Positions 1 to 64,000 of a stretch of DNA of 64,000 nt are shown piece after piece. The notes under the pieces were generated by a model that did not search any database, had not been told where the DNA came from, and worked only from the letters and a program-made list of their open reading frames with translations. The stretch is taken from positions 16,246 to 80,245 of the IMG/VR virus record IMGVR_UViG_3300042197_003333; one strand, 5' to 3'. Positions within the stretch are counted from its first letter, which is position 1. Each line of letters starts with the position of its first letter. A program made the translations under genes and the position numbers. The stretch comes from a virus.

Positions 1-62
1 TTTCAAAACTTCAATCACGACTTGGTGGAATTTCAAATCAAATGATGTCAATGATGAAATAA
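1..62 (+). CDS. 3' end of a gene entering from the left edge
   Basis: A reading frame open from position 3 ends at the TAA at 60-62 and encodes a tail rich in Ser, Gln and Met (ends NQMMSMMK). It lies directly before a strong terminator hairpin, as expected for the last gene of a rightward operon. Only about 19 codons are visible, so no function can be given. The frame is chosen because the other forward frames do not place a stop before the terminator so neatly. Confidence 0.5.
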   Translation, partial: SKLQSRLGGISNQMMSMMK

Positions 63-97
63 AAAAAAATACCCCTTATATTAGGGGTATTTTGATT
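63..97. terminator. Bidirectional intrinsic terminator
   Basis: The inverted repeat ATACCCC / GGGGTAT has an 8-nt loop, with an A-run on the left and a T-rich stretch on the right. It separates the gene entering from the left from the convergent FKBP gene, so it can stop transcription from both sides. Confidence 0.85.
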
Positions 98-114
98 TTA
101 ATTAACTTTTCTGA

Positions 115-540
115 TTAGTTAATTGATACTACTTCCAAATCAAAGATTAATTTTTTTCCAGCGAGTGGATGATTCATATCAAGCACTACCGATGAATCTT
201 TGACTTCTTTAACCACAACTTGAAATGGTCCTCTTTCATTTTGACCTTGCAACTGGTCTCCAACTTTTACTTCTTGAGGTACTTTATCTTTTGGAACTTC
301 CTGAATTAACGTTTCGTTAACTTGTCCATAAGCTTCAGATGGCTCAATTTCAATTGTCTTTTTTTCTCCGACTGCCATTCCGATGAGACCACTCTCAAAA
401 CCTTTAATTAACTGCCCTTGACCTAGTTTGGCGTTTAGGGGAGTTCTTCCTTCCTGAATTGATGTGTCAAATACAGTTCCATCTTCAAGTTTTCCAGTGT
501 AATTAACGGAAACACTATCACCGTTTTTAATTTGTGCCAT
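115..540 (-). CDS. FKBP/SlyD-type peptidyl-prolyl isomerase
   Basis: This 141-residue protein is expected to catalyse cis-trans isomerisation of X-Pro bonds and to act as a cytoplasmic folding helper. The N-terminal half has the FKBP signature (VNYTGKLEDGTVFDTS, then GQGQLIKGFESGLIGM). The middle, about residues 68-120, corresponds to the SlyD insert-in-flap chaperone domain. The C-terminus has the SlyD hallmark NHPLAGKKL. It lacks the His-rich metal-binding tail of E. coli SlyD. It is transcribed leftward from the same region as the next gene, 21 bases upstream, and ends at a terminator. Folding enzymes are uncommon phage cargo; here it fits the Clp, DnaJ-zinc and tmRNA genes elsewhere in the window. 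Confidence 0.93.
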   Translation of the reverse strand: MAQIKNGDSVSVNYTGKLEDGTVFDTSIQEGRTPLNAKLGQGQLIKGFESGLIGMAVGEKKTIEIEPSEAYGQVNETLIQEVPKDKVPQEVKVGDQLQGQNERGPFQVVVKEVKDSSVVLDMNHPLAGKKLIFDLEVVSIN

Positions 541-561
541 TTTATTTTTTTTATAATGATA

Positions 562-1050
562 TTAAACTTTTTCCAATATATCAATAAGCCATTCAGGTTT
601 ATATCCATTTTTCCATACCGCAAATTTCATTTTTGCTCCACGATAATAGTTCCTATATGACTCAACAACATCAACTACCTTATATTCATCGGGCATTGCT
701 TTTGGTGGTTCAGTAAACCCTATATCTTTTATTTTTGGTTTGTTGGTTAAACACCATTCAATAACATCTTGTGATTTATGTCGTTTATTGTATCTATTGG
801 TGTATTCTTCACAAAGAGCAAGTCCGAGTTCACAAAGATAAAGATAATTGGATAATGAGGTTCTGGTCCATATAGAACAGGGGTGATTTTTGTGAGCGAG
901 CTTGTACGGTACTTGGTCGGTTACTTGGTCGGTCATATGGTGAGCGGAACAAAGAAGTTGAGCTGTTTCAAGAATCATTTTGACCACATGTTTATCACAA
1001 TGGTCTTTTGCGCATTTTTTTACATCCAAATCTAAAAAAAATATATTCAT
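562..1050 (-). CDS. Conserved phage protein, MNIFFLD...HCDKHVVKMILE family
   Basis: A 162-residue protein that starts at MNIFFLDLD. A longer frame upstream is Phe-rich and non-coding in character, so the internal ATG at 1050 is preferred. It carries the pattern CAKDHCDKHVVKMILETAQLL, followed by NHPCSIWTR, a helical segment and GFTEPPKAMPDEYK. I recognise this as a widespread phage and bacterial family, and I recall a possible relation to the pyrimidine-dimer glycosylase (Pyr_excise) fold, but I cannot verify that. The conserved His and Cys residues suggest an enzyme. No activity is assigned. Confidence 0.8.
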   Translation of the reverse strand: MNIFFLDLDVKKCAKDHCDKHVVKMILETAQLLCSAHHMTDQVTDQVPYKLAHKNHPCSIWTRTSLSNYLYLCELGLALCEEYTNRYNKRHKSQDVIEWCLTNKPKIKDIGFTEPPKAMPDEYKVVDVVESYRNYYRGAKMKFAVWKNGYKPEWLIDILEKV

Positions 1051-1076
1051 TTGAGCAAATATACGAAATGATGAAG

Positions 1077-1084
1077 TATTTATA
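1077..1084 (+). promoter_or_regulatory. TATTTATA box
   Basis: TATTTATA followed by an A-rich leader, 17 bases before the ATG at 1102. It is one of a set of identical boxes in gene sense before most transcription units in this window. Confidence 0.6.
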
Positions 1085-1101
1085 AAAAAAAAGAAAAAAA
1101 T

Positions 1102-1198
1102 ATGAAACAACTTTTTAAAATAGACGAATCGGAAAAAAGACGAATTCTAGAAATGCATGAAAATGCGACAAGAAGAAATTATTTGATGGAACAGGGAA
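1102..1198 (+). repeat. Direct repeat of a capsid-leader coding segment, copy 1
   Basis: The 97 bases from the ATG match 2944-3040 exactly. They encode the leader and the first linker residues. Exact nucleotide identity, beyond protein similarity, implies a recent duplication or gene conversion. Confidence 0.95.
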
Positions 1199-1818
1199 CT
1201 CCTGCACCTGCAACAACAGGAAACCAAAAAACACTGCCAAAAAAAGAAACCACATTTAATACAATCACTGATTTTTACGGTATAGATATGCCAGTTAAAA
1301 CTAGCTTATTGAAAATGAAATCTGCGGACGATATAAATAAATTAACAAGTATGATGCCACAAAACCAAGAATTAGTAGATGAGATAAATAGTAAAGTTAA
1401 AGCTATGGGTTCTTTAGGTAAAGAAACTACAATTGGATTTCCTTCGGCAACTGATGAGAATACAAAAAATTTAACATATAAGTATTTAAATGTTTTAATG
1501 ACGGCCCCAATATGGAATATTGTTACTAGAATATGTGGTGAAGTTGTTAATCTACCCGAAGATACGGGTAAAGCTATGGCTTGTACTTCAGGTATTAATT
1601 ATGAGGTCTATAAAAAAGCTATGGATTTTTTGCTTACAAATAACCAATGGAAAAACATATCAGAAGATGCTTTAGCGTCGTTCAAAGATGCTTATAATAT
1701 GTTAGGGACTGGAGTTAAAAATGATTCTGGTTACCAAAAAATATTTGTACAAATTCAAAAAGCTCCACTCATCACAGCCCTATCTTCAATTGCAAATGAA
1801 AAATATCAATCTTTTTAA
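1102..1818 (+). CDS. Putative capsid-targeted internal protein, copy 1
   Basis: A 238-residue protein of unknown function. Its first 30 residues (MKQLFKIDESEKRRILEMHE...NYLME) form a charged amphipathic leader ending in Leu-Met-Glu before Gln. This matches the hydrophobic-x-Glu cleavage sites of T4-type prohead proteases. The first 97 bases are identical to the start of the gene at 2944, while the remaining protein differs completely, so the leader has been joined to different cargo. After the leader comes a Pro/Thr-rich linker and a largely helical domain. A TATTTATA box lies upstream and a terminator follows the stop. Confidence 0.85.
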   Translation: MKQLFKIDESEKRRILEMHENATRRNYLMEQGTPAPATTGNQKTLPKKETTFNTITDFYGIDMPVKTSLLKMKSADDINKLTSMMPQNQELVDEINSKVKAMGSLGKETTIGFPSATDENTKNLTYKYLNVLMTAPIWNIVTRICGEVVNLPEDTGKAMACTSGINYEVYKKAMDFLLTNNQWKNISEDALASFKDAYNMLGTGVKNDSGYQKIFVQIQKAPLITALSSIANEKYQSF

Positions 1819-1830
1819 AAAAACTAATAA

Positions 1831-1859
1831 AAAAAAAGGGAATTAATTTCCCTTTTTTT
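1831..1859. terminator. Bidirectional intrinsic terminator
   Basis: A-run, GGGAA / TTCCC stem with a 5-nt loop, then a T-run. It sits between two convergent genes, where it can stop both. Confidence 0.85.
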
Positions 1860-2292
1860 ATTTTGTAATATAAACATCTTCTTTATCTCCAATCCATATA
1901 AATCCATCCATCATGCCATCAATTTCAAATTCAAATATATAAATGAATTGCGATTCGTCTTCAGTTCTTGCCAATTTTTCATAACAAACCCAATCATTAT
2001 CATTTACTGTAATACTATAGAGTAGATTAGTTTTTTCAATAGTTAATATTTTATCTTCAAAACCATTAAAAATTACTTTTTTATTATTCAAATCTGTTAC
2101 CATTTTTATTGGTCCTTTATCGGATATTGAACTAGTTGTTACATTGAGGCTGTCTTTTTTAAATGCCTCTATAGCGTCCATACCAATTGGATGAATAAAA
2201 TTGTAAACAGTATCTATATAAAAACTAATAACCTGTGAAGAACAAGTGATACTTGATACGATAAATGCGATTGTTACGATAATGGTTTTCAT
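1858..2292 (-). CDS. Small secreted protein, copy 1
   Basis: A 144-residue protein with a clear N-terminal signal peptide (MKTIIVTIAFIVSSITC, then SSQ). It is either cleaved by signal peptidase I or a poor lipoprotein signal, because the box before Cys is not canonical. The mature part is beta-rich and acidic, with no motif I recognise. The signal-peptide region and upstream DNA are nearly identical to those of the gene at 3680, whose mature part differs. Export to the envelope is the only supported inference. It might alter the infected cell surface, but that is speculation. Confidence 0.75.
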   Translation of the reverse strand: MKTIIVTIAFIVSSITCSSQVISFYIDTVYNFIHPIGMDAIEAFKKDSLNVTTSSISDKGPIKMVTDLNNKKVIFNGFEDKILTIEKTNLLYSITVNDNDWVCYEKLARTEDESQFIYIFEFEIDGMMDGFIWIGDKEDVYITK

Positions 2293-2351
2293 AGTGTTTA
2301 AATTTTAGAGTACAAATATACGTAAATTTAAGTTATCAATCCAAATTTTTT
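2234..2351 (-). repeat. Direct repeat of signal-peptide and upstream region, copy 1
   Basis: About 118 bases covering the signal-peptide codons and the upstream leader match 4041-4158 with about two differences by eye. With the 97-base repeat at 1102/2944 it shows that a whole two-gene block was duplicated. Confidence 0.9.
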
Positions 2352-2440
2352 AATATATTTTCCACAATTGAATTCAATTATTTTTTCTTTATATTAAATT
2401 TTATGTTTTTTGCATTCCAATTAAGCTCCCCTTTTTATTT
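2344..2440 (-). pseudogene. Remnant of a GIY-YIG endonuclease gene (C-terminal coding part)
   Basis: This gene-free stretch aligns by eye with 4252-4350, inside the intact GIY-YIG gene. Shared blocks include AATATATTTTC-ACAATTGAATTC and TTTTGCATT-CCA-TTAAG-TC. Small indels and substitutions break the frame. It occupies the same relative position behind secreted-protein copy 1 as the intact gene does behind copy 2, so block A once also held the endonuclease. Confidence 0.8.
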
Positions 2441-2446
2441 TAATTA

Positions 2447-2806
2447 TTAGTATTTAATACTAACCGAGAAATCTTTTTCTTTTGCAAATCGGCCCTCAAT
2501 TTCATCGGGTAGGTCATAGTATTCAATTAAAAAGATTTTTTCTTTAGTGTCAGTTTTGTTTGTAATCAAATACGTGGTACCTTCTTCTGTTGTAATGTCA
2601 AGATTGTTACCATTTTTGTAAAAAATAACCCCAACGTGAGTCAAATCTGAATTTGTTGCCATTTGAAGCATTTTACTTTGAGATGACTTAGATGTGTGAA
2701 AAATGATGTCACCATCTTTAAATTTGGTAGTATCATTTTCTAAAAGTTCTGACTTACAACTAGTTAATGAAACTAACAAAGAAAGTAATACAAGTAATTT
2801 TTTCAT
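2447..2806 (-). CDS. Truncated YiiX-like (permuted NlpC/P60) lipoprotein
   Basis: A 119-residue protein with a lipoprotein signal (LLSLLVSLTSC, Cys 17). It continues into the start of a YiiX/YebB-like permuted papain-fold domain: GDIIFHTSKSSQSKMLQMAT, then DLTHVGVIF containing the expected His. In this family the catalytic Cys comes later, and the domain usually runs well beyond 150 residues. This protein ends first, so it is probably inactive as a hydrolase or has a binding role. Its 3' end abuts the GIY-YIG remnant, suggesting that endonuclease gain and loss removed the rest of the gene. Confidence 0.75.
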   Translation of the reverse strand: MKKLLVLLSLLVSLTSCKSELLENDTTKFKDGDIIFHTSKSSQSKMLQMATNSDLTHVGVIFYKNGNNLDITTEEGTTYLITNKTDTKEKIFLIEYYDLPDEIEGRFAKEKDFSVSIKY

Positions 2807-2919
2807 TTTGTATAGGGTTATTGATTATTGTGGTACAAATATAAATACTTTTTTTTGTTTTGCCAAATTTTTATATATAAAAAATATGGATTTATTTATA
2901 AAATATTAAATTTTTGATG

Positions 2920-2927
2920 TATTTATA
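2920..2927 (+). promoter_or_regulatory. TATTTATA box
   Basis: Same box and A-rich leader as before copy 1, 16 bases before the ATG at 2944. Confidence 0.6.
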
Positions 2928-2943
2928 AATAAAAGAAAAAAAT

Positions 2944-3040
2944 ATGAAACAACTTTTTAAAATAGACGAATCGGAAAAAAGACGAATTCTAGAAATGCAT
3001 GAAAATGCGACAAGAAGAAATTATTTGATGGAACAGGGAA
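2944..3040 (+). repeat. Direct repeat of a capsid-leader coding segment, copy 2
   Basis: Exact copy of 1102-1198. Divergence begins at the linker codons after the GGGAAC shared by both. Confidence 0.95.
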
Positions 3041-3630
3041 CACCCGCACCTAACACTCCACAACCGACATCTCCACCAGCAAGACAGGAAGTACAACCTT
3101 CGGGAAATGTTGTAAATGGTAAAACTTATAAAATTCAAAATATTACGGATGACAGTTCATTATACTTATTTACTAATTTTGGTTTACTAAATACTGAGAC
3201 AGCAGGAACCCCTTTTGGCCCAAGGAGTCATAGTAACTTAGGTTGGATGGCATCGACAGTAGGTTCTACAGTTGGGAATGAAGTTTATAAATTAGAACAA
3301 TCAAATAAATTTCATGAAAAAGACCTTGGAACTGAAAAATTTGAACAGTTAAAAAAACAAGCGGAAACCGATGTTATGAAAATTGTAAATGAGTTAGATA
3401 TTATTGCACAAAATTATACTTTACCTGAACTATGTAATAAAACAGAAAAACCTCTACCTCAAGGAGTAAGCTCAAAAGCTTTAGCTATTGCTCAACAAAG
3501 AGTAGGGCCCGATATGGGACGACTCAGTTTAAATTGGTGTGGTCAACAAAAAACAGGAACAAACGCTAAAAATAAAAGAGAACAAATTCAAAAAGATAGA
3601 GAGTTTGCACAACAAAGAGCAAAGGCTTAA
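2944..3630 (+). CDS. Putative capsid-targeted internal protein, copy 2
   Basis: A 228-residue protein. Residues 1-36 match those of the 1102 gene, including the LME/Q site at residue 30. A Pro-rich linker (about 37-55) then joins a different domain with no recognised family, rich in Gln and Lys at its C-terminus. The same leader on unrelated cargo supports a modular targeting peptide. It is followed by a terminator shared with the convergent secreted-protein gene. Confidence 0.85.
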   Translation: MKQLFKIDESEKRRILEMHENATRRNYLMEQGTPAPNTPQPTSPPARQEVQPSGNVVNGKTYKIQNITDDSSLYLFTNFGLLNTETAGTPFGPRSHSNLGWMASTVGSTVGNEVYKLEQSNKFHEKDLGTEKFEQLKKQAETDVMKIVNELDIIAQNYTLPELCNKTEKPLPQGVSSKALAIAQQRVGPDMGRLSLNWCGQQKTGTNAKNKREQIQKDREFAQQRAKA

Positions 3631-3656
3631 AAAAAGGGACAGAAAGTCCCTTTTTA
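3629..3656. terminator. Bidirectional intrinsic terminator
   Basis: AAAAAGGGAC / GTCCCTTTTT stem with a short loop between convergent genes. Confidence 0.85.
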
Positions 3657-3679
3657 TTTTTTAAAATTATTTGATAATT

Positions 3680-4099
3680 TTATTCTATTGTAAATTTAGG
3701 ATTTTTAGTAAAAAAACCTTTGATTAACTCTCCGTCTCTGTATTCAAAAAGATACATAATACCACCCTCATTAGTTTGTCCCAAAATTTCTAAACATTCA
3801 TTACCATTATCAGAAACAACAACATCAATAATGTTATTTGTTTGATTAACTTTAAGTATGTCGTAATTTTTACAGTTAAATGTTTCAGTCATTTTGTTTA
3901 AATCACAAGTTATAACAAGTTTTGGATTGTGTTCATACAAATTTTTATATACTATTTTGTTTAACTTAATAGCTTGAGGAGTACTCATTAATACTGGGTG
4001 TTCAAAAACTTGACAAGTGTCCAATTCAATTGTGATAATTTGTGAAAAACAAGTGATACTTGATACGATAAATGCGATTGTTACGATAATGGTTTTCAT
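3680..4099 (-). CDS. Small secreted protein, copy 2
   Basis: A 139-residue protein. Its signal peptide (MKTIIVTIAFIVSSITC, then FSQ) is almost identical to copy 1, while the mature parts are only loosely alike: both have DTC/DTV near the start, a VTDLN/TCDLN segment and a FEYRDGE/FEFEIDG segment. This points to an old paralogous pair rather than unrelated proteins. Function unknown; envelope location inferred. Confidence 0.75.
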   Translation of the reverse strand: MKTIIVTIAFIVSSITCFSQIITIELDTCQVFEHPVLMSTPQAIKLNKIVYKNLYEHNPKLVITCDLNKMTETFNCKNYDILKVNQTNNIIDVVVSDNGNECLEILGQTNEGGIMYLFEYRDGELIKGFFTKNPKFTIE

Positions 4100-4158
4100 A
4101 GTGTTTAAATTTTAGAGTACAAATATACGTAAATTTAAGTTGTCAATCCAAATTTTTT
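4041..4158 (-). repeat. Direct repeat of signal-peptide and upstream region, copy 2
   Basis: Partner of 2234-2351; see that entry. Confidence 0.9.
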
Positions 4159-4937
4159 AAAAAAATTTCTTTTGTTTTTCCGTTTTTAAAAAGACCATCA
4201 TAACTATATCTGTCCTTATAAGATAAATTTAGTTCATCATTTAAATCATTTAAAAATTTTTTAATATATTTTCTACAATTGAATTCAATTATTTCTCCTT
4301 TATATGAAATTTTATATTTTTTTGCATTTCCATTAAGTTCTCCTTTTCTATTTTTTGACATTTTTTGTTTAGTTTTTGTTGTATGTTTTCTGGTACCAAA
4401 TTCTTTTATCCTTTTTCTAACCCCTTTTTTAATTTTCTCAATGTCTTCTAATTTTCGCGGAATTCCCTTGTTATGTCCTTCGTGGCCTATTAATGATTTG
4501 CTTAATTTTTCTCTATATTCTTTACTTTGAATGGTTTTTTTAAACTTTTCAGAATTTTTCAAAGACTCACTTATTTTCTTTTTTGTTTTTTCTGAATGTT
4601 TTTTTCTCATACCATCACCTCCCTCAGTCAAATTTAAACCATTTTTACCCATATAAGAATTAAATTTTTTAATATAATAAATTTCTTTTTTACTCAATAA
4701 ATTAATTAGTTCATTAATTTCTATAATTTCTATAATTTCTATTATTTCAACTGAATGAGAATCAAATCCGTATTTTAAAAATGAGTTATATAGTTTTTTT
4801 TGTTTCTCGCATAATAATCTTGAATATTTTAAAAATCTTTGTTTGATATTTTGTGTTTTACCAATGTATACTTTATTGGTGGGAGAAATTATTTTATAAA
4901 TTCCTGCTTTTTTAGGAAGAGACTCTATATTTATCAT
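4143..4937 (-). CDS. GIY-YIG homing endonuclease (Seg-like)
   Basis: A 264-residue protein. The GIY-YIG nuclease domain is at residues 1-95: AGIYKI, then KVYIGKT, with NLTEGGDG closing it. A Lys/Arg-rich region of repeated NUMOD-like helices (HSEKTKKKISESLKNSE, TTKTKQKMSKNRKG) follows and probably binds DNA. It stands alone, outside any intron, like T4 seg genes. Residues 62-73 are a tandem EII repeat encoded by a 9-base microsatellite, a likely slippage site. Its promoter box lies 22 bases upstream. A decayed copy sits at 2344-2440. Confidence 0.93.
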   Translation of the reverse strand: MINIESLPKKAGIYKIISPTNKVYIGKTQNIKQRFLKYSRLLCEKQKKLYNSFLKYGFDSHSVEIIEIIEIIEINELINLLSKKEIYYIKKFNSYMGKNGLNLTEGGDGMRKKHSEKTKKKISESLKNSEKFKKTIQSKEYREKLSKSLIGHEGHNKGIPRKLEDIEKIKKGVRKRIKEFGTRKHTTKTKQKMSKNRKGELNGNAKKYKISYKGEIIEFNCRKYIKKFLNDLNDELNLSYKDRYSYDGLFKNGKTKEIFLKNLD

Positions 4938-4959
4938 TGTATTTATATTTGTAGTTATA

Positions 4960-4967
4960 TATAAATA
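4960..4967 (-). promoter_or_regulatory. TATTTATA box (minus strand)
   Basis: Reads TATAAATA on the plus strand, TATTTATA in gene sense, 22 bases before the GIY-YIG start codon. Confidence 0.55.
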
Positions 4968-4979
4968 TCAAAAAAACAA

Positions 4980-5008
4980 AAAAATCCCTCAACGGAGGGA
5001 TTTTTTTA
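4980..5008. terminator. Intrinsic terminator
   Basis: ATCCCTC-AACG-GAGGGAT stem flanked by an A-run and a T-run, 17 bases past the stop of the leftward aaRS-like gene. Confidence 0.85.
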
Positions 5009-5024
5009 TAAGATAAATAGTATA

Positions 5025-5882
5025 TTAAATTTCTTGTAATTGTTCTTGTTTTAAAAGTTCATAAGCCCTAAGTAACCGACTCATACCAATACCACATCCA
5101 ACTCTAGGGAAAAAATTGTAACTTAAAAAATCTTCCAATTCCTCTTCAACTCTTTCTTTTCCAAAAAGTTCAAATAGTTTTCCACAATATTTTCCATCTT
5201 CTATTTTATAAAACATTTCCCTCATTTCTTTAACATCACAACTTCTTTCAGCTGAACCAAAAGTTTCCTGTCCGTATAAAATAACGTCAACTTTTTTAAA
5301 TAAATTATTATTATTGTGTTTCATATTCCAAAACGGATTAGTTCTTAACGGGAAGTTTTGTAACGAAATTACTGAACCTTTTTCTTTCCACATTTTTGTT
5401 TCATGCTCATCTTCTAAAATTGATGTGTCATATTCATTACACATATCTTCATAGTTTACCTCAATTTGTTTATCAAAACCTAAATACTCTAAAAGTTCAG
5501 ATTGTAGTTTTATTAAATCTTGCATGTCCCCTTTTGTTTCAAATTCAAACATTTTAAAAACTTTTTTATGTCTACCATCAATTGGTTTTTTTTCATCTCT
5601 GTATGATGTTGTTATACAAAAAACACCATCCCAATCAGGATTTTCTAATAGTTGTTCTTCCAAAACCATTTGATTTGTTTGTTGTAATGGATATGTAATA
5701 GGATTACCATCTTCACTTGTTAAAGAATATGACACGATTGAATGCGGGTTTTCACATGCCGCCAAAATTGATAATCGTATTCCATCAGGAACTTCTTTAA
5801 AATTTTTATTGAGAAAAAAAGTCCTCATTTTTTGAATAAGTTCAGAATAGATTTCTGTTTTTACATTTTTAGTGTTTTTCAT
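5025..5882 (-). CDS. Class II aminoacyl-tRNA-synthetase-like enzyme (AspRS/AsnRS catalytic core type)
   Basis: A 285-residue protein consisting only of a class II synthetase-like catalytic core. Motif 2 is visible as FCITTSYRDEKK...FEFE (about residues 90-118). Motif 3 is GCGIGMSRLLRAYELL near the C-terminus. SAERSCDVKEMREMF lies between them. No anticodon-binding domain is present. Relatives of this kind include stand-alone AspRS/AsnRS paralogues and AspRS-derived asparagine synthetases, so it may activate an amino acid without charging tRNA. It could serve amino-acid metabolism or modify a tRNA or protein during infection. The substrate cannot be read from the sequence. Confidence 0.8.
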   Translation of the reverse strand: MKNTKNVKTEIYSELIQKMRTFFLNKNFKEVPDGIRLSILAACENPHSIVSYSLTSEDGNPITYPLQQTNQMVLEEQLLENPDWDGVFCITTSYRDEKKPIDGRHKKVFKMFEFETKGDMQDLIKLQSELLEYLGFDKQIEVNYEDMCNEYDTSILEDEHETKMWKEKGSVISLQNFPLRTNPFWNMKHNNNNLFKKVDVILYGQETFGSAERSCDVKEMREMFYKIEDGKYCGKLFELFGKERVEEELEDFLSYNFFPRVGCGIGMSRLLRAYELLKQEQLQEI

Positions 5883-5924
5883 TTTTGTTTTTTTATTTTT
5901 TATTGTTTATTAACAGGGCAAAAA

Positions 5925-5948
5925 AAATCCTGACAAATGTCAGGATTT
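5925..5948. other. Strong hairpin between divergent genes
   Basis: AAATCCTGACA and TGTCAGGATTT form an 11-bp inverted repeat with a 2-base spacer (effective loop 4). It lies between a leftward and a rightward gene start, where a terminator is not expected. It could be an operator, or a terminator left from a lost gene. Confidence 0.6.
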
Positions 5949-6056
5949 AAATGAAAATGAATTTATACAATTCATCCGTAGTTTTGTTTTGTTTTTTTTC
6001 ATTTTCATTAATTTTAAATATACCAACTTTTATAAAAGTAATCAAGAGTTGTATAA

Positions 6057-6064
6057 TATTTATA
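6057..6064 (+). promoter_or_regulatory. TATTTATA box
   Basis: 15 bases before the ATG at 6080. It supports that start over the longer upstream frame, whose extra residues are hydrophobic and atypical. Confidence 0.6.
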
Positions 6065-6079
6065 AAAAAAGTTTTGTTA

Positions 6080-7192
6080 ATGAAAAAATTAATTCTTGAA
6101 GTAGAAAAAATTAAATCACTTATTGGGTTGCCAATCAACGAAATGGCAAAACCAAGTGAACAACATATAAAATCAATTCAAACAATTTTAAGTACAAATA
6201 ATTTACTTAAAAGGGAAGCGGAATCACTTCTTAATCAAATTATTGATTTGGCGGATGACCAAATTATAAATTTTGATTTATTGGAGCATGGTGTCAAAAA
6301 TACGTTGCTTAAAAAAGGAGATAAGTATAAATCAATTGTTAAGTACTTTGAAAAAGTATTAGGGTCTTTAAGACGCAGGGAGCCGGATTCATATGAGATT
6401 GAGCCAGAAATGAATGATTATAGTTTTGAACCTGAAGAACCATCAATCCTAAAGAAAAAAATATTTAGAAAAGAGTTGTATTATTTACAAGTTGAACTAC
6501 TCAAATTACAAGAATGGTTAATAGAAACAGGCAAAACCGTAATCATAGTTTTTGAAGGAAGAGATTCGGCGGGTAAGGGCTCCACAATTAAAAAATTCAC
6601 AGAAAATTTAAATCCAAGATATTTTAACATTATTGCTCTTGGAATACCAACACCCGAAGAAAGACAAGATTGGTTCGGTAGATACAAAAAACATATAAAA
6701 CCAGGTATGATTAATTTCTTTGATAGGAGTTGGTATAACCGAGGACTTGTTGAACCTGTTATGGGTTATGGCTCTGAAGAGGAATACCAAGATTTTATGG
6801 ACAATGTTGAAAATTTTGAAAATGAACTTGTTGAACAAGGTGATTATTTATTTAAACTTTGGTTTTCAATTGATAAGGAAACTCAAGCGAGAAGATTTGA
6901 AATGAGACAAAAATCACCACTTAAATATTGGAAGTATTCGCCCAACGATGCTAAAATGCAAGATATGTGGGAAAGGTTTACCGAATTTAAACAACGACTA
7001 TTTGATAAAACATCTACAATAAACCATCCTTGGATTGTTTTGGATGCGAATGATAAGAAAGTATCGGGATTGAACGCAATTAGATATGTATTGCAGAATA
7101 TTCCATATGAAAATAAAAATGAAGAATTGCTGGATAAAGAATTTCCTGAAGCGATGACCGTATTAAGACCTGAAACAAATGAAAATTCCTAA
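6080..7192 (+). CDS. PPK2-type polyphosphate kinase with a capsid-targeting-like leader
   Basis: A 370-residue protein. The PPK2 domain spans about 125-345: Walker A FEGRDSAGKGS at 159-168, the lid/Walker B signature FFDRSWYNR at 213-221, and KYWKYSPND further on. Known PPK2 enzymes move phosphate between polyphosphate and nucleotides (NDP to NTP, or NMP to NDP). The subclass cannot be fixed by eye. Residues 1-21 (MKKLILEVEKIKSLIGLPINE) resemble the hydrophobic-x-Glu leaders of other genes here, and residues 22-120 are an extra helical region absent from ordinary PPK2. It may be packaged and injected, or may replenish nucleotides during infection; both are inferences. Confidence 0.93.
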   Translation: MKKLILEVEKIKSLIGLPINEMAKPSEQHIKSIQTILSTNNLLKREAESLLNQIIDLADDQIINFDLLEHGVKNTLLKKGDKYKSIVKYFEKVLGSLRRREPDSYEIEPEMNDYSFEPEEPSILKKKIFRKELYYLQVELLKLQEWLIETGKTVIIVFEGRDSAGKGSTIKKFTENLNPRYFNIIALGIPTPEERQDWFGRYKKHIKPGMINFFDRSWYNRGLVEPVMGYGSEEEYQDFMDNVENFENELVEQGDYLFKLWFSIDKETQARRFEMRQKSPLKYWKYSPNDAKMQDMWERFTEFKQRLFDKTSTINHPWIVLDANDKKVSGLNAIRYVLQNIPYENKNEELLDKEFPEAMTVLRPETNENS

Positions 7193-7200
7193 TATTTATA
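7193..7200 (+). promoter_or_regulatory. TATTTATA box
   Basis: Only 4 bases separate the box from the ATG at 7205. If it acts as a -10 element the mRNA would be leaderless. Confidence 0.5.
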
Positions 7201-7204
7201 CATT

Positions 7205-7525
7205 ATGAGAAAGCAAATTAAAATAACAGAAAGTCAATTAGATAGAATTGTTAAAAATCTTTTAAATGAAGATGCTCGTTATGTTATGTCATTTGACGAG
7301 TTTATGAGACATAAGAACAAAGACCAACAATATAAATGTGGATACGAAAATTTATGTTTTTTGGTTCACGATGGAAACTACCAAATTGATTTGGGTGAAA
7401 AATTCCATGAAAAACATAAAATTCCTAATGGTGTAGGTGGAACAATCTATCACGATGGAAATAATGTTTATTTCTGTCCTGATTTTGGTGACGATAGACC
7501 ACAAAGAACAATTCAAGTGTTTTAA
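7205..7525 (+). CDS. Small protein with capsid-targeting-like leader
   Basis: 106 residues. Residues 1-22 (MRKQIKITESQLDRIVKNLLNE) are a clear example of the recurring leader, with predicted cleavage LLNE/D. The remaining 84 residues have no family I recognise. They contain a compact C-terminal segment with regular Gly-Asp turns (YHDGNNVYFCPDFGDD). The 3' end overlaps the convergent 7522 gene by four bases. Confidence 0.8.
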   Translation: MRKQIKITESQLDRIVKNLLNEDARYVMSFDEFMRHKNKDQQYKCGYENLCFLVHDGNYQIDLGEKFHEKHKIPNGVGGTIYHDGNNVYFCPDFGDDRPQRTIQVF

Positions 7526-8187
7526 ACCTTAACATTTAAAAGGTCAAACCCATTACGTTCTTCAGTGTTCCAAACGTGATTAATGGTAACAGTATTATTA
7601 TCTAAATTAAATACAATATTACCTTGTGAGCCCTCATTTATTTCCCAACCACCGAAATGTGTTAAAGCGTTATAACATGAGTCTTTAATATCTGCCGAAG
7701 TATTTTCTGATTCACCGTTAACATCCATACTTCCTTCTATATAACCACTATCGCCACCACCAGTATAAGTGCAAATTATTTCACTAACTCCTTGTTCTAT
7801 ATAAGTTTCAAATGGAGCTAAATTTGTAATTTCATCTTCACTACTAACCTCCTCGTAACCCATAGTAGTATAAGAGCAAGAAACTCTAATTTCTTTTTCT
7901 TTTGCCAAAAATTCTATTTCTATTGTATAATAATCAACATCATTATCATGAAAATTACTCTCAAAATCATCTGAATCAACTTGTTCTAAAATTCTACGTA
8001 TAATATCATCAATACCTGGAAAAAGTTCAATTTTTCTATGTCCATCACCATGTAATCCTGAATTCCAAGTAATATCTTCATATTCGTAAGAATAATCAAT
8101 TGATGCGCTATCGGTGCCAAAACTTCTAATATAGATAAAAAATTTATTTAATAATTTTTTTTCGTTATCTGTTAATTGTAATTCCAT
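7522..8187 (-). CDS. Conserved phage protein, function unknown
   Basis: 221 residues, strongly acidic (many Asp/Glu), with a GGGDSGYIEGSMDVNG segment and a C-terminal HFGGWEINEGSQG motif. The layout resembles uncharacterised phage proteins with two similar beta-rich halves. No signal peptide or membrane segment. A TATTTATT box lies just before the start codon. It begins a leftward group but does not overlap its upstream neighbour. Confidence 0.7.
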   Translation of the reverse strand: MELQLTDNEKKLLNKFFIYIRSFGTDSASIDYSYEYEDITWNSGLHGDGHRKIELFPGIDDIIRRILEQVDSDDFESNFHDNDVDYYTIEIEFLAKEKEIRVSCSYTTMGYEEVSSEDEITNLAPFETYIEQGVSEIICTYTGGGDSGYIEGSMDVNGESENTSADIKDSCYNALTHFGGWEINEGSQGNIVFNLDNNTVTINHVWNTEERNGFDLLNVKV

Positions 8188-8198
8188 ATCAATAAATA

Positions 8199-8549
8199 TT
8201 AATCTTTTTTTATTTTTTTTGTTTTAATCATCCAAATCGGTCTTTCATTTTTTTCAATTGCTGTGAGCCACTCCTTTGCTGTTGGAACATATCCATTACA
8301 ATCTTCTCTTACATGTAATTCTCCCACGTATCTTGTGTAAACAACTTTCCCATCTGAATTTATAAAAGAAGCTCCAAACAATTTTTCAAGTTCAAATATT
8401 CCTTCGCTATGATGTCTAAAAAGTCTGTGATGTGAATAACATACCCATCCTTTTGTCTCGTCAAGCCAATTATGCATTGGAAGATAATCTTCAATTTTTC
8501 CACCCCAAGTTTTTACTGATGATTCTGCGTGTTCAATCGGATGCGCCAT
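8199..8549 (-). CDS. DUF6915-like protein
   Basis: 116 residues. The pattern MAHPIEHAESSVKTWGG, DYLPMHNWLDETK, HHRLFRHHSEGIF, RYVGELHVREDCNG and AKEWL matches, from memory, a widespread small family annotated DUF6915 in phages and bacteria. Many conserved His residues suggest a metal site. The start overlaps the stop of the upstream gene by 17 bases, so the two are probably translationally coupled. Confidence 0.8.
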   Translation of the reverse strand: MAHPIEHAESSVKTWGGKIEDYLPMHNWLDETKGWVCYSHHRLFRHHSEGIFELEKLFGASFINSDGKVVYTRYVGELHVREDCNGYVPTAKEWLTAIEKNERPIWMIKTKKIKKD

Positions 8550-8820
8550 TTTCTAATTCTTTTATTGAGCTTATTATTTGAATTTCTTTTCCAAATGAAA
8601 ATAATCTAAATGAATCCATAATCAATTGTTCAAGGGCAAATGGAAATAATTCAAGTGATGAATTAACATCTTTAACATATAAACTAACTGAACAATAATA
8701 AAATTTGCCGTTTGTTGAATAGTTAAATTCTTCAACAATAACTTTTGCGTCTTTACCAAAAAATTCAGTTAATTCACGTTTATGTACTTTGTTTATGGTT
8801 GTTTGTAAGTGTTTCTTCAA
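8533..8820 (-). CDS. Small unknown protein
   Basis: 95 residues, mixed alpha/beta by composition (KVIVEEF, FYYCSVSLYVKD). Overlaps its upstream neighbour by 41 bases and its downstream neighbour by 17, typical of a compact operon. Confidence 0.65.
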   Translation of the reverse strand: MKKHLQTTINKVHKRELTEFFGKDAKVIVEEFNYSTNGKFYYCSVSLYVKDVNSSLELFPFALEQLIMDSFRLFSFGKEIQIISSIKELENGASD

Positions 8821-9175
8821 TTTTCAAATTCATTTCAAATAAATTAATTCTTTTGTATATGATAATTTTTATATAATGTTTAATTTCTTTTTTTAACTTA
8901 TCAAAACTTATATTTTTTGATTGTTTAAAAATCGGTGAACTTAAATATATAGAACTAATTATGTTGTCAGGTCTAATTATTAACATATCTTCCAAAACTC
9001 CTGTTAACAAAAACTCGTCATCAAATTTGTCTTTATCACATACCACAAGTAATTTTACGTTAATTCTTTCATTATTCATGTGTTCAATATTCACAACTTC
9101 AATTCTTTTAAATAAAATATATGATGGTACAAGATATTTATTTAAATAAAACTCAAGCAAAATTTTCCGATTCAT
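8780..9175 (-). CDS. Small unknown protein
   Basis: 131 residues from MNRKILLEFYLNK. An alternative start 26 codons upstream would run through the divergent gene at 9181, so the internal ATG is chosen. The protein is Lys/Ile-rich and predicted to be alpha/beta. The size and motif-poor character match its downstream neighbour, which may be a distant paralogue (both have VxVxxLxxF-like strands). No function inferred. Confidence 0.6.
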   Translation of the reverse strand: MNRKILLEFYLNKYLVPSYILFKRIEVVNIEHMNNERINVKLLVVCDKDKFDDEFLLTGVLEDMLIIRPDNIISSIYLSSPIFKQSKNISFDKLKKEIKHYIKIIIYKRINLFEMNLKIEETLTNNHKQST

Positions 9176-9180
9176 TCCAC

Positions 9181-9480
9181 ATGAACTATAATGAAGAATT
9201 TTTAAAATATCAAAAAATTTATGAAAGAACTTTAAAAAAAAAATATAGTTCAATAAAAAAAGTTGAGTTAAGTGATTTAGATACTTTTATTTCTATTTTG
9301 GAAAAAGGTTATAATTTTCCTTTAGAAAGAATGGATGCGGATATTACTTGGAATGTTAGAGAGGCCATTCAAAAAGGAGAGTCTTTTGAAAAACTAGGAG
9401 AAACAGGAGAAAATATTTTTAAAATTATGTTTGGATTATCTGGCGTATTTCCTTGGGTTAATTTAATAACAATAGATTAA
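9181..9480 (+). CDS. Small unknown protein
   Basis: 99 residues from MNYNEEFLKYQ. The upstream ATGs at 9121 and 9124 lie inside the divergent gene. Helical N-terminal half, then a short C-terminal segment ending FGLSGVFPWVNLITID. It heads a tight rightward group of four genes. TATTTATT occurs 40 bases upstream, inside the divergent gene. Confidence 0.65.
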   Translation: MNYNEEFLKYQKIYERTLKKKYSSIKKVELSDLDTFISILEKGYNFPLERMDADITWNVREAIQKGESFEKLGETGENIFKIMFGLSGVFPWVNLITID

Positions 9481-9482
9481 AC

Positions 9483-9809
9483 ATGAAAATTAATTTAAAA
9501 AATAATAGCAACATAAGTTCAGAAAAATATTCCGCAATTTCTGACTTTTTAAAATTTAGTCAATCAAGGTCAAGACTAAAAAGACCTATTGATATTGTTT
9601 TAGTTGATAATTCAAAAATTTTAAATTTAGAAAACAGATATTTTATTATGACAAAAGATATTCCATTTTCGGATGTGATTAATATTCTTTCTGAAGTTTG
9701 GATTACAGAATTTTCGTCACAAAATAAAATACCATGTACTGGAAGAGAATCAACACTTTTAAGTCAATATTTTTTTAAAAATAATCCACAATACCAAAAT
9801 TTATTATGA
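9483..9809 (+). CDS. Small unknown protein
   Basis: 108 residues; starts two bases after the previous stop and overlaps the next gene by four bases (ATGA). It contains RPIDIVLVDNSKIL and a short C-terminal region with RESTLLSQYFF. No recognised family. Confidence 0.65.
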   Translation: MKINLKNNSNISSEKYSAISDFLKFSQSRSRLKRPIDIVLVDNSKILNLENRYFIMTKDIPFSDVINILSEVWITEFSSQNKIPCTGRESTLLSQYFFKNNPQYQNLL

Positions 9810-9994
9810 ACAGAGAATACTCAAAAATTACAAATTGCATTGAAAGCTCAAAAACTGAAAAACAATTTGAATCTTGTGACAGATTAATTGACATTTTTGA
9901 AAAAAGATTTTACAAACCAACTGACACTGATACTGAATTTATGCTTTCAAATCTTAAAGTAAGATTGTATAAGAAAAAACTTTTAGTTAATTAA
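9806..9994 (+). CDS. Small helical protein
   Basis: 62 residues, mostly helical and Lys-rich, with two Cys (TNCIES, ESCDRL). Coupled to the preceding gene by an ATGA overlap. Function unknown. Confidence 0.6.
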   Translation: MNREYSKITNCIESSKTEKQFESCDRLIDIFEKRFYKPTDTDTEFMLSNLKVRLYKKKLLVN

Positions 9995-10005
9995 TATTTA
10001 TTTGT

Positions 10006-10632
10006 ATGGGTTCAGATTTAGAAGAAATATCGGATAGAGTTATACATAAATTGTTTTATCCATTATTACGGGAATATAGTTATAGTAGTAGGTTTGTTGA
10101 AATGTTGTTAAACGAAAGAAACGAAAAAACTAGAGATGAAGTTAGTTCAATTTTAAAATTTGCTGGTTTATCAAGAGAATTGATTGATATTGATTATATC
10201 GCACAAATTGCTGAAGATAATTGGGACGCTCTAACATCCCCTAATAAATTATCCGCTCCATTAGAAAGACCAAAATTGAAATCGTTTAATGTTAGTTTTC
10301 GTGTGTCAATGACAAAATACGGAGTTGAATATTGGAGACTAAAAACTGAATCATACTCTGAAAGAAATTGTTATAAGATTTCTGAAATTGAAGAAAGGGA
10401 TGGGGTTTTAAATTATTGGGACGGGGAAATGTACGATGAAGATACACACGACTCAGAAAGTCATAATACGGAAATATTTAGTGTTGATGAAATACTTGCG
10501 GAGTCATCAAGAAAAAAACCCCTAATTGAAGGGGTTTCTAATACTATTAAATCAAAAAGTTTAGACGAGTTATTTGAAATGAGGTCACTAATTGAAGAAC
10601 AAATTAAATTAAAGATTAATTCTTCTTTCTAA
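10006..10632 (+). CDS. Unknown protein with a terminator-like hairpin inside its 3' end
   Basis: 208 residues, acidic, N-terminal half helical. Codons for KKPLIEGVSN contain the perfect hairpin AAACCCCT / AGGGGTTT. The frame continues for 34 more residues into a helical tail and overlaps the convergent 10616 gene. The C-terminal extension may therefore have been added by read-through across an older terminator. A TATTTATT box lies just before the start. Confidence 0.65.
   Translation: MGSDLEEISDRVIHKLFYPLLREYSYSSRFVEMLLNERNEKTRDEVSSILKFAGLSRELIDIDYIAQIAEDNWDALTSPNKLSAPLERPKLKSFNVSFRVSMTKYGVEYWRLKTESYSERNCYKISEIEERDGVLNYWDGEMYDEDTHDSESHNTEIFSVDEILAESSRKKPLIEGVSNTIKSKSLDELFEMRSLIEEQIKLKINSSF
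10511..10540 (+). other. Terminator-like hairpin within coding sequence
   Basis: A-run, AAACCCCT, 6-base loop AATTGA, AGGGGTTT, lying inside the 10006 gene about 95 bases before its stop. The right arm is followed by TTTCTAAT rather than a long T-run, so termination may be partial. Confidence 0.6.
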
Positions 10633-11140
10633 TTCTTGGTAATAATACCAAAATCCCTTCCCCAACTATTACTCCTATCGCCGCTGGTATAATTGCTCCA
10701 GTTACAATTCCTGTCGTTACACCCGCAATTAATATGCCTTCACCAACCGCAACTCTTCTCCAAATTCTTTTATTTTCATTTTCAACTCTTAAGCTGTCTC
10801 TTGCATCTTTTTTCATTTGAGCTTCATCATCAGCCCTTTTTTTCTGTTTTTCAGCGTATACATATAAAGAATCAAATTGTTCTACACATAGAAAAAATGC
10901 TCTTCTTGATAAAATAAGAGCGTCCGTACAATAAGACGCATATGAATACATACTATCTAGGTTTTCTAGGTATATCTCCTTGAACTCCAAGCCCTCTAAT
11001 ATTTTTTCCTCCTGTTTTCTGTTCAAGAATATTCCAGTATCCTTTTGGTATACTATCCTTTTTGGAGTTAGATTTACTTGCCCATACACTATCACGTTGA
11101 GCATCAGTATACTTAGGAATAATAATAATTTTCGCATCAC
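10616..11140 (-). CDS. Exported protein with C-terminal membrane segment, probable lysis accessory
   Basis: 174 residues. A signal peptide (MRKLLLFLSILMLNVIVYG, then Q) is followed by a long charged coiled-coil stretch (about 85-125). A Gly-rich hydrophobic C-terminal segment (IAGVTTGIVTGAIIPAAIGV) precedes a basic tail. Its start lies inside the preceding membrane/coiled-coil gene, overlapping by 188 bases in another frame, as spanin gene pairs often do. It may be the outer or a unimolecular-type spanin; this rests on topology and position only. Confidence 0.6.
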   Translation of the reverse strand: MMRKLLLFLSILMLNVIVYGQVNLTPKRIVYQKDTGIFLNRKQEEKILEGLEFKEIYLENLDSMYSYASYCTDALILSRRAFFLCVEQFDSLYVYAEKQKKRADDEAQMKKDARDSLRVENENKRIWRRVAVGEGILIAGVTTGIVTGAIIPAAIGVIVGEGILVLLPRIRKKN

Positions 11141-11384
11141 TTTTTTGATTATTTTGATTTATGTTGTTTATTAATTCACTTTGTTTTGAGTCATATTTTG
11201 TTTGCCATTCAATGGTTTGTTGAACAAGCAAATCAACTGAATCCCTTAAATTTTTTAGTTTAGGGTCTTCTACGTAAATTTTTGGTTTTTCTAATTCAGT
11301 TATTTTCTTATGTTGAAAAAAACACAAAATTGCCAAACCTAAAATTACAAATATGTACCAAAATTTTGCAAAAAAATTAACCAT
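10953..11384 (-). CDS. Spanin-like inner-membrane coiled-coil protein
   Basis: 143 residues from MVNFFAKFWYIF, chosen because it overlaps the holin-like gene by only 8 bases. One N-terminal transmembrane helix (about 8-23) is followed by KKITELEKPKI and a periplasmic helical region, the layout of Rz-type i-spanins. Its 3' third is shared with the 10616 gene in another frame. The neighbouring holin-like gene supports a lysis role. Confidence 0.6.
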   Translation of the reverse strand: MVNFFAKFWYIFVILGLAILCFFQHKKITELEKPKIYVEDPKLKNLRDSVDLLVQQTIEWQTKYDSKQSELINNINQNNQKSDAKIIIIPKYTDAQRDSVWASKSNSKKDSIPKGYWNILEQKTGGKNIRGLGVQGDIPRKPR

Positions 11385-11646
11385 TTTGAGGTGTTTCTGT
11401 ATTTGGTTCCCCTTTACCAGGTTTTTTAAATATCGCCTCAATTACAGTTAGTCCAAGACCACCACCTGATATTAAAGATAGTGCGTCAAACATATATTCC
11501 GGTAATTCAAATTCTGTGAATGCCGCAATATAACAAAATGCAATTAAGTTTAACATTGTAAACATGCTTACTACTCTTTTAGAAGATACGTTTCCTTCGG
11601 ATGACAACATACTTTTAAACCATCCTGATTTTTTTTGTTTTTCCAT
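11377..11646 (-). CDS. Holin-like two-helix membrane protein
   Basis: 89 residues. A charged N-terminus (WFKSMLSSEGNVSSKRV) precedes two hydrophobic segments (about 28-46 and 55-70, the latter Gly-rich), then a polar tail with KKPGKGEP. Similar SSKR-containing two-helix proteins occur in Bacteroidota phages and are usually called holins. First gene of a tightly packed leftward lysis group. Confidence 0.65.
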   Translation of the reverse strand: MEKQKKSGWFKSMLSSEGNVSSKRVVSMFTMLNLIAFCYIAAFTEFELPEYMFDALSLISGGGLGLTVIEAIFKKPGKGEPNTETPQNG

Positions 11647-11651
11647 AATTT

Positions 11652-11789
11652 TTACCTCCCTTGACCTTTATAAGGTTTTTTATAATTTTTTGAACGTTTA
11701 TTTGATGTAAATTTTTTTGTAGCCTTACCTGTTTTTTTTGTTCCAAAGGTAAGTTTTTGTGAGCCTCCAGATACAGATTTTCCTGCCAT
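11652..11789 (-). CDS. Very small basic protein
   Basis: 45 residues, from MAGKSVSGGSQKLTFG to KKPYKGQGR, strongly positive with many Lys, Gly and Ser. The frame is intact, begins 17 bases after a TATTTATA box and stops 5 bases before the holin-like gene. It could be a nucleic-acid or capsid-interior protein. The composition is also compatible with a short capsid-packaged peptide. No family recognised. Confidence 0.65.
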   Translation of the reverse strand: MAGKSVSGGSQKLTFGTKKTGKATKKFTSNKRSKNYKKPYKGQGR

Positions 11790-11806
11790 AATTTTTTTGT
11801 TTTACT

Positions 11807-11828
11807 TATAAATATCCAAGTATTTATA
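11807..11828. promoter_or_regulatory. Divergent pair of TATTTATA boxes
   Basis: TATAAATA at 11807-11814 (minus-strand box for the small basic gene and lysis genes) and TATTTATA at 11821-11828 (plus-strand box for the 11883 operon) are separated by six bases. Confidence 0.6.
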
Positions 11829-11882
11829 ATTTGAGGTTAAGCTCATTTGCGAGCATAAAAATTAAATCCAACTAAATGGATA

Positions 11883-12089
11883 ATGGGAATTTGGAAAAAA
11901 ACATTGAACGGAAACATTGCTACAATATTCCTTGTCGCGGCAACTTTTTTCAATCCTCTTGGATTCGACGTATTGTTCAAAATGACAATGGACTTGACGG
12001 GTTCTTATTGGGTGTCTACTTCAATTTTTTATTGCGTTTCAGTATTCTTTTTTGGGTTGTATTTTTTATTCAAAAAATTATCTAAATGA
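11883..12089 (+). CDS. Small two-helix membrane protein
   Basis: 68 residues. MGIWKKTLNGNIATIFLVAATFF begins a first membrane helix; a second spans about 42-62 (STSIFYCVSVFFFGLYFLF), ending with KKLSK. The overlapping +1 frame is judged a shadow because this one has the hydrophobic pattern and an ATGA overlap with the next gene. Could be a second holin or an antiholin; unproven. Confidence 0.6.
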   Translation: MGIWKKTLNGNIATIFLVAATFFNPLGFDVLFKMTMDLTGSYWVSTSIFYCVSVFFFGLYFLFKKLSK

Positions 12090-12715
12090 AAAATATTAAT
12101 TTATTAGTAAAAAAAATTCTAAAGGAAGCATCATCTTCCAAAAACACTATGGTATTAACTGAAAATGTTGAAGTTACAAAAAATTTACAATACCACCTTG
12201 ATAATAAAATTCCGTTATTTAATAATATTTTTAGAAGTCATTCTGAAGCCTTTTTTGATTTAATTAACGAGGTTAGGTTTCTATATGAAAATAGAATGAT
12301 TGAACTATCTAATCAAGATGCGGAAATAGTTGAAAGTGATTTAGGAAAAAAAGTAACTTTAACAAATGGAAAAGAAGTTTATTTGGATATTCCTGTGATT
12401 GAAGAAGAATTGTCGGAAGCGGAATATAAAGGTAGAAAAGTTCAGGTTGGAAGACCTATGAGAAATACAGGTGGTGGAAAAAAATATGTTGTATATGTTA
12501 AAAATCCGTCAACAGGTAAAATTAAAAAAATATCATTTGGTGATGTTCATGGAGGATTAACTGCAAAAGTTTCAAACCCTAAAGCAAGAAAAGCATTTGC
12601 TTCACGTCACCAATGTGCAAAAAAGAAAGACAGAATGACTGCGGGGTACTGGGCTTGCAGAATTAATCGCTATGGTCATTTATGGGGAGGGAAGACCTAC
12701 GGAGGTTATTGGTGA
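12086..12715 (+). CDS. Capsid-targeted protein with a C-terminal Cys/Arg-rich phage domain
   Basis: 209 residues. Short leader MKNINLLVKKILKE (cleavage ILKE/A), an acidic middle, then a basic domain from about 136: YVKNPSTGKIKKISFGD, NPKARKAFASRHQC and RMTAGYWACRINRYGHLWG. That last pattern is one I recognise in many T4-like and Bacteroidota phage proteins (DUF5872-like), often on proteins with similar leaders. Its Cys, Arg and aromatic content suggests nucleic-acid binding. Probable head-interior protein. Confidence 0.8.
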   Translation: MKNINLLVKKILKEASSSKNTMVLTENVEVTKNLQYHLDNKIPLFNNIFRSHSEAFFDLINEVRFLYENRMIELSNQDAEIVESDLGKKVTLTNGKEVYLDIPVIEEELSEAEYKGRKVQVGRPMRNTGGGKKYVVYVKNPSTGKIKKISFGDVHGGLTAKVSNPKARKAFASRHQCAKKKDRMTAGYWACRINRYGHLWGGKTYGGYW

Positions 12716-12716
12716 T

Positions 12717-12992
12717 ATGGAACTACCTTTTCAACAAAAAAATATATCGGACAATATTAAAATCAGAACTTTTAGTCCTGAAACGGACCCTGGTGAATTT
12801 ACTTGGCACAGAGACAGAGAAGACAGGGTTGTAGAATTAGTTGAAGGGAATAATTGGTATTTTCAATTAGATAATGAATTACCAATAAAATTAGTTAAAG
12901 AAACTAAAATATTTATACCAAAAGGTGTTTACCATAGAGTAATAAAAGGAGACGGAGAACTAAAAGTAAAAATTGAATTTGTAAATGTATAA
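12717..12992 (+). CDS. Cupin-fold phage protein
   Basis: 91 residues from MELPFQQKN, the first start after the upstream stop. The cupin pattern is visible: FTWHRDREDRVVELVEGNNW, FQLDNELP, then IFIPKGVYHRVIKG. His residues in the first and second motifs could bind a metal. Similar small cupins occur in cyanophages and other T4-like phages with no known activity. It overlaps the next gene by 8 bases. Confidence 0.8.
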   Translation: MELPFQQKNISDNIKIRTFSPETDPGEFTWHRDREDRVVELVEGNNWYFQLDNELPIKLVKETKIFIPKGVYHRVIKGDGELKVKIEFVNV

Positions 12993-14016
12993 CGAAAGTC
13001 AATTAAAAGTTGCCAATTTAATAATTAAGAACAAAGTTTTTAGTTATGATAAAAAGATTGGAATGCTCTCGGGATTTAAATTTTATTTTACTGCAAAAGT
13101 TACAGGACAAAGAGTTATGTATCATGCAGGGGAACCATACCATACAATACAATTAGATGTAGAAGTTGTTAAAGTTTCAGGTCCATTAGCATTTAGAATT
13201 TTTGACTCTAGAAAAGGGATAAATTTTAATAGAATTGAAATGATTGAAGATAGGAGTCACCAAGCTGGATTTGATTATCTTATGAGAGATATGGCTCGGG
13301 TATTAGAAGATTTTTTTAAAGTTTTGGACTCTAATGTAACCACTCAAGTGGAGAATTTAAAAATCTCAGAAAATCTTGAGACTGAAGACCCATTAAATTT
13401 TGGTCAAATTTCTGAGGCGAAAGTTAGCCGAAATATGACAAGAACAATTGTTAGAGATATTGTTGACGTATTAAAACTAAAACAAGAATCAGAATTTCAT
13501 TTACCTGGAGCGTTAAGAAATGAAGATAGATATTCTTTTATTGGTTTTTCCGATTTTAATGTAATTGTTGATGTTAATTTCCAAGATGAAAATAAATTTG
13601 GAACTGACTACAGAATTGAAGCTGGATTTCAAACAACCGAAAATACTTTGCAATTTATTTTTGAAATAAATCCTGAAAGATTGGAGAAAAATTTGTATTC
13701 TATTATTGGTGAACTAAATGATTATGTTGCCCACGAATTGCAGCATTTAAGACAACAAGATGAAGGAAGAATATCAAAAGAAGATTTTATTGGTTCAAAT
13801 TTTGAATACTTTATGCAACCAGATGAAATTGAAGCTCAATATTATGGATTAAAACGAAAGGCGAAACTTATGAAATTACCCTTAAAAGATGTTATTGATG
13901 ATTATTTTGCATTCAAACAAGATTTGTTTGAATTGACTAATAATGAAATTAATCAAATTAAGAAAGCGGTTCTGTCTTTTCGTCCTGACTCTTTATCCTT
14001 GAAAAAAACTGCTTAA
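12985..14016 (+). CDS. Putative zinc metalloprotease (HELQH)
   Basis: 343 residues. The likely zinc site is VAHELQHLRQQDE (about 250-262, HExxH type), followed by a conserved region with DEIEAQYYGLKRKA that may supply the third ligand. The N-terminal 120 residues form a separate beta-rich domain. Linker residues 124-145 contain LKISENLE and GQISEA, two Ile-Ser-Glu sites resembling the prohead-protease consensus, so the protease domain might be released by cleavage. The 3' end overlaps the convergent gene by 59 bases. Confidence 0.75.
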   Translation: MYNESQLKVANLIIKNKVFSYDKKIGMLSGFKFYFTAKVTGQRVMYHAGEPYHTIQLDVEVVKVSGPLAFRIFDSRKGINFNRIEMIEDRSHQAGFDYLMRDMARVLEDFFKVLDSNVTTQVENLKISENLETEDPLNFGQISEAKVSRNMTRTIVRDIVDVLKLKQESEFHLPGALRNEDRYSFIGFSDFNVIVDVNFQDENKFGTDYRIEAGFQTTENTLQFIFEINPERLEKNLYSIIGELNDYVAHELQHLRQQDEGRISKEDFIGSNFEYFMQPDEIEAQYYGLKRKAKLMKLPLKDVIDDYFAFKQDLFELTNNEINQIKKAVLSFRPDSLSLKKTA

Positions 14017-14608
14017 GAAAGTTTCTTAAACTAACGGCACTTAACGAAGTTATTCCCGACAATACAATTCTTTCCGCAATTTCCTCAATATTATCAGGTG
14101 TTATTATTCCTGATGTTGCATAACCATTTAAAATACTTAATATTGGTATCATAAATGTAAAACTTGAAATTAATAAAATACTTGTGGTAGTAACTCCAAT
14201 TGACTCCAAAAAATTAACAAGAGCCGACTTTAATTCTTTTCCTTTTTCTAACGCAGATTCAAATGCGGATATTAATCCTTTTTCTTTAATTTTTGCAATA
14301 AATTCTGTTATTAATTTTTCATTATTATAAAACAGCATTGAACAAACGCCAACGGAAATAAAATTAATATCACTTTGAGTAAGTTCAGGAAATTTATCAT
14401 TAACAAATGAATTTAATGGTCCCATAAAACCGGCAATTGTTGAACTCCATGTTAATAAAAACTTTAAATCAAATTTTAAAACTTTTTGAGTATCAACAAG
14501 ATTTTGTTTTGCCGTCTTAATTAGATTTGACAAAATTTTTGATAAATCACCCATAAGTGATTCTGTTATAAGTTTTTTTTGTATTTCTTCGGAGATTGTA
14601 ATTTCCAT
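13958..14608 (-). CDS. Membrane protein with short capsid-leader-like N-terminus
   Basis: 216 residues from MEITISEEIQKKLITE, chosen because the preceding 23 codons are non-typical and a TATTTATT box lies just upstream. The leader fits the hydrophobic-x-Glu pattern (LITE/S, residue 16). Two or three hydrophobic segments follow (near 48-65, 150-172 and around SGITSLSAVSL). A membrane protein inside a head would be odd; it may instead be ejected and inserted in the host membrane. Confidence 0.65.
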   Translation of the reverse strand: MEITISEEIQKKLITESLMGDLSKILSNLIKTAKQNLVDTQKVLKFDLKFLLTWSSTIAGFMGPLNSFVNDKFPELTQSDINFISVGVCSMLFYNNEKLITEFIAKIKEKGLISAFESALEKGKELKSALVNFLESIGVTTTSILLISSFTFMIPILSILNGYATSGIITPDNIEEIAERIVLSGITSLSAVSLRNFLKQFFSRIKSQDEKTEPLS

Positions 14609-14681
14609 AATATTTAATAAATATATTAATGATTTAATTAACCCAAAATTAAAAAAAGGAGATAGAGTAGTTTGCATTTTT

Positions 14682-15275
14682 ATGCCAGGGGAAACATCAG
14701 TTATGCCTGGAGACAGAGGAACTGTAACTTCTATTGGAAACGGACCCGGATTTACTCAATATATGATGAAATGGGATAATGATTCAACACTTGCTCTTAT
14801 TGAAGATGAATCAGGACCAACTCAAGACAAGTGGATGTATGAGTCGGACTATGAAATGCGTTTTAAAAAAAGAAAATCTAATTTGAAAGAATCAGATAAT
14901 AAGTCACCACAACAAAAAAACATGGAACATTTAATGAATAATATAAATGTTTTTAGGTTATTTGACAGAAAATTTTTATTTGAATATTTGGAGAAAGTTA
15001 GAGAGTCTGGAATTGTAAATATGTTTGGAGCGGCTCCATTTCTTTATATGGGAAGTGATAGAATTGAGAGCGAACACAAGTATAACGAAAATAAGGATGA
15101 GGACGCATTTGAACAAGTTGTTGAAATGGCAGACGAAGCAAAAGATAAAATGATTCAAGGTGCAATGAAGGTCCTTGAAAAAGAGGGAAAAGAACTTGAT
15201 ATTAACAGACTTTCAAGACTAGTACAAACATATTCAAAAAAAGTTTTGGATATGTTTATTACAACATATCATTAA
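14682..15275 (+). CDS. Conserved phage protein with GDRGTV beta domain; start uncertain
   Basis: 197 residues from the ATG at 14682. The same frame is open upstream and reads NDLINPKLKKGDRVVCIF, which looks like the natural start of this small SH3-like beta domain (GDRVVCIFMPGETSVMPGDRGTVTSI). No ATG, GTG or TTG lies there. An ATT at 14625 is the plausible true start. The C-terminal part is helical and acidic. Overlaps nothing; the capsid-leader gene follows two bases later. Confidence 0.75.
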   Translation: MPGETSVMPGDRGTVTSIGNGPGFTQYMMKWDNDSTLALIEDESGPTQDKWMYESDYEMRFKKRKSNLKESDNKSPQQKNMEHLMNNINVFRLFDRKFLFEYLEKVRESGIVNMFGAAPFLYMGSDRIESEHKYNENKDEDAFEQVVEMADEAKDKMIQGAMKVLEKEGKELDINRLSRLVQTYSKKVLDMFITTYH

Positions 15276-15277
15276 AT

Positions 15278-15865
15278 ATGAAAAAAATTATAAGATTAAC
15301 AGAATCAGATTTGGTTAAAATAATTAAAAGAGTTATTAGTGAACAACCTACTCCGCCAGCAAATCTTCCATGGATAGATAATAAAGGAAATTATAAAAAC
15401 ATTTCCACAAAAGAAGATGTTGTTAAGGCTAACAAAAAATATTTAGGTCTTCCCGCCGATGATGCAAATCTTACAACAAAATATTTGGGCGAAGTAAAAC
15501 AAAAATTAAAACAAGCAGGTATTGGTGATTCAGAAATTGAACTTTTAGGTAATTTGGCAGGTTTTATACCCTATTTTGAGACCGCAATTGATTTAGAATC
15601 AATTGTAAGTGGAATTATTAATAATGATAAAGAACAGGCCAACTCTGGCATTGTGGGGATGGTAGCCCCTTTTGCGGGAAAATTAGTTTTAAATTTAGTG
15701 GACTACTTTAACGAAAAAACTTTTGGTAGAGAAAAAGGACAAGAAGTTTCTGGCAAAAGAAAAGATATAATTAATATGACAGACTCTGAAAGAATTAAAT
15801 TATACCAAAAATATGGTATGGGTGGATACGATAAGTGGGTTGCTGACGGCAAACCAAAACTCTAA
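15278..15865 (+). CDS. Protein with a textbook capsid-targeting-like leader
   Basis: 195 residues. The leader MKKIIRLTESDLVKIIKRVI ends in SE with predicted cleavage VISE/Q at residue 22. The mature part has a Pro-rich start (PTPPANLPW), a glycine-rich amphipathic middle (NLAGFIPYFETAIDLESIVSG, about 105-126) and MVAPFAGKLVLNLVDYF, which may insert in membranes. Function unknown; probably virion-internal. Confidence 0.8.
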   Translation: MKKIIRLTESDLVKIIKRVISEQPTPPANLPWIDNKGNYKNISTKEDVVKANKKYLGLPADDANLTTKYLGEVKQKLKQAGIGDSEIELLGNLAGFIPYFETAIDLESIVSGIINNDKEQANSGIVGMVAPFAGKLVLNLVDYFNEKTFGREKGQEVSGKRKDIINMTDSERIKLYQKYGMGGYDKWVADGKPKL

Positions 15866-16389
15866 ACTATATTCACAAACTTTTCTTTAAATTCTTCGAG
15901 TGTTATGCCTTCCTTATCTTTTGAACTAATTGTCAAATTAATTAGAGTTCCGGCCATATATTTAAAAATTATTTCAGACAATTCATTTATTGACGAATAT
16001 TTTATGCAAACCTCACTTTCTTTATTATATGGTTTGTCAACAAGATAGTTAACAATCGTTCCAGATTTTAATGTTAAAAATCCGTGAGCAAAATGATTTG
16101 GCACAATAAGTGTTTCGCCCTCATTTAATACAAATGAACTAAGTTTACCAAATGTTTCTTTTCTTAAATCAACAACAAAATCAACAATTTTTCCTGAAAC
16201 AACTGATACTTTTTTGGTTTGAGAAAACTCACCAAGTTGGGTATGCATTCCTCTAAATGTAAACAAATTATCATTAACACTTATGTTTGATTGAATCCAT
16301 TCTTTTGATAATGGAATTGGAGCAAATAGTCCTCTATTGTCTTTAAAGACAGGTGTTGTTAATAATTGTGGTTCTGAAATCATAAACAA
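15862..16389 (-). CDS. dTDP-4-dehydrorhamnose 3,5-epimerase-like protein (RmlC fold)
   Basis: 175 residues. The family pattern is visible: FKDNRGLFAPI, TFRGMHTQLGEFSQTK with the catalytic-region His, GKIVDFVVDLRKETFGK, and VPNHFAHGFLTL. RmlC epimerises a dTDP-sugar in rhamnose and related pathways. No other sugar-nucleotide gene is nearby, and the C-terminal region differs from the usual family end. The phage may remodel host surface sugars or use the fold structurally. Overlaps the convergent upstream gene by four bases. Confidence 0.88.
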   Translation of the reverse strand: MFMISEPQLLTTPVFKDNRGLFAPIPLSKEWIQSNISVNDNLFTFRGMHTQLGEFSQTKKVSVVSGKIVDFVVDLRKETFGKLSSFVLNEGETLIVPNHFAHGFLTLKSGTIVNYLVDKPYNKESEVCIKYSSINELSEIIFKYMAGTLINLTISSKDKEGITLEEFKEKFVNIV

Positions 16390-16448
16390 TAGTAAATAAA
16401 AATTTGATAATTGAAAATACCAATATATTTATTGCAAAAAATATTATT

Positions 16449-16856
16449 ATGGGAGCATACTTTTTAAACATATCTGAAGAAGAAAAAAAATCAATTCAAG
16501 AAAAACAAAGAAGTCTTTATGACGGATATAAGACAATGGCACCAAAAGTTGAAGGTGAAACACCCCTTAAAGTTGAAGATTTAGCTTTAGATAAAGGTGG
16601 AGTAACTGTAAATAATCAAAATGAAGTTTCTGAATATAAAAATACAGGAATTAATAAAAAAATGGAAGAAGATGCTCCTGTATGTGAACAATGTGGTTCA
16701 ACATTGGCCGAAGGTAAGATGTGTGAATGCGGACCAATGAAATATTCTATGGAAGAACTTGAAGAATCAATTAAAGTTAAAGGTAAAAAAAATCAAGTAA
16801 AAGAACAAATTAATGAATCATTAAATTGGTTTAAGAGGTTCAATAACTACCTATGA
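16449..16856 (+). CDS. Phage protein with MGAYFLNIS module and zinc ribbon
   Basis: 135 residues from MGAYFLNISEEEKKSIQEKQ, a start I recognise from other phage proteins, in preference to a longer upstream frame. The pattern LYDGYKTMAPK...KGGVTVNN follows, then a four-Cys zinc-ribbon-like segment (CEQCG...CEC, about 78-94). The C-terminus holds QINESLNWF, a possible INE/S processing site. A TATTTATT box lies upstream. Possibly a structural or head-interior protein. Confidence 0.75.
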   Translation: MGAYFLNISEEEKKSIQEKQRSLYDGYKTMAPKVEGETPLKVEDLALDKGGVTVNNQNEVSEYKNTGINKKMEEDAPVCEQCGSTLAEGKMCECGPMKYSMEELEESIKVKGKKNQVKEQINESLNWFKRFNNYL

Positions 16857-17188
16857 AAGTAAAAGAAATTATTGATTACTATTATGCTCCGGCAACTGAA
16901 ACTATTGAAGTTAGTTTTAGAATGAAGGGAGACCCTGAAACTCAAATGAGAGAAGCTGAATTTGATTTATCAACAACAAAGGATTATGGATATTATATTT
17001 TGGATACAGATTTTCCTGAATCAAAAGATTATAAATATGAATATTCCGAATATACAGATGATATAGTAATTGGTGAAGACCTTGACTATGATGAAGATGT
17101 CAAAATTGACAAAAGTGAATTAAGAAATTTTATTTCAGAATATTATTCAAATAACGAGGACTCACTTCCTGAACTCGTTCCATTCTAA
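16853..17188 (+). CDS. Small acidic protein
   Basis: 111 residues with many Asp, Glu and Tyr; ATGA overlap with the preceding gene. Starts with a beta-strand segment (IEVSFRMKGDPETQM), then Tyr-Asp-rich turns. No recognised family. Confidence 0.65.
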   Translation: MKVKEIIDYYYAPATETIEVSFRMKGDPETQMREAEFDLSTTKDYGYYILDTDFPESKDYKYEYSEYTDDIVIGEDLDYDEDVKIDKSELRNFISEYYSNNEDSLPELVPF

Positions 17189-17237
17189 TTATTGAATTTT
17201 ATTATTTTTTAAGTATTTATTGTATAATCATGCCCAT

Positions 17238-17489
17238 ATGAACCACGACATTGATTTATACATATCAATCCTAAACGACCTATCGGGAAGTTCATCCAAA
17301 ATTGAAATGGGAGAACAAGACGCTGCGGCTGGCGGAGGAGGAGAAAGTGCAACAAAAAACCCAAATAAAAGAGGAACAAATTGGAATGAACTTTATACAT
17401 TAAAAAGAGGTAAAGCCAATATGCTTGGAAAAAAAGGAGAAAAATGGACAACTGGACTTACAAGAGGAACCGCAAATCAAGTTTGGTAA
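17238..17489 (+). CDS. Small virion-type protein
   Basis: 83 residues from MNHDIDLYISILNDLS. The middle is Gly/Ala-rich (QDAAAGGGGESATKNP) and the end basic (KRGKANMLGKKGEKWTTGLTRGTANQVW). It ends one base before the next gene. A TATTTATT box lies about 20 bases upstream. Glycine-rich flexible middle and basic tail suggest a structural or DNA-contacting role. Confidence 0.65.
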   Translation: MNHDIDLYISILNDLSGSSSKIEMGEQDAAAGGGGESATKNPNKRGTNWNELYTLKRGKANMLGKKGEKWTTGLTRGTANQVW

Positions 17490-17490
17490 T

Positions 17491-19545
17491 ATGAATAGAG
17501 AACAACAAGAAATATTGAATAGGGTTAAACTTCTTATGAAGTATGACACAAAAAATACTTTGAATGAAAATTTTCAAGTTATCAGTGAACAATATGCGCC
17601 AACCAATGAAAAATTGTGGCAAATGGTAAACGGGGGAGACCAAGATTCAATTTTAGCATATGCGTGCGGTCTTAAAGAAATGAATTTCAGACAATTAGTA
17701 AATCTTTGGAAAACTATGTCCCCAAAATCGGGAGTGATTACTCCAGATTTACAAGGATATGGAATATATAATAGTCCAACCGCAGCAAGTGTTATTTTAG
17801 AAAATGAAATTTATTTAAGGAGAAAAAAAAATGAAAATGATTTTGCAAAAATATTAATTCCATTAAAAGAAATTTTGAGTACAAAAAGATATGGATGGCA
17901 GGCAAAAGACACATCTAATCAGGTTGGAAAAACTGCAGTTATGCCAGAATCAACATTATTATCACCAGGAAAAGTTGACCCAAAGAAAGGAGGATTTGTT
18001 GGAAATACGATAATGTTTGCAAATAGACCTGCGACTTTGATTTGCGACGAAAAAAGAGTTTTACCAAAGGCAACTCCAAAAGAAAAAAAACAAGTAGAAA
18101 AAGGAATGGACTTTACAAACATACCTAACAGAAAAACTATGTTTGATAAGTTTAAATTTTATTATGAAAAGAAAAATCCAAGTCAAACATTTGACACTCT
18201 TGATTTGAGAAAAGATGGAGAAAATAAAGATAAGTACGGAGTTCCTCCTGAAAATTCAATTAAAAAATTTATAGAACAAAATTGGCAATATCCATCTGAC
18301 GCTGGGACCAATATATACGATATTGCAATATCTGTTGGGTACAATAAAACCCAATCAAAACAAATTTTAGAAAAGTTTGGAACACAAAACGAAAAGGGGG
18401 AAATTTATTGGAAAAATAGAACTGAAAAAGAAAAAAAACAGGAGGAAATAAAAAAACAAGAAGGTGAATACGATAAACAATTATCTGATAAACAAGGAGA
18501 TTTAATAAAAAATAAATTAGTACTTCGTGTTTTTCCTAATGCCGCAGAACTAGTCAAAGACGAAGATTGTAAAAAACAATATTTAAAATTTTTCCAAGCA
18601 ATTGTAGATGGTTCTGTAAAGAATAAAAATAATAAAATTGTTGGTAAAGCGTATTATAATAGTAAAGGTCAGATGTATTACGCAAAATGGAATGAATCCA
18701 CTCCACCTTGTTCTGATGAATGGTGGGATGAGTATGGTATGTACGTACAAATTGGGGGGATGTTAGCTGTAAGTATATTAACTGGAGGTATGGGAACGAT
18801 AGGTACAATTATAGAGTTAATTGCCGATGCTGGATTGAACTTATATTCACTTAAAAAAAACTATAAGGCTCAGAATGAAGACGCAGTTAAATTAGATTTT
18901 GCATATTTAATTTTACCATTTGCAATGGCTAGCGGGCCAATTAAACAAATTTTAAAAAATGCAAAATTTGGTGAAGAAACTTTAAAATCTGTTGAATCAA
19001 AAATAAATAATCTAGGTAAATATGCTAACTCAGATGATGTGAAACGAGTTTTAGATGGAATGAGTGAACAAGAAAAAAGAGTTATTAAAGAATTGTCAAA
19101 AGATGAATATAAACCAATACTTAAAAAAGTAGGTGAAGAATATATTACCGGTTTAAAAGGAAATGCAAAACCTATAAGAAAAATATCAAATCCATTAATT
19201 CATCTTTTAGTTTATGGAACACCAGCCGCCGCATACACGTTGAAAAAAGTGAGCGAAATCAAAAATATATATTCAAAAAATAACAAACCTATAAATGTGG
19301 AAGAAGAGGCAGTTTGGACATCAATTTTTTCAAAATTAGGTGAAACAAAAAGTAATGAATTAATTAATAATTTAAATGAAAATAAAGAATCTATTGAACA
19401 AATAACAAGTAACGTAAATTTTATAAATGCAGTTAAAAAATTACAAGGAATTAGTAATGAGGACGAGATAAAACAAATTGCGGATGATTTTGAAACTTAT
19501 ATGAATAATTTAGTTAATCAAATAAGAAAAGAACAAAATTTATAA
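17491..19545 (+). CDS. Large capsid-leader protein with membrane-like segment
   Basis: 684 residues from MNREQQEILNRVKLLM. The longer frame upstream overlaps the preceding gene and is rejected. The leader contains TLNE at 26 and VISE/Q at 33, both fitting the prohead-protease pattern. A Gly-rich hydrophobic stretch near 420-450 (IGGMLAVSILTGGMGTIGTI) could span a membrane. The rest is Lys-rich and helical, with no recognised enzyme motif. Large ejected internal proteins of this general type exist in several phages; a role in DNA ejection is possible. Confidence 0.75.
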   Translation: MNREQQEILNRVKLLMKYDTKNTLNENFQVISEQYAPTNEKLWQMVNGGDQDSILAYACGLKEMNFRQLVNLWKTMSPKSGVITPDLQGYGIYNSPTAASVILENEIYLRRKKNENDFAKILIPLKEILSTKRYGWQAKDTSNQVGKTAVMPESTLLSPGKVDPKKGGFVGNTIMFANRPATLICDEKRVLPKATPKEKKQVEKGMDFTNIPNRKTMFDKFKFYYEKKNPSQTFDTLDLRKDGENKDKYGVPPENSIKKFIEQNWQYPSDAGTNIYDIAISVGYNKTQSKQILEKFGTQNEKGEIYWKNRTEKEKKQEEIKKQEGEYDKQLSDKQGDLIKNKLVLRVFPNAAELVKDEDCKKQYLKFFQAIVDGSVKNKNNKIVGKAYYNSKGQMYYAKWNESTPPCSDEWWDEYGMYVQIGGMLAVSILTGGMGTIGTIIELIADAGLNLYSLKKNYKAQNEDAVKLDFAYLILPFAMASGPIKQILKNAKFGEETLKSVESKINNLGKYANSDDVKRVLDGMSEQEKRVIKELSKDEYKPILKKVGEEYITGLKGNAKPIRKISNPLIHLLVYGTPAAAYTLKKVSEIKNIYSKNNKPINVEEEAVWTSIFSKLGETKSNELINNLNENKESIEQITSNVNFINAVKKLQGISNEDEIKQIADDFETYMNNLVNQIRKEQNL

Positions 19546-19564
19546 AAAAACTTCATCAATATGA

Positions 19565-19572
19565 TATTTATA
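19565..19572 (+). promoter_or_regulatory. TATTTATA box
   Basis: 16 bases before the ATG at 19589, with an A9 run between. Confidence 0.6.
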
Positions 19573-19588
19573 AAAAAAAAGTTAAGAT

Positions 19589-20749
19589 ATGAAAAAAGAA
19601 ATTTTATTAGAAATAAATAGATTTAGAGAGATAATTGGGTTGAAAATAATTAAGGAAAGTTGGATAGATGATTTAATAAGAAAAGTAATTCCAGATTTTG
19701 ATACGGCGTTAACTAAAACAGCAACTGACCCATCATTGACATCAGTCACAACTAAACTTGAAGCCGATGCAAGTAATAGTTTGTTAAAGACTGCAAACGG
19801 AAAGTCAATTGACGATTTAGCGTCTTTAAAAAATGCTATTGAGTCGGACGATTTATCTGACGAAACTTTAGAATTAATTTTAAAAAGATTTGTAGAAAAT
19901 GATAGCGCACTATCTTCAAAACTTACCGATGAAATTATAAACTCAAGTCCGGGTTTACAACAAATTCAAAATAGTATTAACAAAATTGATATTAGTGGAT
20001 TAAATTCAGAAGGTTTAATGAAAATTAAAAGTGGTTTAGAAAGAAAATTAGATAACTTGACATTTGATAATGGTCAAAAATTACCTGACGATGTTGTTAA
20101 AAAATTTAAAGATGATATATCAGAAAAATTTGGCACGGCTGAAGCAAAAGTTAAAAGGACAGAAAAGGTTCAAACGACAACAAACATAGATAATATAATT
20201 GATGAATTACAAACTAGAACGGATGTCCAAAATGGAATTAAAGGTTTGATAAGGAAAGGAAAATATGGCGAGTTCAAAAGCAGACTGAATAAATTAGAAA
20301 ATTTATTACAAGATGAAGAAAAATTAAAAAAACTTTTAGGGGATGTCGACTATGATAAATATATAAGAGAATTAGAAGATTTCAGAGGAATGAGTAAGAA
20401 CATATTTCAACGACTTGGAATCCGTGGATATGACTTCGCACAAAAACATCCTTGGTGGTCGGCGATTATTGTTCTTGCTGTTGTTTCTTATTTAAATAAA
20501 CAATTAAATTTGATTGACGCAGGTGTTGCCCCCAGAATCGCTAAATTAATCAGTGATGCTTGGAGTGGTTTTACTGGAGGCGAGAAAGAATACGGTATGA
20601 GTTTGGATGAATTTAAAAAGTTTTTGGAAGATAATAAATTGAGTTCTAGTGACGCAAAAAATGACACGGAGGGGTCAGGTTTTTGGAAAGCAGGAGGTAA
20701 AAATTATGAATATATCAAGGATAAAAAAACATACATAGAAGATAAATAA
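19589..20749 (+). CDS. Capsid-leader protein with one membrane helix
   Basis: 386 residues. Leader MKKEILLEINRFREIIGLKI ends with IKE/S at residue 23. A long helical, charged region follows (about 30-270), then a single hydrophobic segment WWSAIIVLAVVSYL (about 289-302) and an acidic C-terminus. The arrangement of a helical internal domain plus one membrane segment resembles the 17491 product, and the two genes are adjacent, so they may act together. No enzyme motif. Confidence 0.75.
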   Translation: MKKEILLEINRFREIIGLKIIKESWIDDLIRKVIPDFDTALTKTATDPSLTSVTTKLEADASNSLLKTANGKSIDDLASLKNAIESDDLSDETLELILKRFVENDSALSSKLTDEIINSSPGLQQIQNSINKIDISGLNSEGLMKIKSGLERKLDNLTFDNGQKLPDDVVKKFKDDISEKFGTAEAKVKRTEKVQTTTNIDNIIDELQTRTDVQNGIKGLIRKGKYGEFKSRLNKLENLLQDEEKLKKLLGDVDYDKYIRELEDFRGMSKNIFQRLGIRGYDFAQKHPWWSAIIVLAVVSYLNKQLNLIDAGVAPRIAKLISDAWSGFTGGEKEYGMSLDEFKKFLEDNKLSSSDAKNDTEGSGFWKAGGKNYEYIKDKKTYIEDK

Positions 20750-20760
20750 GATTAATATTA

Positions 20761-22287
20761 ATGAAAAACATTATTATTTTAGAGAAAACAAATGCTGACT
20801 TAGAAAAAGAAGGTTATAGTAGATGTTCTGAGTCAAAATATAATGACTATAAGAAAGATAGTGCAAACTACTATACCGCAGTATCTGATGAAGGAAAATA
20901 TTACTATAAGAAAAAAGAACCGCCTAAAAAAGAAGAAGATAAAAAAGAACCGCCTAAAAAAGAAGAAGGTAAAACTACTGAAAAACCAAAACTAACTTCT
21001 TGCCCAAACACTCCATTTACAAACTCAACTGAAAGCGACGCATTTAGAACTTGGTTATTAGGAAAATATCCTGAATATAAAACAAAAGACAAACCTTATA
21101 ACGTCAACACACCACCTCAACCAAAGTATATAAACACAACCGCTTTAAGATGTGCTTATAAAGACAAAGGTAAAGAGTATGAAGAGTTTTTAAAAGGAAA
21201 AACATCGGAAACAAAACAAAAAACGGCTGACGAAATTAAAACTGACTATGAAAAAATAGCTAAAGATTATGAGATAGGCAAATCATTATATATGGAGCAA
21301 CTTTGCAGTCCTTGGGAAGATGAGAACAATTTTGAAAAAGATTTTCCAGGAGAAGAAAATGCAATGGCAAAAGATTTTGTGGACTTTATATATATTAGAA
21401 ACAGATTTGCTCAATTTAAAGATGATAAAACTTACAGAGTCGGAGACCCACTAAAAAGAGCTTTAAAAAAATACTCCCAGTGTGAAAAAAAACACGATGA
21501 TTATGTTGCTGAAAATATGACACATAAAAGTCCTTGGTTAAGGGACTACGTTGATTATAATGTCGTATGGGGACAACTAGAATTTATTGAAATTTATAAA
21601 GCTTGGAAATCAACTTTAGGACTTAGAAAAGAAAACACAATAATAAGAAAAAAACTAGTAGAATATAAGAATATGAAAACAATTAAAGAATCAATCACAA
21701 GAAAATTATCAAACAAAACAAAAAAAGTTGACGTAATTTCTGAAAATCTATATAAAGTTGCTGGTAATTTCTATAACGAAAACTATAACGATTTTTTCAA
21801 AAAATTTGAAAAACTAACCGAAAACTACAAAAAATCAAAACTATTCTTAAATGAGGACTCTTCAGAAAGTTTTAATAGAGCAATCACCAAAGTATTTAAA
21901 GGTGATGAAGAAAAGTTAAAGAACGAAGCTATTCCATTTTTTATGAATAAACTTGGTCTTGAAGGTGAAGTTAAAACTCAGGTTGAAAACGAACTTAATA
22001 GAAAATACAATTCAGATAATATTGGAGATATGTTTCTTGATTGTTGGGCCGATATTGTTGTTCAGGCATTTAAGGATAATGCAAAATCAGATATTTCAGA
22101 ACCATCTAGTGTAATGGATGCAATTGAAAAAATTATGGTATCAAAAATTGATTCTTCTGAATTTGATTATCAATTAAAGAAAGAAATTTGCAAAATGTTA
22201 AAACCAGCTCAAGAAGAAAAACAATCAAAAGTTCAAGATTTGGCAAAAAAACTAGCCCAATCAATTATTGATTCATCTGAAGCTTAA
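20761..22287 (+). CDS. Large Lys/Glu-rich protein, probable virion component
   Basis: 508 residues. The N-terminus MKNIIILEKTNADLEKE resembles the leaders but lacks an obvious cleavage site. A repeated KKEPPKKEE linker follows at 54-72, encoded by a short tandem repeat. The C-terminal half contains SLFLNE/DSS-like and MTHKSPWL segments and ends in a helical domain. A possible LNE processing site lies near residue 362. Last gene of a rightward trio; convergent with the HNH gene, overlapping it by 15 bases. Confidence 0.7.
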   Translation: MKNIIILEKTNADLEKEGYSRCSESKYNDYKKDSANYYTAVSDEGKYYYKKKEPPKKEEDKKEPPKKEEGKTTEKPKLTSCPNTPFTNSTESDAFRTWLLGKYPEYKTKDKPYNVNTPPQPKYINTTALRCAYKDKGKEYEEFLKGKTSETKQKTADEIKTDYEKIAKDYEIGKSLYMEQLCSPWEDENNFEKDFPGEENAMAKDFVDFIYIRNRFAQFKDDKTYRVGDPLKRALKKYSQCEKKHDDYVAENMTHKSPWLRDYVDYNVVWGQLEFIEIYKAWKSTLGLRKENTIIRKKLVEYKNMKTIKESITRKLSNKTKKVDVISENLYKVAGNFYNENYNDFFKKFEKLTENYKKSKLFLNEDSSESFNRAITKVFKGDEEKLKNEAIPFFMNKLGLEGEVKTQVENELNRKYNSDNIGDMFLDCWADIVVQAFKDNAKSDISEPSSVMDAIEKIMVSKIDSSEFDYQLKKEICKMLKPAQEEKQSKVQDLAKKLAQSIIDSSEA

Positions 22288-22764
22288 TTTAAAATTTTCC
22301 CAAGCAACAAGAAGGTCATTGTTAATAATGTCCGAAAACATTGTTGGTTCTTTTGGATAAACGGAAACAAAACCGGCTTCTTCTGGCGTTCTATCACCTT
22401 TTTTATGATTGCATTTTCCGCAAGATGTCACCATATTTGCCCAAGTATTTTTTCCCCCTCTTGACCTTGGAATTACGTGGTCAATTGTTAAATCCCTCTG
22501 ACTTCCACAATAAACACATTTGAATTTATCTCTTTTTAATATTCTATGTTTGGATACACTTATCTTGCTTATTTTGTAAGATACGTATTCCAAAAGACGT
22601 ATTATGATTGGTCTTAAAAACGTTCCAAATGATGTTATAATTGGTTGACCTTGTGATTGCACAACTTCGGCCTTACCTTTAAAAACAAGGTTAAATCCCC
22701 TTTTAAAACTGGTTACATTAATTGGGGAATAATCCGAATTTAAAACCAAAACTCCTGTGTTCAT
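22273..22764 (-). CDS. HNH endonuclease
   Basis: 163 residues from MNTGVLVLNSDYSPINV, the usual start of this family. The HNH core is complete: CVYCGS, LTIDHVIPRSRGG, NMVTSCGKCNHKKGDRTPEEAG. Two CxxC pairs bind zinc and the His of DHVIPR is catalytic. Stand-alone HNH proteins of this type occur in bacteria and phages; it may be a free-standing homing enzyme or work in recombination or packaging. Confidence 0.9.
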   Translation of the reverse strand: MNTGVLVLNSDYSPINVTSFKRGFNLVFKGKAEVVQSQGQPIITSFGTFLRPIIIRLLEYVSYKISKISVSKHRILKRDKFKCVYCGSQRDLTIDHVIPRSRGGKNTWANMVTSCGKCNHKKGDRTPEEAGFVSVYPKEPTMFSDIINNDLLVAWENFKLSFR

Positions 22765-22836
22765 TTTAACAAAGATATGCAATAGATTTATGAAACTCAA
22801 ATTTTTTTTATTTGAATTTTTTACTATATTTCTATT

Positions 22837-23049
22837 GTGACGGACGAAATCAAAGAAAAAATAAAAAAATCTTCATATTATAAACTTACAGGAAATACTC
22901 CTGAAGGTTTTGTTATGGTTCATCAAAAAGTACTGGAAGACCTTAAAGATTTTGATAATTGGAAAAATTTTAAACATTCTCCAAATTATATAATTGAAAA
23001 AAATATTGATATTTGTCTGTCTGATGATTATGATAGTGGAGTTATATAA
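22837..23049 (+). CDS. Small unknown protein, GTG start
   Basis: 70 residues beginning at GTG (TDEIKEKIKKSSYYKL). Alpha-helical, slightly acidic. No ATG is available upstream in frame. The upstream spacer contains TTGAATTTTTTACTATATTTCT, a weak -35/-10-like pair. Function unknown. Confidence 0.6.
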   Translation: MTDEIKEKIKKSSYYKLTGNTPEGFVMVHQKVLEDLKDFDNWKNFKHSPNYIIEKNIDICLSDDYDSGVI

Positions 23050-23062
23050 ACAGGCGTTCTCT
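23049..23062. repeat. Inverted repeat flanking the 23088 gene, left copy
   Basis: AACAGGCGTTCTC here is matched, in reverse complement with one mismatch, by GAGGACGCCTGTT at 23454-23466. The two arms bracket the small membrane gene exactly. Confidence 0.7.
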
Positions 23063-23073
23063 AAAATAAAATA

Positions 23074-23080
23074 AAGGAGA
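23074..23080 (+). promoter_or_regulatory. Shine-Dalgarno-like site
   Basis: AAGGAGA seven bases before the ATG at 23088, one of very few good Shine-Dalgarno sequences in the window. It fixes the start of that gene. Confidence 0.65.
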
Positions 23081-23087
23081 AAAATTT

Positions 23088-23441
23088 ATGGAAACAATTT
23101 ATTTCGTTTTAGGTGTTCTCTCGGTAATTGCGGTTATATTTGTATCCGTAGTTGTTTGGGGTTTACTTAAGATAAAAAAACAAGAAGTGATTATTCGTGA
23201 TTTAATGTCACGAATTGAGGATGACAGAAGACAATACTATGACGATGTAAGAAGTGTACATCAAAGTATTGACAGACGTGTTGAAGATGTTTGGGGTGGT
23301 TTTAAAGATTTAAGAACTGAAATGACTGAACTCGCTAAAGATTGTAATAATGTATCAAAATCTTATACCGATTCACGAATTGATAAGTTAATTGACAATT
23401 ACTTTGATGTAATTGCGGAAAAAAAACAAATAATAAAATAA
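23088..23441 (+). CDS. Membrane-anchored coiled-coil protein
   Basis: 117 residues. One N-terminal membrane helix (about 5-28) is followed by a long, heptad-like charged helix (IEDDRRQYYDDVRSVHQSIDRRVEDVW). It has a strong Shine-Dalgarno site, unlike its neighbours, and lies between inverted repeats. G+C is slightly higher than around it. It may have been acquired as a unit or be an early gene. The layout could suit a spanin, a superinfection-exclusion protein or a scaffold at the membrane. Confidence 0.7.
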   Translation: METIYFVLGVLSVIAVIFVSVVVWGLLKIKKQEVIIRDLMSRIEDDRRQYYDDVRSVHQSIDRRVEDVWGGFKDLRTEMTELAKDCNNVSKSYTDSRIDKLIDNYFDVIAEKKQIIK

Positions 23442-23447
23442 ACAATT

Positions 23448-23468
23448 AAAACAGAGGACGCCTGTTTT
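23448..23468 (+). terminator. Hairpin between the 23088 gene and the tRNA
   Basis: AAAACAG / CTGTTTT with a 7-base loop. It ends in four T, so it may terminate weakly or act as a processing site just 7 bases before the tRNA. Confidence 0.5.
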
Positions 23469-23475
23469 AAAATAT

Positions 23476-23759
23476 ATCTCCGTAGCTCAGTTAGGATAGA
23501 GCAACAACCTCAAAGGGGGCGTTTAATTAGAAATGATTAGATGGAACTTCTCGAATTCCGTGAAACCTTCCGAGTAATGTCGATGGTAATACCGAGCCAA
23601 ACCTCAAAAATGAGGAAGTGTGTAGAGACTAAGTGGGAAGCACCTTAACAAGTTAAGTTGAAGGTGATGATATAGTCCAGACCACAAACCTAAAGGGTAG
23701 TGAAAACTATAGTGGTATGTCTAAGTTGTGGGTCACAGGTTCGAATCCTGTCGGGGATA
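23476..23759 (+). tRNA. tRNA-Arg(UCU) interrupted by a group I intron
   Basis: Exons 23476-23510 and 23720-23759 give a 75-base tRNA. The acceptor stem ATCTCCG / CGGGGAT has one G-U pair. The D arm is GCTC/GAGC, the anticodon stem ACAAC / GTTGT, the 7-base anticodon loop C-T-TCT-A-A, the variable loop GGGTC, and the T arm ACAGG / CCTGT with loop TTCGAAT. Discriminator A; CCA is not encoded. UCU reads AGA, a codon used heavily in this AT-rich phage. The intron lies immediately 5' of the anticodon, after U33. Confidence 0.92.
23511..23719 (+). ncRNA. Group I intron in tRNA-Arg
   Basis: 209 bases without an internal gene. The 5' site follows U33, and the intron's early GGGGG can pair with CCU of the exon as P1 with a U-G pair at the splice site. 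The last intron base is G719. Core elements are visible: P5 hairpin CCTCA/TGAGG at 602-615, R segment AGAGACTA (621-631 region) whose GACTA pairs with TAGTC at 673-677 as P7, and the typical S segment GATGATATAGTCC. P8 is CACCTTAAC/GTTAAG...AAGGTG. Offsets are within 23 kb. The boundaries restore a perfect 7-base anticodon loop. Confidence 0.9.
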
Positions 23760-24287
23760 CACTGAGTTCATCTGCTCACCGTGAATTTCACGGTGGCAGT
23801 TTGAGCACAGTAGAATACACTTATCCAATTCATCTATCATAACTTCATTGAATGAATATCTTTTCAGTTGAGATAGACTGAAATCTTTTTCTTCAGGATT
23901 TAAGTGATGAAACTCTAATGCACCTATGTATTTATCATAACCACATTGTTGACATTTACCACCTTTATAGTCTACCATTTGTTTTTTCAATTTTCTTTGT
24001 CTTTCTACTGTTTGTAGCCCTGTGCATTTTTTACAGTAAACAGATGAATTATCCTTTCCCCTTCTACTATAAAATTCTGATATATTACAATTTTCTTTAC
24101 ATCTTGGGCAAAATCTACTTTCTCCATAATCTTTTTTTCCCATCACATTAAATGGTTTATTTGGAAATTCTACTTTGTGTTTCTTTGCCCAATATCTTAC
24201 TGTAGTTAGTCCTTTACCGGCCTCTTTACTTATTTGATTAAGGGACATCCCCTTACCAATCATTTCAATTAAATATTCTTTAGTCAT
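23733..24287 (-). CDS. HNH endonuclease ending inside the tRNA (antisense)
   Basis: 184 residues from MTKEYLIEMIGKG. That ATG is chosen because a TATTTATA box lies 14 bases upstream. An N-terminal HTH (SLNQISKEAGKGLTTVRYWAKKH) is followed by zinc-finger pairs CPRCKENC and CKKC. The HNH motif is CQQCGYD, ALEFHHLNPEEKDFSLS and CILLCSNCHREIHGE. The last nine codons, ending RQDSNL, are the antisense of the tRNA 3' exon. Being free-standing and next to the intron, it probably cuts the intron-less tRNA gene to spread the intron. Confidence 0.9.
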   Translation of the reverse strand: MTKEYLIEMIGKGMSLNQISKEAGKGLTTVRYWAKKHKVEFPNKPFNVMGKKDYGESRFCPRCKENCNISEFYSRRGKDNSSVYCKKCTGLQTVERQRKLKKQMVDYKGGKCQQCGYDKYIGALEFHHLNPEEKDFSLSQLKRYSFNEVMIDELDKCILLCSNCHREIHGEQMNSVYPRQDSNL

Positions 24288-24301
24288 ATGGATACTTTTT
24301 A

Positions 24302-24309
24302 TATAAATA
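24302..24309 (-). promoter_or_regulatory. TATTTATA box (minus strand)
   Basis: TATAAATA on the plus strand, 14 bases before the HNH start at 24287. It overlaps the longer upstream frame, which is therefore unlikely to be used. Confidence 0.6.
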
Positions 24310-24433
24310 TCCATTAAGTTATTTTTAGAAAAACTTTTATACTGTATTATGTTTAATCACAACACCAACCTTTGCTCAGAAATTTACACATTTTAGATTA
24401 TTTTGACAAGATATATAAACAAAAAAATTAATT

Positions 24434-25189
24434 TTAAACAAAATCTTTTAAATCCATATCTCTAATCTCATAGCGTCTTGTAGATATGTTAGGATTGGTA
24501 TTAAAATCGCCAAGAATATACTCATCCGCACTATAATCTTCAAACTCACCTGACTCTCCCGATATATAATATGTTGTAAATGTCCATGCGCTAAAATCAT
24601 CACCATCTTTTAACACGTCTCCTTCATCCATTAGTTCAAGTTCTTTAAATAAACTTGTGTCAATTGAAAAATATTCTGTTTGTGAAACTATATGTTGTGA
24701 ATAATCTTCAATTTCTCCGTCGCCGCCACAATTTTGACAAGTCATTTCTCCGTCGCCGCCACAATTTCCACATTGAGTTTTTCCATCTCCTTCGCAATTG
24801 TCACAATCTTCACCATCAATTTTTCCATCTCCATCACATTGACCACAATTCATATTTCCTATTCCATCACATTCATCACACGAAGAGTAACCACTTCCAC
24901 CACATTCATCACAATCTGAGTAAGGTCTATCGTCACTAATATATATAACTGAAAAAGAAAACAAATTGGCTAAACATTCTTCATAAGCTGGTGCTAATTC
25001 ATTTCCTCTTTTATAATTTAAAAGTAAAAAAACTAAATAAACAACTTCTTCAGGTTTAAGTGATTCTCTTATTTGTTTTAAAAATCTGTCTTTTTGCAAA
25101 AAACTAAAAATTGATTGCGAGGTCTCTGAAACATCTTGTAACTTTAATCTTGGCCCTATCAAATTGGCCAACCTAATTAATTTTTCCAT
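24434..25189 (-). CDS. DnaJ-type zinc-finger protein without a J domain
   Basis: 251 residues. Between about 93 and 160 lie six CxxCxGxG motifs in tandem: CDECGGSG, CDECDGIG, CGQCDGDG, CDNCEGDG, CGNCGGDG and CQNCGGDG. DnaJ has four. No J domain (HPD) is present, so it cannot activate DnaK in the usual way. Zinc-finger domains of this type bind unfolded protein or act as disulfide reductases. Flanking regions are acidic and have no recognised domain. It could act with the phage Clp and FKBP, but nothing in the sequence proves it. Confidence 0.85.
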   Translation of the reverse strand: MEKLIRLANLIGPRLKLQDVSETSQSIFSFLQKDRFLKQIRESLKPEEVVYLVFLLLNYKRGNELAPAYEECLANLFSFSVIYISDDRPYSDCDECGGSGYSSCDECDGIGNMNCGQCDGDGKIDGEDCDNCEGDGKTQCGNCGGDGEMTCQNCGGDGEIEDYSQHIVSQTEYFSIDTSLFKELELMDEGDVLKDGDDFSAWTFTTYYISGESGEFEDYSADEYILGDFNTNPNISTRRYEIRDMDLKDFV

Positions 25190-25190
25190 A

Positions 25191-25204
25191 TATTTATATA
25201 AATA
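25191..25204. promoter_or_regulatory. Palindromic divergent TATTTATATAAATA box
   Basis: A single 14-base palindrome holds both a plus-strand box (25191-25198) and a minus-strand box (25197-25204). It lies between the starts at 25189 (minus) and 25218 (plus) and probably drives both. Confidence 0.6.
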
Positions 25205-25217
25205 TAATTATCTTAAA

Positions 25218-26603
25218 ATGATTAATAAAAAACTTATTTCTGAAATTAATAGAAATAAAGAGTTAATGGGTATTGAATTATTGAACGAAACTCTTGATTT
25301 TGTTCACGTTGCTGGCGGAAAAAAAGCAAGAATTACTTCACCATTTGGACCAAGAGGAGGAAGTATACATTATGGTCTTGATTTGGGAGTTCCTTCTGGA
25401 ACAAAAGTGATTGCTCCTGCTGATGGCACTATTACTGATGCGGTGATTAGAAAAGACGCCTGTGGGGGAACATTAAAAATTGACCACGGAAAAATTGACG
25501 GAGATGATTATGATACAAGATTTTGTCATTGCAAAGAATTTTTAGTAAATATCGGAGATAAAGTCACTCAGGGGCAAGTTATTGCATACTCTGGTGGAGG
25601 AGCAAAAGACATAGGAAGAGGACGTTCTACAGGCGCCCATATTCATTTTGAATTATATAAAAATGGAACACCCATCAACCCTAAAAGTTATTATGATAAT
25701 TTTGTTGAATTAGATGGAATGTCTCAAATTCAAACAAAAAAGATAAATAAAAAAATAGAGTCATTTGATGACATACCTGAAGATTTAAAAAAGATATATT
25801 CAAAATTAGAATCAAAATCAGGTAGAAAATATAAAATAGAAAAAGAAAATATTGATTTTGAATTTAAAAATGAAGGGGGAATTTATAAAGACGCTGGAAG
25901 TGTAAATTCTGAGGCCAAAAAACAAATTATGAAAATGATTGAAGATATGATTATAATTTTTCCAGAGTTAAAAAGTGAAACAAAACTTGTTTCAGATTAT
26001 AGAGGATACGAAAAACAAATTTCGGCTTTTTTAAATAATATAGGCCAATATGCTACAACTCTTGACAGGCAAAAATGGTCGGCGTTACCTGGATTTTCAC
26101 AACACCATACAGGAAAGGCTTTTGATATTTTTAGTGTTGAAAAAAGTTGGTGGAAATCAAGACCTGAAATAAAAAAATGGGTTGAAGAAAATTGTAAAAA
26201 TTATGGATTTGAAGTGTCTTATCCCACTGATAGGGGTTCAAATTTTAGAGGAGCCGAACCTTGGCATTTGAAATATGTTTCAGGAGCAAAAATTGATTCT
26301 TCAGACTTTTTATCTAAAGAAGTGATTGACAATTCAGAAAACAACGCAACATATTCAGAAAAAAAAGATGTAGAAAAACTTTTAGATAAAATTGGTTTAA
26401 AACAATTTGCCGATTCGGAAAGTTTGGATGATGTTGTTCAAAAAGTAAAAGATATGGTTCCTGACGAGGTTATAAATAAAACTCCTGAAGGTGATATTGA
26501 AATTTTTGGGTATTCTTTATCTGATTTATGGGATAACGCAAAAAGTATATTTGAACAACGATTAAATGAAGATATTAATAAAATGAAAAAACCCCTAAAA
26601 TAA
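25218..26603 (+). CDS. Two-domain peptidoglycan hydrolase, M23 plus VanY (M15B), with capsid leader
   Basis: 461 residues from MINKKLISEINRNKELMG; leader with LLNE/T at residue 24. The M23 endopeptidase domain (about 36-157) has FGPRGGSIHYGLDLG (His 51, Asp 55) and HIHFEL (His 141, His 143). The VanY-like D,D-carboxypeptidase domain (about 225-357) has SQHHTGKAFD (294-303) and EPWH (347-350), the metal and catalytic residues of M15B. A C-terminal helical tail follows. It may cut both stem-peptide cross-links and terminal D-Ala. The leader suggests it is packaged for use at DNA entry, though a role as the lysis enzyme is possible since no other endolysin is seen. Confidence 0.92.
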   Translation: MINKKLISEINRNKELMGIELLNETLDFVHVAGGKKARITSPFGPRGGSIHYGLDLGVPSGTKVIAPADGTITDAVIRKDACGGTLKIDHGKIDGDDYDTRFCHCKEFLVNIGDKVTQGQVIAYSGGGAKDIGRGRSTGAHIHFELYKNGTPINPKSYYDNFVELDGMSQIQTKKINKKIESFDDIPEDLKKIYSKLESKSGRKYKIEKENIDFEFKNEGGIYKDAGSVNSEAKKQIMKMIEDMIIIFPELKSETKLVSDYRGYEKQISAFLNNIGQYATTLDRQKWSALPGFSQHHTGKAFDIFSVEKSWWKSRPEIKKWVEENCKNYGFEVSYPTDRGSNFRGAEPWHLKYVSGAKIDSSDFLSKEVIDNSENNATYSEKKDVEKLLDKIGLKQFADSESLDDVVQKVKDMVPDEVINKTPEGDIEIFGYSLSDLWDNAKSIFEQRLNEDINKMKKPLK

Positions 26604-26614
26604 GGGGTTTTTTT
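26588..26614. terminator. Intrinsic terminator shared by hydrolase gene and tmRNA
   Basis: AAAACCCCT-AAAATA-AGGGGTTTTTTT. The stem lies across the stop of the 25218 gene and three bases beyond the tmRNA 3' end, so it can end both converging transcripts. Confidence 0.85.
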
Positions 26615-26616
26615 GT

Positions 26617-27001
26617 TGGTGGAGGCGGGGGTAGTCGAAAACCCCGTCCAGATACTCATAAAAGATAGGACTACACGCTTAGGTCAATAATTGTTCTAAT
26701 TATTCCGAAATATTTCGTTTTTATTTCCCTTCCACACGAACAAAAAAGGGTTTGTTTCTTTTCGGGTAGAAACCACACCACAGTACGAGCTTCTGTTCCA
26801 AGGTTATATGCTTACCGACCCGTTTCGTAGGCTAATCCCAGATTAGGCTACTGTTACATCAGCAGTACGGATTAAACCGATTGTCTGAAGTTTTGCGAAA
26901 GTTTCGCCATTTACGTTTGTTACCATAGTTTAAAGTGATAGGAAACGTCTCACTGCGTGCCCCGGCTCCCAAGATGTAAATGTCAAATCCAGCTCGCCCC
27001 C
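26617..27001 (-). ncRNA. ssrA: tmRNA (transfer-messenger RNA) with unusual long tag
   Basis: 385 bases, with encoded CCA at 26617-26619. The tRNA-like acceptor is GGGGGCG / CGCCTCC with one G-U pair. The conserved 5' D-like segment AGCTGGATTTGACA and the 3' T arm GGGGT...TTCGAC...ACCCC are present. The likely resume codon is GGC at 26908, preceded by TAAAT with A at -4. The tag is 21 residues, beginning GETFAKLQTIG and ending IRTADVTVA, with TAA at 26843-26845 inside the helix-5 hairpin (GTAGCCTAATC / GATTAGCCTAC). Upstream AGTGA/TCACT and GTTT/AAAC form PK1. Bacterial tags usually end LAA; this one ends VTVA. A minus-strand TATTTATA box lies 28 bases upstream. Confidence 0.93.
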
Positions 27002-27028
27002 ATATTTCAAATAACTTATGTACAAATA

Positions 27029-27036
27029 TATAAATA
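27029..27036 (-). promoter_or_regulatory. TATTTATA box for tmRNA (minus strand)
   Basis: TATAAATA on the plus strand, 28 bases upstream of the mature tmRNA 5' end. That distance leaves a short leader for RNase P to remove. Confidence 0.55.
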
Positions 27037-27054
27037 CTTTAATATTACTCCAAG

Positions 27055-27062
27055 TATTTATA
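27055..27062 (+). promoter_or_regulatory. TATTTATA box
   Basis: 13 bases before the ATG at 27076, divergent from the tmRNA box. Confidence 0.6.
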
Positions 27063-27075
27063 AAAAAAAAGTTTA

Positions 27076-28131
27076 ATGTCATTATATAAGGCTTTAATTG
27101 ATTTTAGAGACAACGAAAATAACCCATTTTGGGTAGAAAGGGCTGACGATGATAATATTGTTAGTGTAAAAACTGTAGTCAAAACAAATAGAGGTAAATC
27201 TTTAGTTGCATTAAAATTTGACTTGGAAAGTTTTTCAGAACTTTTTTTACCTGAAAATGAAGAGAATAACAATAAATTTTTAATATCAGTTTCTTTTGGA
27301 AGAGGGTATTATGGTGATTCTGTTTTTGTAGATACAGGTTATTTTGGTGAAGAAGAAATGAAAGAAGGTTATATCTTCAGACATTTTTCAGATGAAAGTT
27401 TAAAAAAGTTAAATGAAATTTTAATTATGGCAAGACCTGATTTGGCAAATAAAGGAAGTGAGGTTTATGATGAAGTCGGACCTTGGTTGTTAAGTAATTT
27501 TAGTAGACAGGCTTTAGAAATATGCTCTACATATTCATATGAATATGATGAATGTCTTGTTGCAGGTGTAAAAGACTATGTTATAGGTAAACTATGTAAA
27601 CGTTTATCGGAATTTATGATGATTGAAAGTAAATGCGGTAGTTTATATTATACAACAGTAAACAACCTTCTAAAATTATGGGATAAATCAGAATTAAATA
27701 AAGATGCAACAATGACTGAAGTATTAAAGAAACTTATATTGGATTCAAATTTGGAACTAGATGAAGATTTATATGATGATTATTACGCATATTGGGATAA
27801 TGATAATTTTGACCAACCTAGCTTTAATAGAACAGTAGATAGAGAACTAGATAAAATAGAAGAAATAATAACCGACCAATTAGAAACAGGTGAATTTGCA
27901 GAAAATAAAAAAATGTATGATTTTATTATATCAAAAAAATTACAATTTGATAGTTGGAATAGTTTCCCAAAAGAAAAAACTTTTGGAGAAAAAAATAAAA
28001 TGAAGTTTAGATTAGAAAAAGTTGAGGATGGTAAAGTTCATATTATTACTAATTTCCCCACAGGTACCAGAGGAGCGTATCTTGATTTAGAACAATTTAA
28101 AAATTTTTTATATCAACCTGAATTATTTTAA
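27076..28131 (+). CDS. Unknown acidic protein
   Basis: 351 residues. It starts with a beta-rich domain (VSVKTVVKTNRGKSLVALKFDL, then FLISVSFGRGYYGDSVFVDTGYF), followed by a helical middle with Cys residues and a Tyr/Asp-rich stretch (EDLYDDYYAYWDNDN). A C-terminal beta segment ends the protein. No family recognised. Monocistronic between the tmRNA and the peptidase gene. Confidence 0.7.
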   Translation: MSLYKALIDFRDNENNPFWVERADDDNIVSVKTVVKTNRGKSLVALKFDLESFSELFLPENEENNNKFLISVSFGRGYYGDSVFVDTGYFGEEEMKEGYIFRHFSDESLKKLNEILIMARPDLANKGSEVYDEVGPWLLSNFSRQALEICSTYSYEYDECLVAGVKDYVIGKLCKRLSEFMMIESKCGSLYYTTVNNLLKLWDKSELNKDATMTEVLKKLILDSNLELDEDLYDDYYAYWDNDNFDQPSFNRTVDRELDKIEEIITDQLETGEFAENKKMYDFIISKKLQFDSWNSFPKEKTFGEKNKMKFRLEKVEDGKVHIITNFPTGTRGAYLDLEQFKNFLYQPELF

Positions 28132-28167
28132 AAAAGTTTTGTATATTTGCCCATAACTTTTAAACAA

Positions 28168-28980
28168 ATGAATAATTTAGATTTTTTCAAAACATTACTT
28201 TCAGTTCCTACGAAAACATATCAGGAAGATAAAATGATTGATTTTTTGGTTTCATATTTTGAATCAAAAAATTATGAGTTCTTTGTTGATGAACTTGGAA
28301 GTATATATGTTACAAAAGGAGTTGTAAAACCTGGTGAATACTTCCCCTGTGTTGTCGCTCACACCGATACGGTACATAAACTTGACACAATTAATGTGAT
28401 GGAAGAAACTCTTCCTAATTCAAAAGGTGAAGACTCACTATGTCTTAAAGCTTATAATGATTTTAATGAGCCAACGGGAATTGGTGGGGACGACAAATGT
28501 GGAATATTCGCTTGTCTTGAGCTTCTTGAAAAATTTGATGTTATAAAAGCGGCGTTTTTTGTTTCAGAAGAAGTCGGTTGTATTGGGTCAAATAATTCTG
28601 ATGATAGATTTTTTGATAATGTTGGTTATGTTATTGAATTTGATGCTCCTGGCGATTATTGGGTGACTGAATATTGTTTTGGAGTTAAACTTTATGACAG
28701 GGAGTCAGAGTTTTTCAAAATTTCAAATAACATTCTTTCTGAAAATTTGTTGTCAAAACCATCTTATGGTGTTCACCCTTATACTGATGTATATGCGCTG
28801 AAAAAGAAATATAATTTTGCTTGTATTAACTTTTCAATTGGGTACCATAACTATCATACCAAAAATGAGTATATCTGCATTGAAGAGGTTGAAGCGGGAA
28901 TTAAAGCGGGTGGTGAGTTAATTAAATCTTTGGGTAATGTTAAACACTTTTTTGACCACCCATCAAAAGTTAATCTATAA
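28168..28980 (+). CDS. M20-family (PepT-like) metallopeptidase
   Basis: 270 residues from MNNLDFFKTLLSVPTKTYQE. The di-zinc ligands are in place: CVVAHTDTVHK (His), GIGGDDKCGIFACLEL (Asp), FFVSEEVGCIGS (catalytic Glu and ligand Glu), EFDAPGD (Asp) and YHNYHTKNE (last His). It lacks the dimerisation lid domain of full-length M20 enzymes (usually about 400 residues), as do some single-domain aminopeptidases. A TATATTTG sequence like the Bacteroidota -7 element lies 20 bases upstream, so it may use host polymerase early. It could recycle peptides, including products of the phage Clp and tmRNA route. Confidence 0.9.
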   Translation: MNNLDFFKTLLSVPTKTYQEDKMIDFLVSYFESKNYEFFVDELGSIYVTKGVVKPGEYFPCVVAHTDTVHKLDTINVMEETLPNSKGEDSLCLKAYNDFNEPTGIGGDDKCGIFACLELLEKFDVIKAAFFVSEEVGCIGSNNSDDRFFDNVGYVIEFDAPGDYWVTEYCFGVKLYDRESEFFKISNNILSENLLSKPSYGVHPYTDVYALKKKYNFACINFSIGYHNYHTKNEYICIEEVEAGIKAGGELIKSLGNVKHFFDHPSKVNL

Positions 28981-29010
28981 AAAAAGGGGGATTATTCCCC
29001 CTTTGTTTTT
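28979..29010. terminator. Bidirectional intrinsic terminator
   Basis: AAAGGGGG-ATTATT-CCCCCTTT with flanking A- and T-rich runs, between the M20 gene and the convergent Clp fragment 3. Confidence 0.88.
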
Positions 29011-30245
29011 CTTGCCCTTTTTGTCTTCTTATATTCCGAGTAAAGCACTTTTTCATCTTCAATTCTCATAACGTAAAGTGTTTCTTCTTTAAGATTTTTT
29101 CTTAAAACTTCGTCGGAAATAAAATCTTCAATCTTTTCTTGAATTGCCCGTTTAAGCGGTCTTGCTCCATATACCTCATCAAACCCAACTTTTGAAATAA
29201 AGTCAATAACTGATTCATCAAAAGTAATATTAAGTTTCAACCCCTCAAGTCTTGACTGCAATTTGTTAATTTCAACTTTAACAATCTTTTTAACATCTTC
29301 ATCGTTTAATGTATTAAAAACAATTACCTCATCAATACGATTTATAAATTCGGGGGCAAAATGATTTTTTAATTCTTTATTCAACATTTGTTTTTTAACC
29401 TCTTGGTCAGCATATACGTTGTTTGTTTTGGAAAATCCAATCCCCGCTCCAAAATCTTGCATTTTTTTGACCCCAATATTTGATGTCATAATGATAAGAC
29501 AATTTTTAAAGTTAATTTTTCTTCCAAAACTATCTGTCATATAACCTTCATCCAAAAGTTGGAGGAGTGATGAAAAAATATCACGATGAGCCTTTTCAAC
29601 TTCATCAAAAAGAACAACCGAATATGGTTTTGTCTTAACCTGTTCTGTTAATTGACCCCCTTCTTCATATCCAACATAACCTGGAGGTGAACCAATCAAT
29701 CTTGAAACCGAGTGTTTTTCTTGAAATTCACTCATATCAACCCTAATTAAATTTTCTTCACTTCCAAATATCTGTTTTGCCAATTCTTTCGCTAAAAGAG
29801 TATTGTGAGATAAAATACCATTAGTATAATATCTTCTATTAGAACCTTCTTTTAATTCTAAATCAAACATAACTTCTTCGTACCCTAAATTAGTTATTGA
29901 TACAACTTCACATTCTTCTAATTTATCATCACCAAATACACATATTTTATCACCAACATTTAAATTCTTCACAAAAACTTCTTCCATATTGTCAATATAA
30001 AAAACAATATGATTATCGGCGCATTTGAGTTCTTTACCATCAGATAATTTAAGGTGATAAACCTCATAAGGTATTGTTTCATGTAATGCCTCAATATCAA
30101 CAAAACCGGTGTCGGTTAATATTTCATAATCTGATATTTTAGTTGTTTTAGTAAATTTTTTTAATGAATCTAATTCGTGTTTATCAAATAAAAAAACATT
30201 ATCTAATTTCTCAATTCGTTTTTGTATTTCTTCAATTCCATTCAT
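28992..30245 (-). CDS. Clp unfoldase fragment 3: C-intein 2 plus D2 AAA+ domain
   Basis: 417 residues. Residues 1-148 are a C-terminal split intein (blocks around YEILTDTGFVDI, NHIVF, and the end ILSHN with the catalytic penultimate His and Asn). Residues 149-417 resume the Clp D2 domain at TLLAKELAKQIFG, the end of the Walker A helix. Sensor and HSP100 signatures follow: SEFQEKHSVSRLIGSPPGYVG, Walker B VVLFDEVEKAH, and the GARPLKRAIQ C-domain. GIGF at about 271-274 lies where ClpC/ClpA carry the ClpP-docking tripeptide. Fragment 2 must be joined to it by trans-splicing, with Thr 149 as +1 nucleophile. Confidence 0.93.
   Translation of the reverse strand: MNGIEEIQKRIEKLDNVFLFDKHELDSLKKFTKTTKISDYEILTDTGFVDIEALHETIPYEVYHLKLSDGKELKCADNHIVFYIDNMEEVFVKNLNVGDKICVFGDDKLEECEVVSITNLGYEEVMFDLELKEGSNRRYYTNGILSHNTLLAKELAKQIFGSEENLIRVDMSEFQEKHSVSRLIGSPPGYVGYEEGGQLTEQVKTKPYSVVLFDEVEKAHRDIFSSLLQLLDEGYMTDSFGRKINFKNCLIIMTSNIGVKKMQDFGAGIGFSKTNNVYADQEVKKQMLNKELKNHFAPEFINRIDEVIVFNTLNDEDVKKIVKVEINKLQSRLEGLKLNITFDESVIDFISKVGFDEVYGARPLKRAIQEKIEDFISDEVLRKNLKEETLYVMRIEDEKVLYSEYKKTKRARKTKGE
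29802..30245 (-). other. C-terminal split intein 2 (148 aa)
   Basis: Residues 1-148 of Clp fragment 3. Ends RRYYTNGILSHN before Thr, the canonical intein blocks F and G. It pairs with the 31-residue N-intein at 31514-31609, whose block A (CVCEDTEIIVRNK) is missing from this half. Confidence 0.92.
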
Positions 30246-30246
30246 A

Positions 30247-31467
30247 TCATTTGTTTTTTAAAAATTTTATACATTTATTTATTATCTCTTGCTTATTCCC
30301 CCACCTATATTCAGAGTCCCATATTACTAAAACTTCAAAACCACAATTTTTGGCCATGCATAATTTTAATTTATCCTTATCCCAAATTTCTTGTGCAGTT
30401 ATGTTTTGTTTAAATGGATTTGGGTAATCTGTTGATTTATATTTTGTTGGGTTTGCGTGAAATGAATCTCCATGAAACTCAATTATTTTTTTATTAATAG
30501 TGTCAGTAAAATCGTATAACCAAACTCCGCCATTTTCTTTTTCTAACTTGAATTCTTTATTATGTGTTGCAAAATAAATTTTATCTTTATCAACAATATC
30601 ATATTTTTCTAAAAGTTTATAAAATAAATCTTGTGAAATTTTAGAAAACCCAATAACCATACTACCATTTTTTATCAAAGAATTTAACCATTTATCCTGT
30701 CTTTCATTAAATCTTTTTTTACCTTGTTCTTCACCATATTTTTTTATACATTTTTCTAATGAAAAAGTTGATTGGTGTTTAGATACTTTTTCTTTTGCTT
30801 CTTCTTCAGATAATCCAGTTTTTGTCCAATATTTAATATTAGAAGGTATTAATCTTTTTTGGAAATCTACTTGTTTAGCCGATTTTTTTTGATTTTTAGA
30901 AATAATTTTTTTAGCCTCAAGTTCTGTTTTACCTTTATTAATCCAAAATTCAACTTTTGAAGGAGTTAAACAAATTTTATTTATTTCTTCTTCAGTATAT
31001 CCTTTTTCTATTAGCATTTTTTTAGATTTACCATGATGAGTTTTAACACATTTAGAAGATTTTTGCTGTTGTTTTGAAATTTCTTTAGTCGCTAATTCTT
31101 TTGGGTAACCTTTATTTATCCAATACTCTTCACATAAACGATTTCTTTTTTTAATTTCATAATTTCTGTTTTCTAATTCTTTTAAAGCTTCTTTTTCATC
31201 CCAACCACGCTCAATAAAATATTCTATTTTGCCCCATTTTTTAGTTTTAAAGCTATAATTTTTTACCAACCACCCTCTCATTAATGAATATGAAATAGTA
31301 CCATCTTGTTCTTCTAATTTATTCATCAAAGATTGCATTTCTTTTTTTATTTTTTCATTATTGTAACGTATGTTCTTATCTAATTTTAAAACATAATTTT
31401 TAAATGTTTCTAAATCTGGAAAAATTTCGTTTATTTCTTTAGTTCCTTTGTTTGTTTTTATTTTCAT
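30247..31467 (-). CDS. Free-standing homing endonuclease between split intein 2 halves (EDxHD/Vsr-like)
   Basis: 406 residues. The C-terminal nuclease core contains WLYDFTDTINKKIIEFHGDSF-HANP, the PD-(D/E)xK variant seen in homing enzymes of fractured phage genes (EDxHD group). The N-terminal 270 residues hold about five repeats of the pattern YW-x3-G-x2-EEAxxxIS-x2-Q-x3-S, probably helical DNA-binding modules. It begins 46 bases after fragment 2 and ends one base before fragment 3. It probably targets intact Clp genes and copies the whole split-intein insertion into them. A TATTTATT box lies upstream. Confidence 0.88.
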   Translation of the reverse strand: MKIKTNKGTKEINEIFPDLETFKNYVLKLDKNIRYNNEKIKKEMQSLMNKLEEQDGTISYSLMRGWLVKNYSFKTKKWGKIEYFIERGWDEKEALKELENRNYEIKKRNRLCEEYWINKGYPKELATKEISKQQQKSSKCVKTHHGKSKKMLIEKGYTEEEINKICLTPSKVEFWINKGKTELEAKKIISKNQKKSAKQVDFQKRLIPSNIKYWTKTGLSEEEAKEKVSKHQSTFSLEKCIKKYGEEQGKKRFNERQDKWLNSLIKNGSMVIGFSKISQDLFYKLLEKYDIVDKDKIYFATHNKEFKLEKENGGVWLYDFTDTINKKIIEFHGDSFHANPTKYKSTDYPNPFKQNITAQEIWDKDKLKLCMAKNCGFEVLVIWDSEYRWGNKQEIINKCIKFLKNK

Positions 31468-31513
31468 AATATCTATTTTATAATAAATATCGTAAAGTTT
31501 AAAAAAGTTAGGA

Positions 31514-31609
31514 CTAATTGGTGTCGGTAATGATATTTTTTATTTTTATTGTCTTTATTTCACCAGTAAACTTGTTTCTAACTATAATTTCAGTATCTTC
31601 ACAAACACA
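31514..31609 (-). other. N-terminal split intein 2 (31 aa)
   Basis: Residues 473-503 of fragment 2: Cys 1, block A (CVCEDTEIIVRNKFTGEIKT) and a short tail before the stop. Far shorter than the about 100-residue N-halves of classical split inteins. Confidence 0.9.
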
Positions 31610-33025
31610 TTTTCCAACACCTGTTGAACCCAAAAATATGAATGAACCAATTGGTTTATTTGGGTCTTTAATACCCAACCTATTTCTTCTTATTGATTTT
31701 GATATTGTTGTGATTGCTTCAATTTGGCCTATAACTGATTTTGACAAATTATCTTCCATATTTATCAAATTTTCTGTATCATCAACTGATAATTTGGTAA
31801 CTGGAATTTTTGTCATTATTGAAACAACATCATAAACAAGTTCAATTGAAATGTCTCTTCTTTTTGTTAATAAATCTTGTTCAAATTTGGTTCTTTCAGC
31901 ATCTAATTGACTCAAAATCTTTTTTTCCCTGTCTCTTAATTGTGCTGCCATTTCATAATTTTGCCTTTTGACAACAAGTAATTTTTCTTCCCTAATTTTT
32001 TGTGATTCTTTCTTTAATTCCTCAATAATTTCGGGATTTTTAACATCAACTTGAGCTCTTGCTCCAACTTCGTCCAAAATATCAAAAGCCTTATCAGGAA
32101 ATTCTCTATCTGTTATATATCTGTCGGCCAAATCAACACATGCGTTTAAAATTTCATCTGTAAAATTAACCTTGTGATGAATTTCGTATTTTTCTTTCAA
32201 ATTTTGAAGAATTTGAAGAGTTTCTTCTTTTGTTGATGGTGAAACAATTACTTTTTGGAACCTCCTGTCAAGAGCCCCGTCTTTTTCAATATTTTTCTTA
32301 AATTCATCAAGTGTTGTTGCTCCAATGCACTGAATTTCACCTCTTGATAATGCGGGTTTTAGAATATTTGATGCGTCAAGTGAACCAGATGCGTTTCCAG
32401 CCCCAACAAGGGTATGAATTTCGTCAATAAAAAGAACTACATTTGGATTTACCGTAATTTCGTCAATTATAACCTTTAATCTTTCTTCAAATTGACCCCT
32501 ATATTTTGTTCCCGCAACAATTGAATTTAAATCAAGTGATAAAATTCTTTTGTCAACCAAATTTCTTGGGCAATCTCCTTGAAATATTTTCATTGCAAGA
32601 CCCTCAACTATCGCCGTCTTTCCGCAATTATGGGAAACAACTCCATTTGATATATATTTTCTTTCATCGTCTAAAACTTCTAAATCATAGGTATTATTAA
32701 TTCCTATTTCAGTATATTCTATAACATCAACCAATTCATTATTTTCAGTCCAAACAAATTCACCTTCTGTAATGTTACCTAAACTTAACCAACAAGAATT
32801 ATTTTCAAAAACAACATTTGGATTTAAAGAATTTTTAGAAACTTCAACCAAATGTTCGTCAGAACCTGATAATTCTAAACCATTTGATAGTTTAATTCTA
32901 ATACAATTTTTATTGTTTTTTTTGTATAAATTACCAATTAATTTATATCCTGATGGTGTTTTAATTTTGTAAGTCCCACCTTTTTTTTCAACAAGGTCAA
33001 AAAAATCTTCTATTTTTATTTTCAT
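31514..33025 (-). CDS. Clp unfoldase fragment 2: C-intein 1, rest of D1, middle domain, start of D2, N-intein 2
   Basis: 503 residues. Residues 1-133: C-intein 1 (ends VVSHN). 134-472: Clp sequence resuming at CGKTAIVEGLAM (Walker A of D1), with Walker B VVLFIDEIHTLVGAG, a ClpC-like middle domain containing a UVR-like YEMAAQLRDREKKI, and the start of D2 up to FLGSTGVGK. 473-503: N-intein 2, starting CVCEDTEIIV. Both insertion points are in P-loops. It must splice at both ends to give active enzyme. The ATG overlaps the stop of the endonuclease gene (ATGA). Confidence 0.93.
   Translation of the reverse strand: MKIKIEDFFDLVEKKGGTYKIKTPSGYKLIGNLYKKNNKNCIRIKLSNGLELSGSDEHLVEVSKNSLNPNVVFENNSCWLSLGNITEGEFVWTENNELVDVIEYTEIGINNTYDLEVLDDERKYISNGVVSHNCGKTAIVEGLAMKIFQGDCPRNLVDKRILSLDLNSIVAGTKYRGQFEERLKVIIDEITVNPNVVLFIDEIHTLVGAGNASGSLDASNILKPALSRGEIQCIGATTLDEFKKNIEKDGALDRRFQKVIVSPSTKEETLQILQNLKEKYEIHHKVNFTDEILNACVDLADRYITDREFPDKAFDILDEVGARAQVDVKNPEIIEELKKESQKIREEKLLVVKRQNYEMAAQLRDREKKILSQLDAERTKFEQDLLTKRRDISIELVYDVVSIMTKIPVTKLSVDDTENLINMEDNLSKSVIGQIEAITTISKSIRRNRLGIKDPNKPIGSFIFLGSTGVGKCVCEDTEIIVRNKFTGEIKTIKIKNIITDTN
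32627..33025 (-). other. C-terminal split intein 1 (133 aa)
   Basis: Residues 1-133 of fragment 2. MKIKIEDFFDLVEKKGGTYK continues the fold where the 24-residue N-half stops; block B is LSGSDEHLVEV and the end is YISNGVVSHN before Cys +1. Confidence 0.92.
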
Positions 33026-34194
33026 AATACATTTAATATTTTATCATATAGTTTAGTAAAATCTGTCTCATAAATCAATTTAATTTTGTTTTCATTACAA
33101 AATAAAATTTTTTTATTCATTTTATCGTAATATTTAGATTGTTTTTCGTCTAATTTGTTAAAATTTTTTCCGTCTAAAATACCAAAATATTCAATATACA
33201 CATCGTAATCAGGTAGATAAAAATCACATTTAAAATGCGAATTCGGGTACCCAATCTCATATGAATAATTAATTTTTTTAAATTCAAATAAAAGACAAAG
33301 TTTATATTCTTTAACGCTTTTAAATCTAATCCCATTATGATATACAGGGGTACCATATAAGCCACACTTTAACTCATAAGGAAATGATGAAAAAAAAGTT
33401 TTTTTAATTGTGTCTTTATTAGTATTGTACCTATTTGAAATGATTGAGCTATTAATGTAAGGGATAATATCTGAAATAGTTTTAACGTCTATTTTTGTTA
33501 AAACACACAAAACAAATTTTGAAATAGAATCACAATCAATACATTCTGTTATAATTTTTTTTGTACTATCTAAAAAAGATGTTCTTACTATTAAATCTTT
33601 TATTGGTACTTTATCAAAAGAATATGAGTTCTTTTTTTTATTAATTTCATTAATTTTATTATTTGTGTGAAGACTATTAATCCATTTTTTTTGTCTTTTT
33701 TGGAAAATTTCAACTCCTTCCTCTTCACCATATTTTTGAATACAAATTTTTTTGCTAAAAGTTTTTTGACTTTCAGAAATTAAATTTTTTGCCTCTTCAG
33801 AACTAAATCCTTTTTTTACCCAATATTCAATTCTTTTAGGGGATTTGTCATAAAATTTTTCAGGATTTATTTTCTTTTTGTCTGAAAGAATTTTAGAATT
33901 TTTTTTCTGTTGCTCACTAATAAATTGAGTTATTTCTGATTTTTCCCATCCCATCATAAATAAAAAGTCTTCATTATATACACTTTCAGGGTAATTAACT
34001 ATTTGTCTATACCACTTCTTAATTTCCTTAAAATTAATTTGAGTCGTATTTTTAATTTGATTATTAACTTTATCAATACAAGAGTCGGGTATTTTTTTAA
34101 AGAACTTAAAAAAATTATTATTTAAAATAAAATTTTCTAAATCAATATGATTTGATATAGTTAATAATTTTTTTCTTTTAAAGAAAACATTCAT
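33022..34194 (-). CDS. Free-standing homing endonuclease between split intein 1 halves
   Basis: 390 residues. The C-terminal part has a Vsr/PD-(D/E)xK-like core: VKEYKLCLLFEFKK, FKCDFYLPDYDVYIEYFGI. The N-terminal part carries two copies of the same YW-x3-G-x3-EEAxxxIS-x2-Q repeat as the other endonuclease, and the matching KYGEEEGVEIFQKRQKKWINSL segment is shared too. The two enzymes are therefore related in their DNA-binding part but differ in the nuclease core. It has its own TATTTATA box (34226-34233) directly behind fragment 1 and overlaps fragment 2 by ATGA. Confidence 0.82.
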   Translation of the reverse strand: MNVFFKRKKLLTISNHIDLENFILNNNFFKFFKKIPDSCIDKVNNQIKNTTQINFKEIKKWYRQIVNYPESVYNEDFLFMMGWEKSEITQFISEQQKKNSKILSDKKKINPEKFYDKSPKRIEYWVKKGFSSEEAKNLISESQKTFSKKICIQKYGEEEGVEIFQKRQKKWINSLHTNNKINEINKKKNSYSFDKVPIKDLIVRTSFLDSTKKIITECIDCDSISKFVLCVLTKIDVKTISDIIPYINSSIISNRYNTNKDTIKKTFFSSFPYELKCGLYGTPVYHNGIRFKSVKEYKLCLLFEFKKINYSYEIGYPNSHFKCDFYLPDYDVYIEYFGILDGKNFNKLDEKQSKYYDKMNKKILFCNENKIKLIYETDFTKLYDKILNVL

Positions 34195-34225
34195 AGTTAA
34201 TCAGGTTAAAGTAATTACCTTTACC

Positions 34226-34233
34226 TATAAATA
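34226..34233 (-). promoter_or_regulatory. TATTTATA box (minus strand)
   Basis: TATAAATA on the plus strand, adjacent to the stop of Clp fragment 1 and 31 bases before the endonuclease start. Fragments 1 and 2 may thus be transcribed under different control. Confidence 0.55.
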
Positions 34234-34308
34234 TCAGATAGTTTCAATATTATGGGTATTTACAACTGAAATTTTTTCAACTTCAATAATAGTGTCCCCA
34301 AGTACGCA
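34234..34308 (-). other. N-terminal split intein 1 (24 aa)
   Basis: Residues 74-97 of fragment 1: [20 protein letters not shown] plus four residues, then stop. Block A only. Its size resembles the 25-residue N-halves of atypical phage TerL split inteins. Confidence 0.92.
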
Positions 34309-34527
34309 ACCCGGCTCACCAATAATAATTGGGTTATTTTTTTTCCTTCTTGATAAAATTTGAGCGATTCTCAAAATTTCTTGTTCTCGTCCAACAACTG
34401 GGTCAAGTTTTCCTTCTTCTGCCAATTTAATTAAGTCCCTTGAAAAATTATCAAGTACAGGGGTTTGACCTTCTTGTGTTCTTTGGTTTCCACCACCTTT
34501 TTTTCCTTCGTCTGGAGTTTCTGTCAT
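34234..34527 (-). CDS. Clp unfoldase fragment 1: start of D1 up to Walker A, plus N-intein 1
   Basis: 97 residues. 1-20 is a polar Gly-rich linker. 21-73 is the start of the ClpC-type D1 domain: [45 protein letters not shown]. 74-97 is N-intein 1, so the P-loop GEPG/CGKT is cut at its centre. The N-terminal Clp-N repeat domain, which in ClpC binds adaptors and substrates, is absent. The native protein after two splices would be about 780 residues. The upstream region has no TATTTATA box close by. Confidence 0.93.
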
Positions 34528-34585
34528 AAAAATCGTTTTTAAAAATCTAAATGATTTTTCAAATTAATTCAATAGATTATTAAAG

Positions 34586-34613
34586 TTGACATTTTTTATT
34601 TGTTCAATATAAT
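34586..34613 (+). promoter_or_regulatory. Consensus-like sigma70 promoter
   Basis: TTGACA, 16-base spacer, TATAAT, six bases before the ATG at 34620. It is one of the few places with this classical pattern and no TATTTATA box, so the gene may be expressed early by host polymerase. Confidence 0.5.
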
Positions 34614-34619
34614 TTGGTT

Positions 34620-34862
34620 ATGGCGATTACAAACGAAAAAATATCAGGAACAAAAATTATCAATAAAGTTGAATCAAGCAATTTGGTTGAAACTGAGTAT
34701 GATACTACAACAAAAAAATTAATTGTTGAATTTAAAAATGGGGTAAAATATGAATATGAAGACGTTCCCCATCAATTATATACAAGTTTCCGTTCATCTG
34801 AATCACAAGGTAAATTTTTTGTTTCTGAAATATCAAAAAAATTCAAATACAAAAAGTTATAA
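34620..34862 (+). CDS. KTSC-domain protein
   Basis: 80 residues from MAITNEKISG; a TTG two codons upstream is not preferred. The KTSC pattern is clear: VEFKNGVKYEYEDVPHQLYT, SSESQGKFFVSEISKKFKYKKL. KTSC domains are small nucleic-acid-associated modules, often linked to lysyl-tRNA synthetase or phage proteins, function not defined. Stands alone with its own promoter. Confidence 0.85.
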   Translation: MAITNEKISGTKIINKVESSNLVETEYDTTTKKLIVEFKNGVKYEYEDVPHQLYTSFRSSESQGKFFVSEISKKFKYKKL

Positions 34863-34871
34863 TTTGTTAGA

Positions 34872-34879
34872 TATTTATA
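34872..34879 (+). promoter_or_regulatory. TATTTATA box
   Basis: Four bases before the GTG start at 34884. Confidence 0.5.
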
Positions 34880-34883
34880 ACTT

Positions 34884-35603
34884 GTGAAGAACGATGAAAT
34901 AATTAAAAGTTTTGTAACAAGAGATGAATTAAACCCAAAAGTTTGGGAAAATGAGGATACGCTCAATAAAGAAGTTAGGGAAAAACTTCTGTCTACCGCA
35001 AGTGAATTTATTGATTTTATAGGTGTTCCAATTTTAATTAGTGATATTATTTTTACAGGGTCATTGGCTAATTATAATTGGTCAAAATACTCGGACATTG
35101 ACTTACATATAGTTGCTGACTTTAATCAATTTGATGATACTGTACTTCCCTTATATGAAGAACTTTTTAAAGTTAAAAAAACTTTATTCAATACCGACCA
35201 CAACATTAAAATATTTGGATATGAGGTTGAACTTTACATTCAAGATTTACATGCCGCCCATTTTAGTAGCGGAGTGTATTCTGTATTAAATGATGAATGG
35301 AACAACAAACCAAAAAAAGAAAAAGTTGAAGTTGATAAAAATCTTATCAAACAAAAATCTAATCAGTGGATGGAAATTATTGACACTGCGCTTGAAGCAG
35401 CATCAGATGTAACGGCTGACGATGCTAAAGATATTATTAAAAAATGTAGAGAAAAACTTAAAAAATATAGAACTTGCGGACTTGAAAAAGAAGGTGAGTA
35501 TTCAGATGAAAATTTGGTTTTTAAAGTTTTAAGAAGAAATGGTTATATTGAAAAACTTGTAAATTTTGAAAATAAAGTTGTAGATAAAGAATTATCTATA
35601 TAA
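34884..35603 (+). CDS. Nucleotidyltransferase (pol-beta fold)
   Basis: 239 residues, GTG start. FTGSLANYNWSKYSDIDLHIVAD (about 57-79) is the GSx10DxD signature of DNA-polymerase-beta-type nucleotidyltransferases. The third acidic residue may be in GYEVELYIQD. A C-terminal helical region follows (residues 150-239). Members add nucleotides to proteins, RNA or small molecules, including antibiotics. The target is not indicated. Similar phage proteins are common and uncharacterised. Confidence 0.87.
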   Translation: MKNDEIIKSFVTRDELNPKVWENEDTLNKEVREKLLSTASEFIDFIGVPILISDIIFTGSLANYNWSKYSDIDLHIVADFNQFDDTVLPLYEELFKVKKTLFNTDHNIKIFGYEVELYIQDLHAAHFSSGVYSVLNDEWNNKPKKEKVEVDKNLIKQKSNQWMEIIDTALEAASDVTADDAKDIIKKCREKLKKYRTCGLEKEGEYSDENLVFKVLRRNGYIEKLVNFENKVVDKELSI

Positions 35604-35664
35604 GTTTTTTGCCGTAAATAGAAAAAACGTAATAATTAATATATTTATTGTAAAAAACTGCGCT

Positions 35665-35850
35665 ATGGCAATATTATCGTCGGGAACTTATACTTATAAA
35701 ATAATAAATTTTACAGGTGCCACTAATTGTGAGGCATGTACATCAACATTGCAACCACATCCGATTTATAGTAGTATAACAAATTCAGCTGATACAGTTG
35801 TTCAGTTGAATGCCGTAACAATCGGTGGTTTTAATGGATTAAACAATTAA
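35665..35850 (+). CDS. Small structural-type protein
   Basis: 61 residues, Thr/Ser/Asn-rich and beta-prone (GTYTYKIINFTGATNCEACT), with two Cys. Preceded by TATTTATT. Composition resembles the ends of tail or decoration proteins. No family recognised. Confidence 0.6.
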   Translation: MAILSSGTYTYKIINFTGATNCEACTSTLQPHPIYSSITNSADTVVQLNAVTIGGFNGLNN

Positions 35851-35866
35851 TAAAAAAAAATTAAAA

Positions 35867-37114
35867 ATGAGCAAACTTAAACCAATTGGTAGTGAAAAAT
35901 TAAAAGGTCAAGAACAAATTAAAAGAATTCTTGAAATTGCTAAATACAAGGAACATCTTCCTAATTCTATAAATGAATCTGCAAGAACAGATTATAATAC
36001 CAAACTTGTTGATGGTAACGTTTATTTTATCGTCAAAGAAAAGATGGGTTACACAATTAAAAAAGGGTTAAATGAGTCAACAGCTGATTATATTGAACCT
36101 ATGAAAAATAGAAAATATTTTGATTCATATGCTGACGCAATGAAAAAACTTAACTTGGTTGCTCAAGAATTAAATAGAGTTAATCATATTAATGAAGGTA
36201 TTTCTTTATTTACTGAAGATAAAAAGTATTTCCTTAAAACACCAAAACCTGAAACAACAGATGAGGCGGCGCCTGAAATGGCTCCACCTCCTCCACCACC
36301 TGCTCCTTCACCTGAAGAAATGCCAGCTCCACCTGCTGAAGATGAAATGCCGTCTGAAGGTCCTGACGCTCCTGAAGGAGATATGTCACCTGAAGACTCA
36401 ATGCCTGATGAACCAACTGACGAAATGCCGGATGAAGGTCCTGAGGAAGCTGATGATGAGGTTCCAACATATAAGTCAATTCAAAAATTGACTGGCAAAC
36501 TCGCTCAAAAAATTAGAGATTTTAAAGGTGGTGACGAAGAAATGACATCAAAAGACGCAAAATATGTAATTAATTCAATTTTATCTTCAATCACAGATTT
36601 ACTTGATGACGAAGATAAAGAAGACATCATAACAAAACTTGAAGATAGTGAAGGTGAAGAAGATATGAGCATGGGAATGGAAGATGAAGAAGAAATGCCA
36701 ACTGATGAAATGCCGGCCGAAGAAGGTGGAGAAGAAGAAATGCCATCAGAAGAACCAAAAGAAATGACAGAGGAAGAAATGAATGAAAAGTATGTTGAAA
36801 GAGCACTTCAAAGTATATTCAAAGAATCAACTGTAGATAAAGTTCTTTCACAATATTTTGTTATAAATGAAAATGAAAAGAAATTTACAGAAACAAAAAA
36901 ACAAAATAAAAAAACTTACTTGAAAAATAAGAAAAATTCAGACAAACAAAAAATCAGACAATTATCAGAAAGCTTAAAACAAAAAAATGTCGCAAGTGAA
37001 ATTATTAGCAGTTTTCCTGAAATGAAATTTGTTGGAAAAACAAATTTAGGTAATTTAGTTTTTGAACATAACAACAAACAACTTAAAGTATCGCCAAAAG
37101 GTGAGTTGTTATGA
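35867..37114 (+). CDS. Acidic Pro-rich head-interior protein with INE/S site
   Basis: 415 residues. N-terminal helical leader with SINE/S at residue 37. A second site-like element, LNES, lies near 71. Residues 133-200 are Pro/Glu/Asp-rich (APPPPPPAPSPEEMP, then DEMPSEGPDAPE), and 285-310 is again Glu/Met-rich. The C-terminal part is Lys-rich (VLSQYFVINENEKKF and KKTYLKNKKNSDK). Strong acidic-basic segmentation resembles T4 prohead core proteins. May be a core or scaffold component that is processed. Confidence 0.75.
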   Translation: MSKLKPIGSEKLKGQEQIKRILEIAKYKEHLPNSINESARTDYNTKLVDGNVYFIVKEKMGYTIKKGLNESTADYIEPMKNRKYFDSYADAMKKLNLVAQELNRVNHINEGISLFTEDKKYFLKTPKPETTDEAAPEMAPPPPPPAPSPEEMPAPPAEDEMPSEGPDAPEGDMSPEDSMPDEPTDEMPDEGPEEADDEVPTYKSIQKLTGKLAQKIRDFKGGDEEMTSKDAKYVINSILSSITDLLDDEDKEDIITKLEDSEGEEDMSMGMEDEEEMPTDEMPAEEGGEEEMPSEEPKEMTEEEMNEKYVERALQSIFKESTVDKVLSQYFVINENEKKFTETKKQNKKTYLKNKKNSDKQKIRQLSESLKQKNVASEIISSFPEMKFVGKTNLGNLVFEHNNKQLKVSPKGELL

Positions 37115-37530
37115 GTTATTTGATTTTTGTAAACGGATTAGGACCAAACTATAAAGGGAACAAGATTTACGAATTTATTTTTTCAAATAGTTTGGAAGTG
37201 TGGGGAGACGATTGGGACAGCGAACCAGCGAATTCAAACCCAACACCACCTGAATCCGAATACATTAAAAAAGTGGGAGTTTTAAATAGAGAAGGAATTG
37301 ATATGGAACTTATACAAAACTCCGATTTTTTTTCTATGAAAGATGCGGTTGATAAAGTGGTTGCACTTGGATGGGAAAAAGATAAAGACCTTGATAATAG
37401 ACTTGTTTTTCATTTTGGAGACACAGAAGAAGAAGTAAAAAACAAACTATACGAAAAGGACATAATATTAGAATTTTATAAAGAATTTGAAAATGGACAG
37501 AAAAAAACAAAACTTGTTGGAAATGCGTAA
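37111..37530 (+). CDS. Conserved phage protein, function unknown
   Basis: 139 residues beginning MSYLIFVNGLGPNYKGNKIYEFIF, followed by WGDDWDSEPANSNPTPPE, a pattern I recognise from other T4-like phages without known function. Alpha/beta, acidic. Its start overlaps the previous stop by ATGA and its end overlaps the next gene by eight bases. Confidence 0.75.
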   Translation: MSYLIFVNGLGPNYKGNKIYEFIFSNSLEVWGDDWDSEPANSNPTPPESEYIKKVGVLNREGIDMELIQNSDFFSMKDAVDKVVALGWEKDKDLDNRLVFHFGDTEEEVKNKLYEKDIILEFYKEFENGQKKTKLVGNA

Positions 37531-38323
37531 ATTGGGGTTTTCAACTCAAACAATTTCATTGCTTTCTGAATCACAAATTAAAATGATTTTGGAAAAAATT
37601 AAAAATAAGAAAAAAGAAGCGAAAGAAGCTCAAGTAACAACAACAACTACTAAAAAATATGGTAAAGATGAACCATTAAATATGACTCCGTCACAATTAG
37701 CCCAGGTTGAGCCTAAAAAAAATACAGACGGTTCAATTGAAATTACTACAACAAAAACAGAAACAACTGAAGGTAAAAAGAAAAAATACAATCCTTGGGC
37801 AGTTTGCACAGCGTCTGTAGGTAGAAAGAACAAAAAGAAATATGAAGATTGTGTAATGGGTGTTAAGAAAAAATTAAAAGAAGGAAAAAACCCATACGAA
37901 TATATTATTGAATCTAAAATTGAAGAGATTGTTGAAAACAACTTATCACCAAAATTAAGTAAGTCAGAAATTCTTAGTATCATTGCAGAAAAAAAGATGA
38001 TAAAAAAAGAAACTATGGAGGCGAATACAGAAACCGCACCAGTTAAAGCACCACCAAAAACAAATCCTGATACAAGACCATCACATCCAGGTAGAAAAGA
38101 CAAAGAACAACCAAATCCAAGACCAAGAGCGGGAACTGAAACGGCGCCTGTTAAAGCTCCGCCAAAACCTAATACAAAGCCCGATACAAGACCATCACAT
38201 CCAGGTAGAAAAGACAAAGAACAACCAAATCCAAGACCAAGAGCTTCAAGTTCGGAAATGGAATCCAAAAAAAGTGAAATAATAACAGCGATTTTTAATT
38301 TAATAGATAAAGAAAACAAATGA
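37523..38323 (+). CDS. Capsid-leader-like protein with tandem Pro-rich repeats
   Basis: 266 residues from MRKLGFSTQTISLLSESQIK; an in-frame ATG 12 codons upstream would deepen the overlap and is rejected. After a helical start comes a Cys-containing basic segment (NPWAVCTASVGRKNKKKYEDC), a family motif in phage internal proteins. Two near-identical repeats of about 33 residues follow (TAPVKAPPK, then DTRPSHPGRKDKEQPNPRP), at 38028-38127 and 38133-38245. Such linkers may be extended in the head. Overlaps the next gene by ATGA. Confidence 0.75.
   Translation: MRKLGFSTQTISLLSESQIKMILEKIKNKKKEAKEAQVTTTTTKKYGKDEPLNMTPSQLAQVEPKKNTDGSIEITTTKTETTEGKKKKYNPWAVCTASVGRKNKKKYEDCVMGVKKKLKEGKNPYEYIIESKIEEIVENNLSPKLSKSEILSIIAEKKMIKKETMEANTETAPVKAPPKTNPDTRPSHPGRKDKEQPNPRPRAGTETAPVKAPPKPNTKPDTRPSHPGRKDKEQPNPRPRASSSEMESKKSEIITAIFNLIDKENK
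38028..38245 (+). repeat. Tandem Pro-rich coding repeat
   Basis: Two copies of a roughly 100-base unit inside the 37523 gene, identical over most of RPSHPGRKDKEQPNPRPRA; the second copy has a six-residue insertion (PNTKPD). Confidence 0.8.
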
Positions 38324-39600
38324 AAAAAATAAGATTAACCGAAGCTGATTTAACGAGAGTTATTAAAAGGATTGTAAAAGAAGCTCCAATTGATTATGGA
38401 GATTATCCTGAAAGAATGGACCCAAGACTTGAAAGAAAGTTTGGAGACCCTGAAGGTATGTTTGCAAAAAATCCTGCATTTAGAAAAGGAGCTGCTGATA
38501 TAGAAAGATTGGCTGGTGGAAGATTTAAAGAAATTGTAAATAGAGTTAGAAGTGCATTTAATCAACCTAATGTAAGTTCTAATCAAGTTAGACAACAAAT
38601 TATGCAACAAATGATGATGACAACTGGTCAAATTATGAGCATTGAAAGTCAACATAACGATGAGTTAAAAGATTTAGCCTTAGAACTTGCTCTTGAAGAG
38701 ACAGGAACTGACAGAGATTGGTATGAATTTGATTTGACACTTGGTCAAGCGGACTCAGGAATGGGAGAGTTTAGAATGAAACCTGAAGAAAAACCAAAAT
38801 TTGAAACACCTCAATCTTTTGATATTGACGATGAAACTGATGAAGAACAATTTCAATCTGAAGTTGATAAACGAAATATAATTAATCTTATTATACAAGG
38901 TGAGGCAAAAAAAGGACACTATTCTTTTATGAAACCATCTTATATGCAAAGATTGGCACAAATTGATTCAGAATTACCAAATTTGTATAGACAAGTAATG
39001 GCGGCAAATGACCTACTTTATTTTACTATGGAACAAATGATTGAAATGATGAGCGAAACAGGTAGTGGAGTTGCAGGAAAAATGGAACTACAAGATGCCG
39101 ATGACGATGATGATGAAGGAGGTGAAGGTGAAGGTCCTGATACAAAAATTGTTGCAGCAGGTATTATATTTCCAATTCTTCTTCACGAAATTATTAAGGG
39201 GCTTGAGGAAGCTCCGGCAAGACAACAATTTTCACAAATGGACCCAGAAAGAGCATCAAAAATTATGGGTCAAACTGATGTATTGGCGTATGAGCCAATG
39301 CAATTAAGATTGGGGCCTCCTGTTGTTGAACTTATTAAATTTTCATTACCTGATGAAATGTTTGACCCTGAAAATTCGGGACTTAATCCTTGGTTCAAAA
39401 AGGAACTTTATAAAATTCCAGCAAAAGAATTTCTTGATTTGATTGGAGACGCAATGTCAGAAAACAAAACAGAAAAAGATAGAGCCAAAAAAAGATTTAC
39501 TGAAGTAATGAGAGCGGCGCAAGCGGCAAAAAGAGAGTATGACGAATATAATTCAGGAAAAGACCAAGAAGACCTTGACGACTTTTTAGCGAGTTTATAA
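38320..39600 (+). CDS. Large capsid-leader protein upstream of terminase
   Basis: 426 residues. Leader MKKIRLTEADLTRVIKRIVK then E/A at residue 21. The mature part starts PIDYGDYPERMDPRLERKFGD and is rich in Met, Gln and Glu; it is mostly helical, with an acidic stretch DDDDDEGGEGEGPD near 260. The region IFPILLHEIIKGLEEAP (about 285-301) is a helix with HE but no HExxH. No family recognised. Probable head-interior protein, ending the operon before a terminator. Confidence 0.8.
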   Translation: MKKIRLTEADLTRVIKRIVKEAPIDYGDYPERMDPRLERKFGDPEGMFAKNPAFRKGAADIERLAGGRFKEIVNRVRSAFNQPNVSSNQVRQQIMQQMMMTTGQIMSIESQHNDELKDLALELALEETGTDRDWYEFDLTLGQADSGMGEFRMKPEEKPKFETPQSFDIDDETDEEQFQSEVDKRNIINLIIQGEAKKGHYSFMKPSYMQRLAQIDSELPNLYRQVMAANDLLYFTMEQMIEMMSETGSGVAGKMELQDADDDDDEGGEGEGPDTKIVAAGIIFPILLHEIIKGLEEAPARQQFSQMDPERASKIMGQTDVLAYEPMQLRLGPPVVELIKFSLPDEMFDPENSGLNPWFKKELYKIPAKEFLDLIGDAMSENKTEKDRAKKRFTEVMRAAQAAKREYDEYNSGKDQEDLDDFLASL

Positions 39601-39621
39601 AATATAAAAATAACTTTTTTG

Positions 39622-39652
39622 TAAACCCCCTCCACCAAAAGGGGGTTTTTTC
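39622..39652 (+). terminator. Intrinsic terminator
   Basis: AACCCCC / GGGGGTT stem with a 10-base loop, then TTTTT. It isolates the terminase operon. Confidence 0.85.
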
Positions 39653-39654
39653 AT

Positions 39655-39662
39655 ATTTATTA
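39655..39662 (+). promoter_or_regulatory. TATTTATT box before terminase
   Basis: CATATTTATTAAAAAAAG followed by the ATG at 39674; near-consensus copy of the window-wide box. Confidence 0.5.
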
Positions 39663-39673
39663 AAAAAAGTTTA

Positions 39674-41425
39674 ATGTCCTTAACAAAAGAACAAATCTTA
39701 TTGGAATATGCAAAGTGTATGAAAAGCACTCCATATGCCCTAAAAACATATTTGCAGACATATGATAATACAGTATCAAAATATGTCCCGTTGGAATTAT
39801 TTCCCGACCAACTTGGACTTTTGGAGGACTATGAAAAATATAATGAAAATATTGCATTAAAATATCGTCAGGCGGGAGTATCAACCGTAACCGCGGCATG
39901 GGCATCAAAAAAACTCGCATTTGCATCAAAAAATAAACCTGAAAAAATATTGATTATTGCAAACAAACTTGACACCGCAGTTGAGATGGCAAATAAAATA
40001 AGAGGGTTTACAGAACAATGGCCAAAATGGACTGGCATTGATTTTTCAGCGGAAAAAAACTCACAAAGACATTTTAAACTTAATAATGGATGTGAAGTTA
40101 AAGCGGTTGCAACATCAAAAGACGCATTGAGGGGATATACTCCGACAATATTGGTATTTGACGAAGCGGCATATATTGAAGCCGACTCAGACTTTTGGGC
40201 GGCTTGTATGGCGTCATTATCAACAGGAGGTAAAGTTATTGTAATATCAACTCCAAATGGTTTTGATGCAATATATTATGAAATATACGACCAAGCATTA
40301 AGAAATATGAATGAGTTTAAAATTTCAGAAATGGTTTGGTTTAAAGACCCAAGATACACAAAAGATTTATCATTAATTAATGTTAATGATATAATTCATT
40401 ATTATTTAAATAGAGAAGAATATCCATCAATTCAATCTGTAGATTATTCATCAATTCCATTTAAAGAAAGAAATTTTGAAGATATAAAAGTATTAATGAC
40501 TCAAGGATATAAACCAACTTCTTCTTGGTATGAGTCAATGGTTAAAAAATTAAAATACGATAGAAGAAAAGTTAATCAGGAATTGGAATGCAAATTTCTT
40601 GGTTCGGGGGATAATGTATTTGACGCCGAAATGCTTCAGAATTTTAGAGAAAATATGATTAAAGAACCCCAAAATAAAATGATGGGAGGGTCAATATGGA
40701 TTTGGAAAGAGCCAATTATTGGTCATAAATACATAATGGGAGTTGACGTTAGTCGTGGAGACAGCGAAGATTTTTCTTGCATTCAAATTATTGATTTTGA
40801 TACAAGAGAACAAGTGTTGGAATATGTTGGAAAAATGCCACCTGACACATTGGCTGAAGTATGTTATAAATGGGGGAGCATGTATTCGGCATTTATTGTG
40901 GTTGATATAACAGGAGGAATGGGTGTTACAACCTCAAGAAAATTGCAAGAATTGGGATATAAAGATTTATATGTTGATGGTGTTGACCACTTTAATAAAT
41001 GGAAATATGACCCAAAGACAAGTGAAAAAATACCTGGAATGAACTTTAATGCAAAAAGAGTTCAAATTATTGCGTCTTTTGAGGAAGCGTTAAGACATGG
41101 GTTTAAGATTTATTCATCAAGATTGTTAAATGAAATGGGGACTTTTATTTATGTAAATGGAAGACCTGACCACCAAAAAGGACATCACGATGATTTAATT
41201 ATGTCTTTATCTATGTGTACATATGTGTGTGAATCATCTTTTTCATCGGTTTCAAAAGTCACCCAACACACAAAGGCAATGCTTGAATCTTGGCAAGTTT
41301 CAACAAATACGGTTAAAACTTCAAATTATTTTAATCCTGTTATAATAAATAATGAACAACCTAATAATCAGCCTACAAAAAATGATTATATGAACTATAA
41401 TTGGCTATTCGGAGGACGTAGATAA
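39674..41425 (+). CDS. terL: Terminase large subunit (T4 gp17-like)
   Basis: 583 residues. The ATPase half has KYRQAGVSTVTAAW (variant Walker A, 63-76), motor motif ILIIANKLDTA, and Walker B ILVFDEAAYIE (159-169), followed by VISTPNG as coupling motif. The nuclease half has MGVDVSRGDSEDF, VVDITGGMG and HHDDLIMSLS, the acidic residues of the RNase-H-like fold. It packages DNA into the prohead at the portal. Size is near gp17 (610 residues). The stop shares one base with the next start. No small subunit is evident nearby. Confidence 0.96.
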   Translation: MSLTKEQILLEYAKCMKSTPYALKTYLQTYDNTVSKYVPLELFPDQLGLLEDYEKYNENIALKYRQAGVSTVTAAWASKKLAFASKNKPEKILIIANKLDTAVEMANKIRGFTEQWPKWTGIDFSAEKNSQRHFKLNNGCEVKAVATSKDALRGYTPTILVFDEAAYIEADSDFWAACMASLSTGGKVIVISTPNGFDAIYYEIYDQALRNMNEFKISEMVWFKDPRYTKDLSLINVNDIIHYYLNREEYPSIQSVDYSSIPFKERNFEDIKVLMTQGYKPTSSWYESMVKKLKYDRRKVNQELECKFLGSGDNVFDAEMLQNFRENMIKEPQNKMMGGSIWIWKEPIIGHKYIMGVDVSRGDSEDFSCIQIIDFDTREQVLEYVGKMPPDTLAEVCYKWGSMYSAFIVVDITGGMGVTTSRKLQELGYKDLYVDGVDHFNKWKYDPKTSEKIPGMNFNAKRVQIIASFEEALRHGFKIYSSRLLNEMGTFIYVNGRPDHQKGHHDDLIMSLSMCTYVCESSFSSVSKVTQHTKAMLESWQVSTNTVKTSNYFNPVIINNEQPNNQPTKNDYMNYNWLFGGRR

Positions 41426-41496
41426 TGGGTAATAGACAAAGAGGTAAATCAGGTAGAATTTTTGATGGCTCAAAATTGGTTGTAAATAATAACTGA
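41425..41496 (+). CDS. Start of the repeat protein before an in-frame TGA, or a 23-residue peptide
   Basis: The ATG shares one base with the terL stop. It encodes 23 residues (MGNRQRGKSGRIFDGSKLVV then NNN) and stops at TGA 41494-41496. The same frame then continues without interruption for 13 codons into the giant Thr/Pro-repeat protein. The position, coupling to terL and continuity suggest that this is the true N-terminus of that protein. Confidence 0.6.
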   Translation: MGNRQRGKSGRIFDGSKLVVNNN

Positions 41497-41535
41497 ATTA
41501 AAAACGTTAAAAAAGAATCAAAAGTCATTAAAAAT

Positions 41536-44500
41536 TTGGACATTGGGGTTGGTTTTATTGAAACTCCTCCCCCAACCCCATCAATTACACCGACTAACAC
41601 CCCGACAATATCATTAACACCATCAAACACCCCTACTCCGTCAATTACGCCATCAAATACTCCTACCCCATCAATTACGCCTACAAACACTCCAACTAAT
41701 AGCGTTACGCCAACTAATACTCCAACAAATACACAGACCCCAACTAATACTAAAACACCAACACAAACAAGAACTCAAACACCAACAAATACACAGACCC
41801 CAACTAATACTAAAACACCAACACAAACAAGAACTCAAACACCAACAAATACACAGACCCCATCAATTACGCCGACTAGTACTAAAACACCAACACCTAC
41901 AAAGACCCAAACACCCACTAATACCGTAACTCCTTCGGAAACACCGACCAATACTCCAACAAGGACATTAACAAAAACTCCAACACAGACCCCGTCAATT
42001 ACCCCAACTAATACTCAAACTCCAACAAATACTAAAACTCCAACTCCAACAAGAACTGAAACTCCGACTAATACCCCAACAAACACACAAACTCCAACAA
42101 ATACTAAAACTCCAACGAATACTAAAACTCCAACCCCGACAAATACAACCACGCCATCAGAAACTCCAACTAACACTCCAACAAGAACATCCACAAAAAC
42201 ACCAACGCAGACTCCATCAATTACACCAACAAATACAACAACACCATCAGAAACTCCAACTAATACTCCAACAAGAACATCCACAAAAACCCCAACCCCT
42301 ACTTCAACTATAACTCCAACAAATACTAAAACTCCAACGAATACTAAAACTCCAACACAAACAAATACAAACACCCCATCAGAAACCCCAACCAATACCC
42401 CAACAAGAACATTAACAAAAACTCCAACAAATACCCCAACACAATCACCGCAATTTTCTCAATCACCGACTCAAACTCCAACAAAAACTCCAACTAATAC
42501 TGCCACAAATACCCCGACTAGTACCGTTACTCCAAGTAACACCACCACAAATACCCCAACTAATACTGCAACAAAAACCCCTACCACAACATCAACTCCT
42601 GCGGCTAGTGCTTCACCAACTTCAACTCAAACTCCAACAAATACCCCAACATCGTCTGTAACTCCAACAAATACAAAAACTCCTACTAATACACAAACTC
42701 CTACTAACACACAAACTCCAACTAGAACTTCAACTCCTACTAATACACAAACTCCTACTCAAACATCTACTAATACTCAAACTCCTACTAATACACAAAC
42801 TCCAACTAAAACTTCAACTCCAAGTCCAACTCAACCATCGTGTTTTTGTTATCAATTCCAAATTACTACTAATGGTACAACTGTTCAATCAACAAATTGT
42901 AATGGTAATATAACTCGGAGCGCATATTCAATTGGTTATTACTCAATTTGTTCTAGAGTTACACCGACATTTATTGGTGGTTCGTATTCAAATTTAATTC
43001 AAGCTGCAAGTTGTTTAAATGGAGGTGACGCCGCTTGTATCGCAGTGAGCCAATCACCGACTCCGACTCCGACAATTACCCCAACTAAAACACTTACCCC
43101 TACTCAAACTCCTACTAATACTCAAACTCCTACTAACACAATTACCCCTACCAACACCCAAACTCCAACAAATACTCAAACACCTACTAATACTCAAACT
43201 CCAACTCCTACTTCAACTCCTTTGGCAAGTCCTTCCCCAACCTCAACAGTTACTCCAACTAATAGTGTTACCCCAACTAATACTCCAACTAATACTCAAA
43301 CTCCAACACCAAGTATTACACCGACTAATACTCAAACTCCAACTAATACTCAAACCTCAACAAACACACCAACTAATACTGTAACACCAACAAACACGCC
43401 TACTAATACTCAAACCCCAACAAATACACAAACCCCAACAATTACGCCGACTAATACTATAACTCCAAGTATTACTCCTACTAATACTCAAACCCCAACA
43501 ATTACACCAACAGTAAGTCCAAGTAGTCCAGTCTTATTAGAATTTTTAAGTTTTCCGGCGTCAAGTGGGATTTCATTTTCATTTGGTAACTCAACACAGG
43601 TCAGACAAACAACTGTTGAACTAACAGACACTAATTCTGCCAGTACTATTTATAATTTTAATAATACAGGCGATACGACATTTGTGTCGTTAGGTAGTTC
43701 GGTGGCTAATTTTACCTATACACCCACTACCTCAAATGGAGAGCTATTACTCTTTAAAAATCCTGTAGGATTTATACATTCTTTTAAAACAAGTAGTGTT
43801 AGTACGTCTTTATTTATACAAGGTTTTTCGGCTATAACAAAAAATCAAAATTACGCACTTAAACAGAGTTATTTTGGAAAAACCCTTCTTACTATAAGTG
43901 GCTTCTCAGGCTCATTAAATTTACTTGATTATAATGGTTTTGAAGGCGCAAGGCTTTACATTTTTAATTATATTGCAACAGGAACAAATGCAAGTAATGC
44001 TGAATTATTAGATAATTCTTGGTTACCCAAAAATTATACGGCAAGTACTACCGCTCAACAATTTTATTTTAACGTTAGCGCGACTACAAGAGCCAGTGTA
44101 AATTTTAATTTGACTGGAATGACAAATTTATCGTATCTAGTAAATGACGATGTTAACCACGAAATAAATGGGGTAACTTCAATAACATTGGCGTTACCTC
44201 AAAATTTTGGTAGAACTACTACTTTTGGCCCGGTAAGTGCTGTTGACCCTGCAGCTGGAATTTTTATACGAACAACTAGTTCTAGTCCTAACCCTTTAAC
44301 CGCCGTCACAATAACAAACGGGCCGTCAGTTGTGTCCAATTTTAGTAAATTTCAATTAAGACTTATACCTAGTTTGGTTTCTCTAACAACAAGTTACCAA
44401 AGAAATTTGGCAATATATTCTTTGGAAAGAATGTCATCTTTAACTGCAGTAACCGACGATTTTAGTGTATATACTGGTTTAACTTATTTTAACATTACTA

Positions 44501-45516
44501 CTTGTCCTAATTTAAGTAATTTCACTGCGAATACTTTATCTGGATTATCTAATTTTCAACACTATTTGTTAAACGATTGTAAACAATTTAATTGGCCTAT
44601 ACTTCCCACTTTTAATCAAAACCCTTACAAATTACAATTAACAAATTGTCTTCTTACTTCACCTCCCCCATCATCGCCATTTTATTTTAAAACAAATCTT
44701 AAAGACATATATTTAGGAAATTTTGTTAGTACAAGCACAAATGAAATTGCTATACATTCAAATAAAAATGTAATTAATTTATGGGATTATAATCTTACGA
44801 GTTTGACAGGTTTGACTACGTTTAGTCTAAATCATTGTGAATTGACAGGAATTACAAATTCAAATATATTCCCGACACAAGTTAAGACCATTAATTTTAT
44901 ATCTAATCGTTTAAGTGGTTTATCTTTTTCACATTTTAGTTCGGTAACTGGATTCTCAATGAATATTTCAAATGGTAGTAGTGCAAATGATAGGAACACC
45001 ATTTCAGCGTTCACTGATTGTAATTCTGCGTCGGGACTAACAGCATTAACTTATACTAATGGTACTTTCCAACCAACTGGAGGATTTCAGCCATTTTTTC
45101 CTACGGGATTAACTTCATTAAATATTAGTAGTAGAGTAAATGGTAGAAATGCTACTCCATATGTAAATATTGTATTTTCATCAAACACTGTATATTCAGG
45201 ATTTAATAACTCTTTAAAAACTTTAAATATCAGTAATTTTTCTTTATCTGCCGCTAGTATGAATTACATAATTTGTTGGCTCGCAACGGCTCAAACGTAT
45301 AGCACATCAGTTACTGGAGGCACATTAAATGGGGGTAATGAATTTATATCATCAACTACTAATCCTACTGGTAACGCCAAAATAGACACAACTTCAGGTG
45401 GATTAAATGGAATTGTCTGTAGAGATATTTTAACAGGTACTGTAGGTAATACAATAACAGTTAACACTATTCCTTACCCAGGTAAAGGTTGGACTGTAAC
45501 AGGTACTTTTGCTTAA
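41536..45516 (+). CDS. Giant Thr/Pro-repeat protein with LRR-like C-terminus, probable fibre
   Basis: 1326 residues if the TTG at 41536 is used; the frame extends upstream through a TGA to the ATG at 41425. Residues 10-435: low-complexity [15 protein letters not shown]-type repeats. 436-505: a compact domain with CFCYQFQI and several Cys. 506-660: a second repeat tract. 661-1326: a beta-rich region of leucine-rich-like repeats ([39 protein letters not shown]), like BspA surface proteins. Repeats of this kind often form extended stalks and are frequently O-glycosylated in Bacteroidota. It lies between terL and portal, so it may be a head-attached fibre or decoration. Confidence 0.8.
41563..43520 (+). 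repeat. Thr/Pro-coding tandem repeat tract
   Basis: About 2 kb of degenerate repeats with unit ACTCCAACAAATACTCAA and variants, interrupted by a unique domain at 42841-43048. Some longer units are near-identical, e.g. 41749-41848 holds two copies of a roughly 57-base block. Prone to slippage and to long antisense shadow frames. Confidence 0.92.
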
Positions 45517-45541
45517 CAAATAACAATTATTATTTTCAAAC

Positions 45542-45549
45542 TATTTATA
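45542..45549 (+). promoter_or_regulatory. TATTTATA box
   Basis: 27 bases before the portal start. Confidence 0.55.
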
Positions 45550-45575
45550 ACTTAAACATTAGTTATTAAGATTTA

Positions 45576-48473
45576 ATGATGGAAAATAATAAAATGACAG
45601 TATGGCAAAGATTGTCCCAAGCTTTTGGTCCAAATTCATTGCTCGGACAAGATTATCCAACATACAAATACGATAAAAAAGAACTTTTAAGGACAACATC
45701 CAAAAAAGAATATGACCTTGAAAAACTTCAAGCTCAACAAAATTACTATCTTGCAAACCAATGGTCAAAGATTGAACACAATCTTTATACCCAAGCAGTG
45801 TATTACGAACCAACAAGATTATCATCTTTTTATGACCTAGAAAGTATGGAGTTTACTCCAGAAATATCTGCAGCTTTAGATATTTACGCCGAAGAATCAA
45901 CGACAGTAAACGAAGATGGTTATATGCTTCAAATTTATTCTGAATCAAAAAGAATAAAATCAATTTTGGCTGACTTATTTAACAACGCTCTTGATATTAA
46001 CACAAACCTTCCGATGTGGACAAGAAACACATGCAAGTATGGTGATAATTTCGTTTATTTAAAACTTGACCCCGAAAAAGGTATAGTTGGATGTATGCAA
46101 CTTCCAATTATTGAAATTGAAAGATTGGAAGCGGGAATGGGAGGAAAATCTGCCGACCCTGAAACAAACCCAACAAAAAAACATACAAGATTTAAATGGA
46201 AACAAAAGGACTTGGAGTTCAATACTTGGGAAGTTGCTCACTTTAGATTACTTGGTGATGATAGGAGACTACCGTATGGAACTTGCCTAAAATTTGATAC
46301 TAAAATTGATACTGAATATGGAGTTAAAGAAATTAAAGATATTGTAAAAGGGGATAAAGTTTATTCATTTGATTTAAATTCAGAAGAAAAAGTATTGTCT
46401 GATGTTTTAGATACTGTAAATTCAGGAGTTAAAATTTGTTACCAAATACATACTAAACATAATTTTATTGAAGCTTCAGAAGAACACAAAATATTAATTT
46501 TTGATGGAAATAAATTTACATATAAAAATACATTAGAATTAAATATTGGTGATTTATTAGTTATTGACAATTCAAAAAATAAAACTAAAAAAACTTTGAT
46601 TAATAAAACACAACCTGAAGATAATAAAAACGGATGGTTTAATAGTGTTGATTTAATACCTGAATATATAAATGAAGAATTTGCTAGATTTTTTGGATTT
46701 ATGTTAGGTGATGGCTGGATTAGTAATAATGGTGTTTATTTTGCATTATCTGAATATGATGATTTAAATGATTTTTATATTGGGATATTAAACAAATATT
46801 CCAAAAATCCAGTAAAAATTATTGAGGTTGATGGCAAAGAAACACAATGCATGGTGTGGTCAAAGTGTTTAAAGACAATTTTAGAAAGAATGGGTTTTAA
46901 TGGTAAGGCCTCAACTAAAAGATTACCTAGTTGGATATACAGCTCGGATGTAGAAATACAAAAGGCTCTTTTAGAGGGACTAATAGACTCAGACGGATGG
47001 ATAACACAAGATAAATGGTCAACACATCTTAATATTGAATTATGTAATGAAAATTTAGTAAAAGACGTTAAAACTTTATGCCAAAAGATTGGATATAAAT
47101 CAGGTTCAATTAGAAAAAGAGAACCAAGAAAAAATGTGGTAATTGAAGGTAGAAAAATTAAATCGGTAAAACCAAGTTATTCTTTGACTTTTTATGATAC
47201 CTTATTAACTCAAACGAAAAAATATGACAACCAATTTAGAAAAAATGAAAATTACATTTTAGAACCAATTACAAAAATTATTGACATTGGAGAACATGAA
47301 ACTTTTGATATATACGTTGAAAATCAAAATCATAATTTTTACGCTAATGGAGTCGTTGTACATAATTCAATGTTAGAAAAAGCTCGTCGTATTTGGAAAC
47401 AATTATTATTATCCGAAGACGCAATGTTAATTTATAGAACATCAAGAGCTCCTGAAAGAAGAGTATTTAAAGTATTTGTTGGAAATATGGATGACGCAGA
47501 TGTTGAACCTTATATCCAAAGATTTGCAAATAAATTTAAACGAGACCAAGTTGTTGACTCTAAATCAGGAAATGTTGATATGAGGTTTAATCAAATGGCG
47601 GTTGACCAAGATTATTTTGTTCCCGTTAGAGACCCAGCTCAAGCTTCCCCAATTGAAACATTAGCAGGTGCCACAAACCTATCGGAAATCGCGGATATTG
47701 AATATATTCAAAAGAAATTGCTCACCGCAATTCGTGTTCCAAAAGCGTTTTTAGGTTTTGAAGAAACCGTAGGAGATGGAAAAAATTTGGCATTACAAGA
47801 TATAAGATTTGCAAGAACAATCAATCGTATTCAAAAAACGATGGTTCAAGAACTTAATAAAATTGCAATTATTCACCTTTTTATTTTAGGTTTTGAAGAA
47901 GAAATTGGAAACTTTACATTATCCTTAACAAATCCATCAACTCAAGCGGATTTAATGAGAATTGATGTATGGAAAGAAAAAGTTTTATTATTTAAAGATA
48001 TGGTTGCAGACCCTGGAAGTGGAATTGCCCCTGTATCACAATCTTGGGCAAAGAAACACATTTTGGGATTTTCTGATGATGAAATTAAACTTGATTTGCA
48101 ACAACAACGAATTGAACGAGCTGTTGGTGAAGAGTTAAAGAAAACTGCTGAAGTTATTACTCATTCAGGAATATTTGACAATATTGATAGATTATATGGC
48201 AAAAAAGAAAGTGAGCCAGCTGGAACACCAACTGAAGGTGGAGCCCCACCACCGGGAGGAGATATGGGAGCGGAATCATCACTCCCCGCACCTCCACCAC
48301 CAGGTCCTGAGCCAGGCGGCGAAGCGGGAGTAACCCCCGAACAATATGAAAGAGACATGAATATTCTTGTTGAGAGTAATCTTATAGAGGACGATGAGAT
48401 GATTGATTTATCAAAAGCAAAAAAATCTTTGTCTGAAATTGAAGATAAATTAAAATCATTACTAAAAGATTGA
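45576..48473 (+). CDS. Portal protein (T4 gp20-like) with in-frame LAGLIDADG intein
   Basis: 965 residues before splicing, 604 after. N-extein 1-236 holds the gp20-like region (LDIYAEESTTVNEDGYMLQIYS, WTRNTCKYGDNFVYLKLD) and ends at LPYGT. The intein is 237-597. C-extein 598-965 resumes SMLEKARRIWKQ and includes SRAPERRVF and AIRVPKAFLGFEE. A Pro/Gly-rich acidic tail (about 890-925) precedes the C-terminus. The dodecameric portal is the vertex through which DNA is packaged and ejected. Must splice for assembly. Confidence 0.95.
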   Translation: MMENNKMTVWQRLSQAFGPNSLLGQDYPTYKYDKKELLRTTSKKEYDLEKLQAQQNYYLANQWSKIEHNLYTQAVYYEPTRLSSFYDLESMEFTPEISAALDIYAEESTTVNEDGYMLQIYSESKRIKSILADLFNNALDINTNLPMWTRNTCKYGDNFVYLKLDPEKGIVGCMQLPIIEIERLEAGMGGKSADPETNPTKKHTRFKWKQKDLEFNTWEVAHFRLLGDDRRLPYGTCLKFDTKIDTEYGVKEIKDIVKGDKVYSFDLNSEEKVLSDVLDTVNSGVKICYQIHTKHNFIEASEEHKILIFDGNKFTYKNTLELNIGDLLVIDNSKNKTKKTLINKTQPEDNKNGWFNSVDLIPEYINEEFARFFGFMLGDGWISNNGVYFALSEYDDLNDFYIGILNKYSKNPVKIIEVDGKETQCMVWSKCLKTILERMGFNGKASTKRLPSWIYSSDVEIQKALLEGLIDSDGWITQDKWSTHLNIELCNENLVKDVKTLCQKIGYKSGSIRKREPRKNVVIEGRKIKSVKPSYSLTFYDTLLTQTKKYDNQFRKNENYILEPITKIIDIGEHETFDIYVENQNHNFYANGVVVHNSMLEKARRIWKQLLLSEDAMLIYRTSRAPERRVFKVFVGNMDDADVEPYIQRFANKFKRDQVVDSKSGNVDMRFNQMAVDQDYFVPVRDPAQASPIETLAGATNLSEIADIEYIQKKLLTAIRVPKAFLGFEETVGDGKNLALQDIRFARTINRIQKTMVQELNKIAIIHLFILGFEEEIGNFTLSLTNPSTQADLMRIDVWKEKVLLFKDMVADPGSGIAPVSQSWAKKHILGFSDDEIKLDLQQQRIERAVGEELKKTAEVITHSGIFDNIDRLYGKKESEPAGTPTEGGAPPPGGDMGAESSLPAPPPPGPEPGGEAGVTPEQYERDMNILVESNLIEDDEMIDLSKAKKSLSEIEDKLKSLLKD
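46284..47366 (+). other. LAGLIDADG intein in portal gene (361 aa)
   Basis: Starts at Cys (CLKFDTKIDTEYG) and ends VVVHN before Ser +1. Two LAGLIDADG motifs are present: FFGFMLGDGW (about residue 374 of the precursor) and LLEGLIDSDGW (about 469). Both acidic residues are intact, so the homing enzyme is probably active. Insertion lies in the conserved LPYG / SMLEKARR site of the portal. Confidence 0.95.
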
Positions 48474-48481
48474 TATTTATA
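48474..48481 (+). promoter_or_regulatory. TATTTATA box
   Basis: 12 bases before the ATG at 48494, directly at the portal stop. Confidence 0.55.
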
Positions 48482-48493
48482 AAATAAAACAAA

Positions 48494-49201
48494 ATGAGAT
48501 TCGGTGTAATTAAAACAATAATTGAAAATAGATTTATCAAATTTTTTGGAAAAAATAACCAAAAAAAAGATTTTAAACTTTTTGAATCAATCCTTTTAAA
48601 AGATAATTCATTTAAAAGATTATTTTTTATTTATGATACTTTAAATGAAAACAAAAGTTTGGATAAGTCATCTGCCGAATATTTGATTGAGGATTTATCA
48701 AAAGAAGCAAATTCTTTAACTCTATCAGAGAACTCAAAAAAAGTTATTGAAAAGTGGAAAAAAAGTGTCCTTCTTGAAAATAGATATTCAACAATTGATG
48801 ATTTAATTTTTGGTGATATTTTAAAACCTGAAAAAAAATCAATTGCTAAAAAACAAATTGTTGAAAGTTTAACAAAAGAAAAAATTGTGGAAACAAAAAA
48901 ACCAAATATTCCACTCAAAAGTTTTGTTAAGTTGGCAAATAAAAATGCATCAAATTTAATTGAAAGCCTTCCTGAGTTAGATAAGAAACAAGTTATGGAG
49001 GTTCTTCAAAATTCAAACTCAAAAGAGTTATTTGAACAATTAAAAACTGAAACATTAAATAAAATTAATTCAATTTCTGAAAGTTCTGAACCTGAAATTA
49101 AATTGACTCTTAATGAAACAAAATCAAAAATAGAAAATACAAAATATTCAAAAAAAGAATATTTGAAACTTCATGAATTAAATAAAAATTTAATTATCTG
49201 A
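48494..49201 (+). CDS. Head-module protein of unknown function
   Basis: 235 residues, very Lys/Glu/Ser-rich and helical, no hydrophobic segments. It sits where T4 has prohead core genes 67 and 68 between portal and protease. LTLNE/TK near residue 213 is a possible processing site. A prohead-core role is an inference from position and composition. Its 3' end overlaps the opposite-strand bS21 gene by 12 bases. Confidence 0.7.
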   Translation: MRFGVIKTIIENRFIKFFGKNNQKKDFKLFESILLKDNSFKRLFFIYDTLNENKSLDKSSAEYLIEDLSKEANSLTLSENSKKVIEKWKKSVLLENRYSTIDDLIFGDILKPEKKSIAKKQIVESLTKEKIVETKKPNIPLKSFVKLANKNASNLIESLPELDKKQVMEVLQNSNSKELFEQLKTETLNKINSISESSEPEIKLTLNETKSKIENTKYSKKEYLKLHELNKNLII

Positions 49202-49378
49202 ATTTCTTTTTTGTTCTTTGTAAATTGCGTTTTTTAATTTTTCCCTTTTTTCTTCAGATTTTTTTTGGTAAGTTTTTCTATCTTGAAGCTCTTTTATCAT
49301 TCTTGTTTTTATTACCTTTGATTTAAACTGCTTAAGAGCTGAATCAATATTACCTTTTTTAACTTCAATTATTAACAT
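49190..49378 (-). CDS. rpsU: Ribosomal protein bS21 homologue
   Basis: 62 residues: MLIIEVKKGNIDSALKQFKS, then TRMIKELQDRKTYQKKSEEKR and a basic tail. The IxVKxGxxxxALKxFK start and the RRxxYxKxSExR middle match bS21, particularly the short Bacteroidota form. bS21 sits at the 30S platform near the anti-Shine-Dalgarno. Phage copies are thought to replace host bS21 and bias initiation. It is the only minus-strand gene in the head module, with its own TATTTATA box, so it is regulated separately. Confidence 0.88.
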   Translation of the reverse strand: MLIIEVKKGNIDSALKQFKSKVIKTRMIKELQDRKTYQKKSEEKREKLKNAIYKEQKRNSDN

Positions 49379-49412
49379 TTTGACAATTTGTTTTTTTTTA
49401 TTAGATTTAATA

Positions 49413-49420
49413 TATAAATA
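49413..49420 (-). promoter_or_regulatory. TATTTATA box for bS21 (minus strand)
   Basis: TATAAATA on the plus strand, 34 bases before the bS21 start codon. Confidence 0.55.
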
Positions 49421-49441
49421 AACGGAAACTATGCAAAGTTA

Positions 49442-49897
49442 ATGAAAAAAGGAAAATCATGCGAAATTAAAGGTTACAAAAATATCAAATGTGTTTATGG
49501 AACGGTTGACTCAAAAAATTTTAAGTCATTATATATCAACATCCAATCGTGGGTTCAACCAAAAGAGTATTACGAAGATTGGAGAAGGCATGTATCTTTT
49601 TTCAGTAAAACAATTAGACAAACTTTAATGGAAATTTTGGATTTAATTATGTTTGATTCAAAATCTATTGTTGATGTTGATTTGAGGACGAGTGGGATTG
49701 CAATTAACAAAAGGTCTTTTATGAATTTGGAAATAACTTTATTTTTAAAAAACAAAATTGATTTTAAATCAGTTAAAATAAAAAATGCGGTTAAACATTT
49801 AATATCCACAATTAAGAAAGAAGTGTTTGAAAAGTCAAAAATATTTGAATTTTATTTAAGAAAAAATGATAAAGTTTCAAATTTGACGGCAGTTTAA
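49442..49897 (+). CDS. Head-module protein of unknown function
   Basis: 151 residues, Lys-rich; N-terminal KGKSCEIKGYKNIKCVYGTV, then WVQPKEYYEDWRRHVSFFSKTIRQ. Alpha/beta, no recognised family. It lies between the core-like gene and the protease and starts 63 bases from the divergent bS21 start. Confidence 0.65.
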   Translation: MKKGKSCEIKGYKNIKCVYGTVDSKNFKSLYINIQSWVQPKEYYEDWRRHVSFFSKTIRQTLMEILDLIMFDSKSIVDVDLRTSGIAINKRSFMNLEITLFLKNKIDFKSVKIKNAVKHLISTIKKEVFEKSKIFEFYLRKNDKVSNLTAV

Positions 49898-49905
49898 TAT
49901 TTATA
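49898..49905 (+). promoter_or_regulatory. TATTTATA box
   Basis: 14 bases before the protease start, overlapping the stop of the upstream gene. Confidence 0.55.
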
Positions 49906-49919
49906 AAGAAAAATATTAA

Positions 49920-50636
49920 ATGCAAAACTTAAAAATACTTGGACCTACCGAAATTGGTAGAGGAATATTAATTGAATATGATGCGGGTTATGTATCACCA
50001 AAAGAATTTTCAAACGATAGAGTTATAAAAGAAAGTTTGGACGCATCAGATTACTCAAAACCATTTGAGTTTTATGCCGTACTTCAAAAATACGACACAC
50101 CAAATAGAAACGGAAGAATTTATCCTGAAAAAATCTTAAAAAGAGAAGCTGACAATTATATTAAAAATTATATAAAAAGGGGGACTTCATTATCTGAACT
50201 TAACCACCCTGAGTCATCACTTATTGACCTAGACAGAGTTTCACATATTATAAGTGATATGTGGTGGGATAAAAATGTTCTACTTGGAAAATTAAAACTT
50301 TTAACTTCACCAGGATTTCATGAAAGAGGAATTGTGTCAACAAAGGGAGACCAAGCGGCAAATCTTTTAAGACAAGGTGTTACACTTGGAATATCATCAA
50401 GAGGAGTTGGCTCATTAAAGAAAAGAGGTGAACAAAATGAGGTGCAAGAAGATTTTGAATTAATTTGTTTTGACCTTGTATCATCACCATCAACACCAGG
50501 CGCTTACTTATTCAAAGATGAAAAGGATAGATACAAATATGAAGAAAATATTAAGGAAGAAGAAAGACCAAAATCAATAGAAAATAACAAATCACTTGAT
50601 TTAATGAAAAAACTCACCGATTATTTATCAAAATAA
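49920..50636 (+). CDS. Prohead protease (T4 gp21-like)
   Basis: 238 residues. The herpesvirus-assemblin/gp21 pattern is visible: YAVLQKYDTPNRNGRIYPEK, SELNHPESSLIDL (catalytic His of NHPE, near residue 98), and GVTLGISSRGVGSLK (Ser near 160). In T4 this enzyme degrades the scaffold and cuts capsid and internal proteins after hydrophobic-x-Glu. The many leaders in this window ending in such sites are the likely substrates. The C-terminus after about 195 is charged and dispensable-looking. Confidence 0.92.
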   Translation: MQNLKILGPTEIGRGILIEYDAGYVSPKEFSNDRVIKESLDASDYSKPFEFYAVLQKYDTPNRNGRIYPEKILKREADNYIKNYIKRGTSLSELNHPESSLIDLDRVSHIISDMWWDKNVLLGKLKLLTSPGFHERGIVSTKGDQAANLLRQGVTLGISSRGVGSLKKRGEQNEVQEDFELICFDLVSSPSTPGAYLFKDEKDRYKYEENIKEEERPKSIENNKSLDLMKKLTDYLSK

Positions 50637-50641
50637 AAATT

Positions 50642-50851
50642 ATGGACGAAAAGTATTTTGTAGCAAAAATCACAATTGATGATGTTGATTCTGAATCAGG
50701 AAAAATTAAAAAACAAAAACAAGAAAAACTTGTTAGGGGTTACAATCCAACAGATGTTGAAGCAAAAGTAACCAAAATTTTTGAATCTTACTCACAAGAT
50801 TGGCGAATAACGGCAATCGTTGAAAGTAAAATTGACGAGGTTATTAACTAA
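50642..50851 (+). CDS. Small protein between protease and scaffold genes
   Basis: 69 residues, alpha/beta: YFVAKITIDDVDSESGKIKK, then VRGYNPTDVEAKVTKIFESY and WRITAIVESKIDEVI. Pattern resembles small uncharacterised Bacteroidota proteins (DUF4494-like, from memory). Starts five bases after the protease stop and is followed by a terminator. Confidence 0.7.
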   Translation: MDEKYFVAKITIDDVDSESGKIKKQKQEKLVRGYNPTDVEAKVTKIFESYSQDWRITAIVESKIDEVIN

Positions 50852-50873
50852 TTAACTGAAAAACAAAAAATTG

Positions 50874-50900
50874 AAAAAGGGACAAAATGTCCCTTTTTTT
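50874..50900 (+). terminator. Intrinsic terminator
   Basis: AAAAAGGGACA-AAA-TGTCCCTTTTTTT, strong stem and T-run. It separates the protease from the scaffold/capsid transcripts. Confidence 0.88.
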
Positions 50901-50946
50901 ATTGCCATTTCAAAAAAATATAAATTTTTTAACAATTATATATATT

Positions 50947-50954
50947 TATTTATA
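50947..50954 (+). promoter_or_regulatory. TATTTATA box
   Basis: 10 bases before the scaffold start; it begins the transcript for the scaffold and major capsid genes. Confidence 0.6.
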
Positions 50955-50964
50955 AAAATAACAA

Positions 50965-52419
50965 ATGGCAGAAAAAAATTTAGTTGAAGAAACATTACTC
51001 CAAATTCAGAATTTGGAAGATGTTATCAATGAAAACGCAAAAGAAATACTTGCTTCAACAATGAAGGAAGAAATTAGCGAACTTGTAAAAGAGTCTATGA
51101 AACAAAAGACTGATGAGGAAGTTGAAATGAAAGAACAGCCTGAAGAGGAGGAAGAAGAAGAATCTGAAGAGGAAGAAGAAATGGAAATGGGTGCTGAAGA
51201 CGAAGAGTCTGATGAGGAAATGGATATGGAAGATTCAGAAGAAATGGATATGGACGACATGGATGACATGGAAATGTCTATGGATATGGATGATGAAATT
51301 ACTGACCTTACAGATTTAGAGGACACTCCTGAAAATGCTGAAATGATTGCTCAAATCTTCAAAAACATGAAAGATTCTGACGAGGTTACTGTCGTTCAAG
51401 ATGGTGACTACACTAAACTTACTGACAACGAGGCCGACACCGAGTACTTGATTCAAACAGAAGGTACTGAAGACGAACTTGAGGAAGGTGAGGAAGATGA
51501 GTACGAGTATGAATTAGAAGAAGGTATGGATGAATTTGATGAGTCCATGCAAGAACCTGATACAGACCTTGAAGAATCAGAAGAAGTTGTGTATGAAATT
51601 GAACTTGATGAACCAACTGAAGAGCTTGATGAAGAAGAATATGAATTTGAGCTTGAAGAAGGTGATGTAGAAGACAATGAATCATATAAACCAGTGACTG
51701 AAGCGAAAAAATCAAAGAAAATGGAAACCAAAGAGGGAATGAAACCAAAAGTTGGTAAAGGCGCTAAACTTGGTTCTGCTAAGAAATTTTCCTATAAAAA
51801 ATCTGCTGGTGGATTTAAAGAAACTATGAAAAAAGCAAATCCAACAAAAGGTACAGGAAAACCAAAGTTTGAATTTAAAGAAGGTGTTAAAATGGAAAAA
51901 ATGCCAAAGAAAGAAACAAAAGAAGCCTCACGTACTTATGGTATGGGATGGAGAAAAGGGGCATTACCAAAGGGAGCAAGAACAGGTTCGTCTAAAGCTA
52001 GACAAGATGAATCAGTTGATGTTGAACTACAACTTTTGAGAGCAAAGAACGAAGAATACAGAAAAGCTCTTAACATGTTTAGAGAGAAATTAAACGAGGT
52101 TGCAGTATTTAATTCAAATTTAGCTTATGCTACAAGATTATTTACTGAACACTCAACTTCTAAACAAGAGAAAATAAATATTCTTAGAAGATTTGACTCG
52201 GCTGATACCCTAAAGGAATCAAAAGCACTTTATAAGTCAATAAAAGATGAACTCACAACAACAAACGTAAAATCAACTCATATTACAGAGTCAATTGAGC
52301 GTGTAATTGACCGTGAGCCACAACAATCAGGTTCCGCAATTAATTTGATTGAATCAAAAACTTACGAAAACCCACAGTTTTTGAGAATGAAAGACATTAT
52401 GTCAAAAATTGCAAAATAA
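50965..52419 (+). CDS. Acidic prohead scaffold-like protein (T4 gp22 position)
   Basis: 484 residues. Helical start with VINE/N at residue 23. A very acidic region (about 50-230) contains EEEEEEESEEEEEMEMG and repeated MDMDD/EEMDM. A basic region (about 235-345) rich in Lys and Gly follows, then a C-terminal coiled-coil-like helix (VELQLLRAKNEEYRKALNMF) and FLRMKDIMSKIAK. It sits immediately before the major capsid gene. Longer than gp22 (269 residues), so it may combine scaffold and core functions. Expected to be degraded by the protease. Confidence 0.82.
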   Translation: MAEKNLVEETLLQIQNLEDVINENAKEILASTMKEEISELVKESMKQKTDEEVEMKEQPEEEEEEESEEEEEMEMGAEDEESDEEMDMEDSEEMDMDDMDDMEMSMDMDDEITDLTDLEDTPENAEMIAQIFKNMKDSDEVTVVQDGDYTKLTDNEADTEYLIQTEGTEDELEEGEEDEYEYELEEGMDEFDESMQEPDTDLEESEEVVYEIELDEPTEELDEEEYEFELEEGDVEDNESYKPVTEAKKSKKMETKEGMKPKVGKGAKLGSAKKFSYKKSAGGFKETMKKANPTKGTGKPKFEFKEGVKMEKMPKKETKEASRTYGMGWRKGALPKGARTGSSKARQDESVDVELQLLRAKNEEYRKALNMFREKLNEVAVFNSNLAYATRLFTEHSTSKQEKINILRRFDSADTLKESKALYKSIKDELTTTNVKSTHITESIERVIDREPQQSGSAINLIESKTYENPQFLRMKDIMSKIAK

Positions 52420-52449
52420 ATAAACAATAAAATAAAAAAAAAAATAAAA

Positions 52450-54336
52450 ATGGGAGCATTATTAGAATCAGGTCTTGTTGGTAACATAGGTCTTAAGCAC
52501 CTTAAAGTTATCAAAGAAGATACTATTAACAAATGGGACAAATTAGGGTTCCTTGAAGGCCTTCGTGGTCACCTAAAAGAGAATGTAGCGCAGTTGTATG
52601 AAAACCAAGCTTCATTCTTAATTAACGAAGCGGCATCTACTTCAGATTCAGGTTCATTTGAAACTGTTGTATTCCCGATTATTCGTCGTGTATTCTCTAA
52701 ACTTTTAGCTAATGAAATCGTGTCAGTACAAGCTATGAACCTTCCTATTGGTAAGTTGTTCTACTTTGTACCACAAATTCAGGGTTACAGTGGTGGTTCT
52801 GCAACTGACACTTTAGGTGTTGATTCAGGTGACCACTATGCGCCTGTAGGTTCTCCTGGTAACTACCCTGGTGACCCTAACGCAGGTTACACTTCAGGTT
52901 CAGGTCAACCTTTCGGTACTGCACCTAAAAACCTTTATGATTTGTTCTACGAAGGCACTGAACCAGGTTTGAACCCAGCAGGTATCTTTGACTATTCTAA
53001 AGGTCGTTTTGTAACATTGACTTCTGCAACTCCAACAGTTGCTTGGTCTAACGGAGCTCTTGTTGCTTCTGCTTACACTGTAAATGGTGCGGCGGCCGCT
53101 GGTACTGTTGAATACAGAAAGATTATCGTTGCACTTTCAGGATTCTCAACTGCCGGTATCGGTAAATTGATTGGTCCTGATGGTCAAGAACAAGATACAG
53201 AATCTTTCTTGTCAAACTTAACTCTTTATACTGATAACGCAACTTGTGCTGCTAACTTGAACACTTCAACATTTACACCACTTTTATTCCGTGTTGTAAC
53301 TCAGAAGTATGGTCAGGCTATGTATGGTCCTCAGTATACATCAACTCAAGCTGGTTTCAACAAAACTACTACAGGTGGTAACGGTGGTTACTACGATAAC
53401 GTTTGTTCACAAACTGGTTATATCTATTTGGAAATCGACGCTCAAGTTCCTGCATGTATCGCTTGCGGACAATCAACTCCTGATGGTTACTCAGGTGCGT
53501 CTTTGACTAACTCAGCATGGACAGGTGATTCAGCTAACACTAACATCAAGGCTGCTTGGAGACGTTACGAAGAATTAGAATTTGAAGACAAAATTGGTGA
53601 AGTATCTTTCAACCTTGAGTCAGTAACAGTATCTGTAACTGAAAGAAAGTTGAGAGCACAATGGTCACCAGAACTTGCTCAAGACGTTGCAGCATTCCAC
53701 AACATTGACGCTGAAGCCGAATTGACAGCTTTATTGTCAGAACAAGTGGCTGCTGAAATTGACCGCGAAATCCTACGTGACCTTCGTAAAGGTGCGGCTT
53801 GGACACTTCGTTGGGACTACAACGGTTGGAAGCGTCTGAACAACCAATCTACTCCTTATACTCAAAAGGACTGGAACCAAACTCTTATCACTGCAATCAA
53901 CCAAATCTCTGCACAGATTCACAAATCTACGTTGAGAGGTGGAGCAAACTGGATTGTTGTATCATCTGAAATTTCAGCAATTTTTGATGACCTTCAATAT
54001 TTCCACGTTTCTAACGCAGCTCCTGAGCAAGACCAGTACAACATGGGTATTGAAAGAGTTGGTACATTAGCAGGTCGTTACCAAGTGTATCGTGACCCTT
54101 ACTTCCCACCAAACACAGTATTGTTGGGACACAAAGGTACGTCACTTCTTGACACTGGTTACATCTACGCGCCATACGTACCACTTCAATTAACTCCAAC
54201 TATGTACAATCCATTCAACTTTACACCTATCAAAGGTATAATGACTCGTTACGCTAAGAAAATGGTTAATTCACGTTTCTTTGGACGTATCGTTGTTGAT
54301 GGTGTACGTACATTTGACTTAAACGAATTGAGATAA
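52450..54336 (+). CDS. Major capsid protein (T4 gp23-like)
   Basis: 628 residues. The N-terminal about 60-residue delta domain ends ENQASFLINE at residue 60 before AASTSD, equivalent to the gp23 cleavage after Glu 65. The HK97-fold region begins SFETVVFPIIRRVFSKLLANEIVSVQAMNLPIGKL in two conserved blocks. The C-terminal half has ELAQDVAAFHNIDAEAELTALLSEQ and ends MVNSRFFGRIVVDGV. An insertion with GYTSGSGQPFGTAPKN lies near 150-180. The gene has more G/C-ending codons (GGT, AAC, CTT) than its neighbours, typical of a highly expressed gene. Confidence 0.95.
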   Translation: MGALLESGLVGNIGLKHLKVIKEDTINKWDKLGFLEGLRGHLKENVAQLYENQASFLINEAASTSDSGSFETVVFPIIRRVFSKLLANEIVSVQAMNLPIGKLFYFVPQIQGYSGGSATDTLGVDSGDHYAPVGSPGNYPGDPNAGYTSGSGQPFGTAPKNLYDLFYEGTEPGLNPAGIFDYSKGRFVTLTSATPTVAWSNGALVASAYTVNGAAAAGTVEYRKIIVALSGFSTAGIGKLIGPDGQEQDTESFLSNLTLYTDNATCAANLNTSTFTPLLFRVVTQKYGQAMYGPQYTSTQAGFNKTTTGGNGGYYDNVCSQTGYIYLEIDAQVPACIACGQSTPDGYSGASLTNSAWTGDSANTNIKAAWRRYEELEFEDKIGEVSFNLESVTVSVTERKLRAQWSPELAQDVAAFHNIDAEAELTALLSEQVAAEIDREILRDLRKGAAWTLRWDYNGWKRLNNQSTPYTQKDWNQTLITAINQISAQIHKSTLRGGANWIVVSSEISAIFDDLQYFHVSNAAPEQDQYNMGIERVGTLAGRYQVYRDPYFPPNTVLLGHKGTSLLDTGYIYAPYVPLQLTPTMYNPFNFTPIKGIMTRYAKKMVNSRFFGRIVVDGVRTFDLNELR

Positions 54337-54356
54337 TCAATTTAAATTAATAAATT

Positions 54357-54384
54357 AAAAGGTCAGAGAAATCTGACCTTTTTT
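54357..54384 (+). terminator. Intrinsic terminator
   Basis: AAAAGGTCAGA-GAAA-TCTGACCTTTTTT, a strong stem with a GAAA tetraloop, 21 bases past the capsid stop. Confidence 0.9.
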
Positions 54385-54424
54385 ATTTTAATAAAAAAAT
54401 AATTGATTTTTTGGTAATATTGTA

Positions 54425-54432
54425 TATTTATA
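54425..54432 (+). promoter_or_regulatory. TATTTATA box
   Basis: Four bases before the ATG at 54437. Confidence 0.5.
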
Positions 54433-54436
54433 ATAT

Positions 54437-55117
54437 ATGAAGAAAATAATTTTAAACAACGATGAACTTAATTTAATTGTTAGAATGTATAAAGAAGAAT
54501 TATTAAGTTCAAATACAATTTCTAAAAAGATTGGAATAAGTAAACCAATTATATTAAAAGTATTAAAAGAAAATGGAGTAGTATTAAGGTCCTCGGGTAG
54601 AAAAAATATAGGAGGTAAAAAAGTGTCCGATAAAAAATATTATGAATTAAATAAAGAAAAAATATCTAAATACTATTCTGAATGGAGAAAAGATAAGGAA
54701 GAACATTTAAAAATTTACCAAAAAAAATGGAGGGAAGAAAATAGAGAAAAATTGCGTGAAGTCAAAAGAAACTACGAAAGAAACCGTAAAGCGACAGACC
54801 CCATCTATAAACTTATTAATAATTTCAGGACAGCAATCTATCAAGTTTTAAAAGAAAATAACATCCAAAAAAACGGACACTATTTTGAGGTTCTTCAATA
54901 CACACCCGAAGAACTGATAATACATTTAGAAAATCAATTCAAAGACGGAATGAACTGGGACAATTATGGCAAATGGCACGTTGACCATATACTTCCAATA
55001 TCAGTACATAATATTAAACAAATTGGGGATTATGAGTTTATGAAATGTTGGTCCTTAACCAACCTACAACCAATGTGGGCTGAAGAAAATATTAGAAAAT
55101 CAAATAATATTTTGTAA
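54437..55117 (+). CDS. HNH homing endonuclease behind the capsid gene
   Basis: 226 residues. N-terminal HTH (SSNTISKKIGISKPIILKVLKEN), a long Lys/Arg helix (about 66-125), then the HNH region WHVDHILPISVHNI...FMKCWSLTNLQPMWAEENIRKSN. This is the group with the WHxDHI and NLQPM signatures common in phage free-standing homing enzymes. Placed straight after a conserved head gene, as in other T-even-like phages where such enzymes drive conversion of neighbouring genes. Confidence 0.92.
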   Translation: MKKIILNNDELNLIVRMYKEELLSSNTISKKIGISKPIILKVLKENGVVLRSSGRKNIGGKKVSDKKYYELNKEKISKYYSEWRKDKEEHLKIYQKKWREENREKLREVKRNYERNRKATDPIYKLINNFRTAIYQVLKENNIQKNGHYFEVLQYTPEELIIHLENQFKDGMNWDNYGKWHVDHILPISVHNIKQIGDYEFMKCWSLTNLQPMWAEENIRKSNNIL

Positions 55118-55119
55118 AT

Positions 55120-55368
55120 TTAATCTACAAGAACTCTTAATGCTCTTGATAATACTTCACTTTCCTCAAGTGAAAACGCCCCTCTCCTAAATGCCGCTTT
55201 TGATGACTCAATTAAACAATAAATTGCTTGGTCTTTATTCATATCAAAAAGAAATTTATCAAATTCAACTTCGTCAGAATAATGAATAGATTCAAAAAGT
55301 GACTTTTTTGGAGTTAAATTTTCAATTTTTTCTTTAATTTCTTTTTCTAAATCTTCTGTTTGTTCCAT
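55120..55368 (-). CDS. Small acidic helical protein
   Basis: 82 residues, mostly helical and acidic (MEQTEDLEKEIKEKIENLTP). It contains AFRRGAFSLEESEVLSRALRVLVD at its end, split here as AFRRGAF and SLEESEVL. Convergent with the HNH gene with two bases between stops. Function unknown. Confidence 0.65.
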   Translation of the reverse strand: MEQTEDLEKEIKEKIENLTPKKSLFESIHYSDEVEFDKFLFDMNKDQAIYCLIESSKAAFRRGAFSLEESEVLSRALRVLVD

Positions 55369-55377
55369 AATTTGAAG

Positions 55378-55385
55378 TATTTATA
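55378..55385 (+). promoter_or_regulatory. TATTTATA box
   Basis: 20 bases before the ATG at 55406. Confidence 0.55.
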
Positions 55386-55405
55386 TAAAAGTAATAATTT
55401 ATTTT

Positions 55406-56188
55406 ATGAAATCAAATTTTATAAAGGAATGTTTGGGTAATATTTTTAATTTAAATGAAGCCACAACAACTTATAAGGCTAGAGGTAGTTATAAACCTCC
55501 AATTAGACCAGGATTAACTTATTGGGACGTTGAGGATTTACAACCATTTGTTGACCCAATTTCAAAATATACAAATGCGGAAAACTATCACGATTTACTT
55601 GACGGACACACAAACAGGTCAAAAAAAGATATTTCAAAAAAAGAAAAAGTATCCAAAAAAATTCAAAAAACAGATTTTAAACAAGATGCCCCTGTTGAGG
55701 GTGATGATGAATATACAAAGGCCCCATTTAAAGTTTTAACCCCACTTTATAGAGATAAAGGAGACAAGACAGGGAAAAAACCAAGAATGAAAAAAAATAA
55801 ATTTAATTCATCCGCTCCATTTGTATCCGAAAGTGAAACAAAAGAAGATTTGGCAGTTTGGTTTGGAACAAAGAAAAAACCAAAAGGTAGCAAACAACCA
55901 AAAGGACCTTGGGTTAATATTTGTAGAAAAGATAAAAATGGAAAACATCCACCTTGTGGAAGACCTGAAGCCGATAGTAAAGGTTACCCAAAATGTAGAG
56001 CGGCAGGTGTTGCAGGAAAAATGTCTGATTCACAAAAAAGAGCGGCATGTCAACAAAAAAGGAGAGCGGAAAAATCTAATCCAAAAGTAGGTACAGGAAA
56101 CAAACCAAAAATGGTTTCATACAAACCAAAAAAACAAAATGAGTCAATTCTAAAAAACATGATTATTGAAGCATTAAAGTCAAAATGA
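55406..56188 (+). CDS. Capsid-targeted basic protein with Cys-rich phage domain (DUF6321-like)
   Basis: 260 residues. Leader MKSNFIKECLGNIFNLNE with NLNE/A at residue 18. A Lys-rich middle follows. The C-terminal domain (about 168-240) is GPWVNICRKDKNGKHPPCGR, PEADSKGYPKCRAAGVAGK, then KRAACQQKRRAEK. I recognise it as a conserved small phage domain with four Cys and very high Lys/Arg content. It likely binds DNA in the head, like T4 internal proteins. Overlaps the next gene by ATGA. Confidence 0.82.
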   Translation: MKSNFIKECLGNIFNLNEATTTYKARGSYKPPIRPGLTYWDVEDLQPFVDPISKYTNAENYHDLLDGHTNRSKKDISKKEKVSKKIQKTDFKQDAPVEGDDEYTKAPFKVLTPLYRDKGDKTGKKPRMKKNKFNSSAPFVSESETKEDLAVWFGTKKKPKGSKQPKGPWVNICRKDKNGKHPPCGRPEADSKGYPKCRAAGVAGKMSDSQKRAACQQKRRAEKSNPKVGTGNKPKMVSYKPKKQNESILKNMIIEALKSK

Positions 56189-56577
56189 AACTTTGTATTA
56201 AACATAAAAAAGGACTTATAAAAAAATATCAATTAGATATTTTAAAAGATTTTATTTTGTTGTTACAAAATGAAAAACCATTAAAAGGTGATTTAACAAT
56301 AGAATTTTTAGAAAAAAGAACAAAGGATATGACAACGGGTCAATTCTCAAGAAAAAAATCAAGAATTAGAGTTTTATTTAGAGATAGAATGTTGGCTGAT
56401 GTTTTAAGAACATTATCACATGAATGGGCACATTCTTATGACCACCAAAAACTTAAAATAAAAGATAGAAAAGATATTGGTGGTGAATCTGAAGATTATG
56501 CAAATCAAGTATCAGGAGAGTTGACTAAAAAATTTATTAGAACAAATACAAAACTTCACAATAAAATATTTGATTAA
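56185..56577 (+). CDS. Putative zinc metallopeptidase (HEWAH)
   Basis: 130 residues. VLRTLSHEWAHSYDHQKLK (about 72-90) is a HExxH zinc site, and GGESEDYANQ (100-109) probably supplies the third ligand (E or D). Small phage metallopeptidases of this pattern are common and of unknown target. It is coupled to the preceding capsid-targeted gene and overlaps the convergent 56574 gene by four bases. Confidence 0.8.
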   Translation: MKLCIKHKKGLIKKYQLDILKDFILLLQNEKPLKGDLTIEFLEKRTKDMTTGQFSRKKSRIRVLFRDRMLADVLRTLSHEWAHSYDHQKLKIKDRKDIGGESEDYANQVSGELTKKFIRTNTKLHNKIFD

Positions 56578-57002
56578 ATTCTATCTTGGGTTTTAATTTC
56601 TTTGTTAGATATTCGTCCATAAATTGTATCAAGAGAATGTTTTACATTTGATACAATCACTTCTTCAATCTTTTTGGTCCTCTTTTCCATCTCAATCCTA
56701 AAGAGTCGTTCTACGGTGTCCCAGTCCTTATTAGTGAGTTCAATATCGTAAGAGTATGTTCTATCAACAATTGTTCCTTTATTTCCAAATAAAGACACAA
56801 AAATACCCAATCTTTCATTATAGATATATTTGTCATCAGAAACTGGAGCAATTAATAGTAAACTATCCTCAAGTTTCATTAATCTGACACAAATAAAGAG
56901 AGGCGTCCTATCTAATTTTGTGTTTTCGCAGTGAATTTTGCTATGGATTTTTTTTCTAAATAAAATCTTAACTTTTGCGACTAATCTTTTGAAACTTATC
57001 AT
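56574..57002 (-). CDS. Unknown small protein
   Basis: 142 residues: a basic N-terminus (MISFKRLVAKVKILFRKKIHSK), a beta-rich middle (LFICVRLMKLEDSLLLIAPV) and a helical C-terminus (WDTVERLFRIEMEKRTKKIEEV). No signal peptide, no known family. Its upstream region up to 57067 is AT-rich with ACAAATATACTATG, lacking a perfect box. Confidence 0.6.
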   Translation of the reverse strand: MISFKRLVAKVKILFRKKIHSKIHCENTKLDRTPLFICVRLMKLEDSLLLIAPVSDDKYIYNERLGIFVSLFGNKGTIVDRTYSYDIELTNKDWDTVERLFRIEMEKRTKKIEEVIVSNVKHSLDTIYGRISNKEIKTQDRI

Positions 57003-57067
57003 AATTTTTTTTTACAAATATACTATGAATTTTGTTTCGTAAAGTCAAAAGATATTAACAATTAAGT

Positions 57068-57973
57068 TTAAGATAAAATTATAGTCTCAAATCTACATTT
57101 CCAACCTTTGTATTGTTTAATATCTCCTTTCGCAACTCTTTGTAATGCACTATCGTTTAAATTATGATTTAAACAAAAATTTCTTAATGAATATAGTTTG
57201 TATTCTTCATTTTTTGGTGAAGTAAGAAAATATATTCTTTTTTCAATCGTTTCCCCTTTTGTTCTATTTAAAACAATCAACCCCTTTTGGGTTTTTCTTT
57301 TTATTTTTTTTCTACTAGATTGCATTGTGTTTTTACTGATTCCATGTAATTCACAATATTTATTTAAATTTTTTGTTGTTGATACATTTAAATTTTCATC
57401 ATAAATAACATATTCATCTCTATCGTCATTTTTTTCCAAATTATTATATAAATCTGAAATTAAAATGTTTTCAGTAGATTCAGATGATGTTCCATTTAGT
57501 AGTAATTTTACAAAGTTGGACCATACCTCTACGTCGGTTTCATTTCTCCCAATATTTGCGGCATAACAACATAACACTATATTATCTAAAGTATATCCTT
57601 TTGTCCTATCCAATCTATCTATTGAAGGTTGTTGGGGATGTTTACTAATAAGGGACGGGAGTAAGGGTATTTTGAACCAATAGCACAATCTTTTTTGTTT
57701 TTCGTAAATCTCTAATATATCTTTTACTGTGAGTGTGTTTTCACAATTTCTATTTTTTGAATGATGGATTAAAAAATTGGCCCAAAGTCTAATTTTTCTT
57801 TCTTGGTATTTTAATTTTTCTTTATTTCTATTTTCAGAATTTTGTCTGTATTTTTTTTTATTTTCTCTACCTATTTCGTTGACATGGTATTTACAAAGTA
57901 ATACTTTTTGACTCGGGTGAAATTCATCAATTGATTTAAATTCTCCACATTTTTTACAATATTTAGTCTCCAT
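57068..57973 (-). CDS. HNH-type homing endonuclease with zinc finger and NUMOD-like repeats
   Basis: 301 residues. N-terminal zinc finger CKKCGEFKSIDEFH plus a later Cys (LLCKYH). The nuclease core centres on QPSIDRLDRTKGYTLDNIVL, CCYAANIGRNE, the pattern of HNH-like enzymes that have Asp in place of the first His. Residues 195-300 hold two repeats of a small DNA-binding module (YCELHGISKNTMQSSRK and FCLNHNLNDSALQRVAKG...YKGWKC). Its box lies six bases upstream. Confidence 0.85.
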   Translation of the reverse strand: METKYCKKCGEFKSIDEFHPSQKVLLCKYHVNEIGRENKKKYRQNSENRNKEKLKYQERKIRLWANFLIHHSKNRNCENTLTVKDILEIYEKQKRLCYWFKIPLLPSLISKHPQQPSIDRLDRTKGYTLDNIVLCCYAANIGRNETDVEVWSNFVKLLLNGTSSESTENILISDLYNNLEKNDDRDEYVIYDENLNVSTTKNLNKYCELHGISKNTMQSSRKKIKRKTQKGLIVLNRTKGETIEKRIYFLTSPKNEEYKLYSLRNFCLNHNLNDSALQRVAKGDIKQYKGWKCRFETIILS

Positions 57974-57979
57974 ATACTA

Positions 57980-57987
57980 TATAAATA
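57980..57987 (-). promoter_or_regulatory. TATTTATA box (minus strand)
   Basis: TATAAATA on the plus strand, six bases before the endonuclease start. Confidence 0.5.
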
Positions 57988-58022
57988 TATGAAAGTATGG
58001 TAAAAGTGTGTAAGTTTGTAAA

Positions 58023-58493
58023 TTATTTCCTTTTCCATTTACCGCCTTTTTGTTTGTATCTTTTTGCGGCGGCTCCATTACAATAAGCACTTGGGCAAAC
58101 TTTATATCTTGATTTAGCCCAATTTAAACAACTTTGCCAAAGTGATGGATTTGTTGGCACATTTTTTTTCTTTTTTTCGGTTAGCTCACTTCCTTCCATC
58201 ATAGACACAGCAAGCGCCAAGTCCTCAAAACCCTCATTTTCCATCATTTCAGAACTAACTTCCTTAATTTCATTCATAAGGAAGTCAAATACTTGGTCCA
58301 TATTATTTTTCGCTTCAGCAATGTGGTCTTGAGCCCAGTCATGTCCATTTGTTAGAATACTTTCAATTTGGTTTTCATCCATATTCAAAAGCATTTCACA
58401 TTGTCTTTTCATTTGCTCCAAATTGGAAAAAAACATATATCTTTGGTTTTCTTCTTTAAGAACTCTTTTAATAAGGTTGTCTAAATTTCTCAT
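58023..58493 (-). CDS. Capsid-targeted protein with basic C-terminal Cys motif
   Basis: 156 residues. Leader MRNLDNLIKRVLKE (cleavage VLKE/E at 14). The acidic helical middle contains NEIKEVSSEMMENEGFEDLA. The C-terminal basic domain PSLWQSCLNWAKSRYKVCPS, AYCNGAAAKRYKQKGGKWKRK is a family motif of phage internal proteins (three Cys). Follows the 58495 gene after one base in a leftward operon. Confidence 0.8.
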   Translation of the reverse strand: MRNLDNLIKRVLKEENQRYMFFSNLEQMKRQCEMLLNMDENQIESILTNGHDWAQDHIAEAKNNMDQVFDFLMNEIKEVSSEMMENEGFEDLALAVSMMEGSELTEKKKKNVPTNPSLWQSCLNWAKSRYKVCPSAYCNGAAAKRYKQKGGKWKRK

Positions 58494-58494
58494 A

Positions 58495-58797
58495 TTATTT
58501 TTCTTTAATCATATCAACATTTATCATATCAAGGTCCAACAATCTTTTTGTTAGAGTTTTTCTATCAATTTTTCTTAAATATCTTACAACAATCGGAGGG
58601 ATGTCATTTTGATATTTTCCAAATAAAACTTTCATAATTTCTGTTTCTTTTGGAGTTGGAGTATAATCCGCCTTTGAGCGTGATGCTCTAATTCCGGATT
58701 TCCCTTTTTCAAACTTTTCATCCTCTTCAGTTTCAGAGATAATTCTTTTAACGATTTTTTCTAAATCACTTTCTTTTAATTTAATAATCTTTTCCAT
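58495..58797 (-). CDS. Small capsid-targeted protein
   Basis: 100 residues. Leader MEKIIKLKESDLEKIVKRII then SE/T at 22, a textbook case. The mature 78 residues are charged and helical (EKGKSGIRASRSKADYTPTP, then PPIVVRYLRKIDRKTLTKRL). Function unknown; possibly DNA- or core-binding. Confidence 0.8.
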   Translation of the reverse strand: MEKIIKLKESDLEKIVKRIISETEEDEKFEKGKSGIRASRSKADYTPTPKETEIMKVLFGKYQNDIPPIVVRYLRKIDRKTLTKRLLDLDMINVDMIKEK

Positions 58798-58800
58798 AAT

Positions 58801-59307
58801 TTATGTTGTTGGGTCAGCTTTAAGTTCTTCGCAAACATTTTGAAAAAACATTTCAAGTTCTCCTTGAATTTTATAATAATCTTCAAATAAATCTACTTCC
58901 TCTGGTGATTCAAAATGAGCGTATTTAAATGTTCCATTTTCATCACAAAATATTTCACCATAATATTCGTCTTCATATATTGTAAAATATCCTACGTGAA
59001 CAATACCATTTTCTGTTTCTTCTGTTGTTTCATAAGTAAAACTTACAGGAGCGTCTTTTATTCTTTCTGAAAAAGACGGACCTTCAAAACGAGGGTGTGT
59101 ATATTTGTCAAATTCATCTTCAACATCATCATTAAATTGACCTGTTTTGGAATAATAATCTAAATATTTTTTTTCTTTATCTGATATTGATTCATAACCA
59201 CTCGCCGCAATTTTATCAAGAATTTTGTCCATATCTGACATTGCTTCATTTACCATTTTATTGATTAATTTAACTAGTTCTTGTTCGGTTAATTTAATTT
59301 TTTTCAT
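58801..59307 (-). CDS. Capsid-targeted acidic protein
   Basis: 168 residues. Leader MKKIKLTEQELVKLINKMVN then E/A at 21. The rest is acidic, with a beta-rich domain about 75-140 (FTYETTEETENGIVHVGYF, TIYEDEYYGEIF). Coupled to the structural gene upstream by ATGA. Three leader-bearing genes in a row lie between an endonuclease gene and the baseplate operon. Confidence 0.8.
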   Translation of the reverse strand: MKKIKLTEQELVKLINKMVNEAMSDMDKILDKIAASGYESISDKEKKYLDYYSKTGQFNDDVEDEFDKYTHPRFEGPSFSERIKDAPVSFTYETTEETENGIVHVGYFTIYEDEYYGEIFCDENGTFKYAHFESPEEVDLFEDYYKIQGELEMFFQNVCEELKADPTT

Positions 59308-60809
59308 TTTCTATTAACAATTTGAAATTTGATTTGTTTTTTATAAGTATCTGCGGAACCATCAGAATATACCTTTAAATCAATATAATATTCGTTTGGT
59401 ATTTTATCTCTTGTGTCAAACATAAAATAAAATTGATTATATGACCTATTAATTTTGGTCCAATCTTGAACTTCAACTTCTGTTTGACCTTCTTTTACGT
59501 AAACTCTGAAATAGGCATTTACATTATGTAATACCTCATTTGTTGTGTATGCTTTTTTAATTATTACCCCAACTTTTCTAATGTCAGTATTTATAATTTT
59601 TTCATCTTGTTTAATTCCATAATAATCAAAACCATATAAAATTGGGTCTTGACTTTCTGGACCAAGTTGAATTGATTTTGTATAAGATTGTAATACTACT
59701 TGATTTGTAATATTATCAAGGGATATTCCATTATATGTTATTCCGCTCCATATATCATAATATGTGCAATTTGTAACTGCGGTTGATGCGGTAATTGCTG
59801 ATATGGTTACTTCGTAAATTCCTTTTGTTTTTAAACAAGTTGATAATGGTCCCTGAATAATATTATCAGATGAATCAACAAGAACTACTGATGGGTTATT
59901 GTCCAAATTAACTAATTCTCCATCAATTACTGAATATAGATAAAGTTTATTTTTTCTATTTTTATAAAATGTATTTCTGTCGTCAGATATATAATCATCA
60001 TAATATGTTTCCAAGTAAGGTTCATAAAATGTTTGAGTATCTTTACCAAAAAAGGCGACAGAATAATTTTGAGTAAGTCCTGTAAATAATTCTAATTCAG
60101 GTGGAAATGAAATAATCCATCCTGTGTTTCCTGTTGTCCCACCAGTCAATATTGAATTAATTTCATTTGTCATATCAAATTTAATATTTTCATTACCCAT
60201 TTCAAAATGTTGTGTATCAACAATTGTCATTGAACTAAATGGGGTTAATCCTGTATTAACGTTTGAGTATATTCCATATTCACTCCATCCCGATAATGTA
60301 TTTCTTTGGTACCAATTTGAAGGTCTTTGAGAGTAACTTCTATTATCAGGCAATGCGATTGGACTTAATAGACCATTTGAAAAGTTTTTTGTATTTTTAA
60401 TATCATAAAAATCAGACCCTACTCCATTATCCCAAGTTTGAGGGGAACCTGTCTGACCTGATGTTAAAGGTATTCTTATTAAATTTAAATCAAATGAAGT
60501 TGCTCTTAATCTTCCGTTCCACATTTGAGTGTTTAGTAAATCCTTGTCAAAAGTTGAGGTATTTACCATTCTTAAAGTGTGAGTCATGCTAGAAAAACTA
60601 GTACAACCACTTGATATTACACCTTGTGTGTATTGATTAACAAGTTCAGTTAAATCAATATCAAATATATATCTACTAAATCCTCTGTCCGAAACTACAT
60701 CATTAGCGGAACCAAAATATAGTTCAGTATATGGAGCGAGTCCAGTATTAGTAAAACTATTATTTAATAGTGTATTATTTTTTTTAAAATAAGAACGAAA
60801 AATAGACAT
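59304..60809 (-). CDS. Large structural protein, probably tail or baseplate
   Basis: 501 residues, beta-rich, with many Ser, Thr, Tyr and Asn and few Lys. The N-terminus is MSIFRSYFKKNNTLLNNSFTN, and the middle contains GWIISFPPELELFTGLTQNY. The C-terminal region IYEVTISAITASTAV, then VQDWTKINRSYNQFYFMFDT resembles fibronectin-like domains. No family recognised. Composition, size and operon position beside the gp5-like gene suggest a virion protein. A TATTTATC variant of the box lies 11 bases upstream. Confidence 0.75.
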   Translation of the reverse strand: MSIFRSYFKKNNTLLNNSFTNTGLAPYTELYFGSANDVVSDRGFSRYIFDIDLTELVNQYTQGVISSGCTSFSSMTHTLRMVNTSTFDKDLLNTQMWNGRLRATSFDLNLIRIPLTSGQTGSPQTWDNGVGSDFYDIKNTKNFSNGLLSPIALPDNRSYSQRPSNWYQRNTLSGWSEYGIYSNVNTGLTPFSSMTIVDTQHFEMGNENIKFDMTNEINSILTGGTTGNTGWIISFPPELELFTGLTQNYSVAFFGKDTQTFYEPYLETYYDDYISDDRNTFYKNRKNKLYLYSVIDGELVNLDNNPSVVLVDSSDNIIQGPLSTCLKTKGIYEVTISAITASTAVTNCTYYDIWSGITYNGISLDNITNQVVLQSYTKSIQLGPESQDPILYGFDYYGIKQDEKIINTDIRKVGVIIKKAYTTNEVLHNVNAYFRVYVKEGQTEVEVQDWTKINRSYNQFYFMFDTRDKIPNEYYIDLKVYSDGSADTYKKQIKFQIVNRK

Positions 60810-60830
60810 TATCTTTTTTATAGATAAATA

Positions 60831-62459
60831 TCAATTAATGCGAATGTTTTGATTTAAAACTTTAGAATCGTACAACTGAAACTCTGATTCAATTTGTGGG
60901 ACGGAAACTCCTGAATGCGAAACAGGTACTGGAGGCAACCCGTGATATGCATGACAATGTGAATTAAGAAATTGAACTATTAAATTAAGTATTTCTTTAA
61001 GTTTTTCTCCTCTCACAATAGAATCAGTATTTGGTATTATATCGTCTTGAATTTCGTTTTGAGTCAATCCATAAATTGTATTACTCTTTAGATTAACAAG
61101 TTTTTTACCGGGTATTGGATTTGAGTTATTTGATAGTAAAATAATCTTTGAGCTTCCTAAAATTGATACACTATTTTTTGATAAAACATTTTCACCATCT
61201 TGTTTTATTGTTGTAATCTTTTTTGTGGTTACCCCAAATTTATTTTTTTGTGAAATTAAACCATTCCCATCAAAATCTTTAATTGCAAAAGACGCTTTAA
61301 CTCTTGAAATTAAATTTGAACAATTTGAAATTTTTATAAAACAAGTTGGGTCATTTTGTAAATCAGGAGTTGTATTTAGTAATGTTCTAATATTTGAACT
61401 TGGTCTATAGTAATATGGGAATATCCTTGAGTCCCCCCAATTTAATATACTTGTATAAAGCGCACTAAATCTTTCGTTGTCAGGGTATTTTGTTTTTAGT
61501 TCCGAACCACCATTATTTAATGCATTTATGACATCATTTATAATTGATGACACACCCGACATACTTAAACCAATAAAATCATAACTCCAAACTGGAGTAG
61601 TCACATTATTTGGGACTTGAGTTTCTACGGTAAATGTGTCATTAGCCAAATTAGGCGAAGGAGGCAAATCATAAATGTAAATTGAACCTGTAAACGCATT
61701 TAATACATTGTCAGCATTCATCAAATTATACTCAATTAATTTTTTTAAAGGAGTTTTGTCAATCTCTTCAGTATTAACTTTTTGAGGTTCAGTTGTTTTT
61801 TTATTTGTTTTAAAATATGACATTTGAAAAAATCCTCTTTTTTCATTTGCCTTATTAATTGTGTTTGGTTTTAAATCACTAATTTTTCCAGCCCTTAAAA
61901 GTATTTCGTCTTTTTTTAATATTATATCGGTAGTTCCTTGACCATAAATTGCATTATCTCCCGGTAATGCGTACAAACCATCAACAGGTTGATTGTATGG
62001 CTTTCTACCTGTGTTCACATCAATGCTGTCCGACTTTAATTTTGGAGGTAAAGTTAAATTAAACCCCTTTGATGTGTTAGTAATTTGTTGTTCATAACTA
62101 TCCGTTACAATATTAAACGGACTTGAGTTCATCGTCGGAATATAAAATTGCTCCTTTCTCCCGTTGTTTTCTTTTGGATTTGAGTAAGTAACCCAAACCA
62201 TTTCTCCAATTTTTGGTATTATACTAATTGAAAATGAAATCAAAGGATAAAAAACAAAAGGGTCTCGTTTTCCATATTTTAAAGTATCAATAATGTCTAA
62301 CCCAAATTCACCTCTTTCTAATTCACCATCACTAAATTGTGACCTTAAAATTTTCTCAATATTCTCATCAGTGTCCGGAAATACACGAATTCTATTTAAT
62401 ATATAAGTGTCCTCATTATCAATTACTTTACCTGTAAATAATATTTTTTCGGCCTTCAT
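60831..62459 (-). CDS. Baseplate hub / spike protein (gp5-like, OB fold at N-terminus)
   Basis: 542 residues. N-terminal region: GKVIDNEDTYILNRIRVFPD and ISIIPKIGEMVWVTYSNPKE, the gp5/VgrG-type OB-fold pattern (VRVxP...PxxGExVWVxF). The central part is long and low in recognisable motifs. The C-terminus has LNSHCHAYHGLPPVPVSH, a His-rich end seen on phage hub proteins that may bind a metal or the spike tip. No lysozyme domain, unlike T4 gp5, so cell-wall cutting must come from another protein. Confidence 0.82.
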   Translation of the reverse strand: MKAEKILFTGKVIDNEDTYILNRIRVFPDTDENIEKILRSQFSDGELERGEFGLDIIDTLKYGKRDPFVFYPLISFSISIIPKIGEMVWVTYSNPKENNGRKEQFYIPTMNSSPFNIVTDSYEQQITNTSKGFNLTLPPKLKSDSIDVNTGRKPYNQPVDGLYALPGDNAIYGQGTTDIILKKDEILLRAGKISDLKPNTINKANEKRGFFQMSYFKTNKKTTEPQKVNTEEIDKTPLKKLIEYNLMNADNVLNAFTGSIYIYDLPPSPNLANDTFTVETQVPNNVTTPVWSYDFIGLSMSGVSSIINDVINALNNGGSELKTKYPDNERFSALYTSILNWGDSRIFPYYYRPSSNIRTLLNTTPDLQNDPTCFIKISNCSNLISRVKASFAIKDFDGNGLISQKNKFGVTTKKITTIKQDGENVLSKNSVSILGSSKIILLSNNSNPIPGKKLVNLKSNTIYGLTQNEIQDDIIPNTDSIVRGEKLKEILNLIVQFLNSHCHAYHGLPPVPVSHSGVSVPQIESEFQLYDSKVLNQNIRIN

Positions 62460-62671
62460 TTTGTTCTACTATTATATTCCTTTAAAATTGTATTATAAGT
62501 AAATTCTAATTTATCTAAATGTTTTGATAATGCAATTAATGTGTTTTTTGTGTATTCAAAATCTTGAGTAATTAAATCCATAGCTTTTACCAAATCTTTA
62601 TTTGGTCTATGTTTATAATCTTGAATAATCTCCGCAACTTCTTGTTTAAAATCTGAATTTTCTTGTTTCAT
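62456..62671 (-). CDS. Small coiled-coil protein in the baseplate operon
   Basis: 71 residues, almost wholly helical with heptad spacing (FKQEVAEIIQDYKHRPNKDL, then TLIALSKHLDKLEFTYNTIL). ATGA overlap with the hub gene. Possibly a small baseplate component or assembly chaperone. Confidence 0.65.
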   Translation of the reverse strand: MKQENSDFKQEVAEIIQDYKHRPNKDLVKAMDLITQDFEYTKNTLIALSKHLDKLEFTYNTILKEYNSRTK

Positions 62672-62673
62672 TT

Positions 62674-64000
62674 TTAAATACTTTTTGATATTGTAGATAT
62701 TGTTCCGTATGGTGGAGGTAAAGAAACCGCTCCTGGTGCTTTTCCGTTAATTTTTTGTTCGGTATCCATCCCTTTAATTTGCGAAAATTTTGATTGTAAA
62801 TCTAAATTAGGGCTCCCGTCAGGTAAATCTCCTGTTGGTAATCCTATTTTTTGCATTTCTTCAATTGTATTTATTAACGCTCTATTTGGTGAATAACCTG
62901 GCAATAAATTTGCCAATGCCATAAGAGGAGTTGGAATTCCCCCACCTATTCTAGGGATTAAAGTTAAAAGTTGTAGAATAGCGTCAATTATACTTTTACA
63001 TTTTCTGTAATCTTGAACTATATTAACAACCAATTGAGCCAATGCAATTAATCGTTCAATCATTGCGGTTATCGTTCCGCTTTCATCCTTTATTACTAGT
63101 CTAATAATTAAAGTTACTAATTTTTGAATATCTTTTTTTATTTCTTCAAATAAAATTCTAACAAATTCTCCCCCAATTCTTGATATTAAATCTTTCATAA
63201 GGGTTTTGTATTTTTTTACAAAATCGGAAAGTCCATTTATTGCATCATCAATTACTAACCCCATAGATTTCATAATAATAAAAAGAGGAAGTAGTACTTT
63301 GGGTGATATAACCGTAGACACTACAGCTAGTGGTATTTTTTTAACTATATTAAAATCTAATGAAACTGATAACTGCGGATATGGTATTTGTAATGACCAT
63401 CTTGGGTCATTTGCCAATAAAGCCGTTATTTGGTCTAATCCGCTTGCGAAATTACTTCCGTCGTCATTGAAGTCAATACTTTCAATTGAATCAATAATTT
63501 CATCAGAATTAACAGGAAATTCCACTTCATCACAAGTTTCTAAAGTAATAACTTGATTCTTTATTTGTCTCGTTCTTTCTTCAATAATACTATTATCAAT
63601 ACCTGTCATTTCAAAAAAACTATCAGTTGTGTCATCAAGTTCTGGTGTTTTTGCCTGACCTGAAACAGATATTTCTTGTTCGTTGTCAAAACATAATCCT
63701 AAAATTCTTTGAACTAAAAGTCCAAATTTTGTTGTATCATCAATTTTTAAACTTCCTGCCCCAATTTTAATTGAAACTATTCCAAAAATTGCTTCCATCA
63801 AATTGGCTATAAGAGTTTTTAATTCAAAAATTGATATTGTTCTATAGTAATCTGCAAAAAATTTAAAAACTTTGTTATTACTTCCTGTATTTGTTTCCAC
63901 CTTATACCAACCTGTTGCGTCTCCATTTACAGGGTTTACTTGAACATATTCTATTTTAAAAAGTTCGTTAGATGAATATCCTAAATATGAATATTGATTG
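62674..64000 (-). CDS. Structural protein, 5' end outside the window
   Basis: The frame is open to the window edge; residues such as YSYLGYSSNELFKIEYVQVN precede the internal GTG at 63900, so that GTG is not the true start. The visible part, about 442 residues, is helical and amphipathic, with hydrophobic segments (VVSTVISPKVLLPLFIIMKS, LMALANLLPGY) and a Pro/Gly-rich C-terminus. Unknown family; by position a baseplate or tail protein. Ends two bases before the coiled-coil gene. Confidence 0.75.
   Translation of the reverse strand, partial: NQYSYLGYSSNELFKIEYVQVNPVNGDATGWYKVETNTGSNNKVFKFFADYYRTISIFELKTLIANLMEAIFGIVSIKIGAGSLKIDDTTKFGLLVQRILGLCFDNEQEISVSGQAKTPELDDTTDSFFEMTGIDNSIIEERTRQIKNQVITLETCDEVEFPVNSDEIIDSIESIDFNDDGSNFASGLDQITALLANDPRWSLQIPYPQLSVSLDFNIVKKIPLAVVSTVISPKVLLPLFIIMKSMGLVIDDAINGLSDFVKKYKTLMKDLISRIGGEFVRILFEEIKKDIQKLVTLIIRLVIKDESGTITAMIERLIALAQLVVNIVQDYRKCKSIIDAILQLLTLIPRIGGGIPTPLMALANLLPGYSPNRALINTIEEMQKIGLPTGDLPDGSPNLDLQSKFSQIKGMDTEQKINGKAPGAVSLPPPYGTISTISKSI

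Follow-up and report, generated by a model that had tools for sequence, protein, structure and literature searches.

A phage-encoded tRNA-Arg(UCU) gene is split directly 5' of its anticodon by a group I intron in a 64,000-nucleotide stretch of viral DNA (the window; positions 16,246 to 80,245 of IMG/VR record IMGVR_UViG_3300042197_003333). This arrangement had been proposed from the sequence alone (the original prediction) and is borne out by a match to the group I family RF00028, by reconstruction of the tRNA with ARAGORN and by the phage genes of the record. The split gene is confirmed as a real feature, correctly read from the sequence. The favored interpretation, held with good confidence, is that a T4-like phage carries a tRNA-Arg(UCU) with an ORF-less group I intron at the junction of U33 and the anticodon, which would be spliced out and would have spread by recombination, with an adjoining HNH endonuclease plausibly helping. 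The features of the locus are listed in Table 1.

Table 1. Features of the split tRNA-Arg(UCU) locus (window positions)
Feature	Position	Strand	Description	Basis
tRNA-Arg(UCU) 5' exon	23476..23510	+	from acceptor 5' strand through U33	ARAGORN on spliced and unspliced sequence, junction analysis
Group I intron	23511..23719	+	209 nt, no ORF, last base G	RF00028, covariation in 27 introns
P1	23508..23519	+	CCU 23508-23510 with guide GGG 23517-23519, U.G at splice site	pair list
P10 guide AGG	23514..23516	+	pairs with 3' exon UCU 23720-23722	pair list
P2 hairpin	23520..23543	+	GAAA loop	pair list, covariation
P3	23547..23640	+	23547-23552 with 23635-23640	pair list, covariation
P4	23557..23595	+	23557-23562 with 23590-23595, C.C mismatch at 23559/23593	
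P5 and extension	23565..23587	+		pair list, covariation
P6	23596..23621	+	23596-23597/23620-23621, P6a hairpin 23602-23615	
P7 (guanosine-binding helix)	23627..23677	+	GACTA 23627-23631 with TAGTC 23673-23677	
P8 hairpin	23641..23666	+		pair list, covariation
P9 region	23681..23716	+	23681-23685/23712-23716, hairpin 23698-23709	
tRNA-Arg(UCU) 3' exon	23720..23759	+	anticodon TCT to discriminator base	ARAGORN, sequence
Stand-alone HNH-type endonuclease gene	23733..24314	-	convergent with tRNA, ends inside 3' exon	ORF

The tRNA-Arg(UCU) gene

Joining the two exons yields a 75-nt tRNA that ARAGORN identifies as tRNA-Arg(tct) with the loop CTTCTAA, in agreement with the expectation that removal of the intron restores a seven-base UCU loop and paired stems. 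The acceptor (7 bp, including one T.G wobble), D, anticodon and T stems are all paired, and no CCA is encoded in the 3' exon. The gene and its 209-nt intron are recovered exactly when ARAGORN is allowed introns, while the split gene is missed by ARAGORN run without introns and by the Rfam tRNA model. Since AGA accounts for 74% of the arginine codons in 32 genes of the window, a tRNA-Arg(UCU) would be useful to the phage. The original prediction regarded a second, intact tRNA-Arg(UCU) as the sign of a relic; none was detected in the record, which at 80 kb is itself a fragment.

The group I intron

The RF00028 match (23501-23701) covers all 253 model positions with 74.1 bits (E 5.9e-17; gathering score 50) and is the sole match to this family in the 80,245-base record; the covariance-model check that had been proposed is therefore positive at full model length. 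No ORF of at least 50 codons starts within the intron. The junctions have the hallmarks of the group: U23510 ends the 5' exon, G23719 ends the intron, and both P1 and P10 are present. Together, P1 (CCU/GGG) and P10 (UCU/AGG) are predicted to fix both splice sites. Within the core, P3, P6, P7 and P8 are paired and covary in the family, and P4 is paired apart from one C.C mismatch. A bulge-helix-bulge intron, of the type spliced by proteins, is ruled out by the group I core.

Covariation was assessed for 65 named pairs in 27 aligned introns (that of the window and 26 relatives), with shuffles and slid partners as controls. Pairing is found in 83% of cells, and the 284 two-sided changes compare with 102 +/- 8 after shuffling (0 of 500 shuffles as high). 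The covariation score is 0.430, against 0.158 +/- 0.009 after shuffling and 0.07-0.16 with partners slid. Two-sided changes occur in P2, P3, P4, P7, P8, P9 and P10, including six of the six pairs of P3 (95.7% of cells paired) and all three of P10 (84%). The GACTA/TAGTC pairing, on which, together with a further sequence segment, the group I assignment had first been based, is located in P7 and covaries in relatives, the last pair being AU, UA or GC. The low covariation score of P1 reflects the shifting position of the exon end among the aligned sequences. The plain MFE folding energy of the intron is not significant (z -1.33); it is the covariance model, together with the covariation among relatives, that supports the structure.

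Insertion site and distribution among phages

The intron is inserted at 33/34, between U33 and the anticodon, and its guide AGGGGG spans CCU|UCU. Related phage introns reside at 34/35 (CCUU|CUAA), where the guide has GAG, which pairs with CUU. Judging from these pairings, a single guide position tells the two sites apart, and the change between GAG and GGG may have moved the intron. The site and guide of the window recur in four further viral contigs: L048 and L075, which are the 33/34 Arg(UCU) cases besides the window among the matches listed from the scan below, and L137 and L138, with two further introns of this type. In a quick tree of 95 introns, those of the window and L048 pair with 94% support; deep support is weak, and the tree leaves unsettled whether the 33/34 Arg introns form a single clade.

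Introns in phage tRNAs had been thought rare, a view that does not hold for viral metagenome contigs. A pattern scan of IMG/VR returned at least 119 stretches, with at least 88 intron-split tRNAs that have a rebuildable anticodon loop and a U|...G junction. Among the matches listed, which include near-copies, Leu(UAA) 34/35 is by far the commonest, followed by Arg(UCU) 34/35, Met(CAU) 33/34 and Asn(GUU) 35/36. RF00028 was searched in 14 other contigs: all 13 expected intron carriers match (11 above the cut-off), and the contig with an intronless tRNA-Arg (G007) has no match. The introns of L048, L146 and L138 were missed by cmscan, probably through its filters, and were found by a genome search with the same family. 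For L048, L075 and L055, the contig also has Gp23.

Further cases are noted in named phages, including: (i) the cultured Agrobacterium phage Atu_ph07, with an unannotated intron in tRNA-Leu(UAA) (48.9 bits, E 1.8e-11), (ii) LR756501, with an unannotated split tRNA-Leu(UAA), and (iii) Microcoleus phage My-WqHQDG, with an annotated split tRNA-Arg(CCU). Similarly to the window, these have phage tRNA genes interrupted by a group I intron, but the isoacceptors and positions differ. The word "intron" is absent from the Atu_ph07 paper, and no description of phage tRNA group I introns was found in the open-access PMC literature.

Other loci were encountered during these searches. The pattern ATAGTCC...GTCTAA...GGTTCGA gave five matches in viral contigs (L002-L006), none of which is group I by Rfam; four are in tRNA arrays and one is in a G+C-rich stretch. 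In the arrays (L002-L005), a 3' tRNA half is found about 130 nt from the matching acceptor 5' strand. In a 484-kb phage (L010, LR756508; 1336-1604 and 2134-2358), a tRNA-Lys(UUU) is predicted to have an intron at 34/35, with a HEARO RNA (RF02033, 144 bits) nearby. Matches to abiF RNA (RF03085) in L055 (959-995, minus strand) and L060 (11857-11893, minus strand) are about 30 nt upstream of the tRNA-Arg(UCU) intron match and probably overlap or abut the 5' part of the tRNA.

Comparison with known introns

Group I introns are well known in bacterial tRNAs. Those of Azoarcus tRNA-Ile and Anabaena tRNA-Leu (subgroup IC3, about 200-250 nt, ORF-less) resemble the intron of the window in size, lack of an ORF and tRNA location, and differ in their bacterial host. 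A sample of the cyanobacterial phylum has sites at Leu U|AA, Arg CCU|A, Asn GU|U and Met U|CAU, in line with the statement that anticodon-loop introns of tRNA-Arg and tRNA-Leu occur in bacteria; a single cyanobacterial genome used as a yardstick gave no match. The cyanobacterial Leu(UAA), fMet(CAU), Arg(CCU) and Asn(GUU) introns are likewise in the anticodon loop, preceded by U, terminated by G and matched by RF00028, and the Met introns share the 33/34 position. By contrast with the window, the host is bacterial and the isoacceptors are others, with no Arg(UCU) among those fetched. No true 33/34 Arg(UCU) intron was detected in 84,980 bacterial and archaeal genomes, where the pattern gave two chance matches without tRNAs, a negative result limited by the strictness of the pattern.

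The phage group I introns known by 2014 are all in protein genes (PMC3984707). The introns of T4 td, nrdB and nrdD, SPO1 and Twort are phage-borne like that of the window, but they interrupt protein genes. The 33/34 position is already known from the cyanobacterial Met introns, while no precedent that unites tRNA-Arg(UCU), a phage host and a flanking HNH gene was found in the open-access literature.

The HNH-type endonuclease gene and possible intron mobility

The HNH protein encoded beside the split tRNA has no Pfam match itself; its relative in L143 matches PF01844 (E 1.4e-4). Relatives that are 59-60% identical adjoin tRNA-Arg(UCU) in L048 and L143. In contig G001, the relative at 60% identity is about 10 nt from a split tRNA-Arg, the intron of which is 92% identical to that of the window and its closest match. 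The DNA similarity between the window and G001 is confined to the tRNA-intron and HNH gene, without the flanks, and their Gp23 proteins have no similarity by tblastn. By contrast, the gene order of the 272-kb contig G002 (L075) follows that of the window from the terminase to beyond the tRNA, and a tRNA-Arg(UCU) in the corresponding position is also split by an intron, yet this intron is only 82% identical; BLAST with the window tRNA found no further tRNA-Arg(UCU) in G002. The intron of the window is thus closer to its counterpart in G001 than to the one in collinear G002, although the flanks and Gp23 of G001 are unlike those of the window, which suggests that the tRNA-intron-HNH unit was transferred horizontally.

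The intron-tRNA loci were searched with a small HMM of the three HNH proteins, with random placements as control. Of 11 further HNH ORFs, six are at most 100 nt away from the split tRNA, compared to 0.75 expected, a count reached in 0 of 20,000 random placements; these six include two near-copies. The HNH genes are enriched beside split tRNAs of several kinds. This above-chance adjacency fits collaborative homing, as described for a cyanophage psbA intron and a stand-alone endonuclease (PMC3984707). Like the psbA system, the window has the collaborative-homing arrangement, an ORF-less group I intron with an adjoining stand-alone endonuclease gene; the psbA intron is in a protein gene, whereas that of the window is in a tRNA.

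In a competing explanation, which falls somewhat short of an even chance, HNH gene and intron have nothing to do with each other: the former is a selfish stand-alone endonuclease that came to lie at the end of a tRNA, and the latter passes vertically from phage to phage. Consistent with this explanation, the HNH relative at 59% identity, in G007, overlaps a tRNA-Arg(UCU) that has no intron and so represents an empty site, and no HNH of the window type was detected near the G002 intron at the collinear site. Thus, the link between HNH gene and intron is not strict. Separate histories are, however, disfavored by the restriction of window-G001 similarity to the tRNA-intron and HNH gene and by the enrichment of HNH genes at several kinds of split tRNA. 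Under the favored interpretation, the endonuclease-less intron would spread among phage tRNA genes by recombination, and the HNH gene at the 3' end of the tRNA plausibly helps this spread by collaborative homing; homing of the intron with such help is inferred from gene arrangement. A broader proposal is more doubtful, although possible: a large, little-described population of phage tRNA group I introns that moves from one phage lineage to another, in which stand-alone HNH enzymes encoded beside the tRNA would aid this movement by cutting the intronless tRNA genes of competitors and a GAG to GGG guide change would shift the site from 34/35 to 33/34.

Two other elements reside near tRNA-Arg genes. 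A second HNH gene of the window (PF14279/PF01844; 22273-22800, minus strand), 0.7 kb upstream of the split tRNA, differs in type from the flanking one. In L144, a GOLLD RNA (RF02032, 318 bits; 7810-8221, minus strand) is about 2.4 kb from the intronless tRNA-Arg/HNH pair.

Predicted splicing and the P4 mismatch

In the proposed mechanism, guanosine bound in P7 would attack after U33 at the site held by P1 (CCU/GGG), and the freed U33, positioned by P10 (UCU/AGG), would then attack 3' of the terminal G. The two transesterifications would produce an intact tRNA-Arg that reads AGA. The intron has the 209 bases given for a minimal ribozyme in the original prediction, which overlooked that the core is not flawless, so that this copy is a presumptive rather than an established ribozyme. 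The C.C mismatch in P4 makes the window the sole unpaired copy among the 27 introns; the same pair is GC in 24 of the others and AU in two, and it is paired in the nearest relative, L048. Doubt about splicing of the window copy arises mainly from this mismatch, which may be a real, weakening change or a consensus error of the metagenome.

It is unlikely, albeit conceivable, that the window copy is a relic, group I by descent with a P4 too damaged to splice, leaving the tRNA-Arg dead and the phage to use a host tRNA. The argument for a relic is that the C.C falls in a core helix, at a position that is paired in 26 of 26 other aligned introns. Against it, the remaining core helices are intact, as are P1, P10 and the exons of the tRNA, the RF00028 score of the window tops those of all sampled phage introns, and the single change could also stem from a consensus error. 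An intron that is spliced remains the preferred reading, with splicing and its efficiency in the presence of the C.C mismatch predicted from the fold.

Phage origin and other features of the window

Terminase_6N, Portal_T4 and Gp23 genes, all T4-like, are found within 31 kb on the record, and the terminase and Gp23 are 72% and 70% identical to those of G002; the record is, by its gene content, a T4-like phage fragment. A bacterial contig, or a host tRNA at a prophage edge with an ordinary bacterial tRNA intron, is very improbable: the Arg(CCU) cases of the viral contigs L021, L052 and L091 may be host genes at prophage edges with bacterial-type introns, but bacterial contamination of the window is ruled out by its terminase, portal and capsid genes and by the gene order shared with the 272-kb phage contig, and the strict 33/34 Arg(UCU) motif gave only chance matches in prokaryotes.

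Several other elements are apparent in the window. Intein halves seem to interrupt a ClpB-like gene (28992-34194, minus strand) at two Walker A motifs; endonuclease-like stand-alone ORFs (30247-31467 and 33022-34194) between these halves resemble the 'fractured gene' split-intein arrangement. The T4-like portal gene (45576-48473, plus strand) has an in-frame intein with a LAGLIDADG-like domain. A phage tmRNA (26617-27001, minus strand; RF00023, 83.1 bits) has the unusual predicted tag GETFAKLQTIGLIRTADVTVA. Two ORFs (1102-1818 and 2944-3630, plus strand) share the identical N-terminal stretch MKQLFKIDESEKRRILEMHENATRRNYLMEQGTPAP and then diverge, and a protein of 1326 residues (41536-45516, plus strand) has a long repeat region rich in Thr, Pro and Asn.

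Implications for phage tRNA genes

The abundance of tRNA introns in viral contigs, together with their frequent flanking by HNH genes, is of more interest than the single copy of the window. According to a 2014 review, phage group I introns avoid tRNA genes (PMC3984707), a view contradicted by many viral contigs, several of which have capsid or terminase genes. As neither the Rfam tRNA model nor ARAGORN with introns disallowed sees the split gene of the window, the tRNA repertoires of phages are probably undercounted. Such introns provide natural material for the study of how phage tRNA introns move and of whether a tRNA that depends on a ribozyme is made in time during infection, a question of timing that the cultured phage Atu_ph07 makes directly testable.
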